Positions 1 to 36,072 of a stretch of DNA of 36,072 nt are shown here, one piece after another. The notes under the pieces were generated by a model. That model had not been told where the DNA came from. It saw nothing but the letters and a program-made list of their open reading frames with translations, and searched no databases. Position 1 is the stretch's first letter; the number at the start of each line of letters is the position of its first letter. This DNA is from Elusimicrobiaceae bacterium (lineage in GTDB: Bacteria; Elusimicrobiota; Elusimicrobia; Elusimicrobiales; Elusimicrobiaceae). The DNA is taken from assembly GCA_017646765.1 (NCBI GenBank), contig JAGCMD010000055.1:1-36072 (forward strand). The letters are read 5' to 3'. The position numbers and the translations under genes were made by a program.

Positions 1-818
1 AGCCTGTCTTTTCAGAAACCATGTTGACGATTTCTCTTGTAATAGTAGCTTCATCTAAAGCGGCCGCTTTGGGCGCGGATGCTACTGCCGGAGTTGCCGC
101 AGGTGCGGGTTGTGCTACGGGTGCAGGCGCAACAACAGGCGTTACTGCAGGTGTAACCGCCGGAGTAGGCGCAGGCGCCGGGGTTTGTACCGGGGCCACA
201 GCCGCTTGTACAGGCGCACCGCCTGCATTTGTCAGTACATATTTAATGCAATGGCGGATCGTCGGGTAATCTTTAAGTTGGATACCTTCTTGTTGCGCGG
301 TAATACCATAGTGTTCGCGCATAGCCGCAAACAGTTCGGCTTGTTTGACCGTATCAATACCCAGGTCGGCTTCCATATCTAAATCTAAATCAAGCATATC
401 TTCCGGATAGCCTGTCTTTTCGGAAACCATGTTGACGATTTCTCTTGTAATAGTAGCTTCATCTAAAGCTTTCGGTGCAGGTTGCGCTACAGGCGCAGGT
501 GTAACCGCCGGAGTAGGCGCGGGTACCGGGGTTTGTACCGGGGCCACAGCCGCTTGCACAGGCGCACCGCCCGCATTAGTCAATACATATTTAATGCAGT
601 GGCGGATGGTCGGATAATCTTTTAATTGGATGCCTTCTTGTTGTGCGGTAATACCGTAATGTTCGCGCATAGCCGCAAACAGTTCGGCTTGTTTTACCGT
701 ATCAATGCCCAGGTCGGCTTCCATATCTAAATCTAAGTCCAGCATGTCTTCCGGATAGCCTGTCTTTTCGGAAACCATATTGATAATTTCTTTGGTAACG
801 GTGGCTTCGTCCAGAGCT
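1..818 (-). repeat. Tandem in-frame duplication of ACP-linker modules
   Basis: The block starting AGCCTGTCTTTTC at 1 recurs at 409 and 757 on the plus strand, giving periods of 408 and 348 bases. The ACP-coding stretches 230-408 and 578-756 are roughly 90% identical by eye, with mostly synonymous differences. The linkers differ in length and consist of Ala/Pro/Val/Thr repeats. The pattern indicates recent duplication or gene conversion of ACP modules within the synthase gene. Confidence 0.85.
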
Positions 819-3800
819 TTCGGTGTAGGCTGGGCTACCGGTGCGGGAGCAACCGCCGGGGCTTGTACTGCCGGTTGAACTTCCACGGTGACATGTTGAG
901 TAGTGTGTGAATGTACCGTATTTACTTTATCTACAAATGCCTGCGAGCCTTCCATTACCAAAGCGGGCTTAACGCCGTGTTGGTAATTGTCCTTAATGCG
1001 GAGCGTATTTTGCACTATTTCAAGTACCGGGTTTTCCTGTCCGGAAACTGATTTAAGCCACGCATGGTGTTTGGCGTTGTCCGAAATACGCGGCTCGCCT
1101 ACTTGCCAAGCCTTTTCCAATAGCGTCATACCGATTTGGGAACCAAACCCGGCCGCTAAGCGAAGTGCATATTTAAAATCATAATGGCCGCCTTTACTTA
1201 AAGTAATACCTTGGAGTTCCGGGTCGGCCTCTTTAAAGTTGGCAATCGGCGGTACCAGCCCCGTGTTTAAACAGCGTACCGCAATTACGTCTTCCAGGCC
1301 GGCGCCCATGGAGTGCCCGGTAAAACCTTTTGTGTTACTGACAATAACTTTACTGACGTTTTCGCCAAAAGTTTCCTTCAAGGCGTAAGACTCCGCACTG
1401 GCCGAACCGCCGCGTGCCGGCGTATATGTTTCGTGCGAGATAAACACCAACTGCTTGGCGATATCGGCCCGGTTCAAACCGTGCTCTTTTTCCGCCTTGG
1501 TGACTAAGCGGTTCATGACTTGGGCAATGTGGTTTACATCAATGCGTGTAACGTGAAAACCGCTGTTGGCAATTTCGGTAGACAGCAGTTTAGCCAGCGG
1601 CTTCATCCCGCGTTTGACTACTTCGCTTTCTTCTTCTACAACTAAAGAGACGGCCCCCATCCCCACAATCATCCCATTGCGGCGGCGGTCAAACGGCAAG
1701 GCCGCTTTGGTAACGTCGCCTTCGGTAGTGGCTGCGCCGGATGCTAAGAACGCCGTTAAAATCCACTCGGACACATTGTCATTTGTAATGTCGTCCGCAC
1801 CGATAACAATGACACGTTTGCAGCGGCCCAGCCGTATCCAATCTTGCGCTACAGCCACCGCTTGCGCCGTAGACGCACAGGCAGAACTCATGGCCGTAGC
1901 CGGCCCGCGGGCGCGGATCCATTGGCAGAAATGCGCGTGCGCAATAATAATAGTTTTTAAGATAAATTCTGACGTAAACGCCGCCGGTTCAATTTCTTTA
2001 TCTTTGAAATTTTGCTGATACCAAGTTTCAATTTCCGCCTTCAGCGCCGGGTCGGCAATTTGGGAAATAAATTTATCGCAGAACGCCCGGACTTCTTTGG
2101 CAGTTTTGTTATTGAGCAGCCCGGTTACGCGCTTGGTTAAATCGCCCATCATGCTGTTAGCCACCGGGAAAGCTGAGGTAAAAATTACACCTGTTTCGTC
2201 AATCATTTCAGCCGGCAAACCCCAACGGTCCGGCAAGTAACCGCCCGTAGAAGTGGGTTTATAATATAGGACGAGCGGGATACCTGCATCTTTTAAAGCC
2301 AGCATACCGGCTGCAATCGCAAGTTGGAAACTGCGGTCCATGGAGCGCACCCATTTAGCCGGTAAGCCAAACTCTTTCTCCAAATCAAACGCACCGCCCT
2401 TGGCCGATAACTTAATAGCTTGTGAGGCGGAAGTTAAACGCTCAATGCGGTGATTTCCGTCCGGCGATTTAATCACAAATTCTACATGTTTATCAATCTG
2501 TTTTTGTTGTACGTCAGACGATACCGGTTCAATCATATTGCGCCCGGATAAAATTTCATCTAAAATACCCTCGCGGAAAATTTTATCCCAGCTGCCCGGG
2601 CCGCCCGCAGCGATACCGCTAATAACAACTGATTTATGCAAGTTTTCTTCTTCGCTAACGGACGACGAAGCTTGGGGCTGAGCCGGTGTGGAAACCCCTT
2701 GCACTTTTTCCGCTTCCGTGGCGTTCCCGGTTACCCAACTGACGAAAGCCGGGTTGTAGGTTCCGTTATCGCCAAACATATCCGTTCCTTGCCAATCAAT
2801 GTGAATGCCGGAAGAAATTAAGTTGGCAAATAAATCGTTAAATTCCACAATGCCGCCTTTTTTGGGGTGGTTGGACGCTAATACTTTAATATCCTTTTTA
2901 TCAGACAAGGTATTGGAAGCAAGCGCCGAAAGCACACGCTTCGGGCCGCACTCTACAAAAAGCCGTACGCCGGAATCATAGGTGGTTTTCAGCTGTGTAA
3001 TCCACTCTACCGAGTGAGAAATTTGCGTAACCATTAGGTCTTTAATCTTTTCCGGGTCATTGGGGTAGAACTCCGCAGTTACGTTAGTGGTAATGGGCAT
3101 CTGCGGCGGTTTAACCGTTAACGTATTTAAAAAGGCCCGGTATTGCGGCATAGCCGGTTTGATAATATCGGAGTGGAAAGCGTGAGAAACCGGGATTTGT
3201 ACTGCCTGGATACCCATATCGGTAAACATCTTAATGGCGTCATCAATAGATTTAGAAGCCCCGGCAATAACGGTTTGCGTCGGGCAGTTTTTGTTGGCTA
3301 CCGCCACATACCCCGCCACACGGCCAAGTTCGGGCTCTACCCGTTCCACCGGCGCGGCAATGGAAGCCATCTTGCCGTTGTCTTCTACGCGGATTTCGCT
3401 CATTACTTTGCCGCGTGTACAAACGGCTTTTAACCCGTTTTCAAAATCAAAAATACCGGCGGCAATCGCAGCGGCATATTCCCCCAAGCTGTGTCCCATC
3501 ACAACGTCCGGCTTAATGCCGAAAGACGACAGCAACCGCATCATAGCAATGTCCGCCGTGAGTACTGCCGGCTGGGTCATTTCCGTCCGTTTGATAGAAG
3601 CTTCGCGCTCTACCAATTCTTCTTTGGTTTCGCCGGGTTTGCTCCATAGGGTTTCGGTTAAGGTTTGGCCGATAATATCCGTAAGCAACCGGTCGGCTTC
3701 GTCAAACGTATCTTGCACAATTTTATATTTGGAGGCCAAATCCTTCATCATGTCCACATATTGCGAACCTTGGCCGGGGAACATAAAGCAAACTTTCGGT

Positions 3801-5617
3801 TTAATTTCGGTAGGCGTAAAAGGATAAATACCTTTCATGCGCAAATACAAAGATTCTTGTTCCCACACATCTTGAGAAGAAGCAATCTTTTTGAAAAATT
3901 CAATTTTCTCTTTAAGTTTATCCGGGTTTTCTACGTTAATGGTAACCGCAAATTTGCCCGGTTTAGCAATATGGTTTTGATAAGAAATACTGGGCAGATA
4001 CGTCGGGTCGCATTGAACGGCAACCAAGGCTTTATCTAACACACTAAAAAGTTCTTGCTTGGTGGCTGCGGAGAAAGTAAGCACATCACTTTGAATTTTT
4101 TCTCCCGGCACGTGCAAAATATACGAATTTTTCATTTTTACAGACTCCTGTTTTGGGGTTACAGTTTCGGCACAAGAAGCAACCTGTACCGTTTCTTTAT
4201 GAAGTAAATGTTCGTTCATTTCTTCCATAGCTACGTGGAAGTTTGTGCCGCCAAAACCAAAGGCAGACACGTTGGCGCGGCGGATTTTTCCCTCCGGCCA
4301 CGCTTGCGCTTGTGTAATCACGCGGAAGGGGCTCTTGGCCCAATCTACTGCCGGGTTAGGCGTAACAAAATTGACAGACGGCGGCAATACTTTGTGGTGT
4401 AAAGCCAGTGCCGTTTTGATTAAGGACGCAATACCAGCCGCCGCTTTAGCGTGCCCGATTTGGCTTTTTACACTGCCTAACCCAATCGTACCCGGTTTGG
4501 CGTACGGCGCAAAAAGCTCATTTAACGCCGTTAGCTCCACCGCATCACCTACGCGCGTGCTGGTGCCGTGTGCTTCAATGAGTCCCACATCACCGGGCGT
4601 GTAATCTAATTGTTCAAAAGTTTTTTCTACGGCAATTTTCTGCCCTTTGGGGTTGGGCGCGGTAATGCCTTTACCTTTCCCGTCAGACGACGCGCCCACG
4701 GCGCGTATGACCGCGTATACGCGGTCGCCGTCTTTGACGGCGTCGGACAAGCGTTTCAAAATGACCATACCCGCACCTTCGGCCATCACAAAGCCGTCGG
4801 CTTTGGCATCAAACGGGCACGAGCCGTTTTCGGACAGCGCCCCGATTTTGCAAAACTTGATATACGAGGCCGGTGCCATCATCTGGTCCACACCGCCAAC
4901 CAAGGCCATATCAAAGTTCCCCATGCGAAGCCCATTAATAGCTTGGTCCACGGCGGCTAACGACGTAGCACACGCGGCATCTACCGTAAAGTTCGTTCCG
5001 TGCAAGTCAAACACGTTGGCTACGCGTCCCGCTATTACGTTAGCCAACTCTCCCGGCATGGAGTCTTCCGTTACCGGCATAAAGTGGGCACGCACGCCTT
5101 CTTCCATTTCGTTAATGAGCTGCTCTCCCGCGGCAGGGGCTAAAGATTGATACGTAGGCGTTTTTTTCAAAATTTCGTAATAGACAGGGCGATTTAAACG
5201 CAAGTTGGACTTATCGTTTTTCATACCGCCCATGGAGTTGCCGATAATAACGGCCGTGCGGTTGCGGTCAAATTCTTTTTTATCATACCCCGCATCTTCC
5301 AATGCCATATTGGCGGTTTCTATAGCCAAGTGTTGGATGGTATCCATTTGCTTGGCAATTTGCGGCGGGATGCGGTATTTTAACGGATTAAATTTAAAGG
5401 AGCTTGGGATGAAACCGCCGATTTTAGAGTAGAGTTTATCTTCGGCTTTGTGGTCCGGGCTGTAGTAGAGTTTCCAGTCCCAGTACGACGCCGGCACTTC
5501 GGTAATACAATATTTTCCGGCTTGGATATTATTCCAAAATTCATCTTTGGTAAGCGCACCGGGCATAATCGCCCCGATACCTATAATAGCAATCGGTTCA
5601 AGATTTTTATTTGTCAT
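1..5617 (-). CDS. Large type I polyketide/fatty-acid synthase, KS-AT-KS-ACP(n), 3' part outside window
   Basis: The reading frame is open from ATG at 5617 to the window edge, giving at least 1872 residues with no stop. The start follows GGAG, 6 bases upstream. Domains: KS1 at about 6-465 with Cys216 (DAACATS), His350 (HGTST) and His389 (GHAKAAAG); acyltransferase at about 605-895 with FPGQGSQ, Ser710 in GHSLGEY and His815 in AFHS; KS2 at about 995-1500 with Cys1247 (SSACAST), His1395 (HETYTPA) and His1435 (TGHSMGAG); then Pro/Ala-rich linkers and ACP domains around 1640 and 1756, with a third beginning at about 1850. KS1 elongates acyl chains, AT loads extender units and ACPs normally carry intermediates. 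The architecture resembles the PfaA (PUFA synthase) / HglE (glycolipid) class. KR and DH domains probably lie beyond the edge, but that is inference. The product is unknown. Confidence 0.93.
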   Translation of the reverse strand, partial: MTNKNLEPIAIIGIGAIMPGALTKDEFWNNIQAGKYCITEVPASYWDWKLYYSPDHKAEDKLYSKIGGFIPSSFKFNPLKYRIPPQIAKQMDTIQHLAIETANMALEDAGYDKKEFDRNRTAVIIGNSMGGMKNDKSNLRLNRPVYYEILKKTPTYQSLAPAAGEQLINEMEEGVRAHFMPVTEDSMPGELANVIAGRVANVFDLHGTNFTVDAACATSLAAVDQAINGLRMGNFDMALVGGVDQMMAPASYIKFCKIGALSENGSCPFDAKADGFVMAEGAGMVILKRLSDAVKDGDRVYAVIRAVGASSDGKGKGITAPNPKGQKIAVEKTFEQLDYTPGDVGLIEAHGTSTRVGDAVELTALNELFAPYAKPGTIGLGSVKSQIGHAKAAAGIASLIKTALALHHKVLPPSVNFVTPNPAVDWAKSPFRVITQAQAWPEGKIRRANVSAFGFGGTNFHVAMEEMNEHLLHKETVQVASCAETVTPKQESVKMKNSYILHVPGEKIQSDVLTFSAATKQELFSVLDKALVAVQCDPTYLPSISYQNHIAKPGKFAVTINVENPDKLKEKIEFFKKIASSQDVWEQESLYLRMKGIYPFTPTEIKPKVCFMFPGQGSQYVDMMKDLASKYKIVQDTFDEADRLLTDIIGQTLTETLWSKPGETKEELVEREASIKRTEMTQPAVLTADIAMMRLLSSFGIKPDVVMGHSLGEYAAAIAAGIFDFENGLKAVCTRGKVMSEIRVEDNGKMASIAAPVERVEPELGRVAGYVAVANKNCPTQTVIAGASKSIDDAIKMFTDMGIQAVQIPVSHAFHSDIIKPAMPQYRAFLNTLTVKPPQMPITTNVTAEFYPNDPEKIKDLMVTQISHSVEWITQLKTTYDSGVRLFVECGPKRVLSALASNTLSDKKDIKVLASNHPKKGGIVEFNDLFANLISSGIHIDWQGTDMFGDNGTYNPAFVSWVTGNATEAEKVQGVSTPAQPQASSSVSEEENLHKSVVISGIAAGGPGSWDKIFREGILDEILSGRNMIEPVSSDVQQKQIDKHVEFVIKSPDGNHRIERLTSASQAIKLSAKGGAFDLEKEFGLPAKWVRSMDRSFQLAIAAGMLALKDAGIPLVLYYKPTSTGGYLPDRWGLPAEMIDETGVIFTSAFPVANSMMGDLTKRVTGLLNNKTAKEVRAFCDKFISQIADPALKAEIETWYQQNFKDKEIEPAAFTSEFILKTIIIAHAHFCQWIRARGPATAMSSACASTAQAVAVAQDWIRLGRCKRVIVIGADDITNDNVSEWILTAFLASGAATTEGDVTKAALPFDRRRNGMIVGMGAVSLVVEEESEVVKRGMKPLAKLLSTEIANSGFHVTRIDVNHIAQVMNRLVTKAEKEHGLNRADIAKQLVFISHETYTPARGGSASAESYALKETFGENVSKVIVSNTKGFTGHSMGAGLEDVIAVRCLNTGLVPPIANFKEADPELQGITLSKGGHYDFKYALRLAAGFGSQIGMTLLEKAWQVGEPRISDNAKHHAWLKSVSGQENPVLEIVQNTLRIKDNYQHGVKPALVMEGSQAFVDKVNTVHSHTTQHVTVEVQPAVQAPAVAPAPVAQPTPKALDEATVTKEIINMVSEKTGYPEDMLDLDLDMEADLGIDTVKQAELFAAMREHYGITAQQEGIQLKDYPTIRHCIKYVLTNAGGAPVQAAVAPVQTPVPAPTPAVTPAPVAQPAPKALDEATITREIVNMVSEKTGYPEDMLDLDLDMEADLGIDTVKQAELFAAMREHYGITAQQEGIQLKDYPTIRHCIKYVLTNAGGAPVQAAVAPVQTPAPAPTPAVTPAVTPVVAPAPVAQPAPAATPAVASAPKAAALDEATITREIVNMVSEKTG

Positions 5618-5639
5618 GGTGTCTCCTGTCCTTAAATCC

Positions 5640-5668
5640 TTTATAGATATATTTTATTAAATTAACAA
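5640..5668 (-). promoter_or_regulatory. Candidate promoter of the polyketide synthase gene
   Basis: On the minus strand, TTGTTA (5668-5663) is followed by a 17-base spacer and TATAAA (5645-5640), 22 bases before the ATG. The surrounding DNA is very AT-rich, so chance matches are likely. Confidence 0.35.
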
Positions 5669-5709
5669 AAGCAGAAACAAATTTAAATGCAATTTTTTGG
5701 TCCAAAGCC

Positions 5710-5739
5710 TTGACAAAAATTGATTAGTATTGTTAGATT
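5710..5739 (+). promoter_or_regulatory. Candidate promoter of a possible small RNA
   Basis: A perfect TTGACA (5710-5715) is followed by an 18-base spacer and TAGATT (5734-5739). It points away from the synthase gene, with no annotated plus-strand gene downstream, only the palindrome cluster at 5737-5830. The -10 match is moderate (4 of 6). Confidence 0.3.
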
Positions 5740-5745
5740 TTGCGC

Positions 5746-5830
5746 CCGCAAAATAGCTGTTTTGCAAAAATCCCGTCGGTTTTGCGTTTTTGATAAGCTT
5801 TCAGCCCTACGCAAAACAACCGGCTTTTTT
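5746..5830 (+). ncRNA. Possible small structured RNA (or cluster of palindromic protein-binding sites)
   Basis: The stretch contains the hairpin GCAAAA/TTTTGC (5748-5753 with 5760-5765). It ends in a stem GTTTTGCGT/ACGCAAAAC (5779-5787 with 5809-5817), extended by CG/CG across a bulge and followed by six T (5825-5830), as in an intrinsic terminator. A further perfect palindrome, ATTTTGCG-CC-CGCAAAAT, lies at 5737-5754. A TTGACA promoter-like element precedes it at the right distance. No open reading frame or known RNA family is recognised. An alternative reading is a multi-site operator with the TTTTGCG core. Outside this element and the synthase promoter, I see only the ferritin-gene stem-loop in the 5618-5946 gap. 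Confidence 0.3.
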
Positions 5831-5875
5831 AAATTATCCATATTTTTTAAGCTCTAATTAAAACCGCAGCCAAAC

Positions 5876-5932
5876 TTGCCAACCCGGCCAACAAACAGCC
5901 CCGGCCTACAACCCCGGGGCTGGCTTTGGCAA
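5876..5932 (-). terminator. Strong stem-loop after the ferritin-like gene
   Basis: A perfect 9-bp stem CAGCCCCGG/CCGGGGCTG (5896-5904 with 5914-5922) is enclosed by an outer stem TTGCCAA/TTGGCAA (5876-5882 with 5926-5932). It lies just downstream of the ferritin-like gene. There is no good U tract on the minus strand, so termination efficiency is uncertain. Confidence 0.45.
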
Positions 5933-5946
5933 ATTTTGAATTGATT

Positions 5947-6477
5947 TTATTTTTTCTTGCATTTGCAAGCACTGCCGGAAGACAACACGATTTGATAATC
6001 TTTTCCTATATCTTCCAGTTCCTGTTCATGCTCAATTTCATCCTGCAAAATCTGGCGAATAATATGAGCGGTAATCATATCCTTATTTAGCACATATTTA
6101 AGCAATTTATGATATACTTCAATAGCACAGCGTTCTCCTTGCAAATTCTGCTGCAACAAAGTAGCCGCATCGCTGTTTTTCGGCGCGAGGTATCCGCAAG
6201 TGCTTTCTTTGTACCAGTCCTCCGGTCTCAAAACCGGCGTTCCACCCAATTCAATAATGCGTTTGGACAATTTTTTGGCATGCTCCAATTCTTCGTTGGC
6301 ATGCTCTTCCAATTCCGGCCGCAGCACCGGGGCCATAATACCGCTGGCCACTTGCGCCCCCGCCCAGTATTGATAATAAGCCAACCACTCATCACTAAAC
6401 GCCTTGTTAAGCAAGCGGATCACTTCCTCCACGTTCAAGCCGGCTTGTTCTACAATTTGTCTTCCGATCATACCCAT
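5947..6477 (-). CDS. Ferritin-like diiron protein (Dps-like/bacterioferritin-related)
   Basis: The 176-residue protein is a four-helix ferritin-like fold, probably a cytosolic iron-oxidising or peroxide-detoxifying protein. Diiron ligands can be placed as Glu30 (DEWLAYYQY), Glu63 and His66 (EELEH), Glu115 (GERC), Glu147 and His150 (DEIEH), which is two ExxH motifs plus two single Glu. Cys94 and Cys117 lie in the second half, and the C-terminus is a Cys/Lys-rich tail (CKCKKK) that could bind metal. The ATG is preceded by AGGGGG at 8 bases. It is monocistronic between tRNA-Pro on the other strand and the synthase gene. The length fits DPSL-type proteins rather than rubrerythrin, since no rubredoxin domain is present. 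Confidence 0.85.
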   Translation of the reverse strand: MGMIGRQIVEQAGLNVEEVIRLLNKAFSDEWLAYYQYWAGAQVASGIMAPVLRPELEEHANEELEHAKKLSKRIIELGGTPVLRPEDWYKESTCGYLAPKNSDAATLLQQNLQGERCAIEVYHKLLKYVLNKDMITAHIIRQILQDEIEHEQELEDIGKDYQIVLSSGSACKCKKK

Positions 6478-6623
6478 ACTAATTACCCCCTAATAACATT
6501 TTCCTTTACGCAACCCCCAAAGGGGCGGCAAGGGATAGCATATCAATTTGCAAAAAAACGCTAAAGGTCAAAAAAGGGTTAGAATCCGCCGCAAATCACC
6601 TCTTACAAAGGGTCAAACAGCTC

Positions 6624-6652
6624 TTTTCAAGCAGCTCAAAAACTAGTAATAT
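6624..6652 (+). promoter_or_regulatory. Candidate promoter of tRNA-Pro and the downstream peptidase gene
   Basis: TTTTCA (6624-6629), a 17-base spacer and TAATAT (6647-6652) end 8 bases before the tRNA. The -35 match is weak. It would drive a joint transcript of the tRNA and the coding genes downstream. Confidence 0.4.
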
Positions 6653-6660
6653 AAGAACGA

Positions 6661-6733
6661 CGGGGTATGGCTCAAGTGGTAGAGCGCCCGCTTTGGGAGC
6701 GGGAGGTTCCCGGTTCAAGTCCGGGTGCCCCGA
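6661..6733 (+). tRNA. tRNA-Pro(UGG)
   Basis: A full cloverleaf can be drawn. The acceptor is CGGGGTA with TGCCCCG, the D arm runs GCTC to GAGC, and the anticodon stem CCCGC/GCGGG has loop TTTGGGA (anticodon TGG). The T arm is CCCGG-TTCAAGT-CCGGG, with discriminator base A at 6733. CCA is not encoded. The ATG of the next gene is only 7 bases downstream, so 3' processing would release an mRNA with an almost absent leader. Confidence 0.95.
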
Positions 6734-6740
6734 TTTTTCT

Positions 6741-7694
6741 ATGACCCATACCAATTCTTCCGACGTTTTTAACAAGATACATACATCAGCCGACGTGGAG
6801 CACATGACGTTGGCGGAGGGGTTTCGGGCAGCCGTTTCATACCCGCAGAAAGCTCCCTTTGCGTTTACTTCGCTGGTGGCATCGGCCAATTTAGGTGTTT
6901 TTTTCTCCGGCGGCGTCATGTTAGAGGTGCAGGTCAGCAACGGCCTGTTGTGGAGCCCTTTTTTTAAATTGGGGCTTGTGATGGATTCCTTCCAACAAAG
7001 TTTCCCGGGGCAAACCAACCACTGGGGCGAAGTGAAAGTGGACGAATTGGTGCTAAGAAAGCCGGCGCGTTATTACCGATTGCGGGTGCGTATGGACGGG
7101 AAAGTACCGCTTTTATCGTTTGGAGTAAGCGGCGCCAATACCACTGCCCAATATAATGAAAAAACCGCTTCCCGCTTGCCGGACGGCTCCTTTGAAATGG
7201 ATGTTTTCCCCATTTCCCAAAAAGAACAAATTACCCCGGATAATATGCGTATTTGCAGTCCGGTGGCCCTGTGTATGGCCCTTAATACGTTGGGAAAACC
7301 CATTGTACTGAGCCAAGTTTTACAAAATGTTTACGACCCGGCCAGCGACATCTTCGGCAACTGGTTTTTTAATACGGCGTATGCGTCGCAGCAAGGGTTA
7401 GATGTCCATTTTTGGCGGTTTAGCTCACTGGAAGAACTGGCAGATTTTTGTACGCCTAAGGCACTCGTAGCCGCAAGCATTGCCTACGGCGAAAACGAAC
7501 TCCCCGGCGCAGCACAACCGCAAACTCCGGGGCATTTTGTACTTATCCGCGGTTGGAAAGACGGAAAAATTTTAGTGGCCGATCCGGCGGCCGAAACGAC
7601 AGCCGGAGTCTTGCGGGCCTATGACGCTCAACCTTTTGCACAAGCGTGGCTCAAAAATAAACAAGGGGCCGCATATATTTTGAGGAAACGATGA
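6741..7694 (+). CDS. C39-like cysteine peptidase family protein
   Basis: The 317-residue protein has a C-terminal papain-fold peptidase C39-like domain (about 165-317). A plausible triad is Cys172 (RICSPVALCMAL), His265 (PGHFVLIRGW) and Asp281 (VADPAA). The usual CGP signature reads CSP here. The N-terminal half is a beta-rich region that I do not recognise. No signal peptide or membrane segment is visible, so the location is unclear. The ATG at 6741 lies 7 bases after tRNA-Pro and lacks a Shine-Dalgarno sequence. ATG 6804, with GGAG 3 bases before it, is an alternative start. The stop overlaps the next gene by 4 bases (ATGA), so this peptidase and the peptide-binding lipoprotein are translationally coupled. 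Confidence 0.8.
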   Translation: MTHTNSSDVFNKIHTSADVEHMTLAEGFRAAVSYPQKAPFAFTSLVASANLGVFFSGGVMLEVQVSNGLLWSPFFKLGLVMDSFQQSFPGQTNHWGEVKVDELVLRKPARYYRLRVRMDGKVPLLSFGVSGANTTAQYNEKTASRLPDGSFEMDVFPISQKEQITPDNMRICSPVALCMALNTLGKPIVLSQVLQNVYDPASDIFGNWFFNTAYASQQGLDVHFWRFSSLEELADFCTPKALVAASIAYGENELPGAAQPQTPGHFVLIRGWKDGKILVADPAAETTAGVLRAYDAQPFAQAWLKNKQGAAYILRKR

Positions 7695-9421
7695 AAAAAT
7701 TATTATTTTTACTAAGTGTACTTTTGTTAATCGGCGGATGCACCAAACAGACCGCCCCGGACACACTCCTTGTGGCCCATAAAGGGGAGATGGAATCCTT
7801 GGACCCGGTTTATTCTTATGACGGCATCACGCACGGTATGCTGATTAACGTCTACGACACACTGCTTAAATTTAACGGCAGTTCACTGACGGAATTATTG
7901 CCTTCGCTTTCCACCCAAGTGCCTACCAAAGAAAACGGGCTGATTTCTAAAGACGGACGCACCTACACGTTCCCTATCCGCCAAGGTGTTAAATTTCACG
8001 ACGGACGCGAATTAACCCCCGAAGATGTACGCTACTCCATTTTGCGTTTTTTGCTGTCCGATATTTCCGGCGGGCCGTCCAGTTTGCTGTTAGAACCGAT
8101 TTTAGGCGTCTCTTCCACCCGTAATGAAAAAGGCGAGATTGTAGTAGATTATAAAGAGGCCGCAAATGCCGTGCGCGTAGAAGGGGATAAGGTGGTGATT
8201 ACGTTAAAACGTCCGTTTGCGCCGTTTTTATATATTTTGGCACGCTGGGGATACGTAATGAGCAAGTCTTGGGCCGTAGAACAAGGCGCCTGGGACGGCA
8301 CTGAAGCCACTTGGAAAAAGTTCAACAACTTTGCCAAAGAGGCTACCCCCTTATTTAAAATCACCAACGGTACCGGGCCGTTTAAAATTGCCCGCTGGGA
8401 TATTGCCGCCAAGCGTTTGACCTTAGCTGCAAACGAAGATTATTTTGCGGGAGCTCCGGCACTTAAAACAATTTTAATGATGACGGTAGACGAACCCAGT
8501 ACCCTGCGCTTAATGTTGGAATCGGGGGATGCGGATGTAGCGGAATTATCCCCAAAATTTATTTCGCAACTTAAAGGCAGTTCTACCATTGACCTATATG
8601 ATAATTTACCGCGTCTGCGCACGGACCCGGTCATTTTCTTCACACGCCATATCAATATGGACGCCAACCCGGACGTCGGCTCCGGCAAGTTAGACGGGCA
8701 AGGCATCCCTTCCGATTTCTTTGCCGATAAAGATTTACGCAAAGGGTTTATCTATGCTTTTGACTACGAAGCATTTTTAAACGAGTCTATGGAGGGCCGC
8801 GCGGAAATGGCCATCGGCCCGGCTCCAGCGGGACTTGTGAAATACGATAAAGATTTCAAACATTATGCGTTTGATTTAAAAAAGGCCGAAGAACATTTCA
8901 AAAAAGCCTGGGGCGGACAAGTATGGGAGAAAGGTTTTAAGTTTACCATTACCTATAATACCGGCGGTGAGATGCGTCAAATTGCCAGCGAAATTTTAAA
9001 ACGTAACGTGGAAAAATTAAACCCCAAATTTCAGATTGATTTACGCGGAGTCACTTGGCCGGCCTTCTTAGAAAAAACCACCCGCCGCCAAATGCCCATG
9101 TGGGCGCGCGGTTGGGTAGCCGATTATGCCGACGCGCATAACTTCTACTTTCCGTTCTTACACAGCCACGGGCGGTATGCTATTTCACAAGGCTATAACA
9201 ACCCGCAAGCTGATGCGCTGATTGAAAAAGCTGTCGTAGAAACTGACGGCAATAAACGCAACGCACTATACAAACGTGTGCACAATTTGGCTTACGAAGA
9301 TGCTATGCAAATCTACACGGTCCACCCCACGGGGTTATGGGCTATGAACAAATCGGTAAAAGGGTTTGTGGATAATCCGGTTTATATGGGTATTTATTTC
9401 TACCCCATGTATAAGGAATAA
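7691..9421 (+). CDS. Oligopeptide ABC transporter substrate-binding lipoprotein (SBP_bac_5 family)
   Basis: The 576-residue protein starts with a lipoprotein signal (MKKLLFLLSV, lipobox LIGGC, Cys17), so it is probably membrane-anchored and faces the periplasm. The mature part follows the DppA/OppA family: an early SLDPVYSYDG segment, YTFPIRQGVKFHDGRELTPEDVRYS split across the usual SBP_bac_5 signature, and a C-terminal peptide-binding lobe. It would capture peptides or nickel-like ligands for an ABC importer. No permease or ATPase gene is near, so it is an orphan binding protein or shares a transporter elsewhere. GAGG lies 5 bases before the ATG, which overlaps the stop of the C39-like gene. 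Confidence 0.9.
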   Translation: MKKLLFLLSVLLLIGGCTKQTAPDTLLVAHKGEMESLDPVYSYDGITHGMLINVYDTLLKFNGSSLTELLPSLSTQVPTKENGLISKDGRTYTFPIRQGVKFHDGRELTPEDVRYSILRFLLSDISGGPSSLLLEPILGVSSTRNEKGEIVVDYKEAANAVRVEGDKVVITLKRPFAPFLYILARWGYVMSKSWAVEQGAWDGTEATWKKFNNFAKEATPLFKITNGTGPFKIARWDIAAKRLTLAANEDYFAGAPALKTILMMTVDEPSTLRLMLESGDADVAELSPKFISQLKGSSTIDLYDNLPRLRTDPVIFFTRHINMDANPDVGSGKLDGQGIPSDFFADKDLRKGFIYAFDYEAFLNESMEGRAEMAIGPAPAGLVKYDKDFKHYAFDLKKAEEHFKKAWGGQVWEKGFKFTITYNTGGEMRQIASEILKRNVEKLNPKFQIDLRGVTWPAFLEKTTRRQMPMWARGWVADYADAHNFYFPFLHSHGRYAISQGYNNPQADALIEKAVVETDGNKRNALYKRVHNLAYEDAMQIYTVHPTGLWAMNKSVKGFVDNPVYMGIYFYPMYKE

Positions 9422-9441
9422 AAAAGCGTCTTTTTCAAAAA

Positions 9442-10080
9442 TTATCCCCGGGTAAAAAAGCGGTCGTGGCCGTCGTCGTCATCATTATAATTATGGCCGT
9501 CGGGGTTATTCCACGCCCAAAAGTGAGCAAAAAACAAATAGCTTCCCAGTCCCGTTAAAAATGCACTTAAGCCGTAAAACACATGGCGCACTTGCCATGC
9601 ATACCCTTCCGTACCCAACCACTTGTGCATATAATCCCAATCGGGCACTGACTCCGGCCCAGCGTTGATAAGTGTAATTACCGGATCCAAACTGCATCCC
9701 GCATAATGTCCCACGCTGTAACACGCAATCGCCAGTAACAGCAAGCACACATCCGCTTGAATTTCTTTCCCGCGACGCAAAAACACAAAATAGGCAAGCA
9801 ACGGCACCCCCAGTTCCATCAGCGTTCCGCCCAAAATAGTCATCTTAAAGTTACCTAAAAAAATCATCCGGAAAAGCGGGTGGCCTGCTTCGTGGATGCC
9901 CAGCGTAAATAATGAAAGCAGCCCCGCCAACGGACAATGCTTTGGCCCGATAATCCACTGATACATAAAGTAAGTAACAAGCGCAATAAATAAAATGCCC
10001 TTCCATCCGTATTTCCAGAAGAGCGGGCCTTTACGGGCCGGATCTAAAAAGTCCCAAAAATTGTTCCACATATTTCTCAT
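9442..10080 (-). CDS. Small membrane protein with HEAGH zinc-protease motif (M50-like)
   Basis: The 212-residue protein has about four to five hydrophobic segments (roughly 28-45, 50-75, 80-102, 112-130, 165-190). His63-Glu64-xx-His67 (HEAGH) lies at the end of the second segment, as in intramembrane M50 metallopeptidases. The second M50 motif (LDG type) is not evident. Asp residues in SLDP or PDWDY could supply the third ligand. The C-terminus is a hydrophilic Asp/His-rich tail. Function is unknown, and it may not be proteolytic. The ATG has no Shine-Dalgarno. An extended -10 (TGCTACAAT, hexamer at 10090-10095) ends 9 bases before it, so the leader is at most a few bases. It is convergent with the binding-protein gene. 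Confidence 0.75.
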   Translation of the reverse strand: MRNMWNNFWDFLDPARKGPLFWKYGWKGILFIALVTYFMYQWIIGPKHCPLAGLLSLFTLGIHEAGHPLFRMIFLGNFKMTILGGTLMELGVPLLAYFVFLRRGKEIQADVCLLLLAIACYSVGHYAGCSLDPVITLINAGPESVPDWDYMHKWLGTEGYAWQVRHVFYGLSAFLTGLGSYLFFAHFWAWNNPDGHNYNDDDDGHDRFFTRG

Positions 10081-10237
10081 AGCGGTTTTATTGTAGCAAT
10101 TTTACGGCACCAAAAAAAGATTATTTTTTATTTCGCTCCGGCGATAATTAAAAAAATCTAATCTGTTTTTTGCGTTGTGGGAAGGCGGTTAGATTGGTAC
10201 TTTAGATAAGATGTAAAAATTATCTTTGGAGGAAATT

Positions 10238-11479
10238 ATGAAAAAAACCTTACGCGCTTTAATGCTTGTAACGGCTCTTTGTCTGCCGTCGGTATTACTA
10301 GCGCAATTATATGTAGAAGAAGACGTAAGCGAAACCGTATGGCTCACGCCCGTCAAACACGAGCAACGCTTGCAAGAACGCCGGAAGACGGCCCAAGGTC
10401 CGGCGTTAGACCCGATGGAAAAGCTCGTCCGTGCTGGTAAAGGGGAACTCCAAAAATTGGGGTTAGAAGTAGGCGCCGATATTTCGTACCTGGCCCAACG
10501 GGCCGCTCCCAGCGGCAAGCAAACGGCCATTCAGGGTGTGTATTATCCGTATTTAACGTGGAACTTATTTAAGGACCGCGCGTTAGGTTCGGGCCAATTA
10601 AATGTCAACTATACGTTGGTGCATTATTGGGGCACTCAAGCCGCTACGTTACAAAACCGCGTAGATACAGCCTTGGCATTTAACGATTATCCGGCCAACC
10701 AAAAAATCTTTTCACAATTTTCATATACGCACACTCTGCCGGGCAGTTGGGATTGGATGAGCATTACGCTCGGTCAATTTCCGCTTTACAACTTTGACGG
10801 AACACAATACATTGCCAACCAACAAACGGCGCTCATGAACTACGCCCTGTCGCAAAATGCAACCAGTGCCTATCCGTCCGCCTCTTTAGGTGCGTATGCA
10901 CAAGCACAACTGGGCAAATGGACGCTGTCTGCCGGGTATCAGGATGCAACAAACATTTCCGGACAGGATATTCGGATCAAAGATGCTTTTGACGGAAAAT
11001 ATACGGTTTTCGGTTCTATCGCCTGGAACCCGAACTTTGCCCTGGGACAAGGCCAATACAGCGTGCTGTATTATTATCAGCCGTCGGTGCCCAACCAACC
11101 CGAAGACGTAAACGGCTGGTCGTTTAATATGCAACAAAATATGGGTGACAAATGGGCGATGTTCGGCCGTGCCAACGGCTCGGACAAAGGCGTAACCGGA
11201 GCTAAATACTCGTATGCGCTGGGTATGGCCATGTTAAACCCGTTACACCGCAATGCAGCTGATGCTATTATAGCCGGGATAGCCTATAACGAGTTAAGCA
11301 AACAGGCCTACGCCGGCGCGACGCGCGACCAGGAAATGGCACTGGAACTTCAATGGATTTGGGGAATCGGCAACTGGATTACCATTACACCGGACGTGCA
11401 GTTTTACCCCAAAGCCGGCTTAGCCAACCACACCCGCGAGGTAACCGTGGTCGGCTTACGCACAACGATTATGCTGTAA
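10238..11479 (+). CDS. aaxA: OprB-type outer-membrane porin, AaxA-like
   Basis: The 413-residue protein has a signal peptide (MKKTLRALMLVTALCL..., cleavage near LLA-Q) and a beta-barrel of alternating aromatic strands typical of the OprB carbohydrate-selective porin family. It would let arginine through the outer membrane. ATG 10238 is preceded by GGAGG at 5 bases. A longer frame from TTG 10226 includes the ribosome-binding site itself and is rejected. Directly downstream are a pyruvoyl-dependent arginine decarboxylase and an APC antiporter, which is the chlamydial aaxABC order. The symbol rests on this context more than on the porin sequence. Short inverted repeats upstream (AATCTAA at 10155 with TTAGATT at 10189) may be regulatory. 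Confidence 0.82.
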   Translation: MKKTLRALMLVTALCLPSVLLAQLYVEEDVSETVWLTPVKHEQRLQERRKTAQGPALDPMEKLVRAGKGELQKLGLEVGADISYLAQRAAPSGKQTAIQGVYYPYLTWNLFKDRALGSGQLNVNYTLVHYWGTQAATLQNRVDTALAFNDYPANQKIFSQFSYTHTLPGSWDWMSITLGQFPLYNFDGTQYIANQQTALMNYALSQNATSAYPSASLGAYAQAQLGKWTLSAGYQDATNISGQDIRIKDAFDGKYTVFGSIAWNPNFALGQGQYSVLYYYQPSVPNQPEDVNGWSFNMQQNMGDKWAMFGRANGSDKGVTGAKYSYALGMAMLNPLHRNAADAIIAGIAYNELSKQAYAGATRDQEMALELQWIWGIGNWITITPDVQFYPKAGLANHTREVTVVGLRTTIML

Positions 11480-11499
11480 ATTAACTAAGGAGAAAAATT

Positions 11500-12099
11500 A
11501 TGGAAAAAAATGACTTATTGTTAGGTACACGTTATCCGACGCTTGCTTTTATCACAGGCGGTGCCGGCCAAGCTAGCGACGGTATCCCGCCACAACCGTT
11601 TGAGACGTTCTGCTACGACTCGGCCTTGCTGCAAGCCAAAATTGAAAACTTCAACATTGTGCCGTATACTTCGGTACTGCCCAAAGAATTACACGGTAAC
11701 ATTGTTCCCGTTGATAAAGTAACGCCGTATTTCAAACACGGCGCCGTGTTGGAAACGATTATTGCCGGAAACGGGGCGCGCATTGAAGAACACAAAGCCA
11801 TCGCCACCGGCGTAGGCGTGTGTTGGGGTAAAGACGCGCAAGGCAAACTCATCGGCGGGTGGGCCGCTGAATATGTAGAGTATTTTGATACTCCCATCAA
11901 CGACGAAATTGCCGAAGGCCATGCGCGTATGTGGCTTAATAAGTCACTCAACCACGAGTTGGAAATCCGCGGGGTACAAAAACACAGCGATTTTCAAATC
12001 TGGCACAACTACATCAACATCACCCAACCGTTTGCGTATTGCTTGACGTGTATGGGTTTCTTAAACTTCAAATTTGCCGAACCGGTCAATTTGAAATAA
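11500..12099 (+). CDS. aaxB: Pyruvoyl-dependent arginine decarboxylase (AaxB-like proenzyme)
   Basis: The 199-residue protein belongs to the PvlArgDC family, which converts arginine to agmatine and CO2. The proenzyme cleaves itself at a Thr/Ser-Ser bond to form the pyruvoyl cofactor. Here the site is Thr57-Ser58 in [10 protein letters not shown], which is the chlamydial Thr-Ser form rather than archaeal Ser-Ser. Flanking motifs such as GxGxAxDG near 21-28 and [10 protein letters not shown] near 118-127 fit the family. AAGGAG lies before the ATG, 20 bases after the porin stop. With the porin and antiporter it forms an arginine-in, agmatine-out cycle that consumes protons, known in Chlamydia. 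Activity here is inferred. Confidence 0.93.
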
Positions 12100-12118
12100 G
12101 GAATTTTTTGGGGGTTAT

Positions 12119-13573
12119 ATGGGAGAAAAAAATCAATCTGCCGCGAAACTGGGAGTAATCGGTCTTGCGTGTATTGTGATTAGTTCCATGGTTGGGGGCG
12201 GAGTTTTCTCCCTCCCCCAAAACATGGCTGCCGGAGCCAGCGCGGGAGCGGTACTCTTAGCGTGGGTGATTACCGGCGTGGGGATGTATTTTATTGCCAA
12301 TACATTTAGCGTACTTTCGCGCGTAAAGCCCGATTTAACTTCCGGTATTTATATGTATGCGCGCGACGGTTTTGGGCCGTACGTCGGCTTTACGATCGGC
12401 TGGGGTTATTGGCTGTGCCAAATTTTCGGTAACGTGGGCTATGCCGTGATTACCATGGACGCTTTAAATTACTTTTTTCCCCCGCACTTTGCAGGCGGAA
12501 ATAATTTGTTGTCTATCGTGTGCGGCTCTGTGTTAATATGGGGCTTTAACTGGGTGGTATTACGCGGAGTTAAGCAAGCAGCCGTACTCAACATTATCGG
12601 TACAATCGGTAAACTGGTGCCGCTACTTTTGTTCTGCTTGATTTTATTGTTTGCCTTCCATTGGGATAAGTTTGACACCAACTTCTGGGGTCACTTAATG
12701 GAAAACGGCAAGTCGCTGGGCAGTTTGCCCGCGCAACTTAAAAGCACGATGCTCGTCACGCTGTGGGCATTTATCGGCATAGAAGGCGCGGTCGTTTTGT
12801 CTAACCGTGCCAAAAGCCAGGCGGCGGTCAGTAAAGCGACGTTTTTGGGCTTTGTCGGTTGTTTAGTAATTTACATGGGTCTTTCCGTGTTACCGTTTGG
12901 GTTTATGTCGCAAGCGGAAATTGCCGCCGTTGCCAACCCGTCCACAGCGGGCGTTTTGGCTAAAGTGGTCGGGCCGTGGGGAGCTGTATTTATGAACTGC
13001 GGCTTACTGATTGCGGTGCTTTCTTCGTGGCTCGCCTGGACGATGATTGCCGCCGAAATTCCTGCAGCCGCCGCCGAGAACGGTACGTTTCCGAAAGTGT
13101 TTGCCAAACAAAATGAGGCCGGAGCGCCAAGCGTATCCTTGTGGGTAACGAGTGCGCTGATGCAACTGGCGATTTTAATGGTCTATTTTTCTAACAACGC
13201 GTGGAACACGATGCTTTCCATTACGGGGGTCATGGTGCTGCCGGCGTATTTAGCCAGCACCGGCTATTTGTGGAAACTCGTAGAAGACGGCGAATATGCC
13301 AAAATTAGCTCCACCGGGCGGGCAGCGGCGTTATTCACGTCTATTATGGGAACGGTGTACGCGTTGTGGCTGCTTTACGCGGCGGGGCTAAAATACCTGT
13401 TTATGGCGGTGATTTTCCTGGCGTTGGGCATTCCCGTATTTATGCGCGCACGAAAAGAACAAGAACCCGCCGGCCCTGCATTTGGCCGCGGCGAAAAAGT
13501 AGTGATGGCACTCCTGGTATTATTTGCCGTAGCGGCGGTGTGCATGATGTGCCGCGGGCATATACACTTGTAA
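12119..13573 (+). CDS. aaxC: APC-family arginine/agmatine antiporter, AaxC-like
   Basis: The 484-residue inner-membrane protein has about 12 hydrophobic helices of the amino acid-polyamine-organocation superfamily. The first helix carries the substrate-binding signature SSMVGGGVFSLPQNMA, as in ArcD/AaxC basic amino acid antiporters. It would exchange external arginine for agmatine made by the preceding decarboxylase. The ATG follows GGGGG closely. The gene is 19 bases after the decarboxylase gene and ends before a strong terminator, so the three genes form one transcription unit. Specificity (arginine/agmatine versus arginine/ornithine) is taken from the operon. Confidence 0.88.
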   Translation: MGEKNQSAAKLGVIGLACIVISSMVGGGVFSLPQNMAAGASAGAVLLAWVITGVGMYFIANTFSVLSRVKPDLTSGIYMYARDGFGPYVGFTIGWGYWLCQIFGNVGYAVITMDALNYFFPPHFAGGNNLLSIVCGSVLIWGFNWVVLRGVKQAAVLNIIGTIGKLVPLLLFCLILLFAFHWDKFDTNFWGHLMENGKSLGSLPAQLKSTMLVTLWAFIGIEGAVVLSNRAKSQAAVSKATFLGFVGCLVIYMGLSVLPFGFMSQAEIAAVANPSTAGVLAKVVGPWGAVFMNCGLLIAVLSSWLAWTMIAAEIPAAAAENGTFPKVFAKQNEAGAPSVSLWVTSALMQLAILMVYFSNNAWNTMLSITGVMVLPAYLASTGYLWKLVEDGEYAKISSTGRAAALFTSIMGTVYALWLLYAAGLKYLFMAVIFLALGIPVFMRARKEQEPAGPAFGRGEKVVMALLVLFAVAAVCMMCRGHIHL

Positions 13574-13594
13574 GTACTTTATAAAAACGTACAG

Positions 13595-13623
13595 GGGCGA
13601 AACATACCGTTTCGCCCTTTTTT
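13595..13623 (+). terminator. Rho-independent terminator of the aax operon
   Basis: A perfect 9-bp stem GGGCGAAAC/GTTTCGCCC (13595-13603 with 13609-13617), loop ATACC, is followed by six T. Confidence 0.92.
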
Positions 13624-13624
13624 A

Positions 13625-13653
13625 TTGAACGGCACGTGTCAAAATGTTACTAT
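13625..13653 (+). promoter_or_regulatory. Promoter of the sirtuin gene
   Basis: TTGAAC (13625-13630), a 17-base spacer and TACTAT (13648-13653) lie immediately after the aax terminator, 19 bases before the ATG. Confidence 0.65.
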
Positions 13654-13672
13654 GCAAGAAAGGAGAAAACTT

Positions 13673-14401
13673 ATGAGTGATTTGACAGAAGCAGCTAAAC
13701 TGATTAAAAACGCTTCGTCCGGTGTGGTTTTTACCGGAGCGGGTATTAGCGTGGAAAGCGGGATTGCGCCGTTTACGGGCGCGGGCGGGTTGTGGAACCA
13801 ATACGACCCCAAATATATTGAAATCAATTTTTTTACGGCCAACCCGCAAGAAAGCTGGCGCGAAATGAAAAAAATTTTCTTTAACGATATGCACGACGCA
13901 CAACCCAATAAAGCGCACGAAGTGGTGGCCGCGCTTGAAAAACGGGGCAATTTTAAAGGGGTCATCACACAAAACATTGACGGGCTTCATCAAAAAGCAG
14001 GCAGTAAAAATGTACAGGAATTTCACGGTACAATTTACACGCTCTCGTGCGTGCGTTGCCGCAAACAATACAATTTGTCCGATATTGATTTGTCGCAAGA
14101 TCCGCCGTGTTGCAGTTGCGGCGGCGTACTAAAACCTAATTTTGTATTCTACGGCGAAGGAATTCCCCCCGCTGCGTATCAAAACTCGTTGGAACTGGCG
14201 CAAAATTGCGACGTGATGATTGTGGTGGGCACGGCCGGACAAGTGATGCCCGCGTGCGGGATGCCGCTAATTGCCAAAGAGTTTGGTGCCAAAATTATTG
14301 AAGTTAACCCGCAGCCCTCGGCTTTTACCGACCGGATTACCGATTATTATTTTGCGCAAAAGGCAACGGAATTTTTTGCCGCGTTGGAAAAGGAATTATA
14401 A
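13673..14401 (+). CDS. Sirtuin (NAD-dependent protein deacylase)
   Basis: The 242-residue Sir2-family enzyme removes acyl groups from lysine using NAD. Visible motifs are GAGIS (22-26), TQNIDGLH (99-106) with catalytic His118 (FHG), a zinc ribbon Cys126-x2-Cys129 with Cys146/147 and Cys149, and GTAGQVMPA near 190 as the GTS-like nucleotide motif. An unusual point is that the normally invariant GIPxFRG loop reads GIAPFTG, so Thr35 replaces the conserved Arg. Start ATG 13673 is preceded by AGGAG. The longer frame from 13625 would begin inside the promoter. It is monocistronic, between two terminators. Confidence 0.93.
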   Translation: MSDLTEAAKLIKNASSGVVFTGAGISVESGIAPFTGAGGLWNQYDPKYIEINFFTANPQESWREMKKIFFNDMHDAQPNKAHEVVAALEKRGNFKGVITQNIDGLHQKAGSKNVQEFHGTIYTLSCVRCRKQYNLSDIDLSQDPPCCSCGGVLKPNFVFYGEGIPPAAYQNSLELAQNCDVMIVVGTAGQVMPACGMPLIAKEFGAKIIEVNPQPSAFTDRITDYYFAQKATEFFAALEKEL

Positions 14402-14423
14402 TACATGTGCTAAGCAGTAAAAT

Positions 14424-14456
14424 TAACCCCCGGGTAACGCGTTTACCCGGGGGTTA
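14424..14456. terminator. Bidirectional terminator between sirtuin and rplS
   Basis: A perfect stem TAACCCCCGGGTAA/TTACCCGGGGGTTA (14424-14437 with 14443-14456), loop CGCGT, lies between two converging genes. T/A-rich flanks are present, but no long uninterrupted T run. Confidence 0.85.
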
Positions 14457-14487
14457 TATTCGGAGTTTTAATTATCCTAAAGAATAA

Positions 14488-14874
14488 TTATTTTGCCTCT
14501 TGCGCCGGGGCAGCTTCTTCAGCCGTTTCGGCGGTTGGTTTTTTGAGTTCTTGTAAGCGCGCCGCTTTACCGGACAGTTTGGTCAAGTAATTAAGTTTCG
14601 CGCGGCGTACTTTGCCGACTTTCAACACTTCAATGCTGTCCACCCGGGGAGAGTGCACCGGGAAAATGCGTTCCACGCCTACGCCAAACGAAATTTTGCG
14701 TACGGTAAACGTTTCGCCAATGCCGCTGCCTTTGCGGGCAATCACTACGCCGTCAAACGCTTGCAAACGTTCGGTGTCGCCTTCTACTACTTTTACTTTC
14801 ACGCGCACCGTGTCACCGGCTTTAAAAGACGGCACATTGGTTTTAAGATTATGTTTAATATCGTTAATGTTCAT
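14488..14874 (-). CDS. rplS: 50S ribosomal protein L19
   Basis: The 128-residue protein matches L19, located at the 30S-50S interface: [20 protein letters not shown], then [21 protein letters not shown] split across the family signature, and [13 protein letters not shown]. The C-terminus extends about 15 residues beyond typical L19 with a low-complexity Ala/Glu tail. It is the last gene of the rpsP-khpA-trmD-rplS group, 4 bases after trmD. Confidence 0.98.
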
Positions 14875-14878
14875 AAAA

Positions 14879-15598
14879 CTACTTCCTCCGAATTGTTTTT
14901 TTCCTCGCGGTCTTTGCTTGCTTTTGAGAGGCGGTACTAAGCAAATCAGGCCGCATTTTTTTCGTTAATTGTAAAGCTTGTTCGTGTTTCCACGCTTCTA
15001 TTTCTTTGTGGTTACCGTTGAGTAACACCGCCGGTACCCGCTTGCCCCGCCATACTTCCGGCCGGGTATATTGGGGGGCCTCTAACAGGCCTTCTTCAAA
15101 CGACTCTTTAGTTGTTACGTCTTGTTTCTTAAAAGTACCTTTCTGAAGCCGCGTAATCGCGTCTATCATTGTGCAGGCGGCGAGTTCTCCGCCCGTTAAA
15201 ATGAAATTGCCTAAAGATACCTCTAGGTCCACCTGCGGATAAATCCGCGCGTCTATTCCCTCGTAATGCCCGCACACAAAAATCAGGTGGCGCTTTTTGG
15301 CTAACTTTTTGGCCAGGTTTTGGTCAAAGGTTTGCCCGCGCGGGCTGGTTAAAATTACGAAAGAAGTTTTTGTACGTAACTTCTTTATGGCCTGATACAG
15401 CGGCTCGGCCTTCATCAGCATCCCGGGCCCGCCGCCGTAAGGGCGGTCGTCAATGGTTTGGTGTTTGTCCGTGGTAAACTGACGCGGACTCAACGTCCCC
15501 ACTTTGATTATCCCCGCTTTGCGTGCACGCCCCACGATACTGTGGGAAAGTGCTTGGTCTACCATTTCTTCAAAAGCGGTGATAACGTCTATTTTCAT
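14879..15598 (-). CDS. trmD: tRNA (guanine-N1)-methyltransferase TrmD
   Basis: The 239-residue SPOUT methyltransferase makes m1G37 in tRNAs, preventing frameshifts. Motifs are [13 protein letters not shown] (50-62), [11 protein letters not shown] (109-119) and the knot sequence [14 protein letters not shown] (128-141), followed by [11 protein letters not shown] and [12 protein letters not shown]. By alignment from memory to E. coli TrmD, the general-base Asp169 corresponds to Glu165 here (TTKESF), and the N-terminal LFPEMF reads AFEEMV. The ATG overlaps the khpA stop by one base (TAATG). A basic C-terminal tail follows. Confidence 0.97.
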
Positions 15599-15828
15599 TA
15601 GTCTTCCAGCTTAAGGGTAACTTTTTTATCTTGCTTGGCACCGGCGGCACTTAGTACCGTGCGAACGGCTTTAATAATACATCCGTCTTTGCCAATGATT
15701 TTACCCTTATCAGCGGTGCCCACTTTCGTGGACAAGAAAACTTTATTGTCTTCCACTTTTTCTTCTACAACCACTTCGTCAGGCGTAGAAGAAAGCGATT
15801 TTAATAACAACGTGGCAAGTTCTTTCAT
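15598..15828 (-). CDS. khpA: KH-domain RNA-binding protein KhpA
   Basis: The 76-residue single KH domain has the RNA-binding GxxG loop as GKIIGKDG, near the middle. The KhpA (YlqC) family binds RNA, often with KhpB, and affects ribosome maturation or cell division. It sits in its usual place after rpsP. ATG 15828 has GAGG with 6-base spacing and is preferred over GTG 15831, which would leave only 3 bases. It couples directly to trmD by a one-base overlap; rimM, normally next, is absent. Confidence 0.92.
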   Translation of the reverse strand: MKELATLLLKSLSSTPDEVVVEEKVEDNKVFLSTKVGTADKGKIIGKDGCIIKAVRTVLSAAGAKQDKKVTLKLED

Positions 15829-15843
15829 CACGTGCCTCGCCGG

Positions 15844-16092
15844 TTATTTTGCGCTGGCTTTTTTAATCAAGTTTGCAACCGTTTCGGACGGCTTAGCGCC
15901 GACTTTCATCCAATACTCCACACGGGGCATATTGAGTTTAACTTGTTCGGCGGCATTCGGGTTGCAAGGGTGATATTGCCCCAACACCTCTTTGGCTTCT
16001 TTGCCGACCGCGGAAGATTTTTCAATCGCGACGACACGGTATTGAGGTTGGGCTTTCTTGCCGACTCTTTGTAATCTAATTACTACTGCCAT
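15844..16092 (-). CDS. rpsP: 30S ribosomal protein S16
   Basis: The 82-residue protein is S16, an early 30S assembly protein. It starts MAVVIRLQRVGKKAQPQYRV and carries the PRVEYWMKVGAKPSETV segment. The ATG has GGAG at 6 bases. A 20-base palindrome lies in the 45-base gap to rpe upstream. It heads the ribosomal part of the operon. Confidence 0.98.
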   Translation of the reverse strand: MAVVIRLQRVGKKAQPQYRVVAIEKSSAVGKEAKEVLGQYHPCNPNAAEQVKLNMPRVEYWMKVGAKPSETVANLIKKASAK

Positions 16093-16110
16093 GTGACTCT
16101 CCTTATGTTG

Positions 16111-16130
16111 CTTTTACATCTATGTAAAAG
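16111..16130. promoter_or_regulatory. Perfect inverted repeat upstream of rpsP
   Basis: CTTTTACAT-CT-ATGTAAAAG has 9-bp arms and lies 19 bases upstream of the rpsP start. It could be an operator-like site or a small hairpin in the leader affecting expression of the ribosomal part of the operon. It has no U-tract and is not a standard terminator. Confidence 0.55.
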
Positions 16131-16137
16131 ACTGATA

Positions 16138-16827
16138 TTAACTGTGCGGGGCGGCCTGCTTGATTTGATAGAGGGCTTGCACAGGATCCCCGGCACTAAA
16201 AATTGCACTTCCGGCCACCAACACGTCTGCCCCCGCTTGCAAGACAAGCGGCGCAGTTTCTGCGTTAATGCCTCCGTCTACTTCCAACCAAATGTTCCGG
16301 CCGGAAGAGTTGATAAGTTCACGCACTTGTCTAATGCGCGCGGGCGATTGCGGCAAAAACGACTGCCCGCCAAAACCCGGATATACACTCATCACTAAAA
16401 TCAAATCTACTTGGCCCAATACACCGGATAAAACTTCCGGCGCTGTATCGGGTTTAATACTCACGCCGGCCTTAACGCCCAGCGAATGAATTTGCTTGAG
16501 CACATCCGACACGTTATTACCGGCTTCTGCGTGCACCGTTAGCAAATCTGCGCCCGCCCGGGCAAACGGCTCTAAAAATTGTTCCGGATGTTCCACCATC
16601 AAATGCACGTCTAGCGGCAGGGCGGTTTTCCCGTTCAAAGAACTGACTATTGCCGGACCGAAACTTAAATTCGGCACAAAATGGCCGTCCATGATATCCA
16701 CGTGCAGCCAATCGGCCCCGGCATTTTCCACGCGCTTGACCTCTTCTCCCAAACGGAACAAGTCCGCAGACAAAATAGATGGCGCAATAAGTATTTTACC
16801 ATTTGCGGGGGCTATTTTGGAAGTCAT
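16138..16827 (-). CDS. rpe: Ribulose-phosphate 3-epimerase
   Basis: The 229-residue TIM-barrel enzyme interconverts ribulose 5-phosphate and xylulose 5-phosphate in the pentose phosphate pathway. Metal and catalytic motifs are clear: APSILSADLFRLGEE (15-29), HVDIMDGHFVPNLSFGP (41-57), DVHLMVE (73-79), VMSVYPGFGGQSF and EVDGGIN (near 180), and a phosphate-binding AGADVLVAGSAIF. It follows the PASTA-protein gene with a 2-base gap, in one operon with fmt. Confidence 0.97.
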   Translation of the reverse strand: MTSKIAPANGKILIAPSILSADLFRLGEEVKRVENAGADWLHVDIMDGHFVPNLSFGPAIVSSLNGKTALPLDVHLMVEHPEQFLEPFARAGADLLTVHAEAGNNVSDVLKQIHSLGVKAGVSIKPDTAPEVLSGVLGQVDLILVMSVYPGFGGQSFLPQSPARIRQVRELINSSGRNIWLEVDGGINAETAPLVLQAGADVLVAGSAIFSAGDPVQALYQIKQAAPHS

Positions 16828-16829
16828 TT

Positions 16830-17834
16830 TTATAAAATCTCCCGCTCGCGCACCAAAACTCCGTCGGAGAAGATGCGCAACGTCGCCGCCCCGGAATAGG
16901 GGATTTCCAAATTGATTTTGGAGCCGGGCTGTTTAACTTCGTTTAAAATTTCATTTTCCCCGGACTCATCTTCCAACACCACACGCACATGGCTGGAGTT
17001 TTTACCTTGCGGCATTTCGTAATGCAAGCGATATGTTTTCTCGTCATCCGTAATCGGGCGGCGGCTGACGGTCACTTCCAAATTCCCATTCGGAGCGATT
17101 TGGCTGTCCGCCCCGGGGGTTTGGTCGGCAATCGTACCGTTCTTAAAGGAAGAGTTCGGATCCTCTTTAATGATTAAATTGATATTTTGCGAACTGGCCC
17201 ACAAGGTAGCTTCCGATAAATTTTTACCCTTAAAACCAGGTACCAAGATAACGCTGGCAGGCGGCTGCCCGTTAGAAATGACGAGCGAAACGCTGTCGCC
17301 TTTTTGTACCATACTATCCGCCTTAGGCGTTTGCGCCACAATGAGCCCTTTTTCGTACGTCAAAGAATACGCGTTCTCTATTTTGCCTACCATTAACCCG
17401 GCTTGACGGACGGCCAGTTGGGCACTGCGCAAATCGGTACCGACTAATGTGGGTACGAACACCATTTCGTCCCCCTGGCTAATCCACACGCGGATGACAC
17501 GCCCTTCACGCACGGTGGAACCTGCCGACGGAATTTGGCGCAGTACTGAACCGGGCGGCACGTTTTGGGCAAACTCCACACCGGCTTGTTTTAAGGCCAA
17601 ATTTTGCGCGGCTAACAAACCGAGTGCTTGCGAGACAGGTTTTTTGGTCAAGTCGGGAACGGCTACTTCTTTGCGTGTGTGCACGAGCGCACCTACCACC
17701 CAATCGGACGACACAATAATGAGCGCCACAAAAAAAGCAAAAATCAAGAACGCAACAATCCATTTCACAAACCAGCGTGATTTTTTAGGGTTGTTATTTA
17801 AGAAATCATCAAAATTTTGGTCGTTTTTTACCAT
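16830..17834 (-). CDS. Membrane-anchored PASTA-domain protein
   Basis: The 334-residue protein has a short cytoplasmic N-terminus, one membrane helix (about 22-45) and three PASTA domains at roughly 57-122, 125-192 and 195-262. Each begins with a V-P-x-L/F-x-G/K type motif (VAVPDLTKKP, VFVPTLVGTD, ILVPGFKGKN). A beta-rich C-terminal region of about 70 residues follows. PASTA domains bind cell-wall muropeptides in kinases and PBPs. Here no kinase or transpeptidase domain is present, so it may be a free-standing wall sensor or scaffold. The gene lies 3 bases after fmt and 2 before rpe, an arrangement seen near stk/rpe loci in other phyla. Confidence 0.88.
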   Translation of the reverse strand: MVKNDQNFDDFLNNNPKKSRWFVKWIVAFLIFAFFVALIIVSSDWVVGALVHTRKEVAVPDLTKKPVSQALGLLAAQNLALKQAGVEFAQNVPPGSVLRQIPSAGSTVREGRVIRVWISQGDEMVFVPTLVGTDLRSAQLAVRQAGLMVGKIENAYSLTYEKGLIVAQTPKADSMVQKGDSVSLVISNGQPPASVILVPGFKGKNLSEATLWASSQNINLIIKEDPNSSFKNGTIADQTPGADSQIAPNGNLEVTVSRRPITDDEKTYRLHYEMPQGKNSSHVRVVLEDESGENEILNEVKQPGSKINLEIPYSGAATLRIFSDGVLVREREIL

Positions 17835-17837
17835 ATA

Positions 17838-18788
17838 CTATTCCGCAAACACAATCTGCCCCGGCCGGACGTTTCGCCCGTTGGCAAACGCTTCGCCCGG
17901 CATAGGTTTTTTACCGGCGGGCTGAACTTGGACAAGCCACAGCGCGCCCTCTTTACATTTTACTAAAATTCCGTGTCCTTGCTCAACGGCTAACACCGTC
18001 CCCGCCGGGGCGGCAGAATTATCCGCGGCTAATTGGGTGCGGATAAGTTGTACCCACTCGGTTTGTCCGTTATGTAAAAAAGGAATTTTAGGTTTGGGGC
18101 CGCACGCCAAGCCGCGCACGCGGTTGTGGAGTTGTTCGGCGGTCAGTTTAACCGGACAAAGCAGCGCATCTTCCTTTTGGAGCATAGGCGCAAGCGTCGG
18201 CGCGCCTTGCTGCGGCAAACGCACGGCGTGGCCTTGTGCCAGTTGAGAAACCGTTTCCGTCAGGGCGGTTAAACCCAAAGCGGTTAATTTTTCAAAAAGG
18301 GTTTGCGCATTATCCTGCGGGTCAATATCTAATTTTTTTTGTAAGAAAAGCGGGCCGTCGTCCATGCCTTCACCGATCCAAAAAGTAGAAACTCCCGTTT
18401 GGGTATAACCTTGAATTAACGCCTGTTGCACCGGGGCCGCACCGCGTAACTGCGGCAATAAGGAAAAATGCACGTTGATAAGCCCGAGTTTAGGAAGTGC
18501 AATAAAATTCGGGCGGAAAATTTTGCCGTATGCGACCACAATACCCACATCAAAAGGAATTTGCGAAATTTCGTCAAAACTATCTTTCAATTTTTCGGGG
18601 GATAAAACCGGCAACCCTAATTCTTGCGCGCGTTTTTTGACGGGGCAAGGCGAAATTTCCATCCCGCGCCCGCGCGGCTTATCGGCTTGCGTAACGACGA
18701 GTTTTATATTTGTTAAATCGTGCGTGCGCTCCAAAAAAGGCACGGCAATATCCGGCGTACCGAAAAAGATAGTGTTTAACTTATTCAT
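17838..18788 (-). CDS. fmt: Methionyl-tRNA formyltransferase
   Basis: The 316-residue enzyme formylates initiator Met-tRNA using 10-formyl-THF. It shows FFGTPDIAVPFLE at 8-20, the catalytic LINVHFSLLPQLRGAAP segment with Asn and His, GMDDGPLF with the catalytic Asp, and a C-terminal OB-like domain (LWLVQVQPAGKKPMPGEAF). It is the first gene of the fmt-PASTA-rpe-rpsP-khpA-trmD-rplS series. There is no Shine-Dalgarno: an extended -10 (TGCTAAAAT) ends exactly 6 bases before ATG, so the mRNA may be leaderless. Confidence 0.96.
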   Translation of the reverse strand: MNKLNTIFFGTPDIAVPFLERTHDLTNIKLVVTQADKPRGRGMEISPCPVKKRAQELGLPVLSPEKLKDSFDEISQIPFDVGIVVAYGKIFRPNFIALPKLGLINVHFSLLPQLRGAAPVQQALIQGYTQTGVSTFWIGEGMDDGPLFLQKKLDIDPQDNAQTLFEKLTALGLTALTETVSQLAQGHAVRLPQQGAPTLAPMLQKEDALLCPVKLTAEQLHNRVRGLACGPKPKIPFLHNGQTEWVQLIRTQLAADNSAAPAGTVLAVEQGHGILVKCKEGALWLVQVQPAGKKPMPGEAFANGRNVRPGQIVFAE

Positions 18789-18794
18789 ATTACT

Positions 18795-18803
18795 ATTTTA
18801 GCA
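18795..18803 (-). promoter_or_regulatory. Extended -10 element of fmt, leaderless type
   Basis: On the minus strand TGC-TAAAAT (18803-18795) is followed by AGTAAT and then ATG. Standard spacing puts the transcription start at the A of the start codon. No clear -35 is visible, consistent with an extended -10. Confidence 0.5.
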
Positions 18804-18832
18804 AAATAAGAAAGAACCACCTCGTTTTTCCC

Positions 18833-19412
18833 AAATCCCTACGCGACAGGAAGCAGTTGGTATCGCTCCCTATCAGGGGATTTGCCTTCCGGTAAAATTC
18901 CTGACGGAATTTTCCTGCAGGCCGGGCTCGCGGTACTCGCCTTTGCCTATCGGCAAAACTCGTACAACGCTGCGGCTAGGGTTGGCAAGGTGCTCTTTTT
19001 GCCTTTGCGCCGCTGGACTTTTTAGGGTAGCGCGTAGTTTGTTTTGCGCGTGCCTAGTGAACTAGGTGCGCGCAAAAAAAGAAGTGATAGCCAAAAAGGA
19101 CGCGGCCCGCAGGGTTTAGCCGTTTTTGCTATCCGGCGTTGTTAAAAAAGCTTGTCTATGATTACATAGACTTCACTTTTTTGCCTAGCCGTTCTACGCA
19201 AAAACGGCTAAACGCAATAGAGCAAACAGAACACCTTGCCAACCCAAAATCCCGACGCGACAGGAAGCAGTTGGATTTGCCCTGCATAAATTTCCTGACG
19301 GAAATTTTGCCCGGGCCCGCCCTCGCGGTTTTTGCCTTGCGCCCTTCAGGCACAAACAAAAACATCGCTCCGGGCTTCAAATCCCGACGCGACAGGAAGC
19401 AGTTCCTGTCGC
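18833..19412. repeat. Intergenic hairpin-repeat cluster between fmt and tRNA-Ser
   Basis: Three copies of a roughly 26-base unit beginning AAATCCC and containing GCGACAGGAAGCAGTT start at 18833, 19247 and 19379. Copies 1 and 2 share about 100 bases of further patchy similarity. Hairpins: GCGACAGGAA-GCAG-TTCCTGTCGC is perfect in copy 3 (19389-19412); AAAATTCC-TGAC-GGAATTTT lies in copy 1 (18894-18913) and AAATTTCC-TGAC-GGAAATTT in copy 2 (19288-19307), keeping pairing through base changes on both arms. TTTGCC-TATC-GGCAAA lies at 18942-18957. An imperfect stem TTTTGCGCG...CGCGCAAAA spans 19042-19077. No credible protein gene is present. Confidence 0.8.
19115..19212. repeat. 15-bp perfect inverted repeat enclosing a hairpin
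   Basis: TTTAGCCGTTTTTGC (19115-19129) and its exact reverse complement (19198-19212) flank 68 bases. Inside lies GTCTATG-ATTA-CATAGAC (19154-19171). The size and form suggest a small palindromic mobile or structural element. No target-site duplication is evident. Confidence 0.65.
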
Positions 19413-19423
19413 TCCCTCCGTTA

Positions 19424-19459
19424 AATTTTAAGGGCCCCCTTACGGGAGCCCTTAAAATT
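19424..19459 (-). other. Long GNRA-capped hairpin in the tRNA-Ser 3' trailer
   Basis: Read on the tRNA strand, the RNA is AAUUUUAAGGGCUCCC, loop GUAA, then GGGGGCCCUUAAAAUU: a 16-bp stem with one U-G pair and a GNRA tetraloop, starting 4 bases after the tRNA. The plus strand has a C-A mismatch at the wobble position, so the fold favours the tRNA strand. No U tract follows. Confidence 0.7.
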
Positions 19460-19462
19460 CAA

Positions 19463-19547
19463 CGGAGAGGGAGGGATTTGAACCCTCGAAACCTTGCGGT
19501 TTACAGGTTTTCGAGACCTGCTGTCTCAACCACTCACACACCTCTCC
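19463..19547 (-). tRNA. tRNA-Ser(CGA)
   Basis: This is an 85-base class II tRNA on the minus strand. The acceptor is GGAGAGG with CCTCTCC, the discriminator is G, and the anticodon stem CAGGT/ACCTG has loop CTCGAAA (anticodon CGA). The long variable arm is built around AACCGCAAGGTT, and the T arm GAGGG-TTCAAAT-CCCTC follows. CCA is not encoded. A TATAAT at 19595-19590 (minus) 42 bases upstream may serve as its promoter. Cotranscription with the RDD-pilin gene upstream is also possible. Confidence 0.95.
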
Positions 19548-19612
19548 AATTATACTTGCGCCGAGTGGCTGGCCCAAATACCTATACCTATTATACTAAA
19601 TTTGCAGGCGGC

Positions 19613-20515
19613 CTAGCGCGCCCCTCCGGCCCAACGCTCGCAGATAAGTTGGCTGCGCCCGCTGTTGTTTAACGGCGTACACGTGATATTCTCACCGGTA
19701 GGCTTTTTGTCGTAAGGGAGCAGTAACTGGTATTTATAATTCTCATCCTTCTCGCGCGTGGCTACAATGCCTTCTCTTTCCAATCTAAACGCAAAAAGAG
19801 GTTCCTCTTTCATAAAACATACATTAGGGGCCGGACTTTCACAAGTACCGTCGGCAAGCAACCGATCCCAACGCCCCGTATAACGGCCGGTGTTAGCCCG
19901 ATATTGGTTTTCCATTTGGTGAACAGAAGTTAATACGCTAACAGCCGCTACTATGCGCGCGCGTTCCACGCTTAAACTATATTGGGGAATGGCAACAGCC
20001 AGTAAAATACCACCTATGAAAAAACAAATCAGTATAAAAAATCCTACTACCCCAATCATGATAGCGGTACCCTTTTTGCGCTCGGGTTGCGGGTCTATTA
20101 CCAAGCAGCCGGCAATCATGTCGTGTAGACATTGTCTCTTTTGAGTCCACAAGCAAAACAAGTACCCGATATAGAGTATTATTTGGGCCAAAAACGCCTT
20201 TGCCAAATTACGTACCAAGGAACGTCCAAACGAAACGCGGTTTCCGGCGCTATCCACTACTTTTATCCCAAACAATTTTTTGCCCAACGTACCTTGCCAG
20301 GAAGACGATTCCGCCCACACAAAGTAAACCAGAAAAATTATCGGTCCGTAAAGTATCAAAAGCCAGCCTAAAATAGCTTGGCCCGTTTCCGAAGGATTAC
20401 CCGCTATAGCGGTTATCAAACCTTGCAATACAATCGGGATAAGTAACAAGGCCCCAAATAAAAAGCCATCTATCAGATATGCAGCCAAACGTTTCCAAAA
20501 ACTAGCGTAAGTCAT
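19613..20515 (-). CDS. RDD membrane protein fused to a type IV pilin-like domain
   Basis: The 300-residue protein has two parts. Residues 1-145 are an RDD domain (FWKRLAAYLIDGFLFG start, three or so membrane helices, GTLGKKLFGIKVVD). After a PERKKGT linker, residues 150-300 resemble a type IV pilin/pseudopilin: a long hydrophobic helix ending in LLAVAIPQYSLSVERARI, then QMENQYRANTGRYTGRWDRLL and four Cys that could form two disulfides. The prepilin peptidase site (G-FTLIE type) is missing, so the helix would stay as a membrane anchor. The start has GGAG at 6 bases. An extended -10 (TGTTATACT, hexamer 20561-20556) lies upstream. Function is unknown. Confidence 0.85.
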   Translation of the reverse strand: MTYASFWKRLAAYLIDGFLFGALLLIPIVLQGLITAIAGNPSETGQAILGWLLILYGPIIFLVYFVWAESSSWQGTLGKKLFGIKVVDSAGNRVSFGRSLVRNLAKAFLAQIILYIGYLFCLWTQKRQCLHDMIAGCLVIDPQPERKKGTAIMIGVVGFFILICFFIGGILLAVAIPQYSLSVERARIVAAVSVLTSVHQMENQYRANTGRYTGRWDRLLADGTCESPAPNVCFMKEEPLFAFRLEREGIVATREKDENYKYQLLLPYDKKPTGENITCTPLNNSGRSQLICERWAGGAR

Positions 20516-20555
20516 TTGCTTCTCCTTTTTTGTGATAAATAAAACTGATTAACCC

Positions 20556-20564
20556 AGTATAACA
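20556..20564 (-). promoter_or_regulatory. Extended -10 promoter of the RDD-pilin gene
   Basis: TGT-TATACT on the minus strand lies about 40 bases before the start codon. There is no convincing -35. Confidence 0.45.
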
Positions 20565-20598
20565 TATTTTTCATTCCAAACGGTTAAAACCTATTTTG

Positions 20599-20604
20599 TA
20601 TAAT
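20599..20604 (+). promoter_or_regulatory. Candidate -10 of the mrp gene
   Basis: A perfect TATAAT lies 39 bases upstream of the mrp start, in a 128-base gap shared with a divergent gene. The -35 is not recognisable. Confidence 0.45.
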
Positions 20605-20643
20605 GTGTATATACAATTTATTTCTATTTTTTAGGGGAAATAT

Positions 20644-21474
20644 ATGGCCGAAGGATGCTCACACGATTGCGCCAGCTGCAGTGCCAATTGTGCAAGCCAC
20701 ACCGCAGAAAATACTAAAATTAAACCGCATTTATTAAGCCGCATTAAACACGTTATCGGCGTGGTAAGCGGTAAAGGCGGCGTCGGAAAATCGTTTGTTA
20801 CCGGGCTACTGGCTACCGAGATGACCCGCCGCGGTTTTTCATGCGGTATTTTAGATGCCGATATTACCGGACCGTCTATTCCTAAAATGTTCGGCATTCA
20901 CGAGCGCGCCCAAGGCGACCAAGACGGTATTTATCCGGTAACCACCGCCGGCGGCATACAAATTATGTCGCTTAACCTATTGTTGGAAGACGAAACCGAC
21001 CCGGTCATTTGGCGCGGCGCGCTGATTACCGGAACGGTGCAACAATTTTGGACCGACGTTATTTGGAAAGATATTGATTACCTATTTATAGATATGCCCC
21101 CCGGCACCGGGGATGTTACACTTACGGTGTTTCAATCGCTGCCTATGGATGGTATTATTATGGTAACTACGCCGCAAGATTTGGTACAACTCATTGTGGG
21201 CAAAGCCGTCAAAATGGCACAAAAAATGAACGTGCCTATATTGGGGCTTGTGGAAAATATGAGTTACTTAAAATGCCCCGATTGCGGAAAAGAAATTTCT
21301 CTCTTTGGGCCTTCTAAAGTTCAAAAAACCGCGCAACATTTTAATATCGCTACAGCCGTGCGCTTGCCGCTTAACCCGGCGCTGGCCCAGGCGGCAGATG
21401 AAGGGCAAATGGAAACCGTGCGCGAAGAAGCACTTGCCACTCTGGCAGACCAACTCAGCCAATTAAACAAATAA
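20644..21474 (+). CDS. mrp: Mrp/NBP35-family Fe-S cluster carrier ATPase
   Basis: The 276-residue P-loop protein transfers Fe-S clusters to target proteins. The deviant Walker A is GKGGVGKS (near 42-49), DADITGPS follows, and IDMPPGTGD is the switch motif. A CxxC (CPDC, near 216) binds the cluster at the dimer interface. An N-terminal Cys-rich segment (C-x3-C-x2-C-x3-C within the first 16 residues) resembles the NBP35 ferredoxin-like cluster site. The DUF59 domain of long Mrp proteins is missing. AGGGGAAATAT precedes the ATG. The aminotransferase gene follows after 28 bases. Confidence 0.95.
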   Translation: MAEGCSHDCASCSANCASHTAENTKIKPHLLSRIKHVIGVVSGKGGVGKSFVTGLLATEMTRRGFSCGILDADITGPSIPKMFGIHERAQGDQDGIYPVTTAGGIQIMSLNLLLEDETDPVIWRGALITGTVQQFWTDVIWKDIDYLFIDMPPGTGDVTLTVFQSLPMDGIIMVTTPQDLVQLIVGKAVKMAQKMNVPILGLVENMSYLKCPDCGKEISLFGPSKVQKTAQHFNIATAVRLPLNPALAQAADEGQMETVREEALATLADQLSQLNK

Positions 21475-21502
21475 ATGGTAAAATAATAGGAAAGGAAAAA
21501 CT

Positions 21503-22711
21503 ATGCCTACAACTTTAAGTAAACTTTCAAGTCTTATTGGAGATTCCCCCACTTTAAAAATTAATGCAGCGGCCCGTGCCTTAAAAGCGGCCGGAGAGCC
21601 GGTCGTTCATTTAGGCGGGGGCGAGCCAACCTATCCGGCCCCGCAATCAGCCGTAGATGCCATTATCCAAAAAGCACAAAGCCGCAAAATTAAATATTCC
21701 CCGTCTTCCGGCACGCCGGCTATGAAACAAGCCGTCATTGCCTATACGGAAAAATACTACGGCCGCCGTTTTGAGCCGGCTAATGTACTTATCAGCGCGG
21801 GAGCCAAACAAGCCCTTTTTAACTTTTTACTCGCCGCGGTAACCGAAGGGGACGAAGTTATTTTTGCCGCCCCCTATTGGGTCAGCTATCCGGAAATGAT
21901 AAAAATAGCCGGCGGCACACCTGTTTGCGTACGTCCGACGGAAGGGTTGCAAGTGAAAGCCCAACAAATTTTGGACGCGGTTACCCCGAAAACCAAAGCT
22001 ATTTTACTTAACAGCCCCTGCAACCCTTCGGGGCAAATCTATAGCGAAGAATTTATTAAAACTATCGTAGAGTTCGCCGAAAAAAACGATATCTTTTTGG
22101 TAATGGACGATATTTACCACCAACTTGTTTTTGACGGCAACAAAACCCCCAACCCGTGTCAATACGCCAAAGAAGGTAACAATATGGTTATTATCAACGG
22201 CGTATCTAAGTTGTACGGATTGACGGGGTTACGTATCGGGTGGGCCGTAGCAAAACGCAACGATTTAATTGCCGCTATGGGCCGTATGCAAGCGCAAAGC
22301 ACGTCATGCAATAGCGATTTGTCCGAAGTGGCCGCCTGCGCGGCGCTCATGGGCGACCAAAGTTGCATTGCCGATTTGTGCCGCGTTTTGCAAGACAACC
22401 GCAACACCCTTTTAGAAGAAGTGGAAAAAATCCCGCACGTGAAAGTACAAAAACCGCAGGGAACTTTCTACTGTTTTGTAGATTTTAGCTACTATAACGC
22501 TTCCTCGGCCGAATTGGCCCAATATCTATTGGAAAAAGCGTTGGTAGCAGTTGTGCCCGGAATAGCGTTCGGCGCGGACGGGTATTTGCGCATCAGCTTC
22601 TGTGCGGATAAGGCTTCTATTGTAGAAGGCGTACGCCGCATCCGCTGGGCGCTTGATAAAACCGCTCCGAGAGAACTGAAAATCGGGGACAAAATTATAA
22701 CGAGGGACTAA
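21503..22711 (+). CDS. Class I/II PLP-dependent aminotransferase, probably aspartate aminotransferase
   Basis: The 402-residue fold-type I aminotransferase has the PLP-binding Lys236 in GVSKLYGLTGLRIGWA, the NSPCNPSGQIYS motif that holds the cofactor Asn, the YHQLVFDG Asp/Tyr region, and a C-terminal substrate Arg in YLRISFC. It resembles AspB/AspC-type enzymes that link aspartate and oxaloacetate, which fits the adjacent PEP carboxykinase acting on oxaloacetate. Substrate choice cannot be settled from sequence alone. AGGAAAGGA precedes the ATG, and the stop lies one base before pckA. Confidence 0.93.
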   Translation: MPTTLSKLSSLIGDSPTLKINAAARALKAAGEPVVHLGGGEPTYPAPQSAVDAIIQKAQSRKIKYSPSSGTPAMKQAVIAYTEKYYGRRFEPANVLISAGAKQALFNFLLAAVTEGDEVIFAAPYWVSYPEMIKIAGGTPVCVRPTEGLQVKAQQILDAVTPKTKAILLNSPCNPSGQIYSEEFIKTIVEFAEKNDIFLVMDDIYHQLVFDGNKTPNPCQYAKEGNNMVIINGVSKLYGLTGLRIGWAVAKRNDLIAAMGRMQAQSTSCNSDLSEVAACAALMGDQSCIADLCRVLQDNRNTLLEEVEKIPHVKVQKPQGTFYCFVDFSYYNASSAELAQYLLEKALVAVVPGIAFGADGYLRISFCADKASIVEGVRRIRWALDKTAPRELKIGDKIITRD

Positions 22712-22712
22712 T

Positions 22713-24338
22713 ATGAAGACAATCAATGCAACACCGGACTATTTCAAACCGGATTACGGGTTGGATAATGCCGGCATTAAAACGACTAAAAACGTCTATT
22801 GGAACTATTCCACTCCGGCTTTATACGAAGAAGCCATTAAACGTGAAGAAGGCAACGTCGTTTATGGCGGGCCTTTGTGCGTAAGCACCGGCAAACACAC
22901 CGGGCGCAGCCCCAATGACCGCTATTTTGTGGAAACCCCTGAAATAGAAGGCAAACTCTTCTATTGCAAAAGCAATAAAGGGATTAAGGCCGAATACTTT
23001 GATAAAATTTTTGCCAAAGTCCAACAATACGTGGCTGACAAGGACTTATTTGTGCGCGACGCGTACGTGGGGTCCAGCGAGGCTTCCCGCTTAAAAGTAC
23101 GCGCGATTACCGAGTGCGCCTGGTCCAACGTATTTGTTAAAAATATGTTTATTGAACCTGCCAAAGAAGAACTTAAATCGTTCGTGCCTGAGTTTACGCT
23201 TATCTGCTTGCCCAAAATGCATGTAGATCCGGCTACCGACGGCACCGTATCCGAAACCGCCATTTTGATTAACTTTGCTAAAAAGCTAGTCCTCGTAATC
23301 GGCAGTGAATACGGCGGCGAAAACAAAAAAGCCCTGTTTACGATTATGAACTTCCTCTTACCGCAAAAAGGTATTATGACCATGCACTGCTCGGCCAACG
23401 TAGGCAGCAAAAACGACAGCGCGATTTTCTTTGGGTTGTCCGGCACCGGAAAAACCACTCTATCGGCCGACATTACCCGCGGACTTATCGGCGACGACGA
23501 ACATGGTTGGGATAGCGACGGCATCTTCAACTTTGAAGGCGGTTGCTATGCAAAAGTCATCCGCTTAAGCCAAGAAGCCGAGCCGCAAATCTATTCCACC
23601 ACCCACCGCTTTGGTACGGTGTTGGAAAACGTCGTGTTTGATCCGCAAACTGGCAAACTCAATTTAGATGATGATACGTTAACCGAAAACACCCGCGCTT
23701 GCTATCCGCTTAATTTCATTGATAATGCCGTGGAAAGCAAACGCGCTACGCACCCCAAAAACATCATTTTCTTGACGTGTGATGCTTTTGGTGTAATGCC
23801 GCCCATCTCTAAACTCAGCCCCGACCAAGCCCTCTACCACTTCATTAGCGGTTATACCGCCAAAGTGGCCGGTACGGAAAAAGGCGTAAAGGAACCCACC
23901 AGCACGTTCTCTACGTGCTTTGGCGGGCCGTTTATGCCGCTGCACCCCTCGGTCTATGCAGAACTCTTGAAAAAGAAAATCAAAGAGCATAACGTAGATT
24001 GCTGGCTCGTTAATACGGGCTGGATCGGCGGGCCGTATGGTATCGGCAAGCGCATCAGCATCAAATATACGCGTGCGCTACTCAATGCCGCGTTGGACGG
24101 AAAACTGGCCAAAGTAAATTTCAGTACGGACCCGGTTTTCGGTTTCCAAATTCCGACCTCTTGCGAAGGCGTACCTTCGGAAATTTTGAACCCCATTAAC
24201 TTGTGGGCCGATAAACAAGATTATATGGCTAAATACGAAGCATTGGCCCAATCGTTTATTGAGAACTTCAAAAAATACGAAGCCGGCTGCACGAAAGAAG
24301 TACTCGCCGCCGCGCCGAAAGTGAAGGTCGCTGCGTAA
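22713..24338 (+). CDS. pckA: Phosphoenolpyruvate carboxykinase (ATP)
   Basis: The 541-residue cytosolic enzyme converts oxaloacetate and ATP to PEP, CO2 and ADP, or the reverse in fermenting anaerobes. Family motifs are STGKHTGRSPNDRY (near 58), HCSANVGSKND, the P-loop GLSGTGKTTLSAD (near 244) and metal-binding GDDEHGW. The C-terminal adenine-binding region holds NTGWIGGPYGIGKR. Length equals E. coli PckA. The ribosome-binding site AGGGA lies inside the end of the aminotransferase gene, so the two are coupled and probably handle the C4 acid/PEP node together. Confidence 0.98.
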   Translation: MKTINATPDYFKPDYGLDNAGIKTTKNVYWNYSTPALYEEAIKREEGNVVYGGPLCVSTGKHTGRSPNDRYFVETPEIEGKLFYCKSNKGIKAEYFDKIFAKVQQYVADKDLFVRDAYVGSSEASRLKVRAITECAWSNVFVKNMFIEPAKEELKSFVPEFTLICLPKMHVDPATDGTVSETAILINFAKKLVLVIGSEYGGENKKALFTIMNFLLPQKGIMTMHCSANVGSKNDSAIFFGLSGTGKTTLSADITRGLIGDDEHGWDSDGIFNFEGGCYAKVIRLSQEAEPQIYSTTHRFGTVLENVVFDPQTGKLNLDDDTLTENTRACYPLNFIDNAVESKRATHPKNIIFLTCDAFGVMPPISKLSPDQALYHFISGYTAKVAGTEKGVKEPTSTFSTCFGGPFMPLHPSVYAELLKKKIKEHNVDCWLVNTGWIGGPYGIGKRISIKYTRALLNAALDGKLAKVNFSTDPVFGFQIPTSCEGVPSEILNPINLWADKQDYMAKYEALAQSFIENFKKYEAGCTKEVLAAAPKVKVAA

Positions 24339-24350
24339 GCAAAATTTAAA

Positions 24351-24373
24351 AGGGGCCTAGGCAATAGGCCCCT
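24351..24373 (+). other. Stem-loop between pckA and the SWIB gene
   Basis: AGGGGCCTA-GGCAA-TAGGCCCCT forms a perfect 9-bp stem, but no T run follows. It may be an attenuating or mRNA-stabilising hairpin rather than a full terminator, allowing readthrough into the small downstream gene. Confidence 0.6.
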
Positions 24374-24422
24374 AATATACTAGAATAAAAGAGTAAACTC
24401 AAAATTACAGGAGAAATTGAAT

Positions 24423-24680
24423 ATGGCAAAAGCAAATGCAAAATTTATGGCACCTTTAACACCCAGCACCCAACTCGCTTGTGTAGTGGGTTCCAATGCG
24501 CTCCCGCGCACGGAAGTCGTCAAAAAGATGTGGGATTACATCAAAAAGAACGGCTTGCAAGATAAAACCAACAAACGCATGATTAACTCGGACGCTAAAT
24601 TAGCCCCGATTTTTGAAGGCAAAAAACAAATCAGCATGTTTGATATGAGCAAGTATTTGTCTAAACACTTGTCTAAATAA
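24423..24680 (+). CDS. SWIB/MDM2-domain protein
   Basis: The 85-residue protein is a stand-alone SWIB domain, with matches such as LPRTEVVKKMWDYIKKNGLQD, split over residues 28-48, followed by RMINSDAKLAPIF and the terminal MFDMSKYLSKHL. SWIB domains occur in eukaryotic chromatin remodelers and, among bacteria, chiefly in Chlamydiae, where one is fused to topoisomerase I. A DNA-associated role is plausible but unproven. ATG 24423 has AGGAG at 9 bases. The TTG at 24417 is not needed. It ends before a strong terminator. Confidence 0.9.
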   Translation: MAKANAKFMAPLTPSTQLACVVGSNALPRTEVVKKMWDYIKKNGLQDKTNKRMINSDAKLAPIFEGKKQISMFDMSKYLSKHLSK

Positions 24681-24704
24681 CGGCTATTTCGTTTTTAAAA
24701 AACT

Positions 24705-24731
24705 AACCCCCGGCTAAGCCGGGGGTTTTTT
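24705..24731 (+). terminator. Rho-independent terminator after the SWIB gene
   Basis: AACCCCCGGC-TAA-GCCGGGGGTT (24705-24727) is followed by a T run to 24731. It can also serve the converging RND operon. Confidence 0.92.
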
Positions 24732-24747
24732 GTGTGGCAGAAAAAGA

Positions 24748-27700
24748 TTATTTTACTTGCGTCCATCCCTCATCGGGGTTTTGCGCCGCCTTGCGTGCTG
24801 CCACGCGCGCTTGGTGGCGGCCCCATTTTTCCACATACGTTTGTACAAGCAAGTAGAATAGCGGAATCAATACCAAGCCGATCAACGTGCCGATAAGCAT
24901 GCCGTAGAACACCGGCACCCCTAACGCGCGGCGGCTGGCCGCACCGGCGCCGGTAGCAATCACCATCGGTACCATCCCCAAAATAAACGTAAACGCCGTC
25001 ATGAGCACCGGGCGGAACCGCTGGGTTAAACCGTCCATAGCAGACAGGAAAATAGAAGTACCGTTTTTATGCTCGTCTTTGGCAAATTCCACAATCAAAA
25101 TAGCGTTCTTAGCCGCCAACCCGACCAGTAACACAAGCCCCAACTGGGCGTAAATACTCATAGACAGCCTCGTTATCCACAACCCAAACAGCCCGCCGCC
25201 TACGGCCGCCACGACGGACATAAGCACCGGTATTGGGATGGTCCAACTTTCATACTGGGCTACTAAGAACAAATAGGCAAACGTAACAGCCAGTAAAATC
25301 AACACATTGATTTGACCTTTGTTTTGTTTTTCCTGATAGCTCATCCCCGTCCACTCGTACGAGTAACCGGGTGGCAGATTTTTCATAATTTCTTCGGTAC
25401 GTTCCATAGCCTCGCCGGTGCTGGTAGCTACGGACGGCACCATAATCGTGGCCGCCGGATATTGGTTATAGCGCGAGATTTGCCGCGGAGACAATATGTA
25501 TTTCATATCCACCAACGCCATCAACGGCACCAATTCACCGGTAGAGCTGGTAACATACATTTTGTTGATGTTTTCCGGCGTCATGCGGTATTTACCTTCC
25601 GATTGTAAAATGACTTTGTTAATTTGCGTACCGAAGTTCACATCTCCCACATAGGCCGAACCCAAGTAGTTTTCCAAAATAGAAAACACATTGGAAACCG
25701 GCACTTTCATACTTTCGGCTTTAGCGCGGTTAACATCCAAAAATATGTTAGGCGTATCGGCCTTGAAAGTAGAGTAAGCAATTTGCATAGACGGATCACT
25801 CATCATTTTAAAACCCATTAAATTAGCGGTATTAGCTAATTTTTGGTAATCAAAATCGTTGAGCGACTGCAACCGCAAATCAAGCCCTCCCGACGTACCT
25901 AACCCGGGGATAGACGGCATTTCCACCGCGCGGATAGTGGCATCCGGAATAGAAGCAAATTGCATATTGAATTTTTGGGCAATGCTAGATTGCAGCAAAT
26001 CTTTAGATTTGCGTTTGCTCCACGGGTCTAACGCCACGAACGCGATAGCCGTATTTTCCCCGCTGCCGCCAAGCATGCTAAACCCAATTACGTTCGTAAC
26101 GTGTTTAACACCGGGCGTTTTTTTAATACCGTCAATTACTTGGTCCATCACGTCTTGGGTACGGGCAAAGGTGGCCCCTTCGGGCAGTTGCACGTCCACA
26201 AGCACAATGCCCTGGTCTTCCAACGGAATAAACGACGTACTCATAAAGTTAAGTAGGGCAAAATCTAATACTACAAATCCCACAAACAACAAGATAATAA
26301 TTACTTTGCGGGCCAGGCGTCGTACTAATTTGCGATACCCGCGTGCACCGCGCAATACGGCTACGTTAAACCAACGCAAAATGAAAATTTTTGTTTCCGG
26401 AATCGGTTTAAGCATAGTGGCACAAATGGCCGGAGAAAGCGACAAGGCATTTAAGGTAGAGAAACACACCGCCACGGAAATTGTTACCGCGAACTGTGTG
26501 TAAATTTTACCGGTAATGCCGCCCATAAATGTAATCGGCACGAAAATAGCCAGTAATACAAGCGTGGTGGCGATAAGCGCGCTGGAAAGTTCTTCCATGG
26601 CTTGGTTGGCTGCTTCAAAGGCGGTTTTTTGTTCACGGTTCATGAGTGTGATGACGCGTTCTACCACGCAAATAGCATCATCCACCACCAGCCCGATAGC
26701 CAGCACCAGGGCAAAGAGGGTGAACATATTGATGGAGTATCCCAACGCCATCATCACGGCAAAGGTACCCAGTAGCGAAACCGGGATGGTGGCTGCCGGC
26801 ACCAGCGTAGCGCGCCAATCTTGCAAGAAGACATAACACACGGCTACCACAAGGAAAAATGTAATAAGTAGCGTAAGCAACACTTCTTCAATAGAGGCGT
26901 TAATAAAGTCGGTCGTATCAATAGAAAATTCATATTGTAACCCTTGGGGGAAAAACCCTTCCAAGCGTTTCAACTCCGCACGCACTTCTTTAACCGTTTC
27001 CAACGCGTTGGCGCCGGAAGAAAGGTTAATCATAATCGGCACCGTGGGATGCCCGTCAAACGAGGCCGCATGGCTGTATGATTCCTGCCCGGCTTCCACA
27101 CGGGCAATTTCGTTTAAGCGTACGAGTCCGCCTTGTTCGTCGGTGCGCACGATAATATTTCCAAATTCTTCGGCAGAATTAAGGCGGCCTTCCGTTTGCA
27201 AGGCATAAATAGTAAGTACCGAACCGTCATTGGGGCGAGCCCCGATTTTACCTAACGAGGGTTGATAGTTTTGGCTGGCAATAGCCGATTTTACATGGGC
27301 CGCAGAAATGTTCATAGCGGCCATTTTATCCGAATCTAACCACACGCGCATACTTTTGGCAGCCCCGAATACACGCGCCTCTCCTACGCCGGTAATGCGG
27401 CTTAAGTTTTTCTGTACGTTATTATTTAAATAGTCGCTGATGTCTAGCGTAGTCATTTTTCCGGTGGGGTCGCTAAATGAAACAATACCTAAAATGTTAG
27501 ACGAACGGCGAAACACCGTAAGCCCCTGCCGGGTCACTTCCGCCGGCAACAGCGGCGTGGCCTGTGAAACGCGGTTTTGCACTTTTACCTGCGCGATATC
27601 CGGGTCCACCCCCGTTTTAAAGGTCACCGTCAGCATATACGAACCGTCAGCAGAGTCGGAAGACATATAAAGCATATCTTCCACCCCGTTGACACTGGAT

Positions 27701-27900
27701 TCCAACGGAATACCGACCGTCTTGGCAATTACTTCGGCACTGGCTCCGGGATATGCCGCGCGAACGACTACTTCCGGCGGCGTGATTTCAGGATACAAAG
27801 CTATCGGCAACGTGCGAAGCGCAATAATACCGGCTAAACATAATATGAGCGAGATAACAAGCGCAAAACGCGGGCGGTTAATAAAGAATTTAGCGAACAT
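24748..27900 (-). CDS. RND multidrug efflux pump, inner-membrane transporter (HAE1 family)
   Basis: The 1050-residue AcrB/MexB-type trimeric proton antiporter starts MFAKFFINRPRFALVISL. The proton-relay residues are Asp407-Asp408 (GLVVDDAICVVE) in TM4 and Lys931 (GLAAKNAILIVEF) in TM10, at AcrB-like positions. Two large periplasmic loops and 12 helices are expected. It forms a tripartite pump with the adaptor and outer-membrane channel encoded immediately upstream (gaps of 3 and 2 bases). The ribosome-binding site GGAGGG is within the end of the adaptor gene. Expression is probably controlled by the TetR-family repressor at the operon head. Confidence 0.97.
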   Translation of the reverse strand: MFAKFFINRPRFALVISLILCLAGIIALRTLPIALYPEITPPEVVVRAAYPGASAEVIAKTVGIPLESSVNGVEDMLYMSSDSADGSYMLTVTFKTGVDPDIAQVKVQNRVSQATPLLPAEVTRQGLTVFRRSSNILGIVSFSDPTGKMTTLDISDYLNNNVQKNLSRITGVGEARVFGAAKSMRVWLDSDKMAAMNISAAHVKSAIASQNYQPSLGKIGARPNDGSVLTIYALQTEGRLNSAEEFGNIIVRTDEQGGLVRLNEIARVEAGQESYSHAASFDGHPTVPIMINLSSGANALETVKEVRAELKRLEGFFPQGLQYEFSIDTTDFINASIEEVLLTLLITFFLVVAVCYVFLQDWRATLVPAATIPVSLLGTFAVMMALGYSINMFTLFALVLAIGLVVDDAICVVERVITLMNREQKTAFEAANQAMEELSSALIATTLVLLAIFVPITFMGGITGKIYTQFAVTISVAVCFSTLNALSLSPAICATMLKPIPETKIFILRWFNVAVLRGARGYRKLVRRLARKVIIILLFVGFVVLDFALLNFMSTSFIPLEDQGIVLVDVQLPEGATFARTQDVMDQVIDGIKKTPGVKHVTNVIGFSMLGGSGENTAIAFVALDPWSKRKSKDLLQSSIAQKFNMQFASIPDATIRAVEMPSIPGLGTSGGLDLRLQSLNDFDYQKLANTANLMGFKMMSDPSMQIAYSTFKADTPNIFLDVNRAKAESMKVPVSNVFSILENYLGSAYVGDVNFGTQINKVILQSEGKYRMTPENINKMYVTSSTGELVPLMALVDMKYILSPRQISRYNQYPAATIMVPSVATSTGEAMERTEEIMKNLPPGYSYEWTGMSYQEKQNKGQINVLILLAVTFAYLFLVAQYESWTIPIPVLMSVVAAVGGGLFGLWITRLSMSIYAQLGLVLLVGLAAKNAILIVEFAKDEHKNGTSIFLSAMDGLTQRFRPVLMTAFTFILGMVPMVIATGAGAASRRALGVPVFYGMLIGTLIGLVLIPLFYLLVQTYVEKWGRHQARVAARKAAQNPDEGWTQVK

Positions 27901-27903
27901 GAC

Positions 27904-29088
27904 TTATTTGCCCTCCGCGGGGGTTTCGGCCGATTTACCAACCGGCATTTGCGGGGTGCTTACTTCGCTAACGTTGACTTTTTGGCCGTTTTGTAATTTC
28001 TGCTGGCCGACAGGAACCACCCGGTCGCCGTCTTCCAACCCGGAAATAACTACGTATTGGCCGTCCACCACATCTCCTAAGGTGATATACTTTTGCACCA
28101 CTACATTATCATTATTAACGGTCATTACGTATTGACCGCTGGCATCTTGAGAAACGGCCGTTTGCGGAATTAAAATTACCGGGCGGAATTTATCGGTACT
28201 GACAGTGACGTTTACGTAATTTCCGGGGATAAGTTTATTATCCCGGTTTTGGGCTTGCGCGTATACGGCAATCGTAGCGGTTTGGGCGTTAATTTCGTTA
28301 TCGGCAAACACGGCAGCTTGCGGAATTTCAATCGTTTGTCCGTTGGGCAGTGCAATTTGGATATCGGGTTGTTGGGTAGTCAGTTGGTCCATGCCGGATA
28401 AACGTTCCTTATCGGTAATAGAGAAAACCACCCGAATCGGATCCATTTGAATAACACGCGCCAATTTATTTACCCCGGCGGTAGCCAAATTTCCCTTAGT
28501 CATAAGCGCTTTGCCAATATATCCGCTGATGGGAGAGCGGACTTCGGTATATTGCAAATCTAATTTAGCTAAATCTAAACTGGCTTGAGCCGCCTTAACG
28601 TTGGCCTTGGCGGTAGCTAAATTACTCTCGGCTACTTCTAAATCAGCTTTGGACAACATTTTATCTTTATAAAGAGTAATTTCGCGGTTATAATTACTTT
28701 GGATTTGCTTTAAGCTGGCTTTGGCTTTTTCCAACGCAGCTTCTGCCGCCGAAGCAGCAGCCTGATAGCGGGCTTGGTCAATGACAAACAGCACGTCGCC
28801 TTCTTGCACAAAAGAACCGTCTTGGAAGCGCACCTCATCAATGTAACCGGAAACCTGTGGAATAACATCCGCCGCGTTAATAGCCTCCACTTTAGCAATA
28901 AAGGTTTTTCCTAAAGCAACGGGGCGCTTAGCAACCGTTTTGACCAGCACGCTGGATTGCCCGGCCGCGCCGTACATACCGGCCGCCGGACCGGAGAAAA
29001 ATTTCCCCTTTATATAAAACCCAAGGCCTATGCCAATAAGAAACATAAGCGTATATTTAATGTAACGTTTAACAGTTCTTTTATTCAT
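27904..29088 (-). CDS. RND efflux periplasmic adaptor (membrane fusion protein)
   Basis: The 394-residue AcrA/MexA-like adaptor bridges the RND transporter and outer-membrane channel. It is anchored by an N-terminal helix (about 11-28) rather than a lipid. Then follow a lipoyl-like half (VIPQVSGYIDEVRFQDG, near 75-91), an alpha-hairpin coiled coil (about 110-180) with the lipoyl return TEVRSPISGYIGKALM (near 185-200), a beta-barrel domain and a membrane-proximal domain ending in GLEDGDRVVPVGQQKL. The Ala/Pro-rich C-terminus is non-conserved. Confidence 0.96.
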   Translation of the reverse strand: MNKRTVKRYIKYTLMFLIGIGLGFYIKGKFFSGPAAGMYGAAGQSSVLVKTVAKRPVALGKTFIAKVEAINAADVIPQVSGYIDEVRFQDGSFVQEGDVLFVIDQARYQAAASAAEAALEKAKASLKQIQSNYNREITLYKDKMLSKADLEVAESNLATAKANVKAAQASLDLAKLDLQYTEVRSPISGYIGKALMTKGNLATAGVNKLARVIQMDPIRVVFSITDKERLSGMDQLTTQQPDIQIALPNGQTIEIPQAAVFADNEINAQTATIAVYAQAQNRDNKLIPGNYVNVTVSTDKFRPVILIPQTAVSQDASGQYVMTVNNDNVVVQKYITLGDVVDGQYVVISGLEDGDRVVPVGQQKLQNGQKVNVSEVSTPQMPVGKSAETPAEGK

Positions 29089-29090
29089 AA

Positions 29091-30425
29091 TTAGTATTCT
29101 CCAATGCTTCTATACAAATTAGCTTTGCTCAGTAATAAGCTGTAAAAAGCGGTAATTTTATTTTGGCGTGCGTCGGCCAGCTGGGCTACGGCGGAAAGTA
29201 AATTTAAAATATCCGTTTTGCCCAGCTCATAATACCGGAAGGCAACGCGGTGGTTTTCCTCGGCACTTTCCAAAACAGTTTGGCTGATTTCATAAGAGCG
29301 TTCGGCTGTTTTGTAGTTTTGATAGGAACTCCACACTTCGTTTTCTATCTGACGTTTGATATTGTCCGTTTGGTTTTGAGTCTGTTTATATAAGTAGGAG
29401 GCTTGCTCGGCCGCGTACACATTGGCAAACCCGGAGAAAATCGGCCATTGAAGCACCAAGCCGGCAGCATTGTTGACGGTATAAGGCGCGTGGTGTCTCC
29501 AGTTGTCGCCGATTGCTGCCGAAGCGGCTACGCTAAAAGAAGGAAGCAGCCGCGCACGAGCCGCCGTTAAGTTAGCTTTAGCGGCTTCTTGCGTATTTTG
29601 CTGGGCCAACAGTTCGGGACGTTTTTCTAACGCTTGCGCCATCAACTCGTCAATGTTATCGTTTTTAATTTGGATAATTGTTTCATCAAAAACAGGCTCT
29701 TTGAGGTGTATATCCGTACCGGGGCGCAAGTTAAGTAGAACCGCCAACGCACCGCTATATTGTTTAACCTGATTTTCGTGCTGGACTACTGTTAAAAGAG
29801 ATTGTTCATAACGCGTTTTAGCTTGCAGCTTATCACTGAGCGATACCATGCCCAGCTTGTAACGCTTTTGCGCTTCTTCGTAGGAACGTTGATACGTCTC
29901 CAAATTAGCTTTGGCACTTACCAATGATTCTTGGGAAGCCAATAAATTTAAGTAAGCTGTTTGCACGGATAAGAATAAATCGTGCATAGTAGCCGCGTAT
30001 TGCGATTCGGCGGCCTTTGTATACAAACGGATGCTGCGTACAGTAGCTTCACGTCCGCCAAAGTTAAAAAGCAACCACGAAGCCTCGGCCTTGCCGGTAA
30101 CCGGTTCCTTTTGCACGTAGCTGCCATGTTCAATTTTGTCACCTGTAATTTGCCCAACACCCGTTAATGTAACCACCGGCAAATACTCCGAGCGCGACGC
30201 ACCGAGTGCGGCCTCTTGCGCTTTAACGCTCATGTATTGCGAAGCCAGGGCCGGGTTTGTGCAAAGACTGATTTGGATAAGGTCTTCCAAATTTAAACTT
30301 TGCGTTGTCACCTCTTTATCCACGCACCCTTCCGGCGGACGTACGCGGTAGGCTCCCAACGGGTCTAAGGCCGCGGCGGGCCATGCTAAACTGCATAGTG
30401 CAGCTAAGAACAGATATTTTTTCAT
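29091..30425 (-). CDS. TolC-type outer-membrane efflux channel
   Basis: The 444-residue protein has a signal peptide (MKKYLFLAALCSLAWPAAA) and two OEP domains with long alpha-helical hairpins (SLNLEDLIQISLCTNPALASQ start, YKLGMVSLSDKLQAKTRYE, and YYELGKTDILNLLSAV near the end). It is the exit duct of the tripartite pump. A start at 30476 is possible but would put 17 residues before the signal peptide. ATG 30425 fits better and overlaps the tetR stop (ATGA), coupling the two. Confidence 0.94.
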   Translation of the reverse strand: MKKYLFLAALCSLAWPAAALDPLGAYRVRPPEGCVDKEVTTQSLNLEDLIQISLCTNPALASQYMSVKAQEAALGASRSEYLPVVTLTGVGQITGDKIEHGSYVQKEPVTGKAEASWLLFNFGGREATVRSIRLYTKAAESQYAATMHDLFLSVQTAYLNLLASQESLVSAKANLETYQRSYEEAQKRYKLGMVSLSDKLQAKTRYEQSLLTVVQHENQVKQYSGALAVLLNLRPGTDIHLKEPVFDETIIQIKNDNIDELMAQALEKRPELLAQQNTQEAAKANLTAARARLLPSFSVAASAAIGDNWRHHAPYTVNNAAGLVLQWPIFSGFANVYAAEQASYLYKQTQNQTDNIKRQIENEVWSSYQNYKTAERSYEISQTVLESAEENHRVAFRYYELGKTDILNLLSAVAQLADARQNKITAFYSLLLSKANLYRSIGEY

Positions 30426-31069
30426 TTTATATTTCCTTGTTGATACGAATTTAAAATCGCTAATGTATGACGCCAAACCACGTTTTTAATCTGTTGGCGC
30501 AGGGCCGTGGAAATGTGGGAAACGCCCAATTTTTTTAAAATTACTAACCGGTGACACTCCGACAACATCACTTGTCCGAAAATACTGTGGGAGACCACCA
30601 ACAACTCCGGTGATTTGGCAGGCAGCCCGGTTAATTTAACAAGTAATAAATGAGGGAGTTCCTGATACGGCGCTAAATACGATAAAAGCATTTGGCGCAT
30701 AGGGGCCGACTCCAGCTCTACCCGCGTAAAAATACGCTCAAGCGGCAAATCGCGGTTGCTTAGTCCGCACTCCAGCAGATAATCTAACATATGCCGAAGT
30801 AGTTTCAAGGCCTGTTCGCGCGAATAGCCGCGCACGTCTTTCTCTGTGGGCAAAGGCGTGCTCTCGCCCCACGATTTCCGGCGGTGCTCTTCCGCTAAAA
30901 AGTGTAACGTTTCTTTATATAATCCGCGTTTATCGCCAAAATAATAATGAATTGCCGACACGTTCACCCGTGCCGCACTGACAATATCCCGCACGGAAGT
31001 GCCCGAAAAGCCCTTCCGAGCAAACAGGCGCATAGCAGCGCGGAGAATTTTTTGGCGCGTATCCTTCAT
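30422..31069 (-). CDS. TetR/AcrR-family transcriptional repressor of the efflux operon
   Basis: The 215-residue protein has an N-terminal helix-turn-helix (about 5-50; TRQKILRAAMRLFARKGFSG split over the family start, then VRDIVSAARVNVSAIHYYFGDKRGLYKE). A ligand-binding helical C-terminal domain of the CerR/DUF1956-like type follows. It is first in the operon tetR-OMF-MFP-RND, so autoregulation is expected. A perfect 10-bp inverted repeat overlaps the -35 of its promoter. The TATAAT -10 ends 6 bases before ATG and no Shine-Dalgarno is seen, so the transcript may be leaderless. Confidence 0.94.
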   Translation of the reverse strand: MKDTRQKILRAAMRLFARKGFSGTSVRDIVSAARVNVSAIHYYFGDKRGLYKETLHFLAEEHRRKSWGESTPLPTEKDVRGYSREQALKLLRHMLDYLLECGLSNRDLPLERIFTRVELESAPMRQMLLSYLAPYQELPHLLLVKLTGLPAKSPELLVVSHSIFGQVMLSECHRLVILKKLGVSHISTALRQQIKNVVWRHTLAILNSYQQGNIK

Positions 31070-31075
31070 ATTTAA

Positions 31076-31105
31076 ATTATATCAAAACAGAGGCGGTAAA
31101 TTCAA
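31076..31105 (-). promoter_or_regulatory. Promoter of the tetR-efflux operon
   Basis: TTGAAT (31105-31100), an 18-base spacer and a perfect TATAAT (31081-31076) lie on the minus strand. Only TTAAAT separates the -10 from ATG. Confidence 0.75.
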
Positions 31106-31121
31106 ACAAACGTTTGAATTT
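31098..31121. promoter_or_regulatory. TetR-type operator
   Basis: AAATTCAAAC-AAAC-GTTTGAATTT is a perfect 10-bp inverted repeat with a 4-base centre covering the -35 of the tetR-efflux promoter. Its size fits TetR-family operators, and binding would block RNA polymerase. Confidence 0.8.
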
Positions 31122-31147
31122 TTTAAACAGATACCCCCAAAAAAGGG

Positions 31148-34100
31148 TTATTTAAACGTCCAGGCGTTTCCCCAGGTGTTTTCTATATACTCCATCAGAC
31201 CTTTGTGCAGCAAGATACGTTTGTTGGTGCGGATACGATGAAGCTTGGAAGGATCTTCTTTAGAGGGAACTTCTAAAAATACCGTGGTTGTGCCGCGTGT
31301 CATATCTAAGTAACTTTTCAATTTTTCCAATTGTTCTTTGGTATACCCGACCGGCAGACGAACGGTAAATTCTTTGGCCAGATTGGAAAGCAAATCGGTA
31401 ATGTTGCTAACGTCTTGCAAGTTGAGTTCAATACGTGCGCTGTCATCATCGGTACGGATGTCCCCCATAAAATTTAAGATAGCGTTGGGCGCCAAGAGGG
31501 CTCCCGTGGTTTCATATGTACGAGAGAAAACGTTGACGGGCAAGGAACCGGTACAATCTTCAATTACCAACTGGGCCCAATCTTTTTTAGTTTTTTTATT
31601 TTGACGGCGTTTAAACAACGTAATAATGCCCAGCACATTTAAACGTCCGGTCGCCCGCCCCTCCAAAATATCAATAATGGGCGTGGCGCGGAGCCGAGCC
31701 AAATTGTGTTGGTATTTTTCCATCGGGTGTCCGCTAAAGAAAAGCCCCAGCACTTCTTTCTCAAAACCTAGCAGCTCCGTACGACTAAGCGGGACGGCTT
31801 TAACCGTCGGTGCTTGTTTAACACTGACCATAGAAGAAAAATCGTCCCCAAACAAACTGGCCGTGTTATTTTGTTGGCGGTCACGCGCTAAGCGGTGGGC
31901 TGCCTCCACCACTGCATCCAAATTGGCGAGTGCGTCTGCCCGCGTTTTGCGCGGATCTTGACCCGGCGCCGTAGAATCAAACGCACCGGCTTTAATAAGA
32001 CTTTCCATTGTTTTCTTATTGACGCTCTCCGCCAAGGCCGGACGATTGCACAGGTCTTCCAGAGAAGTATATTTGCCGTTTTCCTTTCGCTCACGGGCAA
32101 TCAGTGCGCAGGCATCTTCCCCGGAATTTTTGATAGCATTTAACGCATAACGGATACACTCTTTGCCGTCTTTTTCTTCTACCGAAAATTCCGGTTCGGA
32201 CGCATTCACATCCGGCGGCAAAATTTCAAAACCTTGTTTTTTGGCTTCCGCCAAATACGTCACAATTTTGTTTTCCTTATCATCGGCGCCAATGGCATTG
32301 TGCCCGATTTCGTTGGTAAGCGCCGCGCACATAAATTCTATAGGATAATTGGCTTTTAAATACGCCGTTTGATAGGACACCAGCGCGTAGGCGTAGGAGT
32401 GTGATTTATTGAACCCGTACCCGGCAAACGCTTTCATCTGTTCGTAAATGTGACTGCCGACTTTTTCGGGGATTTTGTTGACTTTACACCCGTCAATAAA
32501 CTTGCGGCCGAATTTTTCCATTACGTCAATTTTTTTCTTTCCCATGGCTTTGCGCAGGGTATCGGCCTCGCCGGGAGTAAATCCGCCCAAACGTTTGGAA
32601 ATTTCCATAATTTGCTCTTGATAAAGCATACAACCGTACGTATCTTTCAGCGGCTCCTCCAAGAGCGGCGTTTCGTAAACGATTTTTTCTTGTCCGTTTT
32701 TGCGCCGCACATACGTATCCATCATACCCGACTCCATGGGGCCCGGACGGTACAACGCCACCAAGGCGGACAAATCGCTGAATTTGGCCGGTTGTAATTT
32801 TTTAATTAAATCACGCATACCGCCGCTTTCTAATTGGAAAATACCCAATGTTTGGCAAGCCGAAAGCATGTCATACGTTTTTTTATCATCCAGCGGAATT
32901 TTGTTAATATCAAAATCGGGGTTGTGGCGGGCGCGAATCATTTTTTCGGCATTATCAATGACCGTCAGCGTACGCAGCCCTAAAAAGTCCATCTTAAGTA
33001 ACCCTAAATTAGAACAAGGCTCCCCTTCAAATTGGGTAGTAATAACGTCTTTAGCTCCGCGCGCGAGCGGCACATATTCGGAAACGGCCTCTTTCGTAAT
33101 CAATACGCCGGCAGCGTGTATACCCGTATGACGTTTTAACCCTTCAATTTTTTGCGCCATATCAAACAAACGCTTGCTTTGCGGATTATTGTTTATTTCG
33201 TTGCGCAGTTCGTTAATTTCAAGCGCTTTTTCAAGCGTCATTTTGGGGTCGTTGGGAATCATTTTGGCAATACGGTTGGCGTCGGCCAGCGGCACTTCCA
33301 GCACGCGGGCCACGTCTTTAATAGCCAGTTTGGCTTTCATCGTACCGAACGTAATAATCTGAGAAACTTTGTCGTGCCCGTATTTGTTGCGCACGTAATC
33401 AATCACGCGCTCGCGCCCGGCATCGGACATATCAATATCCAAATCGGGCATACTGACGCGGTCCGGGTTCAAAAAGCGTTCAAAAAGCAGTTTGTTCTGT
33501 ATGGGGTCAATGCGGGTAATGTCCAAACTGTACGCCACTAACGACCCGGCGCCGGAGCCGCGCCCCGGGCCTATGGGAATATCGTGCGCCCGGGCCCAGT
33601 TGATAAAATCTTGCACGATCAGGAAATAACAATCAAACCCCATAGTGATAATAACGTTAAATTCAAATTCCAACTGCTTCCAATATTCTTCCGGCACGTT
33701 GCCGTTCATTTTTTTGGTAAGCCCCTTGCGGCACAAATCTTTAAAATATTCCTGCGAGTTGGGATACGGCGCCGGAATATCAAAATTAGGCAAGATAAAC
33801 CCGTGTTTAGGAAATTCCAAATTGCATTTTTCGGCAATTTCTAACGTATTTTTGCACGCTTCGGGCGTGTGGGAGAAAAGCGCGCACATCTCATCCGGCG
33901 ATTTAAAATACAACTCGTGCGACATTTTCATACGGTTGGGATCATTTAAGGTTTTGCCCGTAGAAATACAAACATGTACGTCGTGCGCCTCCCAATCTTC
34001 TTTTTTCTCGTAGTGGCAATCGTTCGTAGCCACTACGGGAATACCCGTTAGTTTGGCTACGTCTTTTAACAAAGGCAGCGACTCTACTTCCTCGCGGATG

Positions 34101-34648
34101 CCGTGGTCCATCAGTTCAATATAATAGTTACCTTGTCCAAAAATACTTTCGTACTCTTTAGCCAGCGCACACGCTTTTTCTATACCGCCCGGCTCGCGCA
34201 CGTATTGCGACAAAAACCCCTTCAAACACCCCGACATACATAAAAGTCCGCCCGCGTGCTGAGCCAAAATCTCCTTATCAATGCGCGGATGATAATAAAA
34301 TCCGTCCACCCACGCCATGGAGTTTAATTTCATTAAATTGAGATACCCTTCGTGGTTGCGGGCCAGCAGCGTTAAGTGTCCGGTGCGGGATTTGTCTTTT
34401 TCTTTATATTTCCCCTCGGTAATGTAAAACTCGCAGCCGATAATGGGCTTAATACCCGCCTCTTTGGCAGACGCGTAAAAATCAAGCGCGCCGTAGAGGT
34501 TGCCGTGATCGGTAATGGCCATGGCGGGGATGCCTTGCTTGGCAAGCCCCTGCAAGAATTTAGACGGCTTGTGATTTTCCGATACGCGTAGCATTCCGTC
34601 CAAGAGCGAATACTCGGTATGATTATGCAGTTGTACAAATTCAGCCAT
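31148..34648 (-). CDS. dnaE: DNA polymerase III alpha subunit
   Basis: The 1166-residue replicative polymerase (C family, DnaE type) begins with a PHP domain (LHNHTEYSLLDG, AITDHGNLYG). The palm carries GPGRGSGAGSLVAY and catalytic Asp402 and Asp404 in PDLDIDMSD, matching E. coli positions 401 and 403. Helix-hairpin-helix and an OB-fold (GRLNVLGIITLFKRRQNKK region) follow. Length fits E. coli DnaE (1160). The start has AGGA 6 bases upstream, in a 44-base divergent gap shared with the Nudix gene. Confidence 0.98.
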   Translation of the reverse strand: MAEFVQLHNHTEYSLLDGMLRVSENHKPSKFLQGLAKQGIPAMAITDHGNLYGALDFYASAKEAGIKPIIGCEFYITEGKYKEKDKSRTGHLTLLARNHEGYLNLMKLNSMAWVDGFYYHPRIDKEILAQHAGGLLCMSGCLKGFLSQYVREPGGIEKACALAKEYESIFGQGNYYIELMDHGIREEVESLPLLKDVAKLTGIPVVATNDCHYEKKEDWEAHDVHVCISTGKTLNDPNRMKMSHELYFKSPDEMCALFSHTPEACKNTLEIAEKCNLEFPKHGFILPNFDIPAPYPNSQEYFKDLCRKGLTKKMNGNVPEEYWKQLEFEFNVIITMGFDCYFLIVQDFINWARAHDIPIGPGRGSGAGSLVAYSLDITRIDPIQNKLLFERFLNPDRVSMPDLDIDMSDAGRERVIDYVRNKYGHDKVSQIITFGTMKAKLAIKDVARVLEVPLADANRIAKMIPNDPKMTLEKALEINELRNEINNNPQSKRLFDMAQKIEGLKRHTGIHAAGVLITKEAVSEYVPLARGAKDVITTQFEGEPCSNLGLLKMDFLGLRTLTVIDNAEKMIRARHNPDFDINKIPLDDKKTYDMLSACQTLGIFQLESGGMRDLIKKLQPAKFSDLSALVALYRPGPMESGMMDTYVRRKNGQEKIVYETPLLEEPLKDTYGCMLYQEQIMEISKRLGGFTPGEADTLRKAMGKKKIDVMEKFGRKFIDGCKVNKIPEKVGSHIYEQMKAFAGYGFNKSHSYAYALVSYQTAYLKANYPIEFMCAALTNEIGHNAIGADDKENKIVTYLAEAKKQGFEILPPDVNASEPEFSVEEKDGKECIRYALNAIKNSGEDACALIARERKENGKYTSLEDLCNRPALAESVNKKTMESLIKAGAFDSTAPGQDPRKTRADALANLDAVVEAAHRLARDRQQNNTASLFGDDFSSMVSVKQAPTVKAVPLSRTELLGFEKEVLGLFFSGHPMEKYQHNLARLRATPIIDILEGRATGRLNVLGIITLFKRRQNKKTKKDWAQLVIEDCTGSLPVNVFSRTYETTGALLAPNAILNFMGDIRTDDDSARIELNLQDVSNITDLLSNLAKEFTVRLPVGYTKEQLEKLKSYLDMTRGTTTVFLEVPSKEDPSKLHRIRTNKRILLHKGLMEYIENTWGNAWTFK

Positions 34649-34680
34649 GGTATATCCTGTATGATAAGCGGGAAAAAGTG

Positions 34681-34686
34681 TAAAAT
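34681..34686 (+). promoter_or_regulatory. -10 element of the Nudix gene, leaderless type
   Basis: TAAAAT is followed by ATATCT and then ATG, so the expected transcription start coincides with the start codon. No Shine-Dalgarno and no clear -35 are visible. Confidence 0.45.
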
Positions 34687-34692
34687 ATATCT

Positions 34693-35235
34693 ATGAAACA
34701 TTATAGTAAATTAAAAGAGTCAAAGATTTCTTCCCAAACCTTATATAAAGGGGTATTGGACGTAAAATTAGATGAAGTTAAATTGGTTAACGGCAACAAA
34801 AGCGTGCGGATTTATCTAAAGCACCGCGGCGCGAGCGGTATTTTGCCGGTAGAAAACGGCTTTGTGTATTTAGTGGAACAGTTCCGCTACCCGGTAGGAA
34901 CGGCCACGCTGGAAATTCCGGCCGGCAAACGCGAGCCGGGGCAAAGTTTTTTAACCTGCGCGCGGGCGGAGCTTAAACAAGAAACGGGGTTGACAGCGCG
35001 CTCGCTTAAAGAAATTTTAGTATTTCACCCGTGTAATGCGTTTTCCAATGAAGTACAGCATTTGTATGTAGCCACCGGGCTAAGCCGCGGAAAAACGAAC
35101 TTAGATGAAGACGAGTTTATTAACGTCAAAAAAATCCCGCTAAAAAAGGCCTACAGCATGATTAAAAATGGTCAAATTACAGATGCCAAGACCATCTTGT
35201 CGTTGCAGTGGTATAAATTGAATCATCAAAAATAA
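34693..35235 (+). CDS. Nudix-family protein, ADP-ribose pyrophosphatase-like, with degenerate Nudix box
   Basis: The 180-residue protein has the NudF/ADPRase-like fold order: VYLVEQFRYPVG, EIPAGKREPGQ, the helix to QETGL, and a later acidic LDEDEF segment. The Nudix box G-x5-E-x7-R-E-U-x-E-E-x-G-U here has Gln84 for the first Glu, Ala92 for Arg and Gln96 for the first Glu of the EE pair. Glu93, Glu97 and Gly99 remain. Loss of one metal ligand suggests altered or weak hydrolysis. It is divergent from dnaE and ends at a strong terminator. Confidence 0.88.
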   Translation: MKHYSKLKESKISSQTLYKGVLDVKLDEVKLVNGNKSVRIYLKHRGASGILPVENGFVYLVEQFRYPVGTATLEIPAGKREPGQSFLTCARAELKQETGLTARSLKEILVFHPCNAFSNEVQHLYVATGLSRGKTNLDEDEFINVKKIPLKKAYSMIKNGQITDAKTILSLQWYKLNHQK

Positions 35236-35251
35236 TTTGGGAATAAAACCG

Positions 35252-35289
35252 CATAAACATCCCCCGGTTTTGCCGGGGGATGTTTTATG
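35252..35289. terminator. Bidirectional terminator between the Nudix gene and the last gene
   Basis: ACATCCCCCGG-TTTTG-CCGGGGGATGT (35257-35283), extended by CATAA/TTTTATG with one bulge and followed by TTT, lies between converging genes. Confidence 0.88.
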
Positions 35290-35299
35290 TAAAGACTTT

Positions 35300-36072
35300 C
35301 TAATTAGCCCGTTTTGGCACGCCTCGGAATAAATCGCGCGTAGCTAGCGGAACAAATTCTGGATCTGGAGAAGGCGTATCCGGCTCAGCATCTGGCTCAA
35401 TAAGCGGTAGTTTTTTAATCGGTAGGCTTTTAATCGGTAGGCTTTTGCCTGGTGCTGCTTTTTGGCGTTGCAACAGAATTTCAATAATTGGATTTATCGC
35501 ACCTTGACAATACAATTCCTCCCGCACGCTGTCTTTAAGGGCCTGGGCCAAAGAGCACATCCTCTCTTTTGGCGCCAGCCTTGGATTAAGTACCAGCACC
35601 GCTTCATAATCCCTCATCGCTTTTAGCGCCATATCCCGGTCCAAAACAGGAGCAACCTCAACTTCACGGGAAGGCACCCCTTGCCGGTGGTAAGTCTCCG
35701 CACGCACTAAGTACATATACGGCATCCGGGGGCTTTCCATCAGCCGGGGGCTTCCTTCTATTGCCCGGGTAGCATAGTCAATCGCCTTAGCAGCATCTGT
35801 ATCCGTTAACTCGCCATAATGCCGCACTCCGCCAATGGGCGTAGCATAAATAACGGCAGCGTTGAAATAATCCCGATACGGATATTCGCCCTTGCGCGCT
35901 AGACGCGATTTGGCCAACTGGCCTATCTCGTGCTTAATTTCCGGCTCCAAGAATCCTTGCCCGTTAAAATAAACCGGCAGAAAATCCTCTAAATGCTGAT
36001 CGGCTTCTTCAGGTGGAAAATCGCCATATAAATACGGATCCTGGGGGGCTTGCGCAAAGGCAACTCCCGTAA
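35300..36072 (-). CDS. Exported hypothetical protein, probably TPR-like, 5' end outside window
   Basis: The frame stays open from the stop at 35300 to the right edge, giving 257 residues without the start. The first visible residues (TGVAFAQAPQDPYLYG) look like the end of a signal peptide with cleavage after AFA, so little of the N-terminus is missing. The middle has helical repeat-like segments (DAAKAIDYATRAIEGSPRL, then MALKAMRDYEAVLVLNPRL) typical of tetratricopeptide repeats. The C-terminal part is low-complexity, with SLPIK repeated and Pro/Asp/Glu-rich sequence. Function is unknown. The TTG at 35950 is only an internal codon. Confidence 0.7.
   Translation of the reverse strand, partial: TGVAFAQAPQDPYLYGDFPPEEADQHLEDFLPVYFNGQGFLEPEIKHEIGQLAKSRLARKGEYPYRDYFNAAVIYATPIGGVRHYGELTDTDAAKAIDYATRAIEGSPRLMESPRMPYMYLVRAETYHRQGVPSREVEVAPVLDRDMALKAMRDYEAVLVLNPRLAPKERMCSLAQALKDSVREELYCQGAINPIIEILLQRQKAAPGKSLPIKSLPIKKLPLIEPDAEPDTPSPDPEFVPLATRDLFRGVPKRAN

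What the first reader, a model, noticed from the sequence alone, without database searches (positions are those of the whole stretch)
18833..19412. Hairpin-repeat cluster with compensatory base changes
Copies 1 and 2 contain AAAATTCC-TGAC-GGAATTTT and AAATTTCC-TGAC-GGAAATTT: both arms changed while pairing and loop stayed the same, a sign of selection on structure. Copy 3 has a perfect GCGACAGGAA/TTCCTGTCGC stem that is decayed in the others. The AAATCCC start resembles a tRNA T-arm 3' side. This may be an undescribed REP-like or tRNA-derived intergenic element family or a structured RNA read into fmt.
Basis: seen in the sequence. Interest (0 to 1): 0.6.

Follow-up and report, generated by a model that had tools for sequence, protein, structure and literature searches.

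The report
tRNA-matched hairpin elements in Elusimicrobiota
Next to many tRNA genes of a whole bacterial phylum sits a short, gene-free, hairpin-rich DNA element that carries a mirror copy of the end of its own tRNA gene, and near-identical cores sit beside different tRNAs with that mirror copy changed to fit, which suggests a hitherto undescribed kind of self-addressing mobile DNA.

Summary
The repeats are real, and only the visible tip. They lie 3' of tRNA-Ser(CGA) and belong to a structured, non-coding element family found at 13 of 44 tRNA genes of this Elusimicrobiaceae genome, in 80 of 90 genomes of the family and in 114 of 294 sampled genomes of the phylum. Anatomy (tRNA strand): tRNA 3' end - palindrome - antisense of the acceptor strand - perfect hairpin with invariant AACTGCTT - antisense of the T arm - two-hairpin body - second copy of the tRNA 3' end. 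The antisense parts match the element's own tRNA (0 of 3000 shuffles), while bodies 2-4% apart sit at different tRNAs of different species. Stems covary massively (207 two-sided, 4 one-sided changes) with almost no G.T, pointing to folded DNA rather than RNA. Occupied and empty orthologous sites, arrays ending after AACTGC and target duplications indicate insertion or excision with strand exchange in hairpin loops. RAYT and a dedicated tyrosine integrase are not needed for its presence; Rfam has no match. The enzyme is unknown. A structured RNA read into fmt is not supported.

The parts
19462..19548 (-). tRNA-Ser(CGA), the target gene; its T-loop to 3' end (TTCAAATCCC-TCCCTCTCCG, complement of about 19462-19482) is the sequence matched by the element
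19421..19461 (-). P1: long A/T-G/C palindrome directly after the tRNA, terminator-like, continued by acceptor/antisense-acceptor pairing
   Evidence: inverted repeat 19416-19439/19444-19467, 92%; present in most but not all loci of the phylum
19413..19420 (-). acc': antisense copy of the acceptor 3' strand
   Evidence: over 117 loci acceptor antisense 5' of the hairpin matches the own tRNA, z 15.4, 0 of 3000 shuffles
   Evidence: I15; 36 distinct stems, 332 Watson-Crick and 4 G.T pairs
19376..19385 (-). T': antisense copy of the T-arm 3' half (GGGATTTGAA)
   Evidence: 85 of 117 loci perfect over 7 nt with the own tRNA; the deviations are mostly G.A at one position
19280..19375 (-). body: P3 hairpin (about 19326-19369) and P4 hairpin with invariant GTCA loop and bulged A
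   Evidence: covariance model R1 match 19269-19411; alignment A1
19287..19307 (-). P4 hairpin of the intact unit (AAATTTCC-GTCA-GGAAATTT plus bulged A)
19273..19279 (-). T2: second copy of the T-arm 3' half (CAAATCC), right end of the body
18979..19245 (.). 267-bp insert with 52-nt imperfect terminal inverted repeats splitting the array (a separate element)
   Evidence: I1; same ends in L059/L247 only, among 288 loci
18885..18978 (-). second body, left part cut by the insert; P4 at 18894-18913
   Evidence: 87-95% identical to bodies at C24, C73, C33, C44, C68
18878..18884 (-). T2 copy ending the second body
18832..18839 (-). T' of copy 1, distal end of the array before fmt

Best explanation
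A family of short, gene-free, non-autonomous mobile DNA elements of Elusimicrobiota that settle at the 3' end of tRNA genes. SHOWN: the unit is acc'-hp-T'-body, flanked by two copies of the tRNA 3' end (from the T loop on); acc' and T' are antisense to that same tRNA; the body is shared between different tRNAs and species; occupied and empty orthologous sites exist; the hairpin loop AACTGC and the T loop (C56/R57) are the junction points; arrays hold one or more whole units. INFERRED: the element acts as folded single-stranded DNA; hp, P3 and P4 are protein-binding hairpins; T' and acc' are an address that pairs with the T-loop-to-acceptor strand of the target tRNA gene, so that each copy fits, and leaves intact, one tRNA; strand exchange in the loops (AACTGC^ and C56^R57), by an enzyme provided in trans, inserts or excises units. 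The enzyme is not identified, and how the address is rewritten when a body reaches a new tRNA is not known.
For: Location: 117 of 166 distinct hairpins lie within 90 nt 3' of a tRNA, 29 more within 700 nt, 20 have no tRNA in the stretch held; 14 isotypes. Remote families: 27 of 30 loci next to a tRNA. Address: T' z 18.4 and acc' z 15.4, 0 of 3000 shuffles each; swapped controls z 1.1 and 2.1; 85 of 117 T' perfect over 7 nt. Mobility: bodies 2-4% apart at different tRNAs with different stems and addresses, e.g. L004 Leu/L118 Cys and L162 Met/L256 Val; tRNA-Asn locus empty in G000, occupied in G005 by 130 bp placed at AACTGC^TT, downstream flank 81% identical over 395 nt; L067 empty-like/L075 occupied with an 89-nt repeat of the site; strong model matches in remote families while nearer family f2 is mostly weak. 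Loops as junctions: 7 arrays end after AACTGC (in 3 the next base is not T, so the end is exact), 4 body-to-AACTGC joints, 4 chimeric hairpins; other hexamers give 0-1 right-arm hits. DNA rather than RNA: 27 pairs, 97.2% paired, 207 two-sided against 4 one-sided changes; 4 G.T of 336 stem pairs, 20 G.T of 308 in tRNA acceptor stems. hp and body are absent together: no tRNA-linked hairpin in the 10 genomes without body.
Against: No enzyme found. Y1 transposase is not associated, and several element-rich genomes have only two tyrosine recombinases, the number expected for XerC and XerD. No movement was observed, only comparative footprints; the empty sites could be clean excisions. An address rewritten at each move has no demonstrated mechanism. 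Conservation could also come from a host function. Most if not all of the genomes are draft or metagenome assemblies.
Confidence: 0.55

Rival explanations
1. Miniature integrative elements of the classical tRNA type: a roughly 190-bp circle whose attP carries the tRNA 3' end recombines in the T loop through a tyrosine integrase (a host Xer protein or an integrase of other islands); the hairpins are accessory.
For: The junction lies in the T loop and the tRNA 3' end is regenerated with a displaced copy beyond, as in tRNA islands (PMC4383910 passages). One island integrase exists in the own genome, in tRNA-Val.
Against: At least 14 isotypes are used and bodies cross between them; several element-rich genomes (G001, G032, G057, G070) have only two PF00589 proteins; junctions at AACTGC are unexplained; no gene in any unit.
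Confidence: 0.22
2. A structured RNA (for instance an antisense partner or trailer of the tRNA) kept by selection at many tRNA genes; repeats are only tandem duplications.
For: Deep covariation, conserved loops, bulged A, tandem G.A that would suit RNA motifs.
Against: Hardly any G.U; in most loci a terminator-like palindrome separates tRNA and hairpin; no sigma-70-like promoter in the window stretch; patchy presence, 10 of 90 family genomes without any; no Rfam match.
Confidence: 0.12
3. Mutational by-product: palindromes next to tRNA genes duplicate and correct each other by template switching, without mobility.
For: Perfect arms, tandem units, antisense of the neighbouring tRNA.
Against: Same body and invariant loops at many tRNAs and across families; exact hairpin placement between acc' and T'; clean empty site.
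Confidence: 0.06
4. REP-like or IS200/IS605-derived element moved by a RAYT or TnpA (Y1 transposase).
For: Hairpins in folded DNA, and a guide-like segment 5' of a hairpin, as in IS608 (PMC5934647 passages).
Against: No PF01797 in the own genome; 19 of 80 element-bearing and 4 of 10 element-free genomes have one, and G004 with 25 model matches has none.
Confidence: 0.05

Closest known systems
Genomic islands integrated in tRNA genes (attP restores the tRNA 3' end)
   Same: T-loop junction, regenerated tRNA, displaced 3' fragment beyond the insert
   Different: 130-200 bp, no integrase or any gene, up to 25 model matches per genome, many isotypes, antisense address, hairpin-loop junctions
IS200/IS605 (IS608) single-strand transposons
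   Same: Folded-DNA hairpins; a guide 5' of a hairpin that pairs with the cleavage or target site (PMC5934647, passages read)
   Different: Guide here is about 7-10 nt plus an acceptor part, matched to each tRNA; no Y1 transposase linked; no ORF
REP/REPIN with RAYT, and CGTC-tagged REPs without known transposase (PMC3733652, passages read)
   Same: Short palindromic DNA, non-autonomous, stems covary
   Different: Strictly tRNA-linked, carries antisense of the target, larger composite fold, no RAYT association; Elusimicrobi- does not occur in that paper
Integron attC sites and cassette arrays (recalled)
   Same: Structure rather than sequence is conserved; extrahelical base; array growth
   Different: No cassette ORF, no IntI identified, tRNA-specific pairing
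Bridge RNA of IS110 (PMC11208160, listing only; structure recalled)
   Same: A bipartite guide flanking a hairpin
   Different: Both guide parts pair with the same strand; signature is DNA-like; no recombinase known

Membership tests
REP/RAYT or IS200/IS605 | Y1 transposase in the genome or linked | tested here: not met
   0 hits in own genome; 19/80 positive vs 4/10 negative genomes
REP/RAYT or IS200/IS605 | hairpins conserved as folded single-stranded DNA | tested here: inconclusive
   near absence of G.T and z -10.35 DNA fold agree; strand activity not testable
tRNA-integrated island | direct repeat of the tRNA 3' end at both ends | tested here: met
tRNA-integrated island | own integrase gene | tested here: not met
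   units are 130-200 bp without genes
MITE of a DDE transposon | terminal inverted repeats plus short fixed-length target duplication | tested here: not met
   site repeats run from T loop to past the palindrome or hairpin, e.g. 89 nt in L075, and vary; the body is closed only by tRNA-specific T'/T2
Integron attC | IntI integrase and R'/R'' boxes | not tested
   own genome has 3 PF00589 proteins, subfamily not assigned
Known Rfam RNA family | score above gathering threshold | tested here: not met
   only tRNA in the window; matches below threshold only at the lax setting
Phage or plasmid element | present in phage, plasmid or viral contigs | tested here: not met
   no match in plasmids or phages; four viral scans: one chance match in a phage ORF and one contig end carrying Elusimicrobium-type housekeeping genes, judged by reading

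The most novel reading that the evidence does not exclude
A DNA-addressed mobile system: a gene-free element whose single-stranded form carries an 18-20 nt bipartite antisense of its target tRNA gene, split by a hairpin, and whose address is rewritten from the target at each move, with strand exchange in hairpin loops by a host-encoded or unknown enzyme. This would be a naturally reprogramming, DNA-guided integration system.
Probability: 0.3. Interest if true: 0.92.

Novelty: categorically new. Interest (0 to 1): 0.8.

Why it matters
Target choice of mobile DNA by base pairing is known from few systems. Here one body is found beside many tRNA genes, each time with an antisense segment fitted to that tRNA, in most genomes of one family and scattered over a phylum. 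If the address is really used and rewritten, it would be a compact, naturally re-targeting insertion system; if it is a host function instead, it would be an unknown feature of tRNA loci. Either way it can be tested with genomes and simple assays.

Tried and rejected
RAYT/IS200: rejected as the needed enzyme. Dedicated tyrosine integrase: not needed for presence; the integrase in C32 belongs to an island with restriction-modification-type genes (assigned by reading the ORFs) in tRNA-Val(gac). Phage or plasmid carriers: none. Rfam: none. Widely spaced copies as ends of a larger autonomous element (G108, G116): each of the four copies fetched sits at its own tRNA. The 26-mer search failed because stem and address differ by locus. 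Hairpin-only resident sites in body-free genomes: not found. Three papers were opened for passages only; others were seen as listings. The statement that it is not in print rests on these searches of an open-access library only.

Weak points: the first T-arm parse took a wrong TTC in some Ser and one Thr tRNAs, which makes those tests conservative; one search uses a corrected parse. Loci were mostly fetched by element-like patterns or R1, so the share of elements beside tRNAs is biased upwards except in the own genome, where all 44 tRNAs were examined. The listing was cut in the middle. Alignment A1 uses 44 of the 49 units; dropped were the second copies at L081 and L144 and L101, L129, L138 (too long or incomplete). 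One search left out loci over 13.5 kb. One search used only the 79 bodies with genome label, tRNA and GTCA hairpin. In one search I judged by context which of the listed rows are array ends; L192 and L199 proved to be interrupted first copies and are not counted. Infernal filters were strict and scored at most about 35 or 10 candidates per genome.

Full report
Observation. The repeats, the compensatory P4 stems and the perfect GCGACAGGAA/TTCCTGTCGC stem are present at the stated places. On the strand of tRNA-Ser(CGA) and fmt (both minus) the cluster is downstream of the tRNA. The intact unit folds as DNA with z -10.35.

First lead. Related DNA in the own genome (1.35 Mb, 95 contigs; an Elusimicrobiaceae genome by its fmt relatives) lies beside tRNA genes in all seven other loci fetched. 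Of 44 distinct tRNA genes found by ARAGORN, 13 have a stem-AACTGCTT-stem hairpin less than 80 nt behind their 3' end. The sequence after the hairpin is antisense to the T arm of that very tRNA: summed match 128 against 100.5 +/- 4.1 for shuffled partners, 0 of 20000.

Anatomy. In tRNA orientation: T-loop-to-acceptor strand of the tRNA; P1, a long palindrome, usually terminator-like; acc', antisense of the acceptor strand; hp, 9-10 bp with loop AA-CTGC-TT; T', antisense of the T arm up to T54; body with hairpin P3 and hairpin P4 (loop GTCA, bulged A); then T2, a second copy of the tRNA 3' end starting at R57 of the T loop, with or without a further palindrome and hairpin. A second body type ends in GACTTGTGGCC instead of the P4 form. 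In family f15 the hairpin loop reads AACGATTT or nearly so (L168, L169, L174, L180) and P1 can be missing.

Address. In 117 loci with a tRNA within 90 nt, T' matches the own tRNA (mean 9.4 of 12 against 7.7 when shuffled, z 18.4) and the 14 nt before hp match the own acceptor strand (z 15.4), 0 of 3000 each; with the two segments swapped z is 1.1 and 2.1. With a corrected parse, 85 of 117 T' are perfect over the seven nucleotides C56-C62. Of the 32 imperfect ones, 24 differ only by G.A at one position, alone (7) or as the tandem G.A/A.G GGACGAG/GGATGAG (17); three more carry that tandem plus one further mismatch; five differ otherwise. A related tandem G.A replaces two Watson-Crick pairs in P3 of 14 of 44 units. 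So pairing, not mere copying, appears to be kept.

DNA or RNA. Over 44 units and 27 pairs, 97.2% of cells pair; 207 cells have changes on both sides and 4 on one side; shuffles and slid registers fall far below. In 36 distinct hp stems there are 332 Watson-Crick and 4 G.T pairs, while tRNA acceptor stems of the same genome have 20 G.T in 308. RNA helices that vary this much normally pass through G.U (established knowledge). I therefore favour folded DNA; palindrome correction by template switching could add to it.

Distribution. A strict pattern hits 58 of 90 family genomes with no hit of the reversed control. Covariance model R1 hits 80 of 90, all six genera, 19 matches in the own genome and 25 in G004. 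In the phylum sample 114 of 294 genomes and 24 of 90 genera match, with strong scores in families f15, f16, f21, f26 and f27 and mostly weaker ones in the nearer family f2. In those remote genomes 27 of 30 loci again have a tRNA upstream on the same strand. Equal contig lengths suggest that G004 is the public genome RUG129 (ONAM01000008.1) (inference).

Mobility. 79 bodies from 33 genomes: mean distance 0.210 within a genome at different tRNAs, 0.206 at the same tRNA in different genomes, 0.234 otherwise (12 of 2000 and 0 of 2000 label shuffles as low), so both spread within genomes and inheritance at a locus leave traces. Bodies 2-4% apart carry different stems and addresses at different tRNAs, for example L004 (G000, Leu) and L118 (G032, Cys), L162 (G016, Met) and L256 (G028, Val). 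At tRNA-Asn(GTT), G000 has tRNA-P1-acc'-hp-T' and then the next gene; G005 has the same plus 130 bp of hairpin half, T', body and T2, joined at AACTGC^TT, with the downstream flank 81% identical over 395 nt. At tRNA-Ser-fmt, L067 and L075 have orthologous flanks and L075 repeats an 89-nt site that begins in the T loop. In G005 the tRNA-Ser array holds a Ser-type address but a body, T2 and flank like those of the tRNA-Leu locus.

Junctions. Seven arrays (L003, L109, L111, L141, L191, L197, L249) end with a 5' arm plus AACTGC followed by unrelated DNA; in three the next base is not T, so the end is exact, in four it is uncertain by two bases. Four sites join T2 directly to AACTGCTT-3' arm (L001, L220, two in L247). 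Four hairpins are chimeras of two arm types (window copy 1, L113, L119, L288). Comparison hexamers gave 0-1 right-arm hits. The other junction lies in the T loop, between C56 and R57. Both are hairpin loops, which suggests strand exchange in loops.

Enzyme. PF01797 is absent from the own genome and found in 19 of 80 carriers and 4 of 10 non-carriers. PF00589 shows only two proteins in several carriers, among them G070 at 99% completeness with 7 matches; I read these as XerC and XerD without testing it. hp and body are absent together: the 10 genomes without R1 match have no tRNA-linked hairpin, only five imperfect pattern matches away from tRNA 3' ends. No carrier phage or plasmid was found.

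Comparison. tRNA islands also restore the tRNA and leave a displaced copy (PMC4383910, passages), but are kilobases long and bring an integrase. IS608 chooses its target by pairing of a four-base guide that lies 5' of a hairpin (PMC5934647, passages): the element works somewhat like this, with a longer, tRNA-fitted, two-part address, but fails the Y1 test. REPs (PMC3733652, passages) share palindromes only. No Rfam family fits. Since every membership test against a known family fails in a defining feature or could not be done, I rate the system as categorically new, with the mechanism open.

Verdict. Existence, tRNA linkage, antisense matching and wide distribution: very likely (about 0.95). 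Mobility: likely (about 0.8). Folded DNA as the acting form: about 0.6. The complete mechanism as stated: 0.55.

Noticed in passing
L014 (tRNA-Phe), L049 (tRNA-Arg CCT), L047 and L058 (tRNA-Ser GGA): A second, different family of tRNA-tail duplications: direct repeats of the tRNA 3' end plus a structured stretch with a GGTCGGATACCTCCGCGC-like core. L017 (tRNA-Glu TTC) and L048 (tRNA-Ala) show further tail copies with other bodies.
   Followed up: no
window 18979-19245: 267-bp insert with 52-nt imperfect terminal inverted repeats (GGGTTGGCAAGGTG...) sitting inside the tRNA element; the same ends occur at the tRNA-Ser locus L059/L247 only.
   Followed up: partly
L127 (G000:C32) about 1000-8400: A conventional integrative island with integrase and restriction-modification-type genes (by reading the ORFs) that has split and restored tRNA-Val(GAC) near the anticodon.
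   Followed up: partly
L274 and L280 (G005): P4 stems differ wholesale (AAAATTCC/GGAATTTT against CATTTTGC/GCGAAATG) between two units that are otherwise nearly identical over long stretches, as if hairpin stems were exchanged as modules.
   Followed up: partly
L168, L169, L174, L180 (family f15): Hairpin loop is AACGATTT (AATGATTT in L180) instead of AACTGCTT, a lineage-specific loop that may report on the partner protein.
   Followed up: no
L274, L280, L045, L047: Another intergenic repeat (CGGGAGATGCCGG...CCGGCATGAC type) follows arrays and tRNAs in this group.
   Followed up: no
L288 (IMG/VR contig IMGVR_UViG_3300033463_005745, first 3.3 kb): A contig filed as viral carries a tRNA-element array and Elusimicrobium-type housekeeping genes at its end, probably host DNA.
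   Followed up: partly

What the first reader, a model, noticed from the sequence alone, without database searches (positions are those of the whole stretch)
19613..20515. RDD channel-like domain fused to a type IV pilin-like domain without a prepilin cleavage site
The second half keeps the pilin helix signature (LAVAIPQYSLSVERAR) and the NGRY-type segment after it, plus four Cys, but has no GFTLIE processing site and is tethered to a membrane RDD domain. This could be a fixed pilin-like sensor or a platform interacting with the pilus or secretion machinery. I know of no described protein with this arrangement.
Basis: partly seen in the sequence, partly recalled or inferred. Interest (0 to 1): 0.65.

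Follow-up and report, generated by a model that had tools for sequence, protein, structure and literature searches.

The report
Membrane-tethered pilin head without cleavage site
This gene of a gut bacterium (Elusimicrobium) joins a multi-pass membrane module of the RDD family to the outer part of a pilus subunit whose normal cutting site has been lost, so the pilin head is probably fixed in the membrane; the same fusion recurs at one conserved chromosome position in related species with different pilin heads.

Summary
The finding is real. Window 20515..19613 (minus strand) is one intact 300-aa ORF: RDD domain (Pfam 1.6e-30), then one long hydrophobic helix running into a type IV pilin-like head (residues ~162-300). 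A frameshift artefact is excluded: eleven genomes carry the same architecture directly divergent from the same Mrp gene. A profile of fused heads finds PDB pilins (best 1.8e-6), starting at mature residue 6, just after Glu5. None of 20 uncleaved relatives matches the prepilin cleavage pattern (34 of 57 prepilins of this genome do). The host has about 60 canonical prepilins in 1.35 Mb. At the Mrp slot the RDD part is constant while the head varies: some heads group with cleavable prepilins, and one origin for all fused heads is rejected (AU p 0.006); other genomes have RDD alone, a cleavable prepilin, or nothing there. A second RDD-pilin group lies elsewhere in most sister genomes, and a zinc-ribbon variant exists. 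Best reading: an RDD inner-membrane module carrying a non-cleavable, exchangeable periplasmic pilin head. Whether it senses, docks to pili or gates transport is untested. New variant of a known kind.

The parts
19613..20515 (-). Whole gene: RDD domain + uncleaved type IV pilin-like head, 300 aa
   Evidence: SD-like AAGGAG at 20522-20527
20108..20509 (-). RDD domain, residues 3-136, with conserved R9, D16 and H131-D132
   Evidence: PF06271 1.6e-30; invariant columns
19889..20080 (-). Single predicted helix, residues 146-209: fourth hydrophobic segment that runs into pilin alpha-1; pilin homology starts about residue 162, P177 equals pilin Pro22
   Evidence: AF2, hydropathy, PDB pilin profile match from mature residue 6
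19616..19888 (-). Predicted periplasmic pilin-like head, residues 210-300, beta strands and a C-terminal helix, four Cys (225, 233, 279, 292); C279 and C292 invariant among ten fusions
19462..19548 (-). tRNA-Ser(CGA), conserved downstream flank of the slot
   Evidence: ARAGORN
20644..21474 (+). Mrp-type ATPase gene, conserved divergent flank of the slot
   Evidence: name given from the sequence, not from a family search
21503..24338 (+). Aminotransferase and PEP carboxykinase (ATP) genes, conserved beyond the Mrp gene in L055, L056 and L057
   Evidence: names given from the sequence

Best explanation
An inner-membrane protein of two modules. The RDD module (three predicted transmembrane segments; N- and C-terminal sides predicted cytoplasmic from the charge pattern) is the constant part. 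A fourth hydrophobic helix continues as the pilin alpha-1 helix, crosses outward and presents a pilin-type head with Cys pairs in the periplasm. The fusion junction lies inside the hydrophobic helix, between pilin residues about 5 and 14, so the leader, Gly-1, Phe+1 and Glu5 are gone: the head should not be cleaved by the prepilin peptidase nor enter a filament by the normal route. The head is exchangeable: at one conserved slot (Mrp | RDD-X | tRNA-Ser) it is of different pilin subtypes or absent. Shown: architecture, pilin homology, loss of the motif, synteny, variation of the head. Inferred: topology, non-cleavage, non-polymerisation. Proposed function (weakest step): the head is a fixed periplasmic binding domain that contacts pilins of the large prepilin repertoire or an external ligand and modulates the RDD module. 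My confidence is about 0.9 for the anatomy, 0.75 for non-cleavage and 0.3 for the function.
For: RDD 1.6e-30. Profile of fused heads against PDB: all 15 hits with E below 0.3 are pilins (one of them the pseudopilin GspG at 0.29), best 1.8e-6, beginning at mature residue 6. Heads of L055, L056, L042 and L043 match canonical prepilins L009/L010 of the window's own genome over most of their length, 4e-47 to 1e-24. PROSITE-type prepilin pattern: 0 of 20 uncleaved relatives, 34 of 57 own prepilins; +5 is never Glu in the fusions. AF2: one helix 146-209 then beta strands, pLDDT 83.8; head with its helix alone 86.8. Slot synteny: RDD-pilin divergent to Mrp in G000, G019, G099, G227, G196, G214, G202, G203, G186, G075, G219; RDD alone in G040, and near it in G135 and G141; canonical prepilin in G210 and G022; Mrp directly next to the tRNA in G025 and G212. 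One clade of all fused heads rejected, AU p 0.0057; RDD tree and head tree disagree. Prepilin peptidase and four T2SSE-type ATPases in the genome.
Against: Foldseek puts pilins at the top for the isolated head but without significance (best E 0.48, TM about 0.4), and first for the full model is a probably unrelated helical bundle. G157-F158 in P0001 looks like a G|F pair, two residues too close to P177 and without Glu at +5; cleavage there is not formally excluded. No genetic link to pil/gsp genes near P0001. The group-A core alone is not rejected as one clade (AU p 0.097), and the head alignment has only 130 columns with long branches, so the number of exchanges is uncertain. No functional data.
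Confidence: 0.6

Rival explanations
1. The protein is still processed: the prepilin peptidase cuts within the fourth helix (for example G157|F158), so the RDD part acts as an unusually long polytopic leader and a mature pilin-like subunit of about 143 aa is released into the membrane pool.
For: A G-F-F triplet is present in P0001, L054, L036 and L053; a prepilin peptidase is encoded.
Against: The triplet is absent in L055, L056, L057, L041, L042, L068 and L069; it lies two residues too close to Pro22, without Glu5, about ten residues into the membrane segment; known leaders are 6-26 aa (PMC4471445).
Confidence: 0.1
2. The head is an evolutionary remnant without a role of its own: prepilin genes are numerous and recombine, one was joined to an RDD gene, and only the RDD module works.
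For: RDD without head exists at or near the same slot (G040, G135, G141); heads diverge strongly (23-32% identity); L040 stops right at the position of Pro22.
Against: The ORFs stay open over the head in all these species; P177, E184, L219, F241, Y262, C279 and C292 are invariant in ten fusions; a second fusion group (B) keeps its head in most sister genomes.
Confidence: 0.2
3. The head serves as a docking or capping element of the type IV pilus or type II secretion machine at the inner membrane, rather than as a sensor for the RDD module.
For: Pilin homology and the C-terminal half of alpha-1 retained; group-B fusions often have a canonical prepilin gene within about 2 kb.
Against: No pil/gsp gene near P0001; group-B loci are orthologous, so the neighbourhood counts once; Glu5, used in assembly, is absent.
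Confidence: 0.25
4. The pilin likeness is only chance similarity of a hydrophobic helix.
For: P0001 alone gives sub-threshold family scores; Foldseek is not significant.
Against: Nearly full-length matches of sister heads to canonical prepilins at 4e-47 and pilin-only profile hits that extend 60 residues.
Confidence: 0.03

Closest known systems
RDD family (PF06271), e.g. the Na+(Li+,K+)/H+ antiporter RDD of Halobacillus andaensis (PMC5996927)
   Same: RDD domain with the family's conserved Arg and two Asp, three predicted transmembrane segments
   Different: Carries a fourth hydrophobic helix and a pilin-type head; the position four residues after the HD aspartate (D158 of the antiporter, needed there) is Gly136 here; transport not tested
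Type IV pilins / type II pseudopilins (class III signal peptide proteins)
   Same: C-terminal half of alpha-1 with Pro22, following amphipathic helix, head with Cys pair as in most prepilins of the same genome
   Different: No leader, Gly-1, Phe+1 or Glu5; N-terminus is a polytopic membrane domain
Canonical prepilins L009 and L010 of the same genome
   Same: Head of the same subtype as in the syntenic orthologues L055 and L056 (99/95 support)
   Different: Cleavable FTLIE leader, no RDD; P0001's own head is a more distant subtype
Zinc-ribbon plus uncleaved pilin protein of a related genus (L180, L085)
   Same: Non-leader module in front of a pilin helix without Glu5
   Different: A Zn_Ribbon_1 (PF13240 3.8e-06) instead of RDD
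RDD plus pseudopilin-like protein in a genome of the sample centred on L061 (Acidobacteriota), locus L201
   Same: RDD followed by a hydrophobic helix with a pseudopilin-like tail, by eye
   Different: 438 aa, long linkers, no significant Pfam pilin hit; judged by eye only

Membership tests
RDD family (PF06271) | Profile match above the curated cut-off | tested here: met
   106.7 bits against 24.1, residues 3-136
RDD family (PF06271) | Arg at the start of TM1, Asp in TM1, Asp of the C-terminal HD | tested here: met
   R9, D16, D132 invariant in ten fusions
RDD family (PF06271) | Cation/proton antiport as in the characterised member | not testable with these tools
   D158 equivalent is Gly136 by position (inference)
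Type IV pilin | Class III signal: short hydrophilic leader, Gly-1, hydrophobic tract, Glu5 | tested here: not met
   0 of 20 uncleaved relatives, against 34 of 57 own prepilins for the strict pattern; no Glu at +5
Type IV pilin | Homology of alpha-1 and head to pilins | tested here: met
   PDB pilins 1.8e-6; prepilins of the genome for sister heads, up to 4e-47
Type IV pilin | Pilin alpha-beta fold | tested here: inconclusive
   AF2 helix plus strands; Foldseek pilins first but not significant
Type IV pilin | Processing by the prepilin peptidase and assembly in a filament | not testable with these tools
   Needs experiment

The most novel reading that the evidence does not exclude
Elusimicrobiaceae have a class of membrane receptors or transport regulators built by joining the heads of their very large prepilin repertoire to a fixed RDD membrane module, with heads exchanged at a conserved chromosomal slot, so that pilin folds serve as uncleaved, non-polymerising periplasmic domains.
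Probability: 0.3. Interest if true: 0.7.

Novelty: new variant of a known kind. Interest (0 to 1): 0.47.

Why it matters
Pilin folds are known as parts of filaments or short pseudopili that are cut and extruded. Here the fold is built permanently into a membrane protein, in a lineage with about 60 prepilins per 1.35 Mb, and it varies at an otherwise constant locus. If it binds pilins or ligands, it would show how a filament subunit becomes a receptor domain, and gives a first handle on the function of the RDD domain and of the many prepilins of Elusimicrobium.

Tried and rejected
Frameshift or assembly fusion: rejected by one open frame and syntenic orthologues. Hidden prepilin site: G157-F158 and K-G148 inspected, not conserved or not fitting. 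Chance helix: rejected. Head copied from the prepilin genes next to the slot: rejected, those in L208, L210 and L205 are of other subtypes. Fold search for both models: not significant. Plasmid records: RDD matches end at about residue 150 in the rows listed, none covers 80% of the query. 396 genomes of the phylum of L061: one hit runs past the RDD part, L201, with a pseudopilin-like tail by eye only. Literature on RDD with pilins: nothing found in the held library; the genome paper of E. minutum is not held. RDD relatives without pilin (ankyrin, short Cys-rich tails) were set aside. Residues R124/R129 of the antiporter could not be mapped exactly without its sequence.

Full report
What is there. 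The ORF is intact on the minus strand, 20515 to 19613, 300 aa, with AAGGAG six bases before the ATG. Residues 3-136 are an RDD domain (PF06271, 1.6e-30). Hydropathy gives three segments in the RDD part and a fourth, the strongest, at about 146-184. AlphaFold2 with eight sequences (pLDDT 83.8) makes one helix of residues 146-209 followed by strands and a C-terminal helix; the head with its helix alone gives the same (86.8). Basic residues lie on the N-terminal side of the fourth segment (ERKK), so the head is predicted periplasmic, like a real pilin; this is inference from the positive-inside rule.

Is the head a pilin? P0001 alone gives only sub-threshold scores. An alignment of six fused heads finds PDB chains of which every one with E below 0.3 is a pilin or pseudopilin, best 1.8e-6, and the match begins at mature residue 6, directly after Glu5. 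Heads of sister proteins match canonical prepilins of this very genome over nearly their whole length (L056 to L010, 4e-47). Foldseek ranks pilins first for the isolated head but not significantly. I take the homology as shown and the fold as likely.

No processing site. Canonical prepilins of this genome start FTLIELLVVVLIIGILAAIALP. The fusions keep the second half (GILAAIALPQY) but have neither Gly-1/Phe+1 at the right distance nor Glu5; the strict prepilin pattern hits 0 of 20 uncleaved proteins (19 RDD fusions and the zinc-ribbon one) and 34 of 57 own prepilins. The first half of the fourth helix (EKxGC...) also occurs in RDD proteins that have no pilin head (L039, L040), so the junction lies inside the helix and the fusion itself removed the signal (inference). 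A G-F-F triplet in four members is a possible remnant; it is two residues too close to Pro22 and not conserved.

The host. The window's genome is an Elusimicrobium-like assembly; its named relatives are uncultured Elusimicrobium MAGs of the RUG series (that these are rumen genomes is from my own knowledge). It holds 63 N_methyl matches in 1.35 Mb, a prepilin peptidase and four T2SSE-type ATPases. None of the prepilins is in this window.

Relatives and locus. The same architecture occurs in three genera of the family. Group A sits at one slot: divergent from an Mrp-type ATPase, with tRNA-Ser(CGA) on the other side in most cases and aminotransferase and PEP carboxykinase beyond. The slot holds RDD-pilin in eleven genomes (Mrp adjacency computed from the coordinates where the locus itself was not read), RDD alone in G040 (and in G135 and G141 with another gene between), a canonical prepilin in G210 and G022, and nothing in G025 and G212. 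In the tree of heads, those of L055/L056 (same as G099/G019) and of G186/G075/G219 group with the cleavable prepilins L009/L010 (99/95), and one clade of all fused heads is rejected (AU p 0.0057); the group-A core alone is not (0.097). The RDD tree joins L037 and L038 with L035, L036, L053 and L068 instead. Head exchange with the prepilin pool is the simplest reading; long branches and 130 columns make the number of events uncertain. Prepilins lying beside the slot are of other subtypes, so they are not the direct donors.

A second group, B, of about 280 aa lies elsewhere in most sister genomes and often has a canonical prepilin gene within about 2 kb. A zinc-ribbon variant exists in another genus (L180), and one RDD protein with a pseudopilin-like tail turned up among 396 genomes of the phylum of L061.

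Mechanism. The RDD module is the constant element and the head the variable one; therefore I propose a fixed periplasmic binding head that modulates the RDD module, which in one characterised member carries out Na+(Li+,K+)/H+ antiport (PMC5996927). The partner (pilin or other ligand) is not known; docking to the pilus machine and a neutral remnant are the main rivals.

Novelty. RDD and pilin are known families; the joined, uncleaved form with varying heads was not found in the papers held. It is a new variant, not a new category.

Noticed in passing
whole genome G000 (63 places): 63 prepilin N-terminal motifs in a 1.35-Mb genome; several lie near contig ends, probably because their repeated 5' ends break the assembly.
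   Followed up: partly
window 18832-19417: Non-coding stretch between an fmt-like gene and tRNA-Ser with a 40-nt repeat in three copies and several inverted repeats; its 15-nt core occurs nowhere else in the genome.
   Followed up: partly
L173 3950-5497 (G000:C44): RDD domain fused to a large ankyrin-repeat-like domain in the same genome.
   Followed up: no
L171 3935-4801 (G000:C75): Another RDD protein of the same genome with a tail that has a faint pilin-like segment (KAKYGYYTNDLLRL) but no clear helix match.
   Followed up: no
L151-L163: Orthologous second group of RDD-pilin fusions in most sister genomes, often with a canonical prepilin gene within about 2 kb.
   Followed up: partly
L180 1905-2441: Zinc-ribbon module fused to an uncleaved pilin helix and head.
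   Followed up: partly
L205, L207, L208, L210: The Mrp/tRNA-Ser(CGA) slot is variable: nothing, or cleavable prepilins of unrelated subtypes, in sister genomes.
   Followed up: partly
window 24748-31069: RND efflux pump operon: pump, periplasmic adaptor, TolC-like outer membrane protein and TetR-like regulator (named from sequence).
   Followed up: no
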